IMG/VR virus record: IMGVR_UViG_3300035670_000598
Location: 1-38,559 of that record
Reading direction: 5' to 3' (one strand)
DNA: 38,559 bases
Origin: a virus
The notes under the pieces were generated by a model, which saw only the letters and a program-made list of their open reading frames with translations, made no database searches and was not told the DNA's origin. Every line of letters starts with the position of its first letter. The first letter of the stretch is position 1. Positions 1 to 38,559 of the stretch are shown here, one piece after another. Position numbers and translations under genes: made by a program.

Positions 1-183
1 TCGCTGATGGCACGTTTGTCTCCGTCGCATACAACAGCGACGCCGCGACGATGGTCGAGGGCGCCGACGGCAGCCCTGCGATCGCGTTCAAGCGCGGCGC
101 GCGTGGCGCGACCATCACGCTGACCTGCCTGCAGACCTCGCTCGGCAACAACGTGCTGAACGGCTTCCTGCAAGCCCAGAAAT
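1..183. repeat. Terminal direct repeat, left copy (circular genome join)
   Basis: Bases 1-183 match 38377-38559 with one difference: C at 56 versus T at 38432, both third positions of a Val codon. Because the tail tube gene reads straight across the join, this is best explained as overlap from assembling a circular or circularly permuted genome rather than a biological terminal repeat. The unit length is then 38,376 bp. The single mismatch suggests a mixed population or a sequencing error. Confidence 0.9.
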
Positions 184-368
184 ATGCCGCCAGCGGAGCT
201 GCCACGGTCAGTGTGACCATCCGCAACAACCAAGGCGGCGAGCTCGTGAGCATGCCGCGCGGTGTGTTCATGAAGGAACCTGACGTCAGCTATGCTGCGG
301 AGATCAGCAACCGCGAGTGGACGATCATCGGCCAGATCACCTCGACCTACGCTGGCTACGCGGTGTAA
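1..368 (+). CDS. Tail tube protein (DUF3277-like), 3' part
   Basis: This is the C-terminal part of a gene whose start lies at 38304 at the other end of the window; joined across the circle it gives 146 residues, the usual size for DUF3277-type tail tube proteins. The reading frame enters at base 3 (Ala-Asp-Gly) and ends with TAA at 366-368. The visible part includes a stretch typical of these tube subunits (GARGATITLTCLQTS, then VLNGFLQAQ) that precedes a beta-rich C-terminus. It follows the DUF3383-like sheath gene and precedes the tail assembly chaperones, the standard contractile-tail order. The product should polymerise into the inner tube inside the sheath. The internal ATG at 51 is not the true start. 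Confidence 0.85.
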   Translation, partial: ADGTFVSVAYNSDAATMVEGADGSPAIAFKRGARGATITLTCLQTSLGNNVLNGFLQAQKYAASGAATVSVTIRNNQGGELVSMPRGVFMKEPDVSYAAEISNREWTIIGQITSTYAGYAV

Positions 369-371
369 CCC

Positions 372-797
372 ATGCTGACCACCACGACCGTCGAGATCGC
401 TGGGCGCACGTACACAGTGGGGCAACTGCCTGCGGATCGCGCGTTCGAGGTCGGCTGCATCGTCGCAGAGTGGCGCGGCAAGATCGTGGAGCGGATGGGC
501 GACGCGGCACTGGTAGCTACTGAGGCCAAGATCGACAGCATCGCTGCTGGCGGTCGTGCCCTCGTAACCATCGCGCAGATGCTCCGTGATGCGGAGTACC
601 GCGAGAAGGTCTGGCGCCCTGTGCTGTCTGTCTGCACCTGCGACGGCGTGCCAGTGCTGCGCGATGACTGGACGACGACCTACGCGGGCGATCGGCTGGT
701 CGAGCTCTATCAGCTGCACGAGCGAAGCATCGATCACTCGTGCGGGGGTTTCTTGCGGGGGCTGGGCCTAGGCGCCGTCCCAGCCCCCAGCCTCTGA
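372..797 (+). CDS. Tail assembly chaperone, short form (lambda G-like role)
   Basis: The 141-residue product lies between tube and tape measure genes, the position of tail assembly chaperones in most long-tailed phages. It starts 3 bp after the tube stop. I recognise no specific sequence family; the call rests on position, size and the -1 frameshift signal near its 3' end. The N-terminus looks like a small folded domain (TTTTVEIAGRTYTVGQLPAD), and the rest is mostly helical with one Cys pair (VCTCDG). Chaperones of this kind coat the tape measure during tail assembly and are absent from the virion. A fraction of ribosomes should slip at 746-752 to make the longer form ending at 1015. Confidence 0.75.
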   Translation: MLTTTTVEIAGRTYTVGQLPADRAFEVGCIVAEWRGKIVERMGDAALVATEAKIDSIAAGGRALVTIAQMLRDAEYREKVWRPVLSVCTCDGVPVLRDDWTTTYAGDRLVELYQLHERSIDHSCGGFLRGLGLGAVPAPSL

Positions 798-1015
798 CCG
801 CACGGCCCAAGAGCTGGGCCGATTTGCGTAGAGAGGCGCACCAGACGCGCTGGCTGTGGTGGCTACCTGTCGAGGCTGGCTACGCAGCCAGTCTGATCGA
901 GGTTCAGCGGGAGTGGTCGCTAGATGACGTGCTGATGGTTGCAGATCGCGTGGCAGAGCGCAACGATCAGCAGGAACGGATCAGGCGAGAAGCCGACAGG
1001 AGGCGCCCTAGATGA
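740..1015 (+). CDS. Tail assembly chaperone, -1 frameshift extension (lambda T-like role)
   Basis: This frame is -1 relative to the preceding gene and overlaps its last 58 bases. It has no good ribosome binding site: its only early start is a GTG at 740 inside the upstream gene. It is best read as the extension of a fusion: residues 1-127 of the upstream protein are followed by 87 residues decoded from 752 on, about 214 in total. The extension is Arg-rich and helical, containing a Trp-rich patch (TRWLWWLPVE), and its stop at 1013-1015 overlaps the tape measure start at 1012. In lambda the equivalent gpGT binds the tape measure protein while the T part recruits tube subunits. Confidence 0.75.
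   Translation: MRGFLAGAGPRRRPSPQPLTARPKSWADLRREAHQTRWLWWLPVEAGYAASLIEVQREWSLDDVLMVADRVAERNDQQERIRREADRRRPR
746..788 (+). other. Programmed -1 ribosomal frameshift site with stem-loop
   Basis: The heptamer GGGTTTC at 746-752 is in the zero frame as G GGT TTC, a canonical X XXY YYZ slippery sequence. Four bases downstream, GGGGGCTGGG (757-766) pairs perfectly with CCCAGCCCCC (779-788), a 10-bp GC-rich stem with a 12-base loop, which would stall the ribosome on the heptamer. A -1 slip enters the frame that runs open to 1015. Slip site, spacing, stem, position between tube and tape measure genes, and the open -1 frame all agree. Confidence 0.88.
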
Positions 1016-2733
1016 TCGTCCGCGACCTCCTGATCAAACTAGGCTTCTCGACAGACACCCGACAGCTATCTGGCACTGAGAAGCAGATCGATCGCCTGCG
1101 GGCATCGACAATCGCTCTCGGCGGCGTCATGGCCAACCTGGCACAGCAAGGCCTCGGCAAGGTCGCCAACGAGATGCGCGCCAGTGCTGAGTCGTCGATC
1201 GAATTCGGTCGAGGCATCGCCAACCTGTCGTCGATCATGGGCGGCACAGAGGCAGACACGCGCAAGATGGCGCAAGCCGCTAAGGATCTGGGCAAGGAAT
1301 TCGGCGTGATGCCTGAGCAGATCAGCGCCGCCATGTATGACGTGGTTGGCTCGCTCGGCTACACAGGCGACACAATCGCCCAGACTCGCGAGGCTGTGAA
1401 GCTGGGCAAGGCTGGCGCTGCGACGACCTCCGAGGCGTTCCAGGTGCTGATGCGCACCACGCTGGCCTACGGCGACACCAGCGAGGCCGCCATGCGCAAA
1501 GTCTCGGATCTGGCCAGCGCCACGATCCGCCTCGGCGTGCTGACGATGCCTGAGCTGTCAGCGTCGATCTCGAGCGTCACCCCGCTGGCATCGTCGCTCG
1601 GTGTCTCACTCGAGGAGCTCTTCGCCGTCCAAGCTGCGCTCTCAGGCCCGAGCGGCTCAGCGTCTGAGGTCTACACCCAGATGAGCAGCGCCATGACGGC
1701 GCTGCTGCGCCAGAACAAGACCATGGAGGCGCAATTCGAAAAGACCTTCAAGTCCAAGGGCATCGAAACCGTCGCGGAGGCCATCGGCAAATTCGGCCTG
1801 CAAGGCACGCTCAAGCAGCTGGTGGACGACGTAGGTGGATCGCAGGAAGCGCTTACTGAGATGTTCGGGCGCATCGAGGCCGTGCGGTTCGCGCTCGCTG
1901 CCACAGGCTCGCAGGCTGGTCGATACACACGGATGCAAAAGGAGCTGACGCAGGTCACAGGTGAAGTCGATCGCGCCGTGGCAAAGCAGACGACAGGCAT
2001 GGGCGCGGCAGCGTTCGCTCTGGACAAGACGCGAGCAGCTGCGCAAGCAGAGCGCATCGAGATCGGCGAGAAGCTGGCGCCAGCCATGATCGGCCTCGAG
2101 GCTGCTGGCGCCAAGGTGTTCGCGATGTTCGCTGATAACATCCTGCCAGCCTTCACCGCTGGCAGCGGTGCGATCATCCAGATGAGCGACGCCACGACGG
2201 TTCTCGGCGGCGCGCTGAACATCGTCGGTCGAGTCCTCGGGGCAGTGCGGATTGCGATCGAGTCGGTGCTGTTGCTTGCGCAGCAGGTCTACGCTGTGAT
2301 CACTGGTCTGCTGGCCGCATCGATCCAACTCGCCAAGCTGAACCCGAAAGGCGCTGCAGCCGTCCTCAGCCAGATGCCCAAGCAGATTTCAGAGAATTAC
2401 GCGAATTACAAGCAGTCTGTTGCAGGTACAGCGGAATTCGTCTCGACAGGACACGATCCCAGCAAGACATCAGCAGCACGAGCAGCAGCATCAGCTGCAG
2501 CCATGGAGCGGATCACAGGTCTATTCGGCGCAGCGCAAACGGCGCTGAGTGGAGCGCTGCAGACGCCGATGGTCCGTGCGGACGTCGGAGGCGTGACTGT
2601 CAATGTCACTGTGCCAGCTGGGACCACGGGACAAGGCGCTGCGCTGATCGCTGATCAGGGATCGCGTTCGATGCTGGCCCAGTTCATGGCTGGCGTCCAG
2701 CAGTCGTTCCCTGTGCAGCAGCCAGGAGGCTGA
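1012..2733 (+). CDS. Tail tape measure protein
   Basis: The 573-residue protein has the opening typical of TP901-type tape measures: residues 1-60 contain VRDLLIKLGFSTDTRQL and KQIDRLRASTIALGG, followed by long Ala-rich helices and segments such as RGIANLSSIMGGTEADTRKMAQ that resemble the TP901 core domain. Hydrophobic stretches near residues 385-450 could insert in or cross the host membrane during DNA ejection. Tape measures set tail length at roughly 0.15 nm per residue in well-studied phages, so a tail of about 80-90 nm is expected, short for a contractile tail. The ATG at 1012 overlaps the upstream stop by 4 bases. It acts in the tube lumen with the chaperones encoded just before it. Confidence 0.9.
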   Translation: MIVRDLLIKLGFSTDTRQLSGTEKQIDRLRASTIALGGVMANLAQQGLGKVANEMRASAESSIEFGRGIANLSSIMGGTEADTRKMAQAAKDLGKEFGVMPEQISAAMYDVVGSLGYTGDTIAQTREAVKLGKAGAATTSEAFQVLMRTTLAYGDTSEAAMRKVSDLASATIRLGVLTMPELSASISSVTPLASSLGVSLEELFAVQAALSGPSGSASEVYTQMSSAMTALLRQNKTMEAQFEKTFKSKGIETVAEAIGKFGLQGTLKQLVDDVGGSQEALTEMFGRIEAVRFALAATGSQAGRYTRMQKELTQVTGEVDRAVAKQTTGMGAAAFALDKTRAAAQAERIEIGEKLAPAMIGLEAAGAKVFAMFADNILPAFTAGSGAIIQMSDATTVLGGALNIVGRVLGAVRIAIESVLLLAQQVYAVITGLLAASIQLAKLNPKGAAAVLSQMPKQISENYANYKQSVAGTAEFVSTGHDPSKTSAARAAASAAAMERITGLFGAAQTALSGALQTPMVRADVGGVTVNVTVPAGTTGQGAALIADQGSRSMLAQFMAGVQQSFPVQQPGG

Positions 2734-2736
2734 TCC

Positions 2737-3324
2737 ATGCCTACCAGCCCAGCCACACAATTCCTGCTCGCCACCGGTCAGATCCTGACGCCCGACACCT
2801 GCACGTCCATGCAGCACGAGGCCAGCGCTGAGACGACTACGCATCCCGTCGAGGATGGCAGCAGTATTGCGGATCACGTCATACGCAAGCCCCAGACTCT
2901 GACGCTGACCACCAGATGGACGCCGAGGCCACCTGAGCCAGACTACCTGCCTCTGGGCAATCACAGAGGCCAAGATGCTTTCGACGCTCTTGTAGAGGCA
3001 CTGCAAGCCCGCCAACCAATCCGCATCGAGATGGACGGGATCACCTATGATCCAGTCGTCCTGACCAGCGTCACGATGCCGCGATCGTTCGACGACGGCG
3101 ACGGTCGCGAGATACAGATCCAAGCCACGCAAATCCAGATCGTCAGCGGCCAGACGACCCGAGTTCGTGTCAGCTCTCGCAACGGCTTCAAGGGCAAGGC
3201 AAAGGCCAAGAGGACGAACGTGACACTGACGCGTGCAGGCGCCGCAGTCGCTGCGACGGTGGCTCTGCTGTCCAATCGTACCCTCACGGCGCTGGCCTAC
3301 ACAGGGATCGCAATTACGAGGTGA
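2737..3324 (+). CDS. Tail/baseplate protein, Dit-like N-terminal domain
   Basis: This 195-residue protein starts 3 bp after the tape measure stop. Residues 1-130 resemble the N-terminal domain of Dit-like tail proteins found beside DUF3383/DUF3277 tails: a beta-rich region with SSIADHVIRKPQTLTLTTRW, then a helix (DAFDALVEALQARQPIRIEM) and DPVVLTSVTMPRS. The C-terminus is basic (KGKAKAKRTN) and ends in an Ala-rich hydrophobic helix. Its place directly after the tape measure and before the plug and hub genes suggests it links the tube tip to the baseplate hub. The domain call rests on pattern memory and gene order, not on a search. Confidence 0.65.
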   Translation: MPTSPATQFLLATGQILTPDTCTSMQHEASAETTTHPVEDGSSIADHVIRKPQTLTLTTRWTPRPPEPDYLPLGNHRGQDAFDALVEALQARQPIRIEMDGITYDPVVLTSVTMPRSFDDGDGREIQIQATQIQIVSGQTTRVRVSSRNGFKGKAKAKRTNVTLTRAGAAVAATVALLSNRTLTALAYTGIAITR

Positions 3325-3328
3325 CTCG

Positions 3329-3670
3329 ATGGCTGCATTCGTGATCCCGACGTTGACGGGGCCAGAGACTACGCCGCAGGTCTTGCGAGTGACCCTTGAC
3401 GGCGAGGTTTACCAATTGGCGATCCGCTACAACGAACGCGCAGCAATGTGGCGCATGGACGTCCGCAACGACTCAGGCACAGCGCTGGCGTCTGGTCTGT
3501 CGCTGCGCAACGCTGGCCTGCCTGCCAATCTGTGCGTGTTCCGTCTCGATGGTCTGCCCAAGGGTCTGCTGCTCGCATTTCCCACTACCACCTCGACCGC
3601 AGACGCTGGTCTGGAGGAGCTGGGCGGACGAGTCTTGCTGACGTACCAGCAGACTGAGGTCGTCTACTGA
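3329..3670 (+). CDS. Baseplate plug protein (cyanophage Pam3 gp18-like)
   Basis: The 113-residue product begins at the ATG at 3329, 5 bases after the upstream stop, and not at upstream in-frame starts that would run into the previous gene. The core FRVTLDG-type pattern (LRVTLDGEVYQLAIRYNERAAMWRMDV, shown here only as its two ends VTLDGEVYQL and ERAAMWRMDV) followed by a Gly-Leu-rich turn matches the small beta-barrel plug found in the minimal baseplate of the freshwater myophage Pam3. Such plugs sit in the hub lumen. The stop at 3668-3670 overlaps the hub gene start. Confidence comes from both sequence pattern and position before the hub. Confidence 0.65.
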   Translation: MAAFVIPTLTGPETTPQVLRVTLDGEVYQLAIRYNERAAMWRMDVRNDSGTALASGLSLRNAGLPANLCVFRLDGLPKGLLLAFPTTTSTADAGLEELGGRVLLTYQQTEVVY

Positions 3671-4494
3671 TGGCCACGCTTTACGGGCGCCAGTGGTCGC
3701 TGACAATCGGTGATCGCCAGTGGACTGATTTGCGCGTGGTCTTCGAAGTCAACCGCAATCTGACCAAGCACCCAGATCCAGCTGTGATCACGGTCTACAA
3801 CCTCGCGCAGCTGACTCGCAGCGGGTTCTATCAGGGCGAGCAGGTCAGACTCGTCGCTGGCTATGGTGATGCCGCAGGGCTGATCTACGCAGGGACGCTG
3901 ACTGGGCTGACTCCTCAGCGGGATGGAGCAGACTACGGCGTCACTCTGTCCTGTCGTGATGGTGATGCGGCTTATCGGGCTACTGTGCGACAGTCTTACT
4001 CGGCGGGCGCACCTCTGCAGCTCGTCGTGGATCGATTGGCCTCAGCCATGGGGCTCGGCGTATCTGCTGGATCTCGTGCGTCCTTGGCGGGCAAGTCTAC
4101 TCGTGGACCGCTGGCACAAGTGGGCTACGCACAATCAGCTCTGCAGTCTGTGCTGCAGCCATTCGGCCTGCGTTACACGATGATCGACGGATCGATCGTC
4201 ATCGTCACCGACAACGGAGCGACAGACGAGCAGGCGATCCTGCTGACGCCCTCGAGCGGCCTCATCGGGTCGCCTGAGCCTATGACCGACGAGGCGCCAC
4301 CGATCGGCGCCGTCGTCAAGCGACTGCGACTGACTTCACTTCTGCAGCCTGGCTTCGTGCCAGGACGTCGAGTCTCACTGCAGGGCGTGCAATACGCTGG
4401 CGTCTACCGTGTCGACCGCCTGATCCACAAGGGCGACAGCCACGGGCAGGAGTGGTACAGTGTGGCAGAGTGCAGTCTGGTGGAGGACGTGTGA
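3670..4494 (+). CDS. Baseplate hub protein
   Basis: The 274-residue protein has the features of phage hub subunits of the gpD/gp27 type: an N-terminal beta domain (TIGDRQWTDLRVVFEVNRN) followed by a short fold with VITVYNLAQ, GEQVRLVAGYGD and IYAGTLTGL, and a second similar domain near residues 100-190. The phrase GYAQSALQSVLQPFGLRYTMIDGSIVI is typical of these hubs (ends GYAQSALQSVL and YTMIDGSIVI). It should form the ring to which the spike attaches. It lies between the plug and spike genes and overlaps both, implying coupled translation. A phage-specific replacement such as a peptidase hub is unlikely, as no catalytic motif is seen. Confidence 0.75.
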   Translation: MATLYGRQWSLTIGDRQWTDLRVVFEVNRNLTKHPDPAVITVYNLAQLTRSGFYQGEQVRLVAGYGDAAGLIYAGTLTGLTPQRDGADYGVTLSCRDGDAAYRATVRQSYSAGAPLQLVVDRLASAMGLGVSAGSRASLAGKSTRGPLAQVGYAQSALQSVLQPFGLRYTMIDGSIVIVTDNGATDEQAILLTPSSGLIGSPEPMTDEAPPIGAVVKRLRLTSLLQPGFVPGRRVSLQGVQYAGVYRVDRLIHKGDSHGQEWYSVAECSLVEDV

Positions 4495-5108
4495 TCGGGC
4501 CCACGATGGACGAAATGCTGGATCAGGTGCTGACGTCACGTCTGCAGACTGTCTACACGTCTCTGCCTGGTCGTGTCGTATCGTTCAGCGCTGCTACATC
4601 GACCTGCACGGTGCAGCCGTTCCCTGCGATCTATCAGGACGGCGAAGCTGTCGAGCTGCCCTTGCTATACGGCGTCCCAGTCGGTTATCCGAGCGGGGGC
4701 GGGTCGTCTATCACGTGGCCTCTGGCGGCTGGTGACATCGTGATCCTACTGTTCGCCGCAGCGCCGCTCTCGCGCTATCGCGTCGAGGGTGCAGAGACGG
4801 ATCCACAGGAGGAGCGAAGGTTTGACCTGACCGACGCGTGGGCGATGCCTCTCGCTGGTGGCGCACAGCCCCCAGCGACGAGTGGCGCGCTGGTCGTGCA
4901 GGCGCCGACGGCGGGGCAGGTACGGCTGGGCGCATCCACCGCCACGCTCGGAGTGGCGCGCCAGACTGACAGCGTGCAGGTGACTGTGGCTCCTGACTGG
5001 ATCGCGTTCGCCACTGCAGTCTCTGCGATCACTGGCGTTCCTGCTCCTGTGTCGGTTTCCTACAGCGGCAGCATCACTGGCGCCTCGACTACGGTGAGGT
5101 CTACCTGA
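4491..5108 (+). CDS. Baseplate spike protein (Gp138 N-terminal domain-like)
   Basis: The best start is GTG at 4491, overlapping the hub stop by 4 bases with GGAGG at 4482-4486; an upstream in-frame start would overlap the hub gene by 43 bases. The 205-residue product begins with helices (DEMLDQVLTSRL) and an OB-fold-like region (PGRVVSFSAATSTCTVQPFP, GVPVGYPSGGGSSITWPLAAGD) as in Gp138/gpV-type puncture spikes. A beta-helix-like segment follows (GALVVQAPTAGQVRLGAST). Such proteins form the trimeric tip that pierces the outer membrane. No C-terminal HxH metal motif is obvious, so the apex may be made by another small protein or by different residues. Confidence 0.75.
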   Translation: MIGPTMDEMLDQVLTSRLQTVYTSLPGRVVSFSAATSTCTVQPFPAIYQDGEAVELPLLYGVPVGYPSGGGSSITWPLAAGDIVILLFAAAPLSRYRVEGAETDPQEERRFDLTDAWAMPLAGGAQPPATSGALVVQAPTAGQVRLGASTATLGVARQTDSVQVTVAPDWIAFATAVSAITGVPAPVSVSYSGSITGASTTVRST

Positions 5109-5494
5109 TGGCGACGATAGCATGGCGCGACCTCGCGCTGGACAACTCGGGCGACCTGGTGCTGGAGGTCGGCGACCTCAAGCTGCTGCAGGGCACTGAT
5201 GCGATCGTGCAAGAGTGCCGAACGGCGCTGGGTCTGTGGGCAGGTGAGTATCCGTTCGACATCGAGCTAGGCACCAGATGGGATCAGATCCTGGACACCA
5301 AAGGCCTACAGGACAGCGCGATCGTCGCTGAGGTCCGACGCGTGCTCATGGGCGTGCAAGGCGTCCAATCCGTGGACAACGTGGCCATCGTGCGCAATAC
5401 TGTCCTGCGGACTGCCACGATCTCAGCGAGCGTCCGCGGCAACGAGGGCGTGGTGCTGACGGTGCCGTCTCTCGAGCTGGGCGTGGGAGTGTAG
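5108..5494 (+). CDS. Baseplate wedge protein, gp25-like
   Basis: The 128-residue protein has the pattern of gp25/gpW-type wedge subunits: an N-terminal beta stretch (LVLEVGDLKLLQGTDAIVQE) and the conserved helix-loop (CRTALGLWAGEYPFDIELGTRWDQIL; ends CRTALGLWAGEY and ELGTRWDQIL), then a C-terminal ferredoxin-like half with VQGVQSVDNVAIVRN. gp25 homologues nucleate sheath polymerisation at the baseplate. The ATG overlaps the last base of the spike gene stop, and the gpJ-like gene follows after 1 bp, the usual wedge gene order in contractile tails. Confidence 0.85.
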   Translation: MATIAWRDLALDNSGDLVLEVGDLKLLQGTDAIVQECRTALGLWAGEYPFDIELGTRWDQILDTKGLQDSAIVAEVRRVLMGVQGVQSVDNVAIVRNTVLRTATISASVRGNEGVVLTVPSLELGVGV

Positions 5495-5495
5495 C

Positions 5496-6740
5496 ATGCC
5501 AGGACCTACCTACGGGCCAGACGGACTGCAGATCCAGACTGCGACAGAGGTGCAGGCGGATCTCGCTGCGTACCTGCAGAGCGAATTCGGCACCACGATC
5601 CAAGCGACCAACGGGCAGACCGTCATCGGCCAGCTTGTCTCGGCGCTGTCGCAGATCCTCGTGCAGCACCAAGAAGCGATCGATGGCGTCTACCAGTCCC
5701 TGCACCTCGACGGCGCAGAGGGCGTCAATCTCGATCGACTGGTGCAGCTGCTCGGGTTGACGCGCAATCTCGCGACCGCCTCGACATGCACGATCACGGT
5801 CGCGAATACTGGCCCAGTGATCGTCGCGGTCCCGACCGGTGCAGTGCTGCAGCATACGGCCACAGGCACGCTCTGGAGCGTTGACGTCGGCGGCAACGTG
5901 CCAGTCGCTGGGTCTGCCAGCTTTGCGGCTCGCAGTCTCGATCTGGCTCCGATAGCGATCGCACCCCTGTCTGCGTGGACGTGGGTGTCGTCTTTCGCTG
6001 GCGCGGGCTCGACAGTGATCAGCAACGCAGCCACGAGTCAGCTCGGCACCTATCAGGAGACCGACGCAGCTCTGCGTGTGCGCGTGCTGCAATCGGCGCA
6101 CACGGCGGGCAAAGGCACCGTGCAGGCGATCCGTGGCGCCATCGCTGACCTCGACGGCGTGACGAGCTGTGTCGTGTTCGAGAACACCAGCAACGTCCCT
6201 GGCATCACCTCGCCAGTCGTGATCCCGCTCCTGCCCGCGCACAGCTTCGTGGCCTGCGTGATCGCGCCAGCCACGCCTCAGATGGAGCAAGCGATCGCTG
6301 GCGTGCTGTATGACCAGAAGCCAGCGGGCATTGCGACCTACGGCAACACGGCAGTGACCTACACAGACCCCGACGGCGTGCCGTATGTGCTGAATTATGA
6401 GCTGGCTACATCGACGGCCATCGTGATCTCTGCCACCGTCAGCGGCGGCATGGCTGCTTTCTCGACGGCGATCAAGGACGCGATCATCACGTACATCGGC
6501 GGCACGCTATCGACTGGCGACACGGTGCAGGGTCTGGGAATGGGCAGCACGATCGTGGCCAGTGCGCTCGAGTGTGCGATCTACGATGCGACGAAAGTCA
6601 ACGGCAAGAGCTCGTGCACTGGCGTCGCCAATTTGCTGTTCGACTATGCGCCAGCGCCGCCGCTGAACTCGGCGAACCTGACGATGCAGTGGAATGAGTA
6701 CCCGATCACCAGCATCGCGTCGATCGTGCTGACGTTCTAG
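5496..6740 (+). CDS. Baseplate wedge protein, gpJ-like (Baseplate_J)
   Basis: The 414-residue product has the Baseplate_J layout: an N-terminal helical region (TATEVQADLAAYLQSEFG, GVYQSLHLDGAEGVNLDRLVQLLGLTR ends GVYQSLHLDG and LVQLLGLTR), the beta core with VPTGAVLQHTATGTLW, and the region ETDAALRVRVLQSAHTAGKGT followed by AIRGAIADLDGVTSCVVFEN, all typical of gpJ/gp6 proteins. The C-terminal half carries a conserved DQKPAGIATYGNT turn. These dimerise to form the wedge ring around the hub. It lies between gp25-like and DUF2612-like wedge genes. No truncation is visible. Confidence 0.9.
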   Translation: MPGPTYGPDGLQIQTATEVQADLAAYLQSEFGTTIQATNGQTVIGQLVSALSQILVQHQEAIDGVYQSLHLDGAEGVNLDRLVQLLGLTRNLATASTCTITVANTGPVIVAVPTGAVLQHTATGTLWSVDVGGNVPVAGSASFAARSLDLAPIAIAPLSAWTWVSSFAGAGSTVISNAATSQLGTYQETDAALRVRVLQSAHTAGKGTVQAIRGAIADLDGVTSCVVFENTSNVPGITSPVVIPLLPAHSFVACVIAPATPQMEQAIAGVLYDQKPAGIATYGNTAVTYTDPDGVPYVLNYELATSTAIVISATVSGGMAAFSTAIKDAIITYIGGTLSTGDTVQGLGMGSTIVASALECAIYDATKVNGKSSCTGVANLLFDYAPAPPLNSANLTMQWNEYPITSIASIVLTF

Positions 6741-6753
6741 CAGGAGGTGGCCC

Positions 6754-7371
6754 GTGGCTGACATCCTGCCGCTGAACACGCCAGCCGAGGCCGTCGATCT
6801 GCTGCCGTCGCAGTTTGTCGACCAGCCGAATATCGCAGCGCTCTGGCGCGGTCTGGCGTATCCGATCCAGGACTACGAGGACACGCTGTTCTGGCTGCAG
6901 ACGGCCTACAGCCTCGACAACGCAGACGGCGTGCAGCTGGACTATGTGGGCCAGCTGCTGAACCAGTCACGCCTCGGCGGCCCGTATCCTGTCGGCGAGT
7001 CTGATAGTGACTACAGGGTCAAGCTGCGCGCTGCCGTCCTGCGCAACAGAAGCAACGGATCAACTCCCGACCTGATCGCCGTGGTCAAGGCGTTGCTCAA
7101 CGGCAACGCTGTGAAGGTGCAGATCATCGACACACCGCCCGCTGCGTTCGTGCTGCTGGTGCAGGTGACGACGCCGCTGACGTCTGGAGAGCAGACAGCG
7201 CTGATCGAATTCTGCGAGTCGGCGCGATCTGCGGGTGTAGGCATCGCTGGGCTGGCGTGGTACGCTGATCCGACGTTCGCCTTCGACGGCTTCCCTGATC
7301 CGCCGTTCCAGGGCTACGATGACGGCACGGGCGCCGTCGGTGGATACTGGGCCAATTACATTTGGCCCTGA
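6754..7371 (+). CDS. Baseplate wedge/tail protein, DUF2612-like
   Basis: Translation starts at GTG 6754 behind a strong AGGAGG at 6743-6748. The 205-residue protein contains a helix ending in GVQLDYVGQLLNQSRLGGPYPVGESD (ends GVQLDYVGQLLNQ and GGPYPVGESD) and then DYRVKLRAAVLRNRSNGSTPDL, the signature pattern of DUF2612-type tail proteins that follow gpJ in many myophages. It plays the role of gpI-like proteins, linking wedge and tail fibre. The C-terminus is rich in Phe, Tyr and Gly (FAFDGFPDPPFQGYDD) and likely contacts the fibre encoded next. Confidence 0.8.
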   Translation: MADILPLNTPAEAVDLLPSQFVDQPNIAALWRGLAYPIQDYEDTLFWLQTAYSLDNADGVQLDYVGQLLNQSRLGGPYPVGESDSDYRVKLRAAVLRNRSNGSTPDLIAVVKALLNGNAVKVQIIDTPPAAFVLLVQVTTPLTSGEQTALIEFCESARSAGVGIAGLAWYADPTFAFDGFPDPPFQGYDDGTGAVGGYWANYIWP

Positions 7372-7379
7372 GGTGCTAG

Positions 7380-9188
7380 ATGGCTGGTGTCGTCAAAGAC
7401 TTGCCGCTCAATCCCGCTACAGGCGCGCCCGAGACTGTGCCGTGGGCGACCCAAGGCACGACGCTGGCGCCCAACGCTGGGCAGATCTCGACTGGCTGGC
7501 AGCCCTACGGCGTCGGACCGCCGCCAGACTATCGCCTAGAGAACTACGCCCGACTTACGCAGAGCGGCCTGAACCTGCGCGCCAATCAGGCTGGCTTGTT
7601 TCTCGAGTACGTGTTCGGCGAGATCACGCTGGCTGGCGTAGCAGCTGGAGCGAACACGCGCGAGATCACGATCGCTGGCGTGCCGATGCAGTACACCGAC
7701 CAGGTGGGCGACACGCTGGCAGACGTCTACGACGCCTTCGCCACGCTCATCAACACGACGCCAGTGGTCAACGCAGCCGTGTATGCGATCCATCCTGCGC
7801 CGCTGTCTCCTCTGGAGATCTACGGCACGGAGGCAGGGATCAAGCCCAACATGTCCGTCGCCGTCATCGCTGGCGCTGGAACCATCACGATCTCGCAGGC
7901 CTTCACGGATCCCGTCACACGGCAGGGCAATCAGGCGGGCTACGTCAGCGACGTCGTGATCGGCTCGCCCCAGCTCGACGACGATGCAGACCCGACGCAT
8001 GCCTGCCGCATCATCCTCGACAAGAGCAAGAATGCCTTCTATGCGGGTTCCGCGACTGGCGGCGAGTGGGATGACGGCTCGCGTGGCAACAACACGATCA
8101 ACCTCGGCGTAGACAACCAGACGACCGCGACCGCTGCCGTCGCGATGGGCAGCGACTGCATCGCCAGCGGCATCAGCTCGGTCGCGCTGGGCGTGGCTGC
8201 TGCTGCGTCTGGCTCGGCTGCTGTGGCCGTGGGTGACTCGGCAGGCGCCAGCGCCAGCGACACGATCGCGATCGGCAGCAGCGCGTCGGCCAGTGCCTTG
8301 TCGGCTGTGGCCATCGGCGACTCTGCATCAGCCACGGCAGCATCATCGCTGGCGATCCTCGGCAGCGCGACTGCATCTGGCGCCGTCGCTGTGCGTGGAT
8401 CAGCCAGCTCTGCGGACTCGATCGCGATCGGCAGCTACTCGGTGGCTCAAGCCTCGTCAGCTATCTGTGTCGGCGCTGCGTCTGGTGCAGGACTCCTCGA
8501 GTCGAGCGGCACTGGCTCTCTGGCGACTGGCTATGGCAGTCTGAGCAACGGCATCGAGGCGAGTGGACGAGGATCACGAGCGCACGGTGCGCCAAACAAC
8601 GCAACGAATGGGCCTGTCTATGCCTCTGGTGTTGCAGCAGATGCTATCGGAGAGCTCATCGACGCGAGCGGCGACTACAGCTCAGCACGCGGTCAGGGAG
8701 CAGTCTCCAGCAACCGCGGCGAGCACGTCGAGTCCCCATTTTGCGACATCACGCTGCTGAAGCAGGACAAGGGCAAGCACCAGTCTGGACGCATCACGCT
8801 GGCCTGCAAGACCAGCAACGGCACTGGCGTTAGGTTTTGCACCGACGCGATCAACGGCACTGGCAGCAACTGGACGCCTGCGAATTATCGCGCTTACGCC
8901 GTCAACGCCCTCGTCGTCGCCAAGGACGGCGCTGGCAAATATGCCAGCTGGGTCGGCACTGGACTGATCGAGAAGCAGGCGGGAACTGTAACGATTTTCA
9001 ACACGGGCGGCATCTTTGGGCCTGGTGGTGCTACTCCAACGCACCATAACGGCGCAGGCTTCAATGCTCTGAACGTGGCTGTGACGGCTTCGGGCGGATC
9101 GGTCGTCGTGACTGCCACCGGCATCGCAGCGACGGATATCCGCTGGACTTGTGTATTCTTCTACGCCCAGACGGGCGAGGATCCCTAG
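7380..9188 (+). CDS. Tail fibre with YadA-like head repeats
   Basis: The 602-residue protein starts at ATG 7380 behind GAGGTG. Residues 1-230 form an N-terminal domain that should dock to the baseplate. From about residue 250 to 420 there are degenerate repeats of the form AVAIG-x-SA-x-A-x-A (for example AVAVGDSAGASASDTIAIGS, AVAIGDSASATAASS, SIAIGSYSVAQASS) about 14 residues apart, the pattern of the left-handed beta-roll of YadA-type trimeric adhesins. The C-terminal 140 residues (ITLLKQDKGKHQSGRI to the end) form a separate tip domain. It probably binds the host surface as a trimer. No chaperone or S74 peptidase motif is seen. Confidence 0.8.
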   Translation: MAGVVKDLPLNPATGAPETVPWATQGTTLAPNAGQISTGWQPYGVGPPPDYRLENYARLTQSGLNLRANQAGLFLEYVFGEITLAGVAAGANTREITIAGVPMQYTDQVGDTLADVYDAFATLINTTPVVNAAVYAIHPAPLSPLEIYGTEAGIKPNMSVAVIAGAGTITISQAFTDPVTRQGNQAGYVSDVVIGSPQLDDDADPTHACRIILDKSKNAFYAGSATGGEWDDGSRGNNTINLGVDNQTTATAAVAMGSDCIASGISSVALGVAAAASGSAAVAVGDSAGASASDTIAIGSSASASALSAVAIGDSASATAASSLAILGSATASGAVAVRGSASSADSIAIGSYSVAQASSAICVGAASGAGLLESSGTGSLATGYGSLSNGIEASGRGSRAHGAPNNATNGPVYASGVAADAIGELIDASGDYSSARGQGAVSSNRGEHVESPFCDITLLKQDKGKHQSGRITLACKTSNGTGVRFCTDAINGTGSNWTPANYRAYAVNALVVAKDGAGKYASWVGTGLIEKQAGTVTIFNTGGIFGPGGATPTHHNGAGFNALNVAVTASGGSVVVTATGIAATDIRWTCVFFYAQTGEDP

Positions 9189-9197
9189 GAGGACTAG

Positions 9198-9755
9198 ATG
9201 GGCGTGGAACTCCAACCAGGTGCGATCTACCGTGTGACGGCCTCTGGCGCGTCGCCAGTCACCCTGACCAAAGAGTCGGGCGTGGTCGACGTCGCACGCG
9301 CGGCGTTGCTGCAGAAGGTCGGCGACACTGCGCAATTCGCGGGCGGCACGGCGATCACCAGCGAGACGCTGATCGAGGTCGCGGCCACGGGCGGCACTAT
9401 CACGCTGGCTGGCGAGCCTGCACCTGCGACGCTCGGCAGCGCGACTGGCATCGTCGGAGCGACTGGCGCGCCGACTCTGGCCACTGACGGCTACAGCACG
9501 CTGAGCAATCGCTTCGTCAACGTCTGGGTCGGACTCGCGGGCGGCACCTCCTGCGACGTGCAGATTTACGTGTACCAAGCGACCGTGGGCTGGCTGCTCT
9601 ACACTGACGTCCCGACGACGACGGTGTTGACCGCCAACGGCGGCGGTCTGTTCCAGCTCGAGCTGCGCGGGGCCTCGCGGGTCTATGCCCGCTTAACCAA
9701 CTTTGTCGGCGTCGGCGCCACTGCGGCCATCGTGGTCGAGGGCGTCACCTACTGA
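9198..9755 (+). CDS. Putative tail fibre-associated structural protein
   Basis: The 185-residue protein follows the fibre after 9 bp with a good AGGAGG at 9187-9192. I do not recognise a family. It is beta-rich, low in charge and has repeated Thr/Ala/Gly strands (EVAATGGTITLAGEPAPAT), then a second half (STLSNRFVNVWVGLAGGTSC, GGGLFQLELRGASRVYARL) that looks like a compact beta-sandwich. Position between the main fibre and a lectin-like protein suggests a fibre tip, fibre connector or carbohydrate-binding decoration. No catalytic motif is evident. Confidence 0.55.
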   Translation: MGVELQPGAIYRVTASGASPVTLTKESGVVDVARAALLQKVGDTAQFAGGTAITSETLIEVAATGGTITLAGEPAPATLGSATGIVGATGAPTLATDGYSTLSNRFVNVWVGLAGGTSCDVQIYVYQATVGWLLYTDVPTTTVLTANGGGLFQLELRGASRVYARLTNFVGVGATAAIVVEGVTY

Positions 9756-9762
9756 GGTCGCG

Positions 9763-10539
9763 ATGATCATCGCAGCACGACAGGCCCGCACGGCTAACAG
9801 GTTTGCCCCGAGGCAGACCAAGCGCAGCGTCGCTGGGTCGCAGATCCGCGACCTGTTCGGCCCCAGTCTGCTCATGTGGCTGGATGCCTTCGCAAACCCG
9901 ACTCCGTATGGGTCGACAGTGGCGACATGGGCAGACCAGACCATGCGAGCCAACGCCACGCAGGCTCTTGCCAGCAAGCAGCCAGCGCGCGTGGTCAAGG
10001 CCAATGTGCCGTCTATGCAATTCGATGGCATCAACGACGGCATGGTCACGGCGGCGACATCGTGGCCTGTGCAAGCCGTGACGGTGTTCACGCTCAGGTG
10101 GCTGACAGACGCGACCAACAAGAATGTTGTTGAACGCACTGCGGATTTCAACGTCTCGACCGAGGGACTTGTGGTCTACGGACGCAGCGCTGAGGCTGGC
10201 GTCGCCTTGAAAGGCAATGTCGGGTACAGCCAAGGAGCGTTCCTGTCCTCGCAGGCTCTGTGGCGATGTAACGCAACGGTTTGCAATAAGGCAGCGATAT
10301 TTGGGCAAGAGGTGGCCATCTATCAGGATGGGGTTCAGCAAACCTTGACGCTCTACTCGTCGAGCGACAACACCAACACATTCGGGACTCAGATCATGTC
10401 GATCGGGAGTCGCAACGGTGGCGCAGACTACGTGATCAACGGCTGGCTTTCCTCTGTGCTGGTGATCTCTGGCGCACGTTCGGCATCCCAGATCGCGTCG
10501 ATCACTCAGCTGCTCATGCAGCGCGCGGGGATCGTATGA
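9763..10539 (+). CDS. Concanavalin A-like/LamG-like structural protein
   Basis: The start is ATG 9763, 8 bp after the previous stop; upstream in-frame starts fall inside the preceding gene. The 258-residue product has, after a basic leader, the pattern LFGPSLLMWLDA, VATWADQT, VPSMQFDGIND and later VAIYQDGVQQTL and INGWLSSVLVISGARS, which is typical of LamG/concanavalin A-like jelly-roll domains in phage tail and virion proteins. Such domains bind sugars. It should sit on the fibre or baseplate and help recognise host polysaccharide. Catalytic residues of glycosidases are not apparent. Confidence 0.65.
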   Translation: MIIAARQARTANRFAPRQTKRSVAGSQIRDLFGPSLLMWLDAFANPTPYGSTVATWADQTMRANATQALASKQPARVVKANVPSMQFDGINDGMVTAATSWPVQAVTVFTLRWLTDATNKNVVERTADFNVSTEGLVVYGRSAEAGVALKGNVGYSQGAFLSSQALWRCNATVCNKAAIFGQEVAIYQDGVQQTLTLYSSSDNTNTFGTQIMSIGSRNGGADYVINGWLSSVLVISGARSASQIASITQLLMQRAGIV

Positions 10540-10781
10540 AGCTGACTTTGTTCCATCGGGCCGAGTCCAAGGCCTACAGCGGTGCATGCGATGTGGCAGA
10601 TGTGCCAGTGCTGGACGCCGACGACAAACCTGCTGGGTTTGTCGGCGCGTCGTGGGGCGCGCACAAGCCAGGATCGTGTCTGCACTATGCCGTCTGTGAG
10701 CCTGAGGATGTGGACGCCAAACTAGACAGCTGGGGACTGCGGCGCGTGCCGCATGACTCTATCAGCAGTGAGGTGCCCTGA
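10536..10781 (+). CDS. Hypothetical protein, 81 aa
   Basis: This small gene overlaps the previous stop (ATGA at 10536) and the next start, so it is embedded in the late operon. The product has a beta-like N-terminus (KLTLFHRAESKAYSGACDVADVP), a Gly/Trp turn (FVGASWGAHKPGSCLHYAV) and an acidic C-terminus (EPEDVDAKLDSWGL). I do not recognise it. It carries no signal peptide or membrane segment. Its place between fibre genes and the lysis cassette is compatible with a small fibre assembly factor or a virion accessory protein. Confidence 0.6.
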   Translation: MKLTLFHRAESKAYSGACDVADVPVLDADDKPAGFVGASWGAHKPGSCLHYAVCEPEDVDAKLDSWGLRRVPHDSISSEVP

Positions 10782-11020
10782 TGCTTGACGCGCTGATCAA
10801 GGTCTGGCCGATCGTCGCCAGCATCGTCGCATTCGTGGCGGGCTTCGCCGTGTGGATCGGCAGCAATCTCGTGAAGTTGACGCGCTGGACGTCGGAGCAT
10901 GACAGCCGCGTCGCAGCGATGCGCTCCGACGTGGACAGGATCGACCTGCGCACGACGTCGCTGGAGCAGACCACCCAATCGCACGCGGTCGAGATCGCGC
11001 GCATTCAAGCGAGGCTCTGA
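10781..11020 (+). CDS. Membrane-anchored coiled-coil protein, possible i-spanin
   Basis: The 79-residue protein has one N-terminal transmembrane segment (about residues 7-28, WPIVASIVAFVAGFAVWIG) followed by a charged coiled coil (residues 42-77, with heptad-like spacing in VAAMRSDVDRIDLRTTSLEQ). That topology fits an inner-membrane spanin subunit with a periplasmic coiled coil, and two small outer-membrane-type lipoproteins are encoded downstream before the endolysin. It also fits generic phage membrane proteins that lie next to holins. It overlaps its neighbours by single bases at both ends. Confidence 0.6.
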   Translation: MLDALIKVWPIVASIVAFVAGFAVWIGSNLVKLTRWTSEHDSRVAAMRSDVDRIDLRTTSLEQTTQSHAVEIARIQARL

Positions 11021-11292
11021 TGGCGAGCAAGCGACTGATCCAGTCCCGCACCTTGCGCGCACTGAGCGGCGCCGTGGCCGTTGTGCTGCTGCGCATGCTG
11101 GCCAAGCACCTGCCGCACGACATGGCCAAGCTGGTCGCTGATGTGCTGACTGACGAGCTCGTGGCGCTGGTTGTCGCTGGTGCGACGGCAGCAGCCGGGT
11201 ACTGGAAGCAGTGCGACTATCTGGAAGCGGCCAGCGTGGCGCGCGCCAAGACCGTGGGCGAATTGATCGCCGACAAGGAAACCAAACGATGA
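11020..11292 (+). CDS. Small membrane protein, candidate holin
   Basis: The 90-residue product has a basic start, a hydrophobic stretch at about residues 14-28 (LSGAVAVVLLRMLAK) and a second one at about 46-61 (LVALVVAGATAAAGYW), then a charged C-terminus (ARAKTVGELIADKETKR). Two membrane segments and a charged tail in a lysis cassette are what class II holins look like, but no sequence family is recognised. It sits between the coiled-coil membrane protein and the first lipoprotein gene, with 1- and 4-base overlaps. Confidence 0.45.
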   Translation: MASKRLIQSRTLRALSGAVAVVLLRMLAKHLPHDMAKLVADVLTDELVALVVAGATAAAGYWKQCDYLEAASVARAKTVGELIADKETKR

Positions 11293-11480
11293 AGCACGTA
11301 CTGATCACCGTAATCCTGGCCGCTCTGGCAGCTGGCTGCACCAAGGCGCCAGTCGCTGACTCTGACGCTGCTGTGGACGCTGTGGACGTCGACGCGGCAG
11401 ACCTGCCTGACGCTGTGACCGTCGCTGACGCTGCGACAGTGGTCGATGCGGCGGCTGACGCTACTGGGGCTGACCAGTGA
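11289..11480 (+). CDS. Small lipoprotein with Asp/Ala/Val-rich tail
   Basis: The start is ATG 11289, overlapping the previous stop (ATGA). The 63-residue protein has a signal peptide (KHVLITVILAALAAGC) with a lipobox LAAGC, Cys17 being the lipid-modified residue. The mature part is almost only Asp, Ala and Val (DAAVDAVDVDAADLPDAV and on), acidic and probably disordered. Such tails are frequent in Myxococcota lipoproteins. Given its place, it may be the outer-membrane spanin partner or a lipoprotein that alters the cell surface. The next gene encodes a second lipoprotein. Confidence 0.7.
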   Translation: MKHVLITVILAALAAGCTKAPVADSDAAVDAVDVDAADLPDAVTVADAATVVDAAADATGADQ

Positions 11481-11650
11481 GGTGGCTGGCTGCACTGGCC
11501 CTGCTGACTGGCTGCGGGCCTATCACCTGCCAGCAGGTGGCAATCGGGATCTTCCCGCATCCGACGCAGCCGCGCCCTGCTGGCCGTGTGCTGGTGCAGT
11601 GCGACGGCAAGGCCGTGCTGATGGCTGACGCTGCGACGGTGACGCGATGA
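11477..11650 (+). CDS. Small Pro-containing lipoprotein, possible o-spanin
   Basis: This 57-residue gene starts at GTG 11477, overlapping the previous stop (GTGA), and its own TGA (11648-11650) overlaps the next ATG (ATGA at 11647). The product has a signal peptide with lipobox LLTGC (Cys13 modified), then Pro-rich sequence (IFPHPTQPRPAGR) and a short Cys-containing strand (RVLVQCDGKAVLM). Small proline-rich lipoproteins next to a coiled-coil inner membrane protein and an endolysin are typical Rz1-like o-spanins. Overlaps at both ends support the reading frame. Confidence 0.65.
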   Translation: MRWLAALALLTGCGPITCQQVAIGIFPHPTQPRPAGRVLVQCDGKAVLMADAATVTR

Positions 11651-11877
11651 TCACAGAGCAGATCAGGGCGAGCTACATCACCAGCCACTACCGCGAGCAG
11701 ATGATCGAGGCAGTCGGCGCAGCCGTCAGCGGGTCGCTCAATGCGTCGCTGCCGCAGATCCCGTCCATCGTCATCGAGCGGGCCGTGGCTGCTGCGGTCA
11801 TCGAGCTGGATCGCCTGCTGTCGCATCCCGTGCAGCTACAGACCGAGACGATCACGATCACCGACCACAGACCCTGA
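11647..11877 (+). CDS. Hypothetical protein, 76 aa
   Basis: The gene is coupled to the preceding lipoprotein by an ATGA overlap and ends 7 bp before the endolysin start. The product is helical with no membrane segment (ITEQIRASYITSHYREQMIE, RAVAAAVIELDRLLSHP) and ends with a Thr/Glu strand. I do not recognise it. It may be a lysis regulator or a virion accessory; nothing in the sequence decides this. Confidence 0.6.
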   Translation: MITEQIRASYITSHYREQMIEAVGAAVSGSLNASLPQIPSIVIERAVAAAVIELDRLLSHPVQLQTETITITDHRP

Positions 11878-11884
11878 GGCACAC

Positions 11885-12535
11885 ATGGCCACCAATGCAG
11901 ACACCTACCACGGCAAGGAAGTCGCAGCGGGTCGGCTGACTGCTGCCATGCTGTCGATGGCCGAGCGCCACGGTGGCGTCAGCGCGGTGCAGTCACGCTA
12001 CGGACTGACCGCCGACGGGCTGGCTGGCGCCAAGACCCAGCAGATCCTGGCTGCGCTCGTCGATGGCAAGACGCCGATCCCGTATGGCCGCAACGGCGTC
12101 CTCGGAGCATACGGCGACTTCCGCTGGCGCGAGGGCAAGGGCGGTCGCATCGACATCGACGACGCATGGGAGGCTGCGCACATCGCAGCCTACCGCCTGC
12201 ACACGGGTCGGACTGTCATGCTCCATCGCGCGGTGGGCGATGAATTCGTGGCGCTGTTCCGCGCGGCCTGTCAGGCGTCTGGCTACACACCTGCCAGCGT
12301 CCAGACGCACGTGCCGCGTCACACTCTATGGGATCCAGCCAAGCCGTTGTCGCTGCATAGCTGGGGCATCGCCGTGGACTTCGACCCGCCCAGCAATCCC
12401 ATGGGAGGCAAGGGCAGCAAGCTGCGGACGCCCGCTGGTGCGCTGTTCGTGCAGGTGTTCCGTGATGCTGGCTGGACTTGGGGCGGCGACTGGAAGATGA
12501 AGGATGACATGCACTTCCAGCGAGCCTACGCCTGA
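11885..12535 (+). CDS. Endolysin, M15-family peptidase with peptidoglycan-binding-like N-terminus
   Basis: The ATG at 11885 gives 216 residues; upstream in-frame starts overlap the previous gene. Residues 32-58 (VSAVQSRYGLTADGLAGAKT) look like a peptidoglycan-binding repeat. The C-terminal domain carries the M15 zinc signature: His158 and Asp165 in SLHSWGIAVDFD and His210 in DDMHF, with a conserved TWGGDW before it. M15 endolysins cleave the peptide bridge or stem of peptidoglycan (L-Ala-D-Glu or D-Ala bonds). No signal peptide is present, so export needs a holin. It closes the late operon, and its last 10 bases overlap the end of the leftward operon. Confidence 0.88.
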   Translation: MATNADTYHGKEVAAGRLTAAMLSMAERHGGVSAVQSRYGLTADGLAGAKTQQILAALVDGKTPIPYGRNGVLGAYGDFRWREGKGGRIDIDDAWEAAHIAAYRLHTGRTVMLHRAVGDEFVALFRAACQASGYTPASVQTHVPRHTLWDPAKPLSLHSWGIAVDFDPPSNPMGGKGSKLRTPAGALFVQVFRDAGWTWGGDWKMKDDMHFQRAYA

Positions 12536-12726
12536 TCGCTCGCACTCAGATCACGCAGCTGCTCGAGGTCGCGCTGGGTGAGCGTGGCCAGCCGCTGCTG
12601 GTAGTCTAGGCACATCAGGCGCAGGCGCTCCACCTCGTCGCACAGCTGGCGCACTGGCTCGGCCAGCTCGTGACGGTGGCAGCGCGAGGCCATCCCGCGC
12701 CAGCGTGTCAGATCGTATGGTCTCAC
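12526..12726 (-). CDS. Hypothetical coiled-coil protein, 66 aa
   Basis: The chosen start is GTG at 12726, forming a GTGA overlap with the stop of the methyltransferase gene; a longer frame would run 109 bases into that gene. The product is basic at the N-terminus (VRPYDLTRWRGMASRCHRHE) and then helical with heptad-like spacing (VRQLCDEVERLRLMCLDYQQ). I do not recognise it. It is the last gene of the leftward operon, and its stop lies inside the 3' end of the endolysin gene, so the two operons converge with no space for a terminator. Confidence 0.5.
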   Translation of the reverse strand: MRPYDLTRWRGMASRCHRHELAEPVRQLCDEVERLRLMCLDYQQRLATLTQRDLEQLRDLSASDQA

Positions 12727-13454
12727 CACGGCAGATCCTCCTGAGCCACCACCACGGGCGGCGCGAACAGCGACGGCTGCGACGCAGCGCGGCTCACCCG
12801 CTCCAGCGCCTTGGCGTAGGTGACTGGGTCGCACTCTGCGCCCACCGCACGCCTGCCCAAGTCATATGCCGCCACCAGCGTCGTCGCCCATCCTGCGCAC
12901 GGGTCGCAGATCAGGTCGCCCTCTCGGCTATAGTCTGCGACGATCTTGCGCATCAGATCCAGCGGCTTGCCGCCAATGTGCTGGCGTTCGGTCGCTGGAT
13001 AATATGGACCGTACCATGGAGGATTTGACCAGCCACCTTGAAATTTCCGTAAGCGCGGGCGCGAGACCATCAGGTAGACCAGACCGCTGCCAGGACCATC
13101 GCCCGTCAGTCTAGGATGGTACGTCAGCACGCCAACGGGGGCGAAGTCCAGCCGCCCAGCGGCCACGTATGCCTCGCGCCAGACAGGGATCAGGTCATCG
13201 CTCGTCATGCAGGCCATCCAACCCCTGCACCTAGGTGCCCAGTGCGACACGAACGTATGTACGTCCTCTGGTGTCCAATGGGCATAGTGCAGATCGGTGC
13301 GGGTCTTCTGGCCAGTGGCGCTGCGCACCTGATCTGCTGCGGCATTGTGCCCTCGGTGTGTGCGCGCTCCATACGGCGGATCGCAGATCACCGCGTTTAC
13401 CTCGCCGACATCTGCCAGCACGTCCTGCCACTGACCACAACGCAAGTCCAGCAT
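12723..13454 (-). CDS. DNA methyltransferase, N4-cytosine/N6-adenine type (DPPY)
   Basis: The start at 13454 (ATG behind GGGGAGG) gives 243 residues. The catalytic motif DPPY is at residues 25-28 (NAVICDPPYGARTHRG) and the AdoMet-binding region comes later (LICDPCAGWATTLVAAYDLG), the order of beta-class amino-methyltransferases. The middle has a target-recognition-like stretch. It methylates exocyclic amines of A or C in a site that cannot be deduced here. There is no restriction endonuclease beside it, so it is an orphan enzyme that probably protects phage DNA from host restriction. Its start overlaps a lipoprotein stop (TGATG). Confidence 0.85.
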   Translation of the reverse strand: MLDLRCGQWQDVLADVGEVNAVICDPPYGARTHRGHNAAADQVRSATGQKTRTDLHYAHWTPEDVHTFVSHWAPRCRGWMACMTSDDLIPVWREAYVAAGRLDFAPVGVLTYHPRLTGDGPGSGLVYLMVSRPRLRKFQGGWSNPPWYGPYYPATERQHIGGKPLDLMRKIVADYSREGDLICDPCAGWATTLVAAYDLGRRAVGAECDPVTYAKALERVSRAASQPSLFAPPVVVAQEDLPW

Positions 13455-13576
13455 CACGGCACCTCCCCGTCCCCATACGGATCCGACACCTCGCCTGCAC
13501 CCGCGTCCGCGCTCGGGGTCACAGGGTCGGCGACGCAGGCCGACAGCAGCAAACAGAGCAGAAAGACCAGCCTCAC
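13454..13576 (-). CDS. Micro-lipoprotein, 40 aa
   Basis: This 40-residue gene starts at GTG 13576 (GTGA overlap with the transglycosylase stop) and its TGA shares a base with the methyltransferase ATG. It has a short signal peptide (RLVFLLCLLLSAC) with lipobox LLSAC and Cys14 as the lipid site. The mature part is acidic (SADAGAGEVSDPYGDGEVP). It is translationally coupled to a lytic transglycosylase, so it may act in the periplasm or outer membrane with it, for example in superinfection exclusion or lysis timing. Function is inferred only from context. Confidence 0.6.
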   Translation of the reverse strand: MRLVFLLCLLLSACVADPVTPSADAGAGEVSDPYGDGEVP

Positions 13577-13884
13577 AGCGACCTCGCCAGACGCAGCACG
13601 CGCGCCGCGTAGTGTTTGCCACAGGTACCGTGCAGGCCGCCCCAGCCGCAATTGTATGCGGCCAGCGCCTTGCCCCAGTCGCCGTGGCTGTGACGGTACC
13701 AGTACCGAAGCAGGCGCTCTCCCTCGCGGCGGTTGATTTCGGGGTCGTAGAGCTCGTCGGGCTTGCAGCGCGCCCACCGCGTGCACACCTGCATCAGTCC
13801 GCGATAGCATCCGCTCGTGGCAGTGGGCACGCCGCGCGACTCGACCCAGATGACTGCGGTTATGATGGCCTCTATACCTGGCAT
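13573..13884 (-). CDS. Lytic transglycosylase-like (SLT domain) protein
   Basis: The 103-residue protein consists only of an SLT/lysozyme-like core: catalytic Glu15 in WVESRG, then GCYRGLMQV (residues 25-33), a helix with ERLLRYWYRHSHGDWGKALAAYN and NCGWGG. This set matches soluble lytic transglycosylases, which cut the glycan strands with formation of 1,6-anhydromuramic ends. It is shorter than usual and has no signal peptide, so it may be virion-bound or act with holin help. It is transcribed with early genes, away from the M15 endolysin. Confidence 0.75.
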   Translation of the reverse strand: MPGIEAIITAVIWVESRGVPTATSGCYRGLMQVCTRWARCKPDELYDPEINRREGERLLRYWYRHSHGDWGKALAAYNCGWGGLHGTCGKHYAARVLRLARSL

Positions 13885-13938
13885 GTGTCCTCGTCTTTGC
13901 CTGACGTCGCGGAGCCGCCTGGTAGCCGTGTGCGCCCG

Positions 13939-14958
13939 TCAGGCTGTCGCGCCCACCGTGGGCGGCGATTGTGGATTGGTGGCGTCTGCGATGCGCTGGC
14001 CGATCCAGCGCACCACGGGTACCGCCCAGCTATTGCCCAACGCTTTGTATCGCGGGGCGTCGGGGCAGTCTGCTGCGGTCTTCTTGCGCCATGGGATTGC
14101 GGTATAGTCGTCGGGGAATCCTTGCAAACGCTCGCACTCGCGAGGCGTCAGGCGGCGCACTGCATTTTGCATAAGGATTGGTGTTTGTCCTTCGTCCAAT
14201 GTGCTGTTAAAGCCCTTGTGCATCCTTGCTGTCAGACAATTGGCTATCTCGTATGGCTGCATATTACCGCTTGCAGCGCCTGCGGCAGCACCTTGCCACG
14301 CTTCTCGGCTCGGCGGAGTATCCCTGCGCACGCCGCCCCACTCAAATAGTACCGCTGCGGGATCGAAGTTTTTTCGAGCACTTGCGACAACGAACACACG
14401 ACGGCGTCGTTGTGCCAGGCCGAAATGTTCGGCATTAAGGATCCGCCACGCGATTGCTCTCGCGGGGCCATACACAGCACCCGCGTCCGTCCACCTTCCC
14501 CCTGGCGGTTCCAGCGGCACAGACTCACCGGCAACGCCTGCAAGGAAACAGCCGAAGGCGTTGTCGTCGGTGTTGAGGACGCCGGGGACATTCTCCCAGA
14601 CGATGATTGCGGGCTTGTGTCCTGCGGCTCGTCGAACAGCGTCAATTGCATCGGCGATCTCCACGAATGTAAGGGTCAGGTTTCCGCGCGCGTCGGCCAG
14701 CGATTGCCGTTGCCCCGCAACGGAGAACGCTTGGCACGGCGTGCCGCCGCACAGGATGTCGGGCGCCTCGACCTCGCCGGTGCGGATGCGCTCGGGCAGC
14801 AGGGTCATGTCCCCCAGGTTCGCAACCGTAGGGTAGTGGTGGGCCAGCACCGCGCAGGGGAAAGGCTCGATCTCGCTGTACCAAGCAGCAGCCCAGCCCA
14901 GCCCATGCCACGCTACTGTCGCGGCTTCGATGCCGCTGCATACGGATCCGTATCTCAC
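13939..14958 (-). CDS. DNA cytosine-5 methyltransferase (Dcm-like)
   Basis: The GTG at 14958 overlaps the upstream stop (GTGA). The 339-residue protein has the ordered C5-methyltransferase motifs: I (residues 4-12, GSVCSGIEA), IV with the catalytic Cys75 in GGTPCQAFSVAG, VI ENVPG (122-126), VIII AQRRRRVFVVA, IX/target region with CERLQGFPDDYT, and X GNSWAVPVVRWIG. It transfers methyl to C5 of cytosine and is likely an orphan enzyme that guards phage DNA. Base composition in 14180-14640 is visibly less GC-rich than in neighbours, as expected for a horizontally exchanged gene. Confidence 0.93.
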   Translation of the reverse strand: MRYGSVCSGIEAATVAWHGLGWAAAWYSEIEPFPCAVLAHHYPTVANLGDMTLLPERIRTGEVEAPDILCGGTPCQAFSVAGQRQSLADARGNLTLTFVEIADAIDAVRRAAGHKPAIIVWENVPGVLNTDDNAFGCFLAGVAGESVPLEPPGGRWTDAGAVYGPARAIAWRILNAEHFGLAQRRRRVFVVASARKNFDPAAVLFEWGGVRRDTPPSREAWQGAAAGAASGNMQPYEIANCLTARMHKGFNSTLDEGQTPILMQNAVRRLTPRECERLQGFPDDYTAIPWRKKTAADCPDAPRYKALGNSWAVPVVRWIGQRIADATNPQSPPTVGATA

Positions 14959-15182
14959 GGCGCACCCTCCTCGATACCGATCAGCCGCCGAGCCGTAGCC
15001 CGCGCCTCAAATTCCTCACTCGCTCCGCAGTCGCACGGGCACGCCGCCCGCGTCACGCACCACTGTGCATGCGGGCCGATCTGCCAGTACCGTATTGCCT
15101 CCCGCAGCCGTCGCAAACGATCCAGCTCGGGCCACGTTTCCACCGCTTCTCGCAGTGCGGCACAGTCCATCGGCTTGCCCAT
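14955..15182 (-). CDS. Hypothetical Cys-rich protein, 75 aa
   Basis: The start at 15182 shares a base with the upstream stop (TGATG); the longer open frame above it overlaps two other genes and is not used. The product has a helical N-half (CAALREAVETWPELDRLRRL) and a Cys/His cluster (PHAQWCVTRAACPCDCGASEE) that may bind zinc. I do not recognise a family. It is part of a chain of four overlapping small genes upstream of the C5 methyltransferase. Confidence 0.6.
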   Translation of the reverse strand: MGKPMDCAALREAVETWPELDRLRRLREAIRYWQIGPHAQWCVTRAACPCDCGASEEFEARATARRLIGIEEGAP

Positions 15183-15364
15183 CACAGCTCCTTCAGCGCC
15201 GCGTCGATACCGTCGCGGAGCTCTCGCAGTCGCAGGTACATCTCCTGCGTCGCCTCGCTCTTGCTCGCTGCTTGCGCTTGCAGGATCCACACACCGTTGC
15301 GGCGGGCAACTGCTAACCATCCCATCGCAATACGTCTGATCTCGACCTCGATCGTCTGCTTCAC
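15182..15364 (-). CDS. Hypothetical protein, 60 aa
   Basis: The gene is linked by ATGA (15364-15361) to the upstream gene and by TGATG to the downstream one. The product is a beta-hairpin followed by a helix (IEVEIRRIAMGWLAVARRNG, then SEATQEMYLRLRELRDGIDA). This shape recalls small HicB-like or antitoxin-like folds, but the match is too weak to call. It is likely a small early accessory protein. Confidence 0.55.
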   Translation of the reverse strand: MKQTIEVEIRRIAMGWLAVARRNGVWILQAQAASKSEATQEMYLRLRELRDGIDAALKEL

Positions 15365-15729
15365 GGCGCGGCCTCCAGTGCAGCGACGAGCGCCTCAATC
15401 TCGGTTTGACATCCGACCGATACAAACTTGTCGCCAGTGTAAACGTGCCAGAACATAAGGTCATATGCTCCTGCGTCGTTTGCACATAGGCTTGGATCAT
15501 CCCAAGCCTCCCGCACCAGCGCCAGCAGGCAGCCCAGCGTCGCGGGGTCGTTGAGATCGGGAAAGAATTTCAAACCGATGTCAAAAAACGTATGGCGATC
15601 GTCTGTACTACGCGCAAGCGCATAGCCGTTTTTGACGTCTACAACGACGTATCCATTTGTTGTCACCATCCCAGGCATCCACCGCCATCGCTTGCAGGCC
15701 ACGGCGCGCTTTGCCAGTTCCTCGTTCAT
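15361..15729 (-). CDS. Conserved phage hypothetical protein, 122 aa
   Basis: The ATG at 15729 has a strong ribosome binding site (GGAGGAGGAG just upstream); the extra 16 residues of the longer frame are not supported. The sequence follows a pattern I associate with many uncultured phage genomes: NEELAKRAVACKRWRWMPGM at the start, then LNDPATLGCLLALVREAW, and a closing TEIEALVAALEAAP. No function is known to me. It is the first of a run of four coupled genes ending with the C5 methyltransferase. Base composition is less GC-rich in 15540-15660 than around it. Confidence 0.7.
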   Translation of the reverse strand: MNEELAKRAVACKRWRWMPGMVTTNGYVVVDVKNGYALARSTDDRHTFFDIGLKFFPDLNDPATLGCLLALVREAWDDPSLCANDAGAYDLMFWHVYTGDKFVSVGCQTEIEALVAALEAAP

Positions 15730-15872
15730 CGTCTCCTCCTCCGTCCCCGCCGTGCGGTGCCGACACCTTGCCGACACCGCAGGCGGGACACATCCCCGCA
15801 GTTATTCCGACCTCTGTGCGATTGGGCTGAGCCAGACTACGGGGCGATCGGCGCGCTCGACGCCGTCGGCTC

Positions 15873-16079
15873 TCATGTCCACGATCTGGGGGGCCTAGCC
15901 ATCCCACAGACTCGGCACCTGTCCTGCGACGTCCAGGCGTGGCTGCGCTGGCTAGTGCACGGTGGCACCAGCGCGCGACGACCTCGGCCTGACGCACGCC
16001 GCTGGCGCTGGTAGTGTTTCGCGCACATACCCAGACCAGCGACTGCGCCACTGCATCCCTCGACCGTGCAGACCTTCAC
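15873..16079 (-). CDS. Small Cys/His protein, zinc-finger-like
   Basis: The 68-residue protein begins with CTVEGCSGAVAGLGMCAKHYQR, a C-x4-C...C-x2-H pattern (written here as VCTVEGC and GMCAKHYQR) that is common at the N-terminus of phage HNH endonucleases and small zinc proteins. A second pair (DRCRVCGMARP) lies near the C-terminus. No HNH catalytic motif follows. It may bind zinc and nucleic acid. Its ATG overlaps the upstream stop (ATGA). Confidence 0.65.
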   Translation of the reverse strand: MKVCTVEGCSGAVAGLGMCAKHYQRQRRASGRGRRALVPPCTSQRSHAWTSQDRCRVCGMARPPRSWT

Positions 16080-16222
16080 AGCACCACCTCGCAGCGCCCA
16101 TCAGCCACAGCCTCGAGGACGCCCAGCACGCCGTGACGCAGCTCGTCGCTGGTGCCAGCGCATGCCAGCACGGGCTCCTCGAGGGCCAGCAGTGCCTGCA
16201 GCCAGATAGCCAGCCCGATCAT
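16076..16222 (-). CDS. Hypothetical protein, 48 aa
   Basis: The ATG at 16222 overlaps the stop of a 34-residue membrane micro-protein (ATGA), and its own stop overlaps the next ATG, so 48 residues is preferred over a 62-residue form starting at a GTG. The product has a hydrophobic N-terminus (IGLAIWLQALLALEEPVLACAG) and a helical remainder (SDELRHGVLGVLEAVADG). It could be a small membrane-associated protein. No family is recognised. Confidence 0.5.
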   Translation of the reverse strand: MIGLAIWLQALLALEEPVLACAGTSDELRHGVLGVLEAVADGRCEVVL

Positions 16223-16323
16223 CGCAGCACCTCCCACGCGACCAGCGCGACCAGTCCAGCCCACAGCATCACAGTCACGGCGACATCAGTCGGCCACAGC
16301 AGCATCCCGATCACGTATCGCAT
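16219..16323 (-). CDS. Transmembrane micro-protein, 34 aa
   Basis: The ATG at 16323 shares a base with the stop of the HTH gene (TGATG), and the TGA at 16221-16219 overlaps the next ATG (ATGA). The 34-residue product is one hydrophobic helix (MRYVIGMLLWPTDVAV, then MLWAGLVALVAW). Tight coupling on both sides supports translation. Such proteins often act on host membrane processes or regulate lysis or exclusion; nothing specific can be said. Confidence 0.5.
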   Translation of the reverse strand: MRYVIGMLLWPTDVAVTVMLWAGLVALVAWEVLR

Positions 16324-16760
16324 CACGCCCTCGCTGCGGCGCGACGGCGCCGCTGATAGCATCCCCAGCACTCGCCCCCAGTCCGTCTGCGGGCCTCTCT
16401 CTCTGGATGGCAGTCTGCCTGCACCACACGGCTAGGCAGCGTCACGGGCTGACGGCTGGCCAGCCAGTCTCTTGTCTCAGCATCCAGCCCGAGCCACGGC
16501 TTGCGAGTCTCGAGGCGCCGATAGCGCTCCATCGCTGCGCTGAGCTGCTGCACTTCTTCGGCAGTGCCGTACAGGTCGCCGAGCTGAACGCCCAGCGCAG
16601 CCGCCAGAGCCTGCTGGGTCTGCCACCGTGGCACCTCTCGGCACGTCTCCCAGCTGAACATCTGGCGACCAGTGGCGCCGATCTGTCTGGCTACCGCTAC
16701 GGCCTGCAGCCCACGGCGCTCTCGGTGCAATCTCAGCAGGTATCCACACCACGCGATCAT
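16323..16760 (-). CDS. HTH (Cro/CI-like) DNA-binding protein with C-terminal Cys/His motif
   Basis: The 145-residue protein starts at ATG 16760 behind GGAGGTG. Residues 8-60 form a Cro/CI-type helix-turn-helix region (RLHRERRGLQAVAVARQIGA, then GRQMFSWETC, and QQALAAALGVQLGDLY). The C-terminal 30 residues have a C-HPE...C-x2-C motif (DCHPEREARRR, GGECWGCYQR) typical of small zinc-binding tails. It is the only regulator-like gene in the genome and the best candidate to bind the repeated operator-like element near the early promoters. A CGACTAGTCG palindrome lies 160 bp upstream of its start. Confidence 0.7.
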   Translation of the reverse strand: MIAWCGYLLRLHRERRGLQAVAVARQIGATGRQMFSWETCREVPRWQTQQALAAALGVQLGDLYGTAEEVQQLSAAMERYRRLETRKPWLGLDAETRDWLASRQPVTLPSRVVQADCHPEREARRRTGGECWGCYQRRRRAAARA

Positions 16761-17057
16761 CTGTCACCTCCGTCTTTGCGCCCTTGACGCCGGGGCGGCG
16801 GGTCTTTGTCTCACCAGAGTTAGGCTGCAGTTATTGTTTCGTGCAGTCACATATCATCGGGTTTCGATCCCGCCTCCCGTCCTCACTAGAGCCTCGACCA
16901 CCGAGCAGGTTTCGCTCCTGCGACTAGTCGGGCCACAGGATTTGCACCTGTGAGGGCGTCCCCCAACGCCCACAGCACCTTGCTGGCCCGATAGTGCACC
17001 CCGTCTCGCTCTGTGCCGCGCCCGCGCATGTCTGGCCGCGCGGGACTCGCCGTTTTC
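16761..17057. other. Structured non-coding stretch upstream of HTH gene
   Basis: No coding frame with a ribosome binding site is seen in these 297 bp. Read on the minus strand, it holds three stem-loops with CGAAA in or at the loop: 16905-16921 (GCAGG/CCTGC, loop AGCGAAA), 16858-16872 (CGGG/CCCG, loop ATCGAAA) and 16825-16846 (CTGCA/TGCAG), besides the tRNA-like element at 16929-16990. It also contains the palindrome CGACTAGTCG at 16921-16930. It lies between the SSB and HTH genes, so it should be transcribed as an intercistronic leader. Confidence 0.5.
16929..16990 (-). ncRNA. tRNA-like element (Pro-like, reduced D-arm)
   Basis: On the minus strand the ends pair as a perfect 7-bp stem (CGGGCCA with TGGCCCG). 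Inside are a 3-bp D-arm-like hairpin (GCA AGG TGC), a GGGCG/CGCCC stem with an 8-base loop TTGGGGGA that could present GGG, and a T-arm-like stem ACAGG/CCTGT with loop TGCAAAT (canonical C56, R57, A58). A C1-G72 pair and GGG would fit proline. The total is 62 bases, with a too-short D-arm and no encoded CCA, so it may be a degenerate tRNA or a mimic rather than a working one. Confidence 0.35.
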
Positions 17058-17390
17058 CTAGAACGGCTCCATCGTCAACGACTGCAGATCCTTGCAGTAC
17101 CACGCCTTCGCAGACTTCTTCGTGCCGTCCTTGCCCGTCCACTCCTCAGTAGCGCCCCAGACGTCCAGCTGCACCAGGTCGTCCTTGGCCAGCTGCACGG
17201 CTGTGATCCGTTTCTCGCCGAACACCTTGACGTCAAACCAGCTGCTGGGGCGCCACTCGCCCGTCGCCTTGTCCTTGCCGTGCGAGACGCGCACCACCAC
17301 CACGGCGGGGCCGTTGCCGGTGGGTTGCTTGACTTCCTGCACCTTGCCGACGATCCGCGCCTCGATCCCTTGCATCACCGTCCCGCTCAT
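17058..17390 (-). CDS. ssb: Single-stranded DNA-binding protein
   Basis: The 110-residue protein has an OB-fold pattern: EARIVGKVQEVKQPTG, VVVVRVSHGKDK, SSWFDVKVFGEKRITAVQLA, KDDLVQLDVWGATEEW and a final strand AWYCKDLQSL. That matches small SSB-like proteins. The C-terminus ends in MEPF, a reduced form of the acidic tip with terminal Phe found in SSBs that bind partner proteins. It is coupled to the RecT gene by an ATGA overlap, so it works with the recombination and replication genes upstream. Confidence 0.8.
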   Translation of the reverse strand: MSGTVMQGIEARIVGKVQEVKQPTGNGPAVVVVRVSHGKDKATGEWRPSSWFDVKVFGEKRITAVQLAKDDLVQLDVWGATEEWTGKDGTKKSAKAWYCKDLQSLTMEPF

Positions 17391-18229
17391 CCCAGCACCT
17401 CATCCGACAGCGCGATCTCGCCGTCTGCAGACACATCCTGACCAGCGACCACCGCGGTCGCCTTCTGCTGCGCCAGCCACCCGTCAAACCGCTGGCGTAC
17501 TGCCTGACCTGGCTGCAGGCCAGCCAGCAGTCGCGCGCGACGGTCGGCAGGCAGCATCGCTGGCACTGGCTGTCCCAGCGACTGGCACCAGCCTTCAACG
17601 TCGAGGCAGTCGACGCCCACCGAGCGAGTGGCGATGCAGAATTCTGTCTCCTGCTCCTCGCTCCACGGGCCAGCGGCTTGCCTGACTGACTGGCGCTGCG
17701 TCTGCACTGGGTTGCCGCTGCCGTCGACCTCGGCGCCCAGCTCCTCTGGCGTATACAGCAGGCCAGACAGCACCTCAGGGCAAGCCACGCGAGCGCATGC
17801 CGTGATTGCGCGAGCCGTCAGCATCGCCTGTGGATATTTGTTCCACGTTGGGTTGCGGTCGATGCCTGCCCTCTTGGCGTCAGCCAAGCTGAATTCATGG
17901 ACAAATACGAACTCAGGATCATCACTGCGCACGATCTCAGCGCGTGCCTTCTCGGCGCTGGCCTGCACCCGCAGGCGGTGTCCTGCCTTTCGCACCAGCG
18001 ACGTGATCAGCGCTGCGCTCGCCACTGGCTTGCCGTCGATCACGTGCACGAGGCTGATCGCCACCACAGGCGGGACGCCAAGCGCTTGCCCGTACTCGAT
18101 GGCCCACAGCACGTTGCCGGGGTTGTTCCTGTAGGCAGCTGGCAGCATGCCAGCGCGCGCCAGTGTCTCTGCATATGCCACCTTGGATCCCAGCTCTCCG
18201 CTGGCTGTGGCCTTCACGATCTCCGTCAT
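17387..18229 (-). CDS. recT: RecT-family single-strand annealing protein
   Basis: The 280-residue protein starts at ATG 18229 with AGGAGG upstream. Residues 1-200 show the RecT pattern: FAETLARAG-like start (YAETLARAGMLPAAYRNNPG), AIEYGQALGVPPVVAISLVH, IDGKPVASAALITSLVRKAG, EFSLADAKRAG and WNKYPQAMLTARAITACARV. RecT anneals complementary single strands made by a partner exonuclease, encoded just upstream. The C-terminal region is less conserved. It should act in phage recombination and in making concatemers for packaging. Confidence 0.9.
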   Translation of the reverse strand: MTEIVKATASGELGSKVAYAETLARAGMLPAAYRNNPGNVLWAIEYGQALGVPPVVAISLVHVIDGKPVASAALITSLVRKAGHRLRVQASAEKARAEIVRSDDPEFVFVHEFSLADAKRAGIDRNPTWNKYPQAMLTARAITACARVACPEVLSGLLYTPEELGAEVDGSGNPVQTQRQSVRQAAGPWSEEQETEFCIATRSVGVDCLDVEGWCQSLGQPVPAMLPADRRARLLAGLQPGQAVRQRFDGWLAQQKATAVVAGQDVSADGEIALSDEVLG

Positions 18230-18238
18230 CGTGTCCTC

Positions 18239-19069
18239 CTAGAAGCCGACGTCGTCGGCAGTAGCGTTGTGGTCGGTGCGCATCCAGCGCGGCAGGCTGA
18301 CCATCGTCACACCAGGCGCTGCGCCCTCGTCTGGACATCCCTCGCTGCGCCACTCGGCCAGACGATCCAGCGCGCTGCGCGCCTCACGGTGCGCGAAGTC
18401 AACCGCATCGACGTCGAGCTCCAGAACCATGACATCATGCGGCGCAGCGCTCTGCACCACGATCCAGCCCATGCGATGCACCCGCTCGCCGTTGGCCTCG
18501 AGGCCTGCTGCGTAGTAGCCCAGCTGGCCGAAATACCCACGTTGCACCGCGTCGCGAACGAATGCCTCAGCCGAGAACTTGCCGCGAGGCGCCCACGTCT
18601 TGACGTCGAGCAGCAGGCCGCCACCGCGCGCGTCTGGCAGACCCTTGCAGGAGATGCCAGTCGCTGCGTCTGTCCAGTAGATCGGCTGCTCCGTCGTGCT
18701 GGCTGTGCGCAGCCACTCGGTGGCGTCGCCGTGCGCCATGACGCTCTCTAGCACGCGCGCCACATCAGCCTGCTGTGCAGGCGTCATCGCGATCACGCCA
18801 TCGCCGAGCGATGCCAGCCACTCTTTCGCTGCCTTCGCAGTGCTGATCGACCCGCTGGCCGTCAGGTACTCGTCAGGCACGCGCACGGCGCCAGCGGCGA
18901 TCGCCTCGGCAGACTCCAGCATGTGCAGGTGGATCAGCGATCCCCAGACCATCGCTGGCGTGGGGTCGTCCTTCTGGACGCATGCGTGCTGGTATGCCAG
19001 CGGCGACTCTAGGATCGCCTTGAGCGTCGACCAATTGACGCCCTCGGCTTTGCGGTAATCGTTAGTCAT
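18239..19069 (-). CDS. RecE-like exonuclease (PDDEXK, DUF3799-like)
   Basis: The 276-residue protein begins with YRKAEGVNWSTLKAILESPL and WGSLIHLHMLE, the N-terminal helices usual in this family, and has the nuclease core at residues 140-200: GLPDARGGGLLLDVKTW provides the Asp and Asp-x-Lys pair, and GYFGQLGYYAAGLEAN provides the Gln/Tyr helix. It degrades double-stranded ends 5' to 3' to load RecT, encoded 9 bp downstream. The ATG at 19069 follows GGGAGGAG and overlaps the end of a 59-residue gene by 8 bases. Confidence 0.88.
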   Translation of the reverse strand: MTNDYRKAEGVNWSTLKAILESPLAYQHACVQKDDPTPAMVWGSLIHLHMLESAEAIAAGAVRVPDEYLTASGSISTAKAAKEWLASLGDGVIAMTPAQQADVARVLESVMAHGDATEWLRTASTTEQPIYWTDAATGISCKGLPDARGGGLLLDVKTWAPRGKFSAEAFVRDAVQRGYFGQLGYYAAGLEANGERVHRMGWIVVQSAAPHDVMVLELDVDAVDFAHREARSALDRLAEWRSEGCPDEGAAPGVTMVSLPRWMRTDHNATADDVGF

Positions 19070-19241
19070 CGTCTCCTCCCTTGAATGCCTCGACGGCAGC
19101 TTGAAGCTGTGCGATCAGATCCTGAGCTGACTCCACAGACATCTGCACGCTGTAGGAGCCGCACCAACCGTGCGGCTGCTCACGCGCAAAGAAATCCACG
19201 TGGATCAGTTTGAAGTGCAATAACTGTGTGACCCTGATCAT
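19062..19241 (-). CDS. Hypothetical protein, 59 aa
   Basis: The ATG at 19241 is preceded by GAGAGGA. The product starts with a hydrophobic strand-like stretch (IRVTQLLHFKLIHVDFFA), a central PHGWCGSYSVQM and a helix (SAQDLIAQLQAAVEAFKG), ending in GGDDD. It is the first gene after an internal promoter and 5' stem-loop, so it heads the recombination suboperon. I do not recognise it. The TAA at 19064-19062 overlaps the exonuclease start. Confidence 0.65.
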   Translation of the reverse strand: MIRVTQLLHFKLIHVDFFAREQPHGWCGSYSVQMSVESAQDLIAQLQAAVEAFKGGDDD

Positions 19242-19253
19242 CTGTCCTCTCTG

Positions 19254-19271
19254 CAGGGCTCCGCTGCCCTG
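19254..19271 (-). promoter_or_regulatory. 5' stem-loop, CGGA-containing loop
   Basis: On the minus strand CAGGGC (19271-19266) pairs with GCCCTG (19259-19254), leaving the loop AGCGGA. It begins about 3 bases after the expected transcript start and ends 12 bases before the ATG of the 59-residue gene. It is one of four leaders in this genome that open with such a stem-loop. Confidence 0.6.
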
Positions 19272-19280
19272 ACACTAGCC

Positions 19281-19309
19281 AATCTACAATGCCGCGCTCT
19301 ATGTGTCAA
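19281..19309 (-). promoter_or_regulatory. Sigma70-type promoter for the RecE/RecT/SSB suboperon
   Basis: On the minus strand TTGACA (19309-19304), a 17-base spacer and TAGATT (19286-19281) form a strong promoter. The -35 hexamer lies in the last codons of the VRR-NUC gene. GGCTAGTGTC (19280-19271), a form of the recurrent GACACTAG element, lies between the -10 and the start site. Confidence 0.75.
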
Positions 19310-19619
19310 GCACCTGCTGCACAATATCTCGCACGGTCGCAACGTCGCGAGCCAGCACGTAGATCCCGCCAGCCGCCTCAAACGCAGCTTGCCAGCGACG
19401 CTGCTCTGGCGACTGCCTGCCAGTGGCCGTCTTGACCTCGACGGCTATGCTGCGTCCTCGAGCCGTCACGCGCAGGTCAGGTGCACCAGGCACACCAAAC
19501 TGGATGCGCCTGCCAGTGCGTGGATCCACGGCGCTGCCCGTGTTCGTCCGCTCGACCAGCACGCCCGGCAGCGAGCCGATCGCAGCGATGATCGCAGTCT
19601 GGATCTCCCGCTCGCTCAT
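19299..19619 (-). CDS. VRR-NUC domain nuclease
   Basis: The ATG at 19619 overlaps the helicase stop (ATGA); the longer open frame lies inside the helicase gene. The 106-residue product has the VRR-NUC layout: SEREIQTAIIAAIGSLPG, then the core FGVPGAPDLRVTARG with the metal-binding Asp, SIAVEVKTATGRQSPEQRRW with Glu-x-Lys, and a final helix (TVRDIVQQVLD). Single-domain VRR-NUC proteins in phages cleave branched DNA and may act as resolvase. It sits in a helicase-nuclease pair. Confidence 0.88.
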   Translation of the reverse strand: MSEREIQTAIIAAIGSLPGVLVERTNTGSAVDPRTGRRIQFGVPGAPDLRVTARGRSIAVEVKTATGRQSPEQRRWQAAFEAAGGIYVLARDVATVRDIVQQVLDT

Positions 19620-21019
19620 GCGCCACGCATCCGACGCCACACCCGCGACTCCGTCCAGCCTGTGTATCGCCCGCCGCTGGGCAGTGCATAGCCCTCGCGT
19701 GCGCGCGTCGCCTCCAGCCTGTGCCAGTAATCCGCCCAGCCAGCAGCCCATGCTGGGCACGCCCTCGGCGGTACGGTGCGGCTCTCGACCCGTGCGCGGC
19801 GCTCGAGCTCGGCAGCTGTCACCCGCTGCAGCTCGCCGTCTGTGTGCTTCGGCAGGTCGCGCGGCGTCGACCTGGCTGGCTCACCACACCGCGGACAGAC
19901 CCTCGGCCCAGTCCACATCGCCAGACACTGGCGGCAGGTGTGCAGTGACTCTGGCGCCTGTGCAGACCGTCGCGGCTTGCCGTCCAGCGACCAGACGCGC
20001 AGATCTGCTGGCAGGCCGTGGCGCCACACGTTGCCGCCGCCGTCGATCACCACGCAGCTAGCCTTGCCATCAGCTGGACGCAGCCCACGGCCAGTCCCTT
20101 GCAAATATACCGACAGGGATGCTGTGGCCCTCGCCCAGTAGATCGCCGACACCTCTGGGATGTCGAGGCCCTCGATGGCGATCCCGACGTTGCTCAGGAC
20201 GTCGATCTCGTGGCGACGCAGCGCGTCGAACGCAGCCAACCGCTCGGCGTCTGGCGTGCTGCCGTCCACGTGCACCGCGCGCACGCCTGCAGCCTGCAGC
20301 GCAGCCACGCAGTCGCGGCTGTGGTCGATGCCCGCCGCGAACAGCACCGTCCTGCGACCCCGCGCCAGTCGCAGCCACTGCTCGGGCACGCTGCCGACGA
20401 TCTGCGGCCTGCGGTACGCCACCTCCAGCTGGCGCGCGTCGAATTCACCAGCGCGCACAGCGACGCCGTGCAGGTCTGGAGACGGTGCAGCGTACAGCTC
20501 GGCAGGCACCAGCCAGCCGTCGTCCGTCAGCTGCTGCATCGACGGCCCTGACACCAGCACATCAGCCAGCTCGCGCAGCGGCTTGCCGTCGAGCCTGCAC
20601 GGCGTCGCCGTCAGGCAGAGCACGCGCGCATCTGGCAGGCGCTCGAGCAGCCGCACGTGCGAGGCGTGCAGGCAGTGCGCCTCGTCGATCACGATCAGGT
20701 CAGCTGGCGGCACATCACGGCGCGCGAGCGTCTGGGCACTGGCCAGCACGACGTCGCCCACGACGCCACGGCGACCAGCCACCAGCAGCGCAGGATCGAT
20801 CCCCTGCGCCTGCAGCTTCGCTGCCGTCTGCCTGATGATCTCGTCTCGATGGCACACGTACAGCACGCGACGGCCCTTCGCACGTGCGCCAGCCACCACG
20901 GCAGCAGCGATCACCGTCTTGCCAGCGCCTGTCGCGGCCTGCAGCAGCACGCGCTTGGCGCCGCTGCGGTATGCCTGACGGCAGTCCTCGATCAACTGTG
21001 TCTGATATGACCGCAGCAT
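19616..21019 (-). CDS. SF2 DNA helicase (DEAH) with C-terminal zinc finger
   Basis: The ATG at 21019 shares a base with the upstream stop (TGATG); a GTG nine bases earlier is less likely. The 467-residue protein has Q-motif-like RSYQTQLIED, Walker A ATGAGKT (29-35), motif Ia VLYVCHRDEI, DEAH, motif III LTATP, motif V SNVGIAIEGLDIP and motif VI QGTGRGLRP. A four-Cys finger (CRQCLAMWTGPRVCPRCG) follows, then a basic tail. It uses ATP to unwind or remodel DNA in replication or recombination with the VRR-NUC nuclease encoded next. Confidence 0.92.
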   Translation of the reverse strand: MLRSYQTQLIEDCRQAYRSGAKRVLLQAATGAGKTVIAAAVVAGARAKGRRVLYVCHRDEIIRQTAAKLQAQGIDPALLVAGRRGVVGDVVLASAQTLARRDVPPADLIVIDEAHCLHASHVRLLERLPDARVLCLTATPCRLDGKPLRELADVLVSGPSMQQLTDDGWLVPAELYAAPSPDLHGVAVRAGEFDARQLEVAYRRPQIVGSVPEQWLRLARGRRTVLFAAGIDHSRDCVAALQAAGVRAVHVDGSTPDAERLAAFDALRRHEIDVLSNVGIAIEGLDIPEVSAIYWARATASLSVYLQGTGRGLRPADGKASCVVIDGGGNVWRHGLPADLRVWSLDGKPRRSAQAPESLHTCRQCLAMWTGPRVCPRCGEPARSTPRDLPKHTDGELQRVTAAELERRARVESRTVPPRACPAWAAGWADYWHRLEATRAREGYALPSGGRYTGWTESRVWRRMRGA

Positions 21020-22407
21020 CAGTGCCACCCGCCTACGGTCTGGGTCGCCCAGTCACCGCGCACGCGCAGGCCAGTCCGCAGCCGTTGCAGCCCGTCGTGA
21101 CGCTGGCCGAAACCGCGCTTCGTCAGCTCCCTGCCCAGCACAGGGATCGGCGGCGCTTGACGCTTGTAGCCGTTATCGGCGTACCAGTTGCCGACCGCTG
21201 TATGGATCCTCCTCGTCGTGTCCTCGAGGCCTTCGCCGATCTCGCAGACCTCGGCCAGCGCCATCGCCAGCACGTCCTCCTCCTCGCGATAGCTGGATGT
21301 GGCACGATCGACCGCCTTGCAGGTGCCCAGACCTTCGGCCAGGTACTTGCGCGCGCCCTCGATGGCCCATGTCAGGATCGTGTCACGCTCCTTCTCCAGT
21401 GCGTCGTCGAGCCAGCGATCCACCCGCTCGACTGGGATCGTCGTCTCGAACGGGATCACCCTGATACGGCGCCAAGTCCCGTTGTCGGTCGCGGTCACCC
21501 GTGGGCGCTCGTTGCAGCAGATCCAGAGTGTGTGACTGGGATCGAATTCGAAGAAGTCCTTGCCGATGAACCTAGCTTTGATCCGATCGCCACCGCTCAG
21601 CTCCTTCAGCTTGTTCTCATCGAGGCGGCTGCCAGCAGGCACCTCGGCAGACACCACCAGCCGCCGACCTGCGAGGTCTGCGATCTCCGTCGGGTGTGGC
21701 GTCTGTCCTTTCTCGACCAGCAACGTCGACGGGATCGCGCTGTAGTACGGCCCGACAGCATGCGAGATCGCGCGAAATAGCGTGCCCTTGCCGTTGCGGC
21801 CCGTGCCATGCGCCACGAATACAGCGTGATCGATCTGGCGACCGATCAGCGACGAGCCGATCGCCCGCTGCAGGTACGCCCGCAAGTCAGGGTCTGGCAT
21901 GATCTCGTCGAGGAACTGCCCCCAGCGCGTGCCAGTGACGTCTGTCACGAGGATCTCGACCGCTGGCGAGCAGACCGTGATCAAGTCCTTCTGACGGTGC
22001 ATGCGCATCGAGCCGTCCCGCAGATCGACCGTGCCTCCCGCGTGGTTCAGGCTGTACGGATCAGCGTCCCAGCCATCGACCGTCGCCACGCCCACCATCG
22101 TCTGCAGGCGCTTCTCGGTCGCCCACAGTGCAGCCGTCTGCTGGCGCGAGCTGCACCAGCGCAGGAATTTCTCTCGGGGCGACCTGTCGCCACCAGTCGG
22201 ATCCAGCTGGTCAGCCGCTGCAATGCACCGCTCGACCGTCAGGCCGATCGTCTCGATCAGCGAGTGGCTGCGATCGGCCTGCCAGTGCGTGTCGCGCCAG
22301 ACCATCCAGCCAAGGCCCGTCCTGTAGCGGTAACGGTCTGGGTGCAGGTGCAGCACCCGCTCGGCCATCCCCGTGTCGTTCTGTGGCAAATAGATCAGCG
22401 GTTCCAT
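21019..22407 (-). CDS. SF3 replicative helicase (P4/D5 primase-helicase C-terminal type)
   Basis: The 462-residue protein has the D5_N-like region (TLNHAGGTVDLRDG-type stretch at 120-135), then the SF3 core: Walker A GTGRNGKGT (201-209), Walker B region RRLVVSAEVPAGSRL, motif LKELSGGDRIKARFIGKDFF and the C-motif FDPSHTLWICCNERP, followed by RRIRVIPFE. A winged-helix-like C-terminus follows (VGNWYADNGYKRQAPPIPVL). It unwinds DNA at forks as a hexamer. The primase function is encoded by the gene before it, which overlaps it by 13 bases. No DNA polymerase gene is seen, so host polymerase is needed. Confidence 0.93.
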   Translation of the reverse strand: MEPLIYLPQNDTGMAERVLHLHPDRYRYRTGLGWMVWRDTHWQADRSHSLIETIGLTVERCIAAADQLDPTGGDRSPREKFLRWCSSRQQTAALWATEKRLQTMVGVATVDGWDADPYSLNHAGGTVDLRDGSMRMHRQKDLITVCSPAVEILVTDVTGTRWGQFLDEIMPDPDLRAYLQRAIGSSLIGRQIDHAVFVAHGTGRNGKGTLFRAISHAVGPYYSAIPSTLLVEKGQTPHPTEIADLAGRRLVVSAEVPAGSRLDENKLKELSGGDRIKARFIGKDFFEFDPSHTLWICCNERPRVTATDNGTWRRIRVIPFETTIPVERVDRWLDDALEKERDTILTWAIEGARKYLAEGLGTCKAVDRATSSYREEEDVLAMALAEVCEIGEGLEDTTRRIHTAVGNWYADNGYKRQAPPIPVLGRELTKRGFGQRHDGLQRLRTGLRVRGDWATQTVGGWH

Positions 22408-23363
22408 GGCATTGCCCTCTCTAGCGCGTCCGCACGCGCCGTTGCGATCATGGCCCTGCGACTGGGCCTCACCTGCGCACAGCTGGCCACTGTCTGCACT
22501 CCCAGCAGCGCCAGCACATCAGACAGGCCACGCCCTGCGCAGTGGGCGTGGAAACACCGAAAGCCCGGCAGCCTGCCAGCACCACCAGCGATCAACACGG
22601 TCGACGTCGATCCCTGCTGGCCGCCAGTATGCTCCGCGCGCCACGGGCACTGTATAGCCCAGCGCGCATCGCCACCAGCCGTCGAGCCGTGCTGCTGCGG
22701 GTCGAGGCCTGCCGCACGAGCCAGCGCTGCAACGTCGAGCGTGGCCAGATCGACCTCGCCGCCGATCACGGCAGTCTGCACCCGTGGGCGCTCGGCTCGT
22801 GGAAGCTGCGGCAGGGACTGCAGGATCTCGGGCACTCTGTAGACCGCGCCGCTGTCGTGCAGGATGTGCACCAGGTACGGCGGATCGACCTTCTGCTGGG
22901 TCGTGCCGGGCAGCCGCATCACGCGAGGCAGGTCGCACACCGCGCGATCGCTGCCGTAGTGCTGGGCGATCCTGTGCTGCGCGTCGCGGAACAGTCGCGC
23001 GATCGGGTCTGCGCCGCCGTCGATCGCCCAGTAGGCATGCACGCCACGGCGAGACTGGACGATCAGAGTCGGCTCGAGGTGCCACACTGACGGGGCAGGC
23101 GATCCGTCGAAGTCGGCGAACAGCGCCCGCACGCGCAGGACGTCGCCAGCGCGACGGTGGCCGAGCCGTGTCTCATTCACTGTGGCGAAGATCCCTTGGC
23201 CATCAGCCTGTTGGCGCTCTATCCACGGCCACAGCTCGGGCAGCGATCCGCCGCGCACCTCAGGGCGACCGCCAGCCTTCCGGTCATCGAATGTCTGGAT
23301 CGTCAGCTGGTCAGTTCCAGCGATCGCCCACGCCCATGCAAGCGCTTGATCAAGCTGCAACAT
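22395..23363 (-). CDS. DNA primase (RepB-like), with zinc-finger-like C-terminus
   Basis: The ATG at 23363 gives 322 residues; the open frame extends 86 codons further, but that part crosses a promoter and a large hairpin. The core has LRVRALFADFDGSPAPS (acidic pair of the primase active site), TLIVQSRRGVHAYWAIDG and DRAVCDLPRVMRLPGTTQQK, the pattern of RSF1010 RepB'-type primases. The C-terminus has CPWRAEHTGG and FRCFHAHCAGRG, which may form a zinc site like that in CHC2 primases. It makes primers for the SF3 helicase-driven fork. Confidence 0.82.
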   Translation of the reverse strand: MLQLDQALAWAWAIAGTDQLTIQTFDDRKAGGRPEVRGGSLPELWPWIERQQADGQGIFATVNETRLGHRRAGDVLRVRALFADFDGSPAPSVWHLEPTLIVQSRRGVHAYWAIDGGADPIARLFRDAQHRIAQHYGSDRAVCDLPRVMRLPGTTQQKVDPPYLVHILHDSGAVYRVPEILQSLPQLPRAERPRVQTAVIGGEVDLATLDVAALARAAGLDPQQHGSTAGGDARWAIQCPWRAEHTGGQQGSTSTVLIAGGAGRLPGFRCFHAHCAGRGLSDVLALLGVQTVASCAQVRPSRRAMIATARADALERAMPWNR

Positions 23364-23378
23364 CGCGCACCCCGACCG

Positions 23379-23459
23379 CACAGCCCAGATCAGCAACAGG
23401 CGGAACCCCGCACGCGTGGAGACGATACGCGTGCAGGCAAGCTGCTGATCTGGGCTGTG
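23379..23459. repeat. Large nested inverted repeat upstream of primase (possible origin/ssi hairpin)
   Basis: The 17-bp arm at 23379-23395 is the exact reverse complement of 23443-23459. Inside, GCACGCGT (23410-23417) pairs with ACGCGTGC (23427-23434) across a 9-base loop. Both stems can form together on one strand as a long hairpin, or as a cruciform. It sits 16 bp upstream of the primase start in the divergent control region. RepB-type primases start at hairpins near the origin, so a priming site is a reasonable inference; leader RNA control is an alternative. Confidence 0.7.
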
Positions 23460-23490
23460 ATGTCGTGTGGTGCATGGCCGTCTCCGTCGT

Positions 23491-23523
23491 GTGCCCTGCG
23501 CCGTTCCGCGGCGAGAGGGGCAC
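23491..23523 (-). promoter_or_regulatory. 5' stem-loop of leftward early transcript, CGGAA loop
   Basis: On the minus strand GTGCCC (23523-23518) pairs with GGGCAC (23496-23491) and inside it CGCCG (23513-23509) pairs with CGGCG (23503-23499), leaving loop CGGAA. It begins about 7 bases after the -10 hexamer, so it should be at the very 5' end of the leader. Confidence 0.6.
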
Positions 23524-23529
23524 GCCCAC

Positions 23530-23558
23530 AGTCTATCTAGACACTGGTCGCAGGTCAA
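23530..23558 (-). promoter_or_regulatory. Leftward early promoter (primase-helicase operon)
   Basis: On the minus strand TTGACC (23558-23553), a 17-base spacer and TAGACT (23535-23530). The spacer is filled by TGCGACCAGTGTC, the reverse complement of GACACTGGTCGCA (23540-23552), a one-base variant of the element at the rightward promoters. The leader to the primase ATG is about 160 bases. Confidence 0.78.
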
Positions 23559-23614
23559 GCCGTCGGCGCCAGATGCTGATGGCAAGTTTTTTGCGACCCC
23601 CCGCTGAAATATTC

Positions 23615-23643
23615 TTGACACTAGTCGCGTGGCAATCTAAGAT
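23615..23643 (+). promoter_or_regulatory. Rightward early promoter 1
   Basis: TTGACA (23615-23620), 17-base spacer, TAAGAT (23638-23643). The element GACACTAGTCGC covers 23617-23628, overlapping the -35 hexamer. Its spacer also shares CAATC before the -10 with promoter 2. Confidence 0.8.
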
Positions 23644-23650
23644 GGGATCA

Positions 23651-23668
23651 CCAGCGACGGAACGCTGG
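23651..23668 (+). promoter_or_regulatory. 5' stem-loop, ACGGAA loop
   Basis: CCAGCG pairs with CGCTGG around the loop ACGGAA, starting at about the expected transcript start and 25 bases before the ATG at 23694. The stem-loop at 23999-24016 has the same loop and inner stem, with the closing pair changed from C-G to T-A. Confidence 0.7.
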
Positions 23669-23693
23669 CAACCGACACCGAGGAGATCCGAAC

Positions 23694-23864
23694 ATGAAAG
23701 ACTTCAACAAAGAGTACAGCTACTACATCGGAACAGTTTGCCCGTGCTGTCACGCCAGCAGCGAGAAAGGTCACGAGTCCAACGGATTTACGGGCGACCG
23801 GGCATCCTACCTGTGCCGCGAGTGCCACGAGCAATGGGATGCTGAGAGCTACGCCCAGGATTAG
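23694..23864 (+). CDS. Zinc-ribbon protein, 56 aa
   Basis: The ATG at 23694 follows GAGGAGATC. The 56-residue product has two metal-binding knuckles, VCPCCHASSE and LCRECHEQWD, 27 residues apart, with a hydrophilic loop between (GHESNGFTGDRAS), and an acidic C-terminus. It is a compact zinc ribbon. It is the first gene after rightward promoter 1 and is followed by an inverted repeat and a second promoter, so it is expressed separately. Small zinc-ribbon early proteins often bind host RNA polymerase or nucleic acids, but the target here is unknown. Confidence 0.75.
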   Translation: MKDFNKEYSYYIGTVCPCCHASSEKGHESNGFTGDRASYLCRECHEQWDAESYAQD

Positions 23865-23873
23865 CTTGTGCCT

Positions 23874-23913
23874 TCCGTACTGCTCCTCAGCTGAGGTTGG
23901 GGGGCAGAACGGA
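23874..23913 (+). terminator. Inverted repeat after zinc-ribbon gene, possible terminator
   Basis: TCCGT/ACGGA, CTGC/GCAG and CCTC/GAGG arms stack around an AGCT loop, starting 10 bp after the stop at 23864. There is no T-run, so Rho-independent termination is doubtful; RNA stabilisation is also possible. Confidence 0.3.
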
Positions 23914-23962
23914 GCGCACACACTACCGCGCAAGAATTCTGCACCCGACCCCGACAATTCTC

Positions 23963-23991
23963 TTGACACTAGTCGCAAGTCAATCTAGACT
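23963..23991 (+). promoter_or_regulatory. Rightward early promoter 2
   Basis: TTGACA (23963-23968), 17-base spacer, TAGACT (23986-23991), with GACACTAGTCGC at 23965-23976. It is nearly a copy of promoter 1 in sequence from -35 to the leader stem-loop, suggesting duplication of the promoter-leader module. Confidence 0.82.
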
Positions 23992-23998
23992 GTGTTTA

Positions 23999-24016
23999 TC
24001 AGCGACGGAACGCTGA
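23999..24016 (+). promoter_or_regulatory. 5' stem-loop, ACGGAA loop (second copy)
   Basis: TCAGCG pairs with CGCTGA around ACGGAA, beginning at about the expected transcript start, 21 bases before the ATG at 24038. The outermost pair is T-A where copy one has C-G, which keeps pairing. Confidence 0.7.
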
Positions 24017-24037
24017 CCACCACCGAGGAGACAGACA

Positions 24038-24265
24038 ATGACGAAGGAAATGCTGATCGCGAACGCAGGACTCAAGGTTGCAGCCCCCCAGTGGGTTGAT
24101 CTCCAGTTCGAGCTGATCTGCGCCGCTCGCGACACGATGGCCGCTGGCGACATGGGCAAGGCTCTACAGATGCTGCACTTTGCCGCCACCGTCGTGGCCC
24201 ACCCTGACTTCTTCGGCGACGAGATGATCGAGCAGCTCTACAACGGCCTGCGCGCGCAGGCCTAG
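24038..24265 (+). CDS. Hypothetical helical protein, 75 aa
   Basis: The ATG at 24038 follows GAGGAGACA. The product looks all-helical (QWVDLQFELICAARDTMAAG, GKALQMLHFAATVVAHPDFF, then EMIEQLYNGLRAQA) with a mild acidic charge and no membrane segment. I do not recognise it. It is the first gene after promoter 2, so it is probably made early and in quantity, as is usual for host-takeover proteins. Confidence 0.65.
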   Translation: MTKEMLIANAGLKVAAPQWVDLQFELICAARDTMAAGDMGKALQMLHFAATVVAHPDFFGDEMIEQLYNGLRAQA

Positions 24266-24328
24266 TCAGCAGGTGGGGCGCGCATACCGACCACGCGCAC
24301 ACAACCACACCACCAAGGAGACACTACC

Positions 24329-24568
24329 ATGCACTACGCCGACACCATCACCTTTGCCGTCCACGAAAGCGCACGCCACAATGTGTGCGTGACCCTGCGC
24401 GGTATCGACGACATCGACGCCGCATGCCAGATTGTCGAGGACGCGTTCGACGACCTGATTGGCGACGCGTACGCCGACTACGAAACCGAGCAGCATGACG
24501 ACGGCGACGGCGTGACCGTGCGCGGATATTCGGACGTGCACAGCATCTTCATCGACCTCCGCCGCTAA
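24329..24568 (+). CDS. Small acidic early protein, 79 aa
   Basis: The ATG follows AAGGAGACA. The protein starts with a strand-helix unit (YADTITFAVHESARHNVCVT) and then a strongly acidic middle (DDIDAACQIVEDAFDDLIGD, YADYETEQHDDGDG). Net charge is strongly negative. Small acidic early phage proteins can mimic DNA and block restriction enzymes or RNA polymerase, but I see no specific match, so that is only a possibility. It is cotranscribed with its neighbours in the rightward early block. Confidence 0.65.
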   Translation: MHYADTITFAVHESARHNVCVTLRGIDDIDAACQIVEDAFDDLIGDAYADYETEQHDDGDGVTVRGYSDVHSIFIDLRR

Positions 24569-24596
24569 GCGCACCACACCACCAGGAGACACCACC

Positions 24597-24764
24597 ATGC
24601 GCCACCAATGCCGAGACTGCCTCACCGTCAGCGACCGCCCCGAGTACTGCCAGACCTGCGCCGACAGCCGCGACCGCCACGAACAGATTTCCGACGCCAT
24701 CGAGACGGCTCTAGTCGCTGGTGTCGGCGTCATCTTCCTGCTGCTCGTGGTCGCCCTGTCATGA
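24597..24764 (+). CDS. Zinc-knuckle membrane protein, 55 aa
   Basis: The ATG at 24597 follows CAGGAGACA. The N-terminus has paired Cys (HQCRDCLTV and YCQTCADSRD) that can form a zinc knuckle. The C-terminal 22 residues form a transmembrane helix (VAGVGVIFLLLVVALS). The predicted topology is a cytoplasmic zinc knuckle tethered to the inner membrane. The stop overlaps the next ATG (ATGA at 24761). Confidence 0.65.
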   Translation: MRHQCRDCLTVSDRPEYCQTCADSRDRHEQISDAIETALVAGVGVIFLLLVVALS

Positions 24765-24985
24765 GCCGCCAGCTGCGACACTCATGGCGCCTCGTGCGCG
24801 ACCTCGCGTATCCGTGGTCCCAGTACCAGTGCAGGACGTGCGGCGCCGACGTCCAAGCACCCTACGGCCCGCCGTCGACCATGCACCGCGTTCGCTGGCA
24901 GGGCCTGATCCTCGAGCGGTTCGAGCGACGACCAGACTGCACCGCGCAAAGCCCGACGATCCGACGCTCTACCTGGCCAGCCTGA
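24761..24985 (+). CDS. Hypothetical basic protein, 74 aa
   Basis: The start at 24761 is coupled to the previous gene by ATGA; the longer open frame above is a shadow of that gene. The product is basic, with a Cys pair (YQCRTCGADVQAP) and a third Cys later (RRPDCTAQSP), a possible zinc site, and Arg/Trp-rich stretches (RQLRHSWRLVRDLAYPW). It may bind nucleic acid. I do not recognise a family. Confidence 0.6.
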   Translation: MSRQLRHSWRLVRDLAYPWSQYQCRTCGADVQAPYGPPSTMHRVRWQGLILERFERRPDCTAQSPTIRRSTWPA

Positions 24986-25022
24986 CGTGGTACGCTGTGG
25001 CCTCACCTTCTGGAGGCCCACC

Positions 25023-25469
25023 ATGTCCGACCTGTCCCGCTCCCGACTGCTCAACCTGCTGGCGCTCCTGCGCGCTGCCCAGCTCGTCCACCACACTGCC
25101 CACTGGCAGACCCGTGGCGCAACGTTCTACGGCGACCACCAGCTGTTCGCCCGCCTCTACGGCGACGTCCTCGAGGAGGCCGACGGCCTCGCCGAGAAGC
25201 TCGTCTACCTGCTCGGCACCGAGGCAGTCGACGCCCTCGATCAGGTCGTGCGTCTGCACGCTGCCGTCCGCAAGGCCGTCGAGGTGTCTGCCGACCTGGT
25301 GCAGCGCTCCTACGCCCTCGAGATGTCGCTGCAAGCTGCCATCGCAGCCGCTCGCGAAGGCCTCGCCGCCGAGGGCAAGCTGCCGCTGGGGCTGGACAAT
25401 TACCTGGCAGGACTCGCCGACGCCCACGAGACCGCGTGCTACCTGCTCCGTCAGCGCAGCGAGCGTTGA
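25023..25469 (+). CDS. Dps-like ferritin-family protein
   Basis: The ATG at 25023 follows GGAGG; an ATG-like start 36 bases earlier lacks one. The 148-residue protein looks like a four-helix bundle. The first two helices hold His27 (HHTAHWQTRG), His39 (YGDHQLF), Asp54 and Glu58 (EEADGLAEK). The spacing 12-15-4 equals that of His51, His63, Asp78 and Glu82 of E. coli Dps, the intersubunit ferroxidase ligands; the ligand at Asp67 is Ala here. Dps proteins form 12-subunit shells that oxidise iron with peroxide and can coat DNA. In a phage it may protect DNA from oxidative damage or compact the host nucleoid. Confidence 0.75.
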   Translation: MSDLSRSRLLNLLALLRAAQLVHHTAHWQTRGATFYGDHQLFARLYGDVLEEADGLAEKLVYLLGTEAVDALDQVVRLHAAVRKAVEVSADLVQRSYALEMSLQAAIAAAREGLAAEGKLPLGLDNYLAGLADAHETACYLLRQRSER

Positions 25470-25476
25470 CATTCGG

Positions 25477-25707
25477 CATCTGTTAGATCTGTTAGGGGAT
25501 CTGTTAGTCCAAACACCGCGAGATCACAGCACTTCTAACAGACTAACAGATCTAACAGATGTTTCGCTGCCGGATCCTACATAGAGCGATCTGCGTCTCG
25601 TATATGTGTGCGCGATCATCTGTTAGATCTGTTAATCTGTTAGTAACGTAAGGATCACAGGCACTTGCGGCTAACAGATCCTCAGGGCATCTGTTAGGAT
25701 CTGTTAG
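25477..25707. repeat. Array of twelve ATCTGTTAG repeats in direct and inverted order
   Basis: Forward copies start at 25478, 25487, 25499, 25618, 25627 (last base changed), 25635, 25689 and 25699. Inverted copies (CTAACAGAT) start at 25535 (last base changed), 25543, 25552 and 25671. The 19-base arm 25477-25495 pairs exactly with 25543-25561, and a third copy on each side adds 8 bp after a 4-base bulge. The two spacers share GATCACAG and CACTT, so the module looks duplicated. It lies between the Dps-like gene and the 167-residue gene, and is less GC-rich than the genome. It could be an iteron-type origin, a set of operators, or a structured RNA. Confidence 0.85.
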
Positions 25708-25734
25708 TCCAACGATCTAGGGTACTTCCGTCGC

Positions 25735-25763
25735 TTGCCAGCGCCACACCTACGGCGTACCCT
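25735..25763 (+). promoter_or_regulatory. Possible promoter flanked by inverted repeat
   Basis: TTGCCA (25735-25740), 17-base spacer and TACCCT (25758-25763) form a weak promoter for the gene at 25806. The arms AGGGTAC (25719-25725) and GTACCCT (25757-25763) form a perfect 7-bp inverted repeat that spans the -35 and covers the -10, a possible operator. Confidence 0.35.
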
Positions 25764-25805
25764 GACCCCACGGCGCCACCATCGACCCGCGCCACGGAGG
25801 ATCCC

Positions 25806-26309
25806 ATGCCATTGACCGCACCTACCCTCAAGCAGATCAGCGCCATCGGCGGCTTCGACTACACCACCAAGGCCGCTGTCCCGGTCAAGGACTTCTTGGC
25901 CAAGGTTGCCAATTCGACCATGTACGTCAGCAACCAGGTAGCTGGCCCCGAGATGACTCCCGCTGGCACCGATGTGACGCACTACGTTTTTGTTGCCGAT
26001 GCACCGTGCACCGTCACGGCAGCCAAGATCGTCCAAGGCGGCACCCCGACAGTTGCGCCTGCCGCTGCGCCCAACGACCTCAAGATCGAGGTCAAGAACG
26101 GCGCCACCGTCGTCGCGACGCGCACCTACAACAACGTCACCCTGCTGCCCGCCGCTGGCACCTTCTCGGCGTTGACCCTCTCGGGAACGGCAGCCAACCT
26201 CGACCTGGCGGCTGGCGACGTCCTCAGCCTCGTCGTGACCCAGAACGGCCTGTGCGAGCTCAACCCGTCGAGCCTGACTCTGGTCGTCTCGATGATCCCG
26301 AAGGCCTGA
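25806..26309 (+). CDS. Hypothetical beta-rich protein, 167 aa (possible virion decoration)
   Basis: The ATG follows CGGAGG. The 167-residue protein begins with a short leader (PLTAPTLKQISAIGGFDYTT), and residues 50-160 form a beta-sandwich-like region rich in Thr, Val and Ala (DVTHYVFVADAPCTVTAAKI, DLKIEVKNGATVVATRTYNN, VLSLVVTQNGLCEL). Such low-charge jelly-roll proteins are common as head decoration or fibre proteins. It stands alone with its own candidate promoter, just before the packaging genes. I do not recognise a family. Confidence 0.6.
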   Translation: MPLTAPTLKQISAIGGFDYTTKAAVPVKDFLAKVANSTMYVSNQVAGPEMTPAGTDVTHYVFVADAPCTVTAAKIVQGGTPTVAPAAAPNDLKIEVKNGATVVATRTYNNVTLLPAAGTFSALTLSGTAANLDLAAGDVLSLVVTQNGLCELNPSSLTLVVSMIPKA

Positions 26310-26353
26310 CACTAGTCGCACAGCTTGCCTCCAGCTGGCAGTCAGCCTAGACT
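26308..26353 (+). promoter_or_regulatory. Promoter of the ParB-methyltransferase/terminase operon with upstream GACACTAGTCGCA
   Basis: TTGCCT (26325-26330), 17-base spacer and TAGACT (26348-26353) form the promoter; the start site would lie about 12 bases before the GTG at 26372. GACACTAGTCGCA (26308-26320) lies immediately upstream and overlaps the TGA of the previous gene. The -10 hexamer equals those of two early promoters. Confidence 0.6.
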
Positions 26354-26371
26354 GTCGGCTGGAGGTGCTGT

Positions 26372-27610
26372 GTGAGCCAAGAAGCCGCCGCCGTATGGGT
26401 CGATGTCGCCGAGCTGCGACCGTGGGCCAACAATCCCCGAGACAACCGCAAGGCAATTGACGAGGTGGCCAAGAGCATTCGCCGCTTCGGCTGGGGCTCT
26501 CCCATCGTCGCCAACAAGCGCGACGGCGAGATCATCGCTGGACACACACGGTTCGCAGCGGCTCAGAAGCTCGGGCTCGACAAGGTGCCTGTGCGCTGGC
26601 TCGACCTCGACCCAGCTGACGCGCATGCGCTTGCGCTGGCCGACAACAAAGTCGGCGAGGTCGCGACGTGGGACGACGCTACGCTGCGGCAGGTCTTGCA
26701 GGAATTGCAGGACGCCGATGCGTCTCTGCTGGCCGATACTGGTTTCAGCGATGAGGAGCTGGCCGCGCTGATGGGCGACGTGCAGCCGAGCGTGCTGGAA
26801 CCCGAAGGCGATCCGCCCGAGGTTGACGAGGCTGGGCCTGTGCATAGCGTGCCTGGAGAGGTCTACCAACTTGGGCCGCATCGGCTTATGTGTGGCGACT
26901 CGACTAGCGTGGATGCTGTTGAGACGCTAATGGCTGGCGAGAAGGCCGACATGGTGTTCACTGATCCGCCATATGGCGTGAGCTACACGGATAGCCTTGG
27001 TCGAAGTATCAAGAATGATGATTTGACCGATGGAGATCTGCAAGAGTTTTTGCAAAAAGCATTTGCTTCTGCTGTTGCGGTGTCAGTGGATGATGCGCCT
27101 TGGTACGTGTGGCATGCCAGCAGGTATCAGCGCGAATTTGAAAGTGCATTGAACGCTTGCGCTGTTCAGGTGAAGCAGCAGATCATCTGGGTGAAAGGCG
27201 AAGGCGTAGATGGGACTGCTCAGATAAAAGCGCCAGCAATCGGTCGTTCTGATTTCCGCTGGCTTCATGAGCCATGCTTTTATGCATCAAGAGGCAAGCC
27301 GTTTAACGCCGGCGACCGCAAGACCACAACTGTCTGGACAGTGAGCCGGCCGACCACAAAAACGGTCCACCCGACGCAAAAGCCCATCCCTCTGATTGAA
27401 ATTGCTATCGACAACTCTGCTAAAAAGAAGGCCACGATACTCGACCTGTTCGGCGGCAGCGGCAGCACGCTGATCGCGTGTGAAAAGACTGGTCGCCAAT
27501 CGCGACTGATGGAACTCGACCCGCGCTACTGCGACGTCATCCGTCGCCGATGGACTCGCTGGGCCAAGGCCAACAACGTAGACCCAGGAACGGGGGCGCT
27601 CGATGGCTGA
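26372..27610 (+). CDS. ParB-like domain fused to N4/N6 DNA methyltransferase
   Basis: The GTG at 26372 follows GGAGGTG. Residues 10-90 are ParB/Srx-like: VDVAELRPWANNPRDNRKAI, FGWGSPIVANKRDGEIIAGH and GHTRFAAAQKLGLDKVPVRW. The methyltransferase half has the catalytic DPPY near residue 198 (MVFTDPPYGVSYTD) and a C-terminal AdoMet motif ILDLFGGSGSTLIACE. This fusion is common in phages beside terminase genes. It likely modifies phage DNA, and the ParB part may give site binding. Bases 26900-27470 are clearly less GC-rich and use different codons from the flanks, suggesting the catalytic core was swapped in by recombination. Confidence 0.92.
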   Translation: MSQEAAAVWVDVAELRPWANNPRDNRKAIDEVAKSIRRFGWGSPIVANKRDGEIIAGHTRFAAAQKLGLDKVPVRWLDLDPADAHALALADNKVGEVATWDDATLRQVLQELQDADASLLADTGFSDEELAALMGDVQPSVLEPEGDPPEVDEAGPVHSVPGEVYQLGPHRLMCGDSTSVDAVETLMAGEKADMVFTDPPYGVSYTDSLGRSIKNDDLTDGDLQEFLQKAFASAVAVSVDDAPWYVWHASRYQREFESALNACAVQVKQQIIWVKGEGVDGTAQIKAPAIGRSDFRWLHEPCFYASRGKPFNAGDRKTTTVWTVSRPTTKTVHPTQKPIPLIEIAIDNSAKKKATILDLFGGSGSTLIACEKTGRQSRLMELDPRYCDVIRRRWTRWAKANNVDPGTGALDG

Positions 27611-28013
27611 CCGGGGACGGCCTACCAAATACACGCCCGATCGCGTCAAGCGGATCCTTGAGGCGATCAAGCTGGGCGTGGCGTACATCGACGCCGCGAG
27701 CTATGCGGGCATCAGTCGCGAGACGTTCAACGAATGGCGCAAGCAGTATCCTGACTTTTCTGACGCAGTAGAAGAAGCAGCAGGACAAGCCGTCGTCGCC
27801 AACATGGCCAAAATTCAGAAAGCCGCCAGCGAGGGCAGCTGGCAGGCGTCAGCGTGGATCCTCGAGCGTCGCCACCCTGACCGCTACGGACGCACGCGCG
27901 TGGAGCTCACAGGCGCCGAGGGCGGCCCAGTGGCAGTCGCCGCCAACGTGGTCGTCGTGCCCAAGATGGTCGATGACCCAGAGGCGTGGGCCGAGATGGC
28001 CAAGGGCAGATGA
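27603..28013 (+). CDS. terS: Terminase small subunit
   Basis: The 136-residue protein starts inside the end of the methyltransferase gene (8-base overlap). The N-terminus is a helix-turn-helix (RPTKYTPDRVKRILEAIKLG, then AASYAGISRETFNEWRKQYP), followed by a helical oligomerisation part (AAGQAVVANMAKIQKAASEG) and the phrase WQASAWILERRHPDRYGRTR, which is typical of phage small terminases. It recognises the packaging site and loads the large subunit, encoded next with an ATGA overlap. Confidence 0.85.
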   Translation: MADRGRPTKYTPDRVKRILEAIKLGVAYIDAASYAGISRETFNEWRKQYPDFSDAVEEAAGQAVVANMAKIQKAASEGSWQASAWILERRHPDRYGRTRVELTGAEGGPVAVAANVVVVPKMVDDPEAWAEMAKGR

Positions 28014-29257
28014 CGAACGTCCTGCTCGCCCCGCAGAAAGGCCCGCAGACGTGGCTCCTGACCTGCCCAGTCGGGGACATCCTGTTCGGCGGCGCGCGTG
28101 GCGGTGGCAAGACCCTGGCCAGCCTGCTAGACTGGCTTAGCCACCAGACCCGCTACGGCAAGGACGCGCGAGGCGTCTGGTTCCGCAGGACGCTGCCCGA
28201 GATCGAGGGCGCCAGCGTGCCGATGGCGCAGTATTTCCCCCAGCTCGGCGCTGTGTACCAGGTGCAGGCGCGCACGTGGACTTTCCCATCAGGCGCGACG
28301 CTGAAACTGCGATACCTCGAGAGCGATCAGGATGCCGACCGATACCAGGGCCACGAGTACACGTGGCTCTGCTTCGACGAGGTGGGCACGTGGTCGACCA
28401 GTCGGCCTATCGACAAGCTGCGCGCCACGCTGCGCTCTGCGGCTGGTGTGCCCGTGCGGCTCGTCGCCACGGCCAATCCTGGTGGCCCAGGTCACGCATG
28501 GATCAAGGCTCGTTACGTCACGCCAGCCGACCCGCTGACTCCATTCGTCGGCGACGACGGTCAGCTGCGCGTGTTCATTCCGTCTAGGATCAGCGACAAC
28601 CCCGCGCTGCTCAAGGCTGACCCGACCTACATCGACCGACTGAAGGCCTCAGGCCCGCCGTGGCTGGTGCGCGCGTGGCTCGACGGCGACTGGGATGCGA
28701 CGCTGCAGGGCGAGATGATCCGCGCCGAGTGGCTGCAGCACAGCTACGCCACCGCGCCAGCCCGCACTGGTCGCACGCTGATCAGTGTGGACACAGCGAT
28801 CAAGGCAGGCAGAGACAACGACTACACGGCCATGATCGTCGCCGTCGAGGATGCTAGTCGGCTGCACATTGTCGAGATCGCCCGCGGCAAGTGGGAATTT
28901 CCCGACCTGCGGTTGCGACTGGCTGCGCTGTGTGATCTGCATCAGCCGCACGTGGTCCTGATCGAGGACAAGGGCAGCGGCCAGTCCCTGCTGCAGCAGC
29001 TGCGCGCCGATGGTTTCAGGTGGCCGCTGGTGCCGTGCGTGCCGACTGCCGACAAAGTGACGCGCCTGTGGACGGAGACTGGGCGCCTCGAGGCTGGCGG
29101 CGTGCTGCTGCCAGAGTCTGCGCCGTGGCTGCGCGACTTCGTGGACGAGTGTCTGACCTTCCCCAAGGGCGCGCATGATGACCAGGTGGACGCGCTGTCT
29201 CAGCTGCTGCGGTACGTGCGCGAAGGTGTAGACCTGTGGGCAGTCTATGGTGCATAG
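28010..29257 (+). CDS. terL: Terminase large subunit (ATPase-nuclease)
   Basis: The ATG at 28010 overlaps the small subunit stop. The 415-residue protein has Walker A GGARGGGKT (27-35), Walker B YTWLCFDEVG with the coupling motif VATANPGGPG, and the RNase H-like nuclease: TLISVDTAIKAGRDNDYTAM, HVVLIEDKGSGQSLLQQL and HDDQVDALSQLL, giving the three acidic metal ligands. It translocates and cuts concatemeric DNA at the portal. The circularly permuted assembly is compatible with headful packaging, but the sequence does not prove the mode. Confidence 0.96.
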   Translation: MTNVLLAPQKGPQTWLLTCPVGDILFGGARGGGKTLASLLDWLSHQTRYGKDARGVWFRRTLPEIEGASVPMAQYFPQLGAVYQVQARTWTFPSGATLKLRYLESDQDADRYQGHEYTWLCFDEVGTWSTSRPIDKLRATLRSAAGVPVRLVATANPGGPGHAWIKARYVTPADPLTPFVGDDGQLRVFIPSRISDNPALLKADPTYIDRLKASGPPWLVRAWLDGDWDATLQGEMIRAEWLQHSYATAPARTGRTLISVDTAIKAGRDNDYTAMIVAVEDASRLHIVEIARGKWEFPDLRLRLAALCDLHQPHVVLIEDKGSGQSLLQQLRADGFRWPLVPCVPTADKVTRLWTETGRLEAGGVLLPESAPWLRDFVDECLTFPKGAHDDQVDALSQLLRYVREGVDLWAVYGA

Positions 29258-29277
29258 TGACGCGAGCGAGGTGGACC

Positions 29278-30765
29278 ATGGCGCGCAAACGGACAGTCAC
29301 TGACCAGCAGCAGATCCAGACCGACGCAGGCAGCGCGAGTATCCGCCGCCAGTACGCCGACAATTGGACGAACGTGTGGCAGGGCTACGGCATCGAAGGC
29401 CGCGACAAGTCCGCATCGACGCGCTTCGAGGAGCGCGGCCAGCTCACCTGGCAAGAGCGCACGGCGATCTATCGCCAGAACTGGATCGGGCGTCGCGTGG
29501 TCGACGACCTCGCAGCAGACGCGACCCGCGCGGGCTTCGCCGTCGGTGTGGCAGAGCGCCCAGAGCTGCCCGAGCTGATCACGCAGGAATGGCAGCGACT
29601 GCAGCTGCACGACGTCGCGCGCATGGGCATGACGTGGGGACTGGTCTACGGCGGCGCCGTCGGCCTGCTGCTGACTGACGACACGCCGATCGCGCTGTCG
29701 TCGCCATCGACTGGCATCGGCATGCAGACGCAGGCGACCATCTCGACTGCCACTGTGACGGTGCTCAGCACGCCGCTCGACATCAAGACCCTGCGCCAGC
29801 TCAAGCGGATCGTGATCGTGGATGCGCGCTATGCACTGCCAGACATCACCGCGTACACCAGCGAGCTCGACTCGCCGAATTTCGGCAGGCCCGAGTACTA
29901 CACGGTGACGCCATACGGATCGACGACGAACACCACCGCCTATCGCGTGCACTGGTCGCGCCTCGTGCGGTTCGAGGGCATCCCGACCGACATGCTGACG
30001 CGCGTCGCCAACCTCACTTGGGGCGATAGCATCTATGAGAACTGCTATGACGTCCTGTCCCGCTACGGCATCGCCTACACGGGCGCAGCGCTGGCGGCTG
30101 GCGAATTCACGCAGAGCGTGATGAAGATGAAGGGCTTCAACACCCTGCAGGCGTCCAAGCAAGCGCAAGTGGTGCTAAACCGCATCAACACCGTGAAGAT
30201 GGGCCTTGGCGCGGCCAACATCGCCGTGGTCGACGCCGACAGCGAGGATCTGACGCGCATGGGCCAGCCCACCAGCGGCCTGCCCGACATCCTCGATCGC
30301 CTCAAGGAAGAAGTCGCAGGCGCGATCCGCATCCCGCAGTCACGGCTGTGGGGCAATCAGGCGGGCAAGCTGGCAGGCGCCGAGATGGATCGCGACCTGT
30401 GGGCCGAGTGGGTGCACGGCTGGCAGGACTACGCCCTGATGCCTGTCCTGCGTCGCGTGACAGATCTGCTCCTGCAGAGCAAGGACGGCCCGACCAGAGG
30501 CCAGCTCGTGCCGTACACGATCACGCCCAATCCGATCCGCCCGCCTGATCTCGACCTCGAGATCGAGCGCCGCGAGCGGCAGGCCAAGATCGACCAAATT
30601 TACTACGGATTGAACACGCTGGAGGCCAGCGAGATCCGCGCGTCGCGGTTCGGCGGGTCTGCCTTCAGCTACGAGACCACGCTGCAGCCAGAGATCAGCG
30701 ATGCGCTGTCGGCCACTGATCTGGCGACAGCCGAGGCAGCAGAGATGGCAGCGGCTGGTGAGTAG
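29278..30765 (+). CDS. Portal protein (DUF1073-like)
   Basis: The ATG at 29278 follows GAGG; an ATG further up belongs to the end of the terminase gene. The 495-residue protein has the DUF1073 pattern: LTWQERTAIYRQNWIGRRVV and DDLAADATRAGF near the N-terminus, GMTWGLVYGGAVGLLLTD, LVRFEGIPTDM, then NLTWGDSIYENCYDVLSRYG and KEEVAGAIRIPQSRLWGNQA. A 12-mer of this protein forms the DNA channel at one capsid vertex. The order terminase-portal-head morphogenesis is standard. Confidence 0.9.
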   Translation: MARKRTVTDQQQIQTDAGSASIRRQYADNWTNVWQGYGIEGRDKSASTRFEERGQLTWQERTAIYRQNWIGRRVVDDLAADATRAGFAVGVAERPELPELITQEWQRLQLHDVARMGMTWGLVYGGAVGLLLTDDTPIALSSPSTGIGMQTQATISTATVTVLSTPLDIKTLRQLKRIVIVDARYALPDITAYTSELDSPNFGRPEYYTVTPYGSTTNTTAYRVHWSRLVRFEGIPTDMLTRVANLTWGDSIYENCYDVLSRYGIAYTGAALAAGEFTQSVMKMKGFNTLQASKQAQVVLNRINTVKMGLGAANIAVVDADSEDLTRMGQPTSGLPDILDRLKEEVAGAIRIPQSRLWGNQAGKLAGAEMDRDLWAEWVHGWQDYALMPVLRRVTDLLLQSKDGPTRGQLVPYTITPNPIRPPDLDLEIERRERQAKIDQIYYGLNTLEASEIRASRFGGSAFSYETTLQPEISDALSATDLATAEAAEMAAAGE

Positions 30766-31883
30766 TGGGGCAACGCCGACCAGTCAGGGCGAAGCGACCG
30801 ACGCGCCAGCTGCGTGCAGGGCCTACTGATGATCCCGCCCTCGCCAACCGTAGACGTCTGGCCGAGCTGGCACGCGCGCCGTCGGTCAAACTGGCGACGC
30901 CGCCGCTGCCTGACGGCCCGACCGTGGCCTACGCTGCCAAGCTGGTCAAGATTGCAAACGAGGCGTACCGTATTGCGGATCGCACTGTTGGCGCTGCTCT
31001 CCGAGATCTGCAGCGACTAGCCGACGAGAAGCAAGACGCCGACAGCGATCCAGACGCCAAGCGCAAGCGTGCAGCGGCGCAGAACCGACCGCACACAGAA
31101 GCCGAGAAGCGCCAGCTGTCCCTGCCGCTCGAGCTCGAGGACGCGATCGACAGGATGCAGCGCGCCGAGGAGGCCTACGCCGATCGCCTGCCCACTACGG
31201 ATCTGGCGATGACTGCTGCCATCGCCACTGAGCGGTGGTCTGCTGGTGTGCAGATGCGCGTATTTCAGTCGTTGGGCCTCAATCTTATACCGCTAGGCAG
31301 CCAGCTGCAGACTGCGCGTGACGAGTGGGTGCAGGTCAACAGCGAACTGATCGTCAGCCAGCCGCGCGAGGTGTCGCAGCGTGTCGGCCAGCTGGTGCGC
31401 GAGATGGTGCCTGCTGGGTCGCGATGGGAGACGATCAGCGCACGACTGCAAGAGGAGCAGGGCATCGCCGAGCGACGGGCCAACCTGATCGCCCGCGACC
31501 AAGTGGCGAAGTACAACGCCGATCTGACGCGCATGCAGCAGCAGGCCGTCGGCTTCTCGCACTACGAGTGGCGCGGCGCGATGGATGCGCGCGAACGCCC
31601 GACGCACGTGGCGCTCGAGGGCACGATCTGGAGCTGGGAGCGCCCGCCGCTGATCGGCAATCCTGGCGAGCCCATCCAGTGCAGGTGCGTGGCGATCCCG
31701 GTCACCAGCGCCGAGGTGATGGCGCGATCCAAGGAGCTGGGCGAGGAGGAGCTGATCGAGCGCACGGCAGCGCTCGGCCCGACGCAGCGCCAAGGGCCCG
31801 ACGCGACGCCAGAGGAAGTGCGCAAACGTGCAGCGCGCGAGGTCGAGGCAGAGATCAAGATGGCCCGTCGGCGCATGCTGTGA
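30765..31883 (+). CDS. Head morphogenesis protein (Mu gpF/SPP1 gp7-like)
   Basis: The GTG at 30765 overlaps the portal stop. The 372-residue protein is basic at the start and helical in the middle. Near residues 245-310 it has the minor head protein signature: RANLIARDQVAKYNADLTRM, FSHYEWRGAMDARERPTHVA, LEGTIWSWERPPLIGNPGE and PIQCRCVAIPV, where the Cys-x-Cys and His are conserved. These proteins bind portal and enter the capsid in few copies. A Lys/Arg-rich segment (DAKRKRAAAQNR) could bind DNA. Confidence 0.88.
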   Translation: MGQRRPVRAKRPTRQLRAGPTDDPALANRRRLAELARAPSVKLATPPLPDGPTVAYAAKLVKIANEAYRIADRTVGAALRDLQRLADEKQDADSDPDAKRKRAAAQNRPHTEAEKRQLSLPLELEDAIDRMQRAEEAYADRLPTTDLAMTAAIATERWSAGVQMRVFQSLGLNLIPLGSQLQTARDEWVQVNSELIVSQPREVSQRVGQLVREMVPAGSRWETISARLQEEQGIAERRANLIARDQVAKYNADLTRMQQQAVGFSHYEWRGAMDARERPTHVALEGTIWSWERPPLIGNPGEPIQCRCVAIPVTSAEVMARSKELGEEELIERTAALGPTQRQGPDATPEEVRKRAAREVEAEIKMARRRML

Positions 31884-31927
31884 TCGCCACTTGCGGATCG
31901 TGCAGACTGTCGCCACACTAGGAGGCT

Positions 31928-33415
31928 ATGAGCGTCCTCAGGTATGACCAGATCAGCCAGCGCCTCGACGGTATCGATCCCGAGACCGGGATCCTGCGTG
32001 GCCGCGCGACTCTCGCCAAGGAAGGCGTCTATCGCTACAGCGACGGCGACCGCACCTGGGCCGAGTACGTGCCGCTGGCGACGCTGATGGATCCGTCATG
32101 GATTGACTCGCTGAAGCTGGCGCCCGTCACCTTGAACCACCCCAGCCAGATGGTCACTGCCGACAACGCTCGCGCGCTGGCCGTCGGCGGCATCGGTGAC
32201 AGCATCGTCCGACTGGGCGACGCGATCGCCAGCCCGATCACGGTATGGGCGCGCGATGCCGTGGACGCTGCACAGACGACGCACCGCGAGATCTCTCTGG
32301 GATATTTCGCCGATGTCGAGGAGCGCAGCGGGTCGTGGCAGGGTCAGCTATACGATCGCGTGCAGACCAAGCGACGAGCCAACCACGTCGCCCTCGTCGA
32401 GCGTGGCCGTCATGGCCCCGATGTGCGGCTGATGCTGGACAGCGCCGACGTGGATCCCGAGGCCGACGACGAAACCAGCGACGCCGAAGAGACATTCACC
32501 CCGCCCTCCGAGGTGGCAGCTGCGGCCAAGCGTGGCCTAGAGCTGCGCGCCGAGCAACCGCCTAGCAACCGCGGCGGGACTGAGGTGGGGCTGGCCCGTG
32601 CACGGCAGCTGGCCAACCGCGAACCTGTCAGCCTAAGCACGATCAAACGCATGGCGTCCTTCTTCGCCCGCCACGAGGTCGACAAGAAGGGCGAGGGCTG
32701 GGGCAAGGACAGCAAGGGCTACCAGGCTTGGCTGCTCTGGGGCGGTGACGCTGGCTGGGCGTGGGCCAAGTCGGTGATCCGCAAAGTCGAGGCCCGTGGC
32801 GATGGCGCCGCGTGGCAATTGCGCGCCGATACCACGGCGCAAGAGGACGCGATCATGCAAGACCAGATCGATGCTCTGACCGCTGAGCTGGCGGTCGAGA
32901 AGGCCCGCGCCGACAAGGCCGAGGCCGAGCGCGACGAGCTGGCGGCACGTCTCACCGCAGACGCGCCAGCCTTCCCTGCCGAGCCGTCGGCAGACCCCGA
33001 GCCGCTGGAGCCCAAGGCCGTCGACCCGAGCGTGGACGCCGTGTGCGACATGTGCGGAGCGCCGACCCGTGGCGGTCGTTACTCGAGCGATATCGTCAAA
33101 GCCGACGCTCTCACCGAGGCCCGCGCCCGTGTCGAGCTCGAGACCCGAGTGCGCGCTGTGGTCGCTGCTGACTACACCTGCGACGGCAAGGACGATCGCG
33201 CGCTGCGCCTCGATGCGCTCGCCTCTCTGGGCGTGACTGGCGTCGATGCTCGCAGCGATGAATACCTGTGCGCGCGTCTCGACGCTGCACTGGAACTGCG
33301 AGCGCAGGCCCAGACGCCTGCCGCCGTGATCGCTCGCGCCCTGACCGCGACCCCAGCTGCTGCTCCCCGCGAGACGCTGGACGCCAACCACCTCGCCAAG
33401 AAGGCGTGGCACTGA
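31928..33415 (+). CDS. Prohead protease (DUF2213-like) fused to an inserted domain and scaffold-like C-terminus
   Basis: The ATG at 31928 follows AGGAGG. Residues 1-150 are DUF2213-like: ILRGRATLAKEGVYRYSDGD, LKLAPVTLNHPSQMVTADNA with the likely catalytic His, THREISLGYFADVEE and RANHVALVERGRHGPDVRL with Ser and His conserved. Residues 170-275 form a second domain (FTPPSEVAAAAKRGLELRAE, TIKRMASFFARHEVDKKGEG, AWLLWGGDAGWAWAKSVIRK), seen in many phage proteins. A coiled coil (about 297-330, AVEKARADKAEAERDELAAR), a CDMCG motif and a helical tail follow, fitting a scaffold. The enzyme should cleave itself and the scaffold as the capsid matures. Confidence 0.85.
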   Translation: MSVLRYDQISQRLDGIDPETGILRGRATLAKEGVYRYSDGDRTWAEYVPLATLMDPSWIDSLKLAPVTLNHPSQMVTADNARALAVGGIGDSIVRLGDAIASPITVWARDAVDAAQTTHREISLGYFADVEERSGSWQGQLYDRVQTKRRANHVALVERGRHGPDVRLMLDSADVDPEADDETSDAEETFTPPSEVAAAAKRGLELRAEQPPSNRGGTEVGLARARQLANREPVSLSTIKRMASFFARHEVDKKGEGWGKDSKGYQAWLLWGGDAGWAWAKSVIRKVEARGDGAAWQLRADTTAQEDAIMQDQIDALTAELAVEKARADKAEAERDELAARLTADAPAFPAEPSADPEPLEPKAVDPSVDAVCDMCGAPTRGGRYSSDIVKADALTEARARVELETRVRAVVAADYTCDGKDDRALRLDALASLGVTGVDARSDEYLCARLDAALELRAQAQTPAAVIARALTATPAAAPRETLDANHLAKKAWH

Positions 33416-33443
33416 GCGGGCCGACCCCCGCAGGAGATAGAAA

Positions 33444-33935
33444 ATGGCTGCTTTCACTTCGGTTTCCAGTACGCTGACGGTCGGCCTGATCGGTCAGCTC
33501 GGCTACGGCAACGACGCGGATCTGCTGGTCCGCAGCTACACTCTGATCGACGCTACTGACGTCGCCCCCGGTCGCGGCGTTGTGGTCGACACGGCTGGCC
33601 CCAACAGCGCCAAGCTGCCTGCTGGCAGTGGCACGTTCGCTGGCGTGGTATTCAACGACGGCAACCTGCCGATCGAGTCTGCCGAGTACTCGGCGACTGG
33701 CGTCCCCTTCCTTCCCACGCTGCGTCGCGGTCAGGTGTGGGTGCCGATCACCCAGAACGTCGACCAGACCTCGCCCGTCTACCTGCAGCACACGCTGAAC
33801 GCTGGCCGCGCGCCTGGCACGTTCAGGGCTGACGCCGACGGCGGCAACGCGCAGCTGCTGGCCAATGCGCAATTCGCGTCGTCCTACACTGCTGCCAGCG
33901 GCAAGGCGCTGCTGACCGTCAACCTCCCCGCCTAA
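33444..33935 (+). CDS. Head cement/decoration protein
   Basis: The ATG follows AGGAG. The 163-residue protein resembles phage structural cement proteins: SVSSTLTVGLIGQLGYGNDA at the start, ATDVAPGRGVVVDTAGPN, SGTFAGVVFNDGNLP and GQVWVPITQNVDQTSPVYLQ. It is beta-rich. The position just before the major capsid gene is usual for cement proteins, which bind on the outside of the expanded capsid and stabilise it. Confidence 0.75.
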   Translation: MAAFTSVSSTLTVGLIGQLGYGNDADLLVRSYTLIDATDVAPGRGVVVDTAGPNSAKLPAGSGTFAGVVFNDGNLPIESAEYSATGVPFLPTLRRGQVWVPITQNVDQTSPVYLQHTLNAGRAPGTFRADADGGNAQLLANAQFASSYTAASGKALLTVNLPA

Positions 33936-33961
33936 GCGGCTGAGACCATAGGAGAACTATC

Positions 33962-35077
33962 ATGAGCAAGTACATCCGCAAGGGCATCGTTGACGGCGCC
34001 CTGCACCTCGACGCCGATGGGCGCGAGATGGTGATCGACGGCAAGGCGCTCGTCGCCAATGACAGCCGTTTCGCTGGCTTCCACGATCGTCTGGCGGCTT
34101 CGCCGCTGCGCTCGATGCTGCAGGGCCACATGGACGGGATCGCCACGGGTTCGCGGTTTGACGCCGCGTCCTCGTACGCTCTCGCCCGTGAGCTGCAGTA
34201 CGTCTCGGCTGTGATCGCGCAAGAGCCCCTCGCCGATCTGACCTCGATGGCTGCGTTCCCGATGGCTGTCGACCAGCCTGCTCCGTACCAGCAGGTCTAC
34301 ACCTGGAAGGCGCAGAGCTGGACGAAGGGTGGACGGATCTCGCGCAACTACAAGGACATCGGCCTGCGCGGTGACATCAACCTGTCGCAGAACAGCCAGA
34401 ACGTCGCGCCGCTGCTCGCCCATGCCTCGTGGGGCTTGGACGACATCGCGCGCGCCGCGCTGGGCAACGTGCCGCTCCCGGCTCTCGAGCTGCAGGGCGC
34501 GATGCGTACCGTCAGCGAGGCGATCAACAGCGAAGTGTGGTTCGGCGACTCTGACGCCAACATTGAGGGCGTCTACTCGAACGCCGACATCCTCAAGGCT
34601 GTCGTCGCCAACGGTGGCGCTGGCTCGCCGTTGTGGGCCAACAAGACCCCCGACGAGATCGAGGCTGACATCACCGACCTGATCAACGATCTGGTCGAGG
34701 CGGTCAAGGGCAAGGGCAGCCTGCTGCCCAACCGCCTCGCGATGTCGGTGGCCTCGTACATGAAGATCGCCACCACGGCCCGCTCGCAGCTGACCGGGAT
34801 GACGATCCTCCAGTTTGCCGAGCAGGCTCTGGCTGCGGCTGGCGCGCCCAATCCGCAGATCACCGCGCACCCCGAGCTGGCCGACAACGGCAGCGGCGCC
34901 AAGTGGATGATCTGCTACCGTCACGACCCGCTCGTGGCTGGCCGCATCCTCCCCGTGGCCCCCGTGTTCCTGCCCCCGGACATCGAGTCTACCTACATCA
35001 CCCAGGCGATCCATGCGCAGAGCGGCGGCATCAACGTCCGCTACCCTGTCGCGATGCAGATCCGCTACGGCATGTAA
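33962..35077 (+). CDS. Major capsid protein (DUF2184-like, HK97 fold)
   Basis: The 371-residue protein follows a TAGGAG ribosome binding site. The sequence shows DUF2184-type features: ALARELQYVSAVIAQEPLAD, FPMAVDQPAPYQQVYTWKAQ, GRISRNYKDIGLRGDINLSQ, a central LELQGAMRTVSEAINSEVWF, and a C-terminal PPDIESTYITQAIHAQSGGI with RYPVAMQIRYGM. These match HK97-fold capsid subunits found next to DUF4054 and LIC_12616-like neck genes. A long antisense open frame covers this gene but is only a codon-bias shadow. Confidence 0.9.
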   Translation: MSKYIRKGIVDGALHLDADGREMVIDGKALVANDSRFAGFHDRLAASPLRSMLQGHMDGIATGSRFDAASSYALARELQYVSAVIAQEPLADLTSMAAFPMAVDQPAPYQQVYTWKAQSWTKGGRISRNYKDIGLRGDINLSQNSQNVAPLLAHASWGLDDIARAALGNVPLPALELQGAMRTVSEAINSEVWFGDSDANIEGVYSNADILKAVVANGGAGSPLWANKTPDEIEADITDLINDLVEAVKGKGSLLPNRLAMSVASYMKIATTARSQLTGMTILQFAEQALAAAGAPNPQITAHPELADNGSGAKWMICYRHDPLVAGRILPVAPVFLPPDIESTYITQAIHAQSGGINVRYPVAMQIRYGM

Positions 35078-35088
35078 GCGAGGCAGCA

Positions 35089-35439
35089 ATGGCGATCACC
35101 GCGTCGGACGTCCAGACTTTCGCTCCAGAGTTTGCCGGGGTTTCGGCCTCGATCATCAATCTCTGGATCGGCTGGGCGCCCGGCGCGGTGGATCCCGACC
35201 TGTTCGGCCCTGACGCCGATCAGGCGCAGATGCTCTGGGTCTGCCACCAGCTGATCCGTTCGGCTGGTGGCGCCAGTGGCACTGCTGGGCCAGTGACCCA
35301 GCGCGATGTGGGCGACGTGTCGATCCAGAACGCGTCCAGCATCGAGCGCATGGACTGGCATTTCATGAAGTCGTCAGCCTACGGTCAGGCGCTCTACCTG
35401 CTGATCCAGCGATACTGTGCTGGCGGCGCGGTGGCCTGA
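35089..35439 (+). CDS. Head-tail connector (DUF4054-like)
   Basis: The ATG at 35089, 11 bp after the capsid stop, gives 116 residues; the longer open frame overlaps the capsid gene. The protein is helical: ITASDVQTFAPEFAGVSASI, IINLWIGWAPGAVDP, AQMLWVCHQLIRSAGG and a C-terminal SSAYGQALYLLIQRYCAGGA. This is the DUF4054 pattern, adaptors that bind below the portal. It overlaps the next gene by one base. Confidence 0.85.
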   Translation: MAITASDVQTFAPEFAGVSASIINLWIGWAPGAVDPDLFGPDADQAQMLWVCHQLIRSAGGASGTAGPVTQRDVGDVSIQNASSIERMDWHFMKSSAYGQALYLLIQRYCAGGAVA

Positions 35440-35939
35440 TGGCGCAGGGCGTGACCATCACTGACGATCGCCGTCTGTATGACGCGATCCAGCGCGAGGT
35501 CGCCAAGCTGCGCGGCGCTGTGGTGACTGTCGGCATCCACGGCGACGACTCGCGGCGCGACGATGGCGCACAGACCAATCCGCAGATCGGCGCGATCCAC
35601 GAATTCGGGTCGGGCCGCATCCCTGAGCGCTCGTTCTTGCGCTCTACAGTCGACGGCAGCGACAAGATCGTCAAGACGGCAGAGCAGGCAGCCAGCGATG
35701 TAGCGCACGGCAAGCTCTCAGCCGAGAAGGCAGCCAACCGTGTCGGCGTGGTCGCCGTCGGCGCAGTCAAGCGCACGATCCAGAGCAGGATCCCGCCGCC
35801 GCTGTCGCAGCAGACGCTCGAGCGCCGCGCTGCCAAGGGCGCGCATGGTGGAGGACTCGCCAGCATGGGCGGTGCAGCCACGCCACTGATTGACAGCGGC
35901 CAGCTGATCCAGTCGATCCAATACCGTGCAGAGGTGTGA
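35439..35939 (+). CDS. Neck/tail completion protein (HK97 gp10-like)
   Basis: The 166-residue protein has VVTVGIHGDDSRRDDGAQTN, IGAIHEFGSGRIPERSFLRS and a C-terminal TPLIDSGQLIQSIQYRAEV, the pattern of HK97 gp10-like and related neck proteins: an Ile-His-Glu-Phe-Gly strand, a Pro-Arg-Ser-Phe turn and an Asp-Ser-Gly end. It joins head and tail in the neck. It lies between the connector and a small neck protein and overlaps both. Confidence 0.82.
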   Translation: MAQGVTITDDRRLYDAIQREVAKLRGAVVTVGIHGDDSRRDDGAQTNPQIGAIHEFGSGRIPERSFLRSTVDGSDKIVKTAEQAASDVAHGKLSAEKAANRVGVVAVGAVKRTIQSRIPPPLSQQTLERRAAKGAHGGGLASMGGAATPLIDSGQLIQSIQYRAEV

Positions 35940-35941
35940 CC

Positions 35942-36346
35942 GTGGCAGGCGTCCCCGTCGTCGTGACTGACTGCGTGATCTCGCTGGCGACGGTAGACGT
36001 CACCCGCATCCGCTACGCTGCTGGAGCGTACAGCACCACGGCTGGCAGCAAGGGCGTGTTCCAGGCGGGCGCCTCGACCACCTCGACGATCAGCGCAGTC
36101 ATCGGCCCGATCGACGGGCGCACGCGCGACCTGCTGCCTGAGGGTATCCGTCTACGCGCGCGCTACCTGTGCCACACCACGGCAGACCTGCGTGGCGACC
36201 AGCCCACAGCGAGCGGCACGGCGATCCTGCAGGCCGATCGCGTCGTGTTCAACGGGCGCACGTACCAGGTATACCAAGACCGCGACTGGGTTACGCTTGG
36301 CGCCTTCCAGCGCAGCGTGCTGGTCGATCAGACTGCGGAGCCGTGA
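35942..36346 (+). CDS. Head-tail joining/neck protein
   Basis: The preferred start is GTG 35942, 7 bases after GAGG; GTG 35936, overlapping the previous stop, is possible and would add two residues. The 134-residue protein is beta-rich: VVTDCVISLATVDVTRIRY, ISAVIGPIDGRTRDLLPEGI, and FNGRTYQVYQDRDWVTLGAF near the end. The last part resembles small neck/stopper proteins with a Y-x-V-x-x-x-x-D-W turn. Function is inferred from place between the gp10-like and terminator genes. Confidence 0.65.
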   Translation: MAGVPVVVTDCVISLATVDVTRIRYAAGAYSTTAGSKGVFQAGASTTSTISAVIGPIDGRTRDLLPEGIRLRARYLCHTTADLRGDQPTASGTAILQADRVVFNGRTYQVYQDRDWVTLGAFQRSVLVDQTAEP

Positions 36347-36885
36347 TGCCTGCAACCTTCACATGGCCCAACGTGCAGGATGCGATCTATGATGCCGCGA
36401 AGGCAGCGATGCCGACCTGCAACGTGATCTGGGCATTCGGCGCCAATCCCGCGTCCATGCCAGCCAAGCCGTTCGCCGTCCTCAACCTGACGACGCGCGA
36501 CGTGCAGCAGGGACTGCAGGGCCGTGATGAGGTCAGCAACACGACCACGGCGGGCACTGTCGTCTACTCGCACCACCGCCGCCACGTCGTCAGCGTCAAC
36601 GTCTACAGCAACAGCACGTGGGGCACTGACCACGCCGTCGCCCTGCTGTCGGCACTGTCGCGCGAGCTGCGCAAGGACTCGCGCCAGCTGGCGCTGCGGC
36701 AAGCTGGCTGCAAGGCATGGCCAGAGGGGACTGTGCAAGACCTCACGGCTATGCTAGACACAAGGGGCGAGAGTCGTGCACAATGCGACCTGCACGTCGC
36801 CACGCTCGACGGCACGACCGAGGCGGTCGGCTGGATCCAGACGGTGGATCTCAGCGGCATCGAGGTGGACGGCGAGCCGATCTGA
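36346..36885 (+). CDS. Tail terminator/neck protein (LIC_12616-like)
   Basis: The ATG at 36346 shares a base with the previous stop (TGATG). The 179-residue product has the features of phage neck terminator proteins found before DUF3383 sheaths: helix VQDAIYDAAKAAMPTCNVIW, MPAKPFAVLNLTTRDVQQG, RRHVVSVNVYSNSTWGTDHA, VALLSALSRELRKDSRQLAL and a final strand CDLHVATLDGTTEAVGWIQ. It caps the tail after elongation and binds the neck. A sheath gene follows after 13 bp. Confidence 0.8.
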   Translation: MPATFTWPNVQDAIYDAAKAAMPTCNVIWAFGANPASMPAKPFAVLNLTTRDVQQGLQGRDEVSNTTTAGTVVYSHHRRHVVSVNVYSNSTWGTDHAVALLSALSRELRKDSRQLALRQAGCKAWPEGTVQDLTAMLDTRGESRAQCDLHVATLDGTTEAVGWIQTVDLSGIEVDGEPI

Positions 36886-36898
36886 TGGAGGGGCCTAG

Positions 36899-38290
36899 AT
36901 GAGCAAGCTACCGGTCAGCAACCTGGTGGATCTGACGATCAATCTGATCGGGGCCGCTCAGTCGGTCGATACGTTCGGCGTGCCGATGATCATCGACACC
37001 GAGAACGTCAAGGGCGCTGGCGCTGGCGTGCCAGTCATCACCACCTGCTACAGCTTGCAGGACGCCATCGACGCTGGCTATACCCAGACCAAATCGGCCT
37101 ACGTCCTCGCCGAGCAGATGCTGAGCTACAGCAGCAAGCGCGTCGCCAAGTACTACATCGCCAGCGTTGCTTCGCTCTCGAGCGCCGAGCTGACCGCGGT
37201 CGAGTCGGCAAATTCGCAGTGGTATGCGATGCTGGTCACCAGCCGCGCATCGGCTGACCTGCAGACCTGCGCCACGTGGGTCGAGACTGTCGCCGCCCGC
37301 CGTCACGCGTTCATCGGCGAGACGCAGGACACCGCAGCGTTCGGCGCTGGCCCGTCGGTGCTGTCGATCCTCGAGGCCAGCAACCGCACCCGCAGCTGCA
37401 TCATGGCGCGCAAGCCCAATCCGCAGACGCTGACCCTGACGATCAGCGATGCGTTTGTGACGCTGAACAGCGTGACGGTCAAGGTCAACGGCGCAAACGT
37501 CGGCCCTGTGACCTTCAATGCGACCTCGGACCAGACGCTGGCTGACCTCGCCACCGCTCTGCAAGGCACCAACGAGATCGCGACTGCGACTGTCACGCCT
37601 GTCGCTGGTGGCACTGGCAACGACCGCGAGATCGTGATCGTCGCAGATGATCCGCTGGTGCCTGTCGTGATCACTGACTACGCCTGCACGCTGGGCGCAT
37701 CGCAGAACACGGCTGCAATCGTGCAGACCAACGCTGGCGCTGGCGCTGCCGACGCTGAGCTGATCGGCCTGCTGATCCCGCAGGGTCTGGGCCAAGCGAC
37801 CGCAGCTGGCAAGACGCTCACGGGCCTCGTCGCTGACGACCTGACGCAGGGCGAGTACCAGAACGCCACGGGCCACGGCGGCAACGTCTACGTGACCTAC
37901 GGCGTGATCCCGCAGGTGCAGCGTGGCCAGACCAGCGGCTTCGTCGCTCCTGGCGCGCACATTTTCTTGGATACCCTGTTCGTGCGCGACCGCCTCGAGG
38001 CTGAGATCCAGTCCGCTGTGCTGGCCGTGCTGGCGCCGCAGGTCGGCAAGCTGCCCTACAACAACAACGGCATCAGCGCCGTGGCTGGCGCAGCGATTGC
38101 GGTCTGCAACCAGTTCGTGACCAAGGGCATGCTGGAGCCCTTCGATCCGAACACCGACTGGACGATCCCCGACATCTCGGAGATCAGCGCGGGCGACAAG
38201 ACCAACCGCAACCTGCCCGGCATCACTGCCAATCTGGTCGGCACTGGCGCGATCCAGAGCGTGGCCATGACCGTCAACATCACCGTCTGA
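36899..38290 (+). CDS. Tail sheath protein (DUF3383-like)
   Basis: The ATG follows GGAGGGG. The 463-residue protein has the DUF3383 pattern: VSNLVDLTINLIGAAQSVDT, FGVPMIIDTENVKG at the start, ITTCYSLQDAIDAGYTQTKS, YVLAEQMLSYSSKRVAKYYI and WYAMLVTSRASADLQ, and a C-terminal PYNNNGISAVAGAAIAVCNQ and MLEPFDPNTDWTIPDISEIS. Residues 180-280 form an inserted beta domain (LTISDAFVTLNSVTVKVNGA, DREIVIVADDPLVPVVITDY) likely to project from the sheath. Contraction drives the tube through the envelope. It proves the contractile tail type. Confidence 0.92.
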   Translation: MSKLPVSNLVDLTINLIGAAQSVDTFGVPMIIDTENVKGAGAGVPVITTCYSLQDAIDAGYTQTKSAYVLAEQMLSYSSKRVAKYYIASVASLSSAELTAVESANSQWYAMLVTSRASADLQTCATWVETVAARRHAFIGETQDTAAFGAGPSVLSILEASNRTRSCIMARKPNPQTLTLTISDAFVTLNSVTVKVNGANVGPVTFNATSDQTLADLATALQGTNEIATATVTPVAGGTGNDREIVIVADDPLVPVVITDYACTLGASQNTAAIVQTNAGAGAADAELIGLLIPQGLGQATAAGKTLTGLVADDLTQGEYQNATGHGGNVYVTYGVIPQVQRGQTSGFVAPGAHIFLDTLFVRDRLEAEIQSAVLAVLAPQVGKLPYNNNGISAVAGAAIAVCNQFVTKGMLEPFDPNTDWTIPDISEISAGDKTNRNLPGITANLVGTGAIQSVAMTVNITV

Positions 38291-38303
38291 TCAGGAGGCT
38301 TCC

Positions 38304-38559
38304 GTGGCTGCTCTTCTCGGCTCTTTCTCGCCCAATGATATCTCGGTGATCGTCAACGGCATCCCCCTCGACGGCTTCGCTGATGGCACGTTTGTCTCCG
38401 TCGCATACAACAGCGACGCCGCGACGATGGTTGAGGGCGCCGACGGCAGCCCTGCGATCGCGTTCAAGCGCGGCGCGCGTGGCGCGACCATCACGCTGAC
38501 CTGCCTGCAGACCTCGCTCGGCAACAACGTGCTGAACGGCTTCCTGCAAGCCCAGAAAT
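38304..38559 (+). CDS. Tail tube protein (DUF3277-like), 5' part
   Basis: The GTG at 38304 follows AGGAGG at 38293-38298. The visible 85 codons read AALLGSFSPNDISVIVNGIP, LDGFADGTFVSVAYNSDAAT and then the same residues as the gene fragment at the window start. SPNDVSV-type openings are typical of this tube family. The frame continues through the circular join to the stop at 366-368, giving 146 residues. Confidence 0.85.
   Translation, partial: MAALLGSFSPNDISVIVNGIPLDGFADGTFVSVAYNSDAATMVEGADGSPAIAFKRGARGATITLTCLQTSLGNNVLNGFLQAQK
38377..38559. repeat. Terminal direct repeat, right copy
   Basis: This copy equals bases 1-183 except T at 38432 in place of C at 56. It shows that the sequence closes on itself within the tail tube gene. 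Confidence 0.9.

Follow-up and report, generated by a model that had tools for sequence, protein, structure and literature searches.

Hairpins close to the promoter, in both the leftward and the rightward early transcripts, are familiar from the nut sites (boxA/boxB) of lambda-type phages. The closest described systems are those of plasmids. In the IncI-complex plasmid ColIb-P9 and the IncL/M plasmids pMU604 and pCTX-M3, translation of the replication gene is coupled to that of a short ORF in the rep leader and depends on a pseudoknot in the leader mRNA (PMC8125031, citing Athanasopoulos et al.; PMC10724649, citing Asano and Mizobuchi 1998). Leader-ORF coupling and stem-loops upstream of the replication gene are also found in the R1-type leader-peptide control (CopA/repA) and in REx-C of Pseudomonas, where control was ascribed to antisense RNA and where REx-C has no pseudoknot (PMC5304414). 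Last, cluster K mycobacteriophages have SAS/ESAS, short elements that recur before many gene starts and contain inverted repeats. The ESAS lies next to an SAS, and its arms follow a conserved 17-bp consensus while the spacer is variable (PMC3203893).

We analyzed a stretch of 38,559 nucleotides from an IMG/VR virus record (IMGVR_UViG_3300035670_000598), hereafter the window. A first-pass annotation had proposed that four early transcripts start, right after strong promoters, with a short stem-loop bearing a CGGA loop. All four stem-loops were present where it had placed them, the 5' ends of the transcripts being predicted from the promoters:

19281..19309, minus strand: promoter of the leftward recombination operon, TTGACA-17-TAGATT
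19271-19254, minus strand: 5' hairpin of the recombination operon, CAGGGC-AGCGGA-GCCCTG, at about +3
3' of the 19271-19254 hairpin, minus strand: SD, then ORF 19241-19062
23530..23558, minus strand: promoter of the leftward primase operon, TTGACC-17-TAGACT
23491..23523, minus strand: H1, two-tier 5' hairpin with outer stem GTGCCC/GGGCAC, inner stem CGCCG/CGGCG and loop CGGAA
23513-23499, minus strand: H1 inner hairpin, CGCCG-CGGAA-CGGCG, inside the outer stem 23523-23491
23615..23643, plus strand: promoter of rightward transcript 1, TTGACA-17-TAAGAT
23651..23668, plus strand: 5' hairpin of rightward transcript 1, CCAGCG-ACGGAA-CGCTGG, at about +1
3' of the 23651-23668 hairpin, plus strand: SD, then a 56-aa cysteine-rich ORF, 23694-23864
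23963..23991, plus strand: promoter of rightward transcript 2, TTGACA-17-TAGACT
23999..24016, plus strand: 5' hairpin of rightward transcript 2, TCAGCG-ACGGAA-CGCTGA, at about +1
3' of the 23999-24016 hairpin, plus strand: SD, then a 75-aa ORF, 24038-24265

The promoters were confirmed as well: a TTGAC[A/C]-17-TANNNT sequence lies 6-9 nt before each hairpin, where the distance for the 23523 copy is that to the outer stem. The pattern TTGACN{15,19}TANANT gave three matches against 0.19 expected, the fourth promoter having TAAGAT instead. Because a hairpin of at least 5 bp with CGGA in a loop of 4-8 nt has a probability of 0.005 per random 45-mer of the window, its presence at 4/4 leaders greatly exceeds chance, also when it is considered that the motif was chosen post hoc and that two copies are near-duplicates. 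CGGA does occur in all four loops, but three of them have, more exactly, the core YG[G/C]AAC, and the 19 kb copy reads GCGGAG. The pairing-preserving change between the two rightward copies was also real, but it amounts to a single outermost stem pair and is weak evidence alone. As a separate observation, most of these promoters share a DNA box, TGACACTAG.

The leader of the primase mRNA, which begins with H1, contains several further elements:

23529-23361, minus strand: primase leader, 169 nt
23509-23503, minus strand: H1 pairing segment, GCGGAAC
23478..23485, minus strand: SD of the uORF, GGAGACGG, complementary to y2
23350..23475, minus strand: uORF (leader ORF) of 41 codons, with a 14-nt overlap of its stop and the primase start
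23443..23465, minus strand: 5' arm of H2, a long stem, lying within the uORF; 23-nt arms, 91% complementary
23437-23427 and 23417-23407, minus strand: arms of the sub-hairpin H2a
23418..23424, minus strand: y2, CGTCTCC, in the loop of H2a, complementary to the uORF SD
23400..23406, minus strand: y1, GTTCCGC, inside the uORF, complementary to the H1 loop GCGGAAC
23373..23395, minus strand: 3' arm of H2; beyond it, the predicted stem extends to sequence immediately 5' of the primase start
22395..23363, minus strand: primase/primase-polymerase gene, ATG at 23363, best matches phrog_10514 and phrog_2478

The primase has a weak SD, and its gene is followed by that of a D5-type primase/helicase. A 13-nt H1/y1 match was also listed independently by a repeat search of the window. 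No gathering-level Rfam covariance-model match was found in the window, and a comparison of 23440-24080 with Rfam returned chance-level miRNA matches only.

Five relatives carry the same leader, that is, a hairpin, an SD, a uORF and a long stem over the primase ribosome-binding site; in a sixth, it is truncated. The H1-homologous hairpins, found in L282, L358, L346, L287 and L356, begin 6-17 nt past the -10, which, together with the 6-9 nt of the window, corresponds to about +1 to +11. A uORF of 40-42 codons overlaps the primase start in 7/7 phages (the window and six relatives). Both L356 and L358, which were added only once the motif had been defined, carry it. A loose hairpin-plus-SD scan had matched control loops as often as the motif, and the stem and promoter criteria were tightened. 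When all such hairpins were ranked by promoter strength across the loci compared, the top was occupied by the window and these relatives only. The exact 16-mer CAGCGACGGAACGCTG occurred in 38 stretches of IMG/VR, none of them (0/38) in a comparable promoter/SD setting. Nucleotide searches of the window against the phage collection and of the L282 leader against plasmids gave no match. Suso and QH16, two named phages that have distant relatives of the terminase, showed no such hairpin at a promoter, and in three named phages whose primases are distant relatives, the primase gene lies within an operon, directly after another gene. Genomes with terminase relatives were mostly from Proteobacteria, and no closer host assignment was possible.

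In the relatives, H1 stems (seven leader hairpins, five phages) exhibited double changes at 5/5 pairs, with 94% of cells paired and a covariation score reached by 0/500 shuffles, in phages that are close to one another (D5 82-86% identical). This both-sided change of all five stem pairs supported the earlier interpretation that selection acts on RNA structure; what that interpretation had not foreseen was a pairing partner, y1, in the primase mRNA, and the fit of the other three loops to this site. R1, a covariance model trained on the relatives only, did not recover the window copies, the 23513 copy ranking 13th with E=6. The link between the window and the relatives thus rests on position, architecture and the co-change of loop and y1.

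This co-change was seen in three matched versions of loop and y1 among the window and its relatives, namely, CGCAAC:GTTGCG, TGCAAC:GTTGCA and CGGAAC:GTTCCG. Each of six phage leaders contains a single such match, always in the homologous position. For H1 loop and y1, 36/36 cells were paired, slid registers all reaching at most 50%. Two pairs, and only these, had double changes, each once, and this covariation taken alone was equalled by 12/500 shuffles. Taken jointly, the four helices comprised 38 pairs with 95.3% of cells paired and double changes at 18/38, a result matched by 0/500 shuffles; the alignment used had been trimmed and joined manually at the proposed helices, a procedure biased in their favour. 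Moreover, y1 (GGGGTTSCGCCTG) was conserved as nucleotides, and the uORF reading phase is 0 in the window and 2 in the relatives. That y1 is kept despite the differing phase therefore indicates that selection acts on the RNA. The elements, their conservation and the maintenance of pairing via paired changes can be read directly from the sequences.

The fold predicted for the primase leader of the window had a z of -6.0. Folds of the six leaders had z values of -3.4 to -5.1, and the sequence immediately preceding the primase start was largely paired in 6/6 predicted folds. The ensemble predicted for L282 had y1 largely in paired form (28% unpaired). The H1-y1 pairing, proposed from sequence complementarity, would cross H2.

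We propose, with a probability of about 0.6, that primase translation is controlled by the start of the leftward primase mRNA, a structured leader able to form a pseudoknot, the other early hairpins being copies of H1. H2 overlaps the uORF and is predicted to cover the primase ribosome-binding region, exposing near its tip y2, which fits the uORF SD, and y1, which fits the H1 loop. As long as the uORF is not translated, the primase start would be kept closed by H2. A ribosome that translates the uORF would open H2 and terminate across the primase start, resulting in coupled translation. The choice between RNA states would be made by H1-y1 and SD-y2 pairing. As judged from these features, the leader suggests an RNA switch that times the synthesis of a replication enzyme, the primase. 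The three other early hairpins are most likely copies of H1 that could compete for y1 in trans, the weakest step of the scheme, and would also give early mRNAs a structured 5' end.

As a matter of fact, all four early loops are able to form 6-7 pairs with y1: CGGAAC of the 23651-23668 and 23999-24016 hairpins pairs over 6 bp each, and GCGGAGC of the 19271-19254 hairpin can form 7 pairs, including one G-U. Loops pairing with y1 over at least 6 positions were found in 9/608 window hairpins, and four of these nine are the four early-leader hairpins. The three non-primase leaders had no convincing cis partner for the loop in their own mRNAs, 6-nt matches being at chance level (TTCCGT at +230 for p23 and CCGCTG at +278 for m19) and the others 5 nt long. 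The cis model thus does not explain these leaders, and their hairpins may act in trans. A wider RNA-RNA network, which we put forward as possible rather than probable, would have the loop of every early leader match the single y1, so that early transcripts set primase translation in trans, replacing a dedicated antisense RNA; or, conversely, the y2-y1 segment of the primase leader would silence the SDs of other early mRNAs.

The lack of cis partners would also fit a shared loop that serves as the binding site of a phage or host protein, a translational repressor or antiterminator acting on all early leaders, as would the presence of one loop class on several transcripts, in both directions and on unrelated stems, close to the SD. 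The y1 match would then be a means of hiding the site in one mRNA, or a coincidence. We consider this unlikely: the loop varies among phages (CGGAAC, CGCAAC, TGCAAC) and y1 follows each time, only nine window hairpins fit y1, four of them in early leaders, and neither a candidate RNA-binding gene nor a CsrA-family gene was identified in the window. Base pairing would account for the different loops of the window (CGGAAC) and its relatives (CGCAAC or TGCAAC); a fixed protein site would not. A somewhat smaller chance goes to simple 5'-terminal stem-loops that would shield the early transcripts against RNase E entry and pyrophosphate removal, with the sequence of the loop being of minor importance. 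Such stems are known stabilisers, as in T7 class III mRNAs and ompA, and the predicted position of the hairpins, about +1 to +11 in window and relatives, suits them, but conservation is much stronger in the loop than in the stems, and the loop matches y1.

Two further possibilities are much less probable. CsrA/RsmA recognises ANGGAN, and early phage mRNAs might recruit or titrate this host regulator through ANGGA in a hexaloop. The ACGGAA loop of two copies fits this consensus, but the 23523 and 19271 loops do not have its spacing, and GGA is absent from the homologous loops of the relatives (GCAAC); this reading is disfavoured, as is that of boxB. Least probable of all, the inverted repeats would be DNA operators, as each is found immediately 3' of a promoter, and most of these promoters have the separate shared box. 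Their arms, however, differ completely around a conserved centre, whereas a protein operator would show the opposite, and the relatives keep the pairing, not the arm sequence.

Compared with known systems, the early hairpins share with SAS/ESAS the repetition of short inverted-repeat elements upstream of phage gene starts, but here arms are unrelated between copies and the loop is conserved. As with lambda nut sites, promoter-proximal hairpins occur on leftward and rightward early transcripts; in contrast to nut, they sit close to the SD, and no boxA-like sequence was recognised on reading the short early leaders. With R1-type control and REx-C, the primase leader would share leader-ORF coupling in addition to stem-loops 5' of a replication gene. 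Control in those systems is ascribed to an antisense RNA; for the phage leader, a scan limited to sigma70-like promoters found none on the plus strand in 23200-23529, opposite H1.

The likeness to IncI and IncL/M leaders goes further. The 5' hairpin loop is complementary, by sequence, to a site upstream of the primase start, the uORF overlaps that start in seven phages, which would allow coupling, and a predicted stem would sequester the primase ribosome-binding region in all six leaders. Yet, the controlled gene is a primase and not the RepA/RepZ initiator, the loops are CGSAAC/TGCAAC and not the UUGGCG motif of IncI plasmids, the leader has an additional SD-y2 pairing, and other early phage mRNAs bear loops that fit the same y1 site. 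Recurrence of the loop suggests a single RNA site to which several early operons are linked, and the natural variants (CGGAAC/GTTCCG, CGCAAC/GTTGCG, TGCAAC/GTTGCA) are ready-made matched and mismatched pairs that make the idea directly testable. Switches combining a leader peptide and a pseudoknot are already known from plasmid copy control; a conserved one before a phage primase, if true, would mean that phages time their replication by the same RNA logic as plasmids.

A virus record of 38.6 kb and 65% G+C, the window carries a replication block and the structural module of a contractile tail. The first-pass annotation had described four early transcripts that start with a CGGA-loop stem-loop, and all four were found there as described. 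These hairpins, and two sites used below, are the following:

19271-19254, minus strand: 5' hairpin of an early transcript
23523-23491, minus strand: H1, the two-tier 5' hairpin of the leftward primase mRNA
23651-23668, plus strand: 5' hairpin of an early transcript
23999-24016, plus strand: 5' hairpin of an early transcript
23424-23418, minus strand: y2, matching the Shine-Dalgarno (SD) sequence of the uORF, a 41-codon leader ORF that overlaps the primase start
23406-23400, minus strand: y1, matching the H1 loop

The promoters ahead of them, already noted as strong, proved exceptional within the window: TTGACN{15,19}TANANT was seen three times against 0.19 expected, and the fourth promoter carries TAAGAT. 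The hairpins start 7 nt (23651, 23999) and 9 nt (19271) downstream of the -10 element, and the outer stem of H1 starts 6 nt downstream of it, which places them between about +1 and +3 in the predicted RNA. The probability of a CGGA-loop hairpin of this kind in a random window 45-mer was 0.005. A tighter motif, with YG[CG]AAC spanning the loop and a stem of at least five Watson-Crick pairs, had exactly three instances in the window, all at early promoters; the 19271 hairpin falls outside it, with GCGGAG at that place.

The same promoters bear another signal. The 9-mer TGACACTAG has exactly four window copies, each at a promoter (19270-19278, 23616-23624, 23964-23972 and 26307-26315, plus strand), lengthened to TGACACTAGTCGC at three of them, and a variant, GACACTGGTCGCAGGTCAAG, lies within the 23558-23530 promoter. 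It is probably a DNA operator common to the early promoters and the promoter ahead of the methyltransferase gene. Between the divergent early promoters, a terminator-like stem with a T run points right (23559-23583, plus strand).

Searching a phage collection with the window DNA gave no match, and first protein scans with the replication genes gave nothing close. Syntenic relatives (loci L212/L282 and L049/L287) were reached via terminase and methyltransferase scans, and further scans added L290, L346, L358 and L356. Their primases share 41% identity with that of the window. A TTGAC-17/18-TA...T promoter stands first ahead of the gene, followed by a hairpin whose loop is [N][CT]GCAAC, then an SD, and then an ORF of 40-42 codons with its stop lying across the primase start. 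The motif was already fixed when L356 and L358 were obtained, and it recurs in each of them; the L356 hairpin has a 4-bp inner stem within an outer stem, like that of the window. The L290 contig starts just past the expected position of the primase hairpin, and a promoter-plus-hairpin scan free of any loop criterion found a TCGCAAC-loop hairpin before another of its early operons. In the loci examined, all hairpins of the class that have an SD and then an ORF behind them were ranked by promoter strength; the top consisted solely of the window and these relatives. In L048, a relative by terminase (61%), a promoter at about 1600-1660 (minus strand) is followed by a GTCAGC...GCTGAC 5' hairpin whose loop has neither CGGA nor GCAAC.

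The hairpin stems vary in their letters among phages and retain pairing. Across seven hairpins from five relatives, all five stem pairs showed changes on both sides, a covariation score reached by none of 500 shuffles, which bears out the selection on RNA structure proposed from the window alone. Rfam had no match to the window sequence. A covariance model built from the relatives alone did not retrieve the window's hairpins, so that the link between window and relatives rests on position, architecture and the loop-to-y1 match.

This match is the complementarity of the H1 loop to y1, within the uORF: GCGGAAC with GTTCCGC in the window (7 bp), CGCAAC with GTTGCG in L282, L358, L346 and L356, and TGCAAC with GTTGCA in L287, at the same position in all six leaders. 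Taken alone, H1-y1 had 36/36 cells paired and two covarying pairs, equalled by 12 of 500 shuffles. The uORF SD is complementary to y2, a site in the loop of a uORF sub-hairpin, over 7-9 bp in most leaders; in L287 the register is shifted, GACGGAGT pairing with ACTCTGTC with one G-U. Since GGGGTTSCGCCTG is kept between window and relatives despite a different uORF reading phase, peptide conservation does not explain its retention. A long stem 3' of H1, H2, spans the uORF with 23-nt arms in the window and, in six of six predicted folds, extends to the stretch immediately ahead of the primase start. In the concatenated segments 95.3% of cells were paired, a percentage flattered by the choice of segments by eye around the proposed helices; this choice affects less the double changes (18 of 38 pairs) and the slid registers, which reached at most about 50%. 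None of 500 shuffles was as good. The window leader fold had z = -6.0, and an independent run on six leaders gave z from -3.4 to -5.1.

The loops are very unlikely to be CsrA/RsmA sites: two window loops would suit these, but the GCAAC loops of the relatives contain no GGA, and no CsrA gene was found in the phage record. The other three window loops also fit y1, CGGAAC at 23651 and 23999 over 6 bp and GCGGAGC at 19271 over 7 pairs including one G-U. The window has 608 hairpins of five or more pairs; nine of them have loops fitting y1 by at least six pairs, and four of these nine are the early-leader hairpins. Non-primase leaders of relatives (L282 at 13153 and 14366, L290 at 5641) likewise have CGCAAC, which is complementary to the y1 of the same phage. 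The non-primase leaders of the window, L282 and L290 had no convincing cis partner within 300 nt. This would fit trans pairing to the primase leader, and also a common protein or common descent. The background is higher in the relatives (5 to 15 y1-fitting hairpins per locus), though in each locus the sole one with a promoter is a leader hairpin.

Several neighbouring sites deserve mention. Just upstream of the D5 primase/helicase SD, the hairpin GGCGCG-TGCGGA-CGCGCT (22440-22423, minus strand) has CGGA in its loop and no promoter. At 23873-23890 (plus strand), behind a 56-aa ORF, TTCCGT and CTCCTC complement, within a larger hairpin, the hairpin loop and SD of their own transcript, which could be due to chance. 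In the non-coding stretch 25479-25707 the exact sequence TCTGTTAG recurs eleven times, counting both strands, where 0.3 copies would be expected across the entire window, and the stretch may be a replication origin; in relatives, repeats of the GGGACA type lie upstream of the primase promoter. At 26326-26372, ahead of the ParB-methyltransferase gene and with the promoter TTGCCT-17-TAGACT, a 16-nt inverted repeat (26328-26343/26350-26365), retained with different letters in the relative L046, pairs the -35 region with the SD, which would be hidden in read-through RNA and free in promoter-started RNA. Some T4 late genes have their SD hidden in read-through RNA and not in RNA from their own promoter.

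With these elements and their compensated pairing, the best-supported reading is that the leader acts as a switch on primase translation; the coupling, direction of control and timing we infer. The primase start would be closed by H2, a ribosome translating the uORF would open H2 and finish across that start, and the H1-y1 and SD-y2 contacts would set the choice between leader states. In IncI and IncL/M plasmids, according to PMC8125031 and PMC7646527 (with primary work cited there and in PMC10724649), a leader peptide is translationally coupled with the initiator gene, whose translation needs a pseudoknot and is blocked by an antisense RNA. In the window leader no sigma70-like antisense promoter is visible, and its loop motif and gene differ from those of the plasmids. 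Hence the phage leader is like the plasmid leaders in its proposed manner of working, and not a member of their class.
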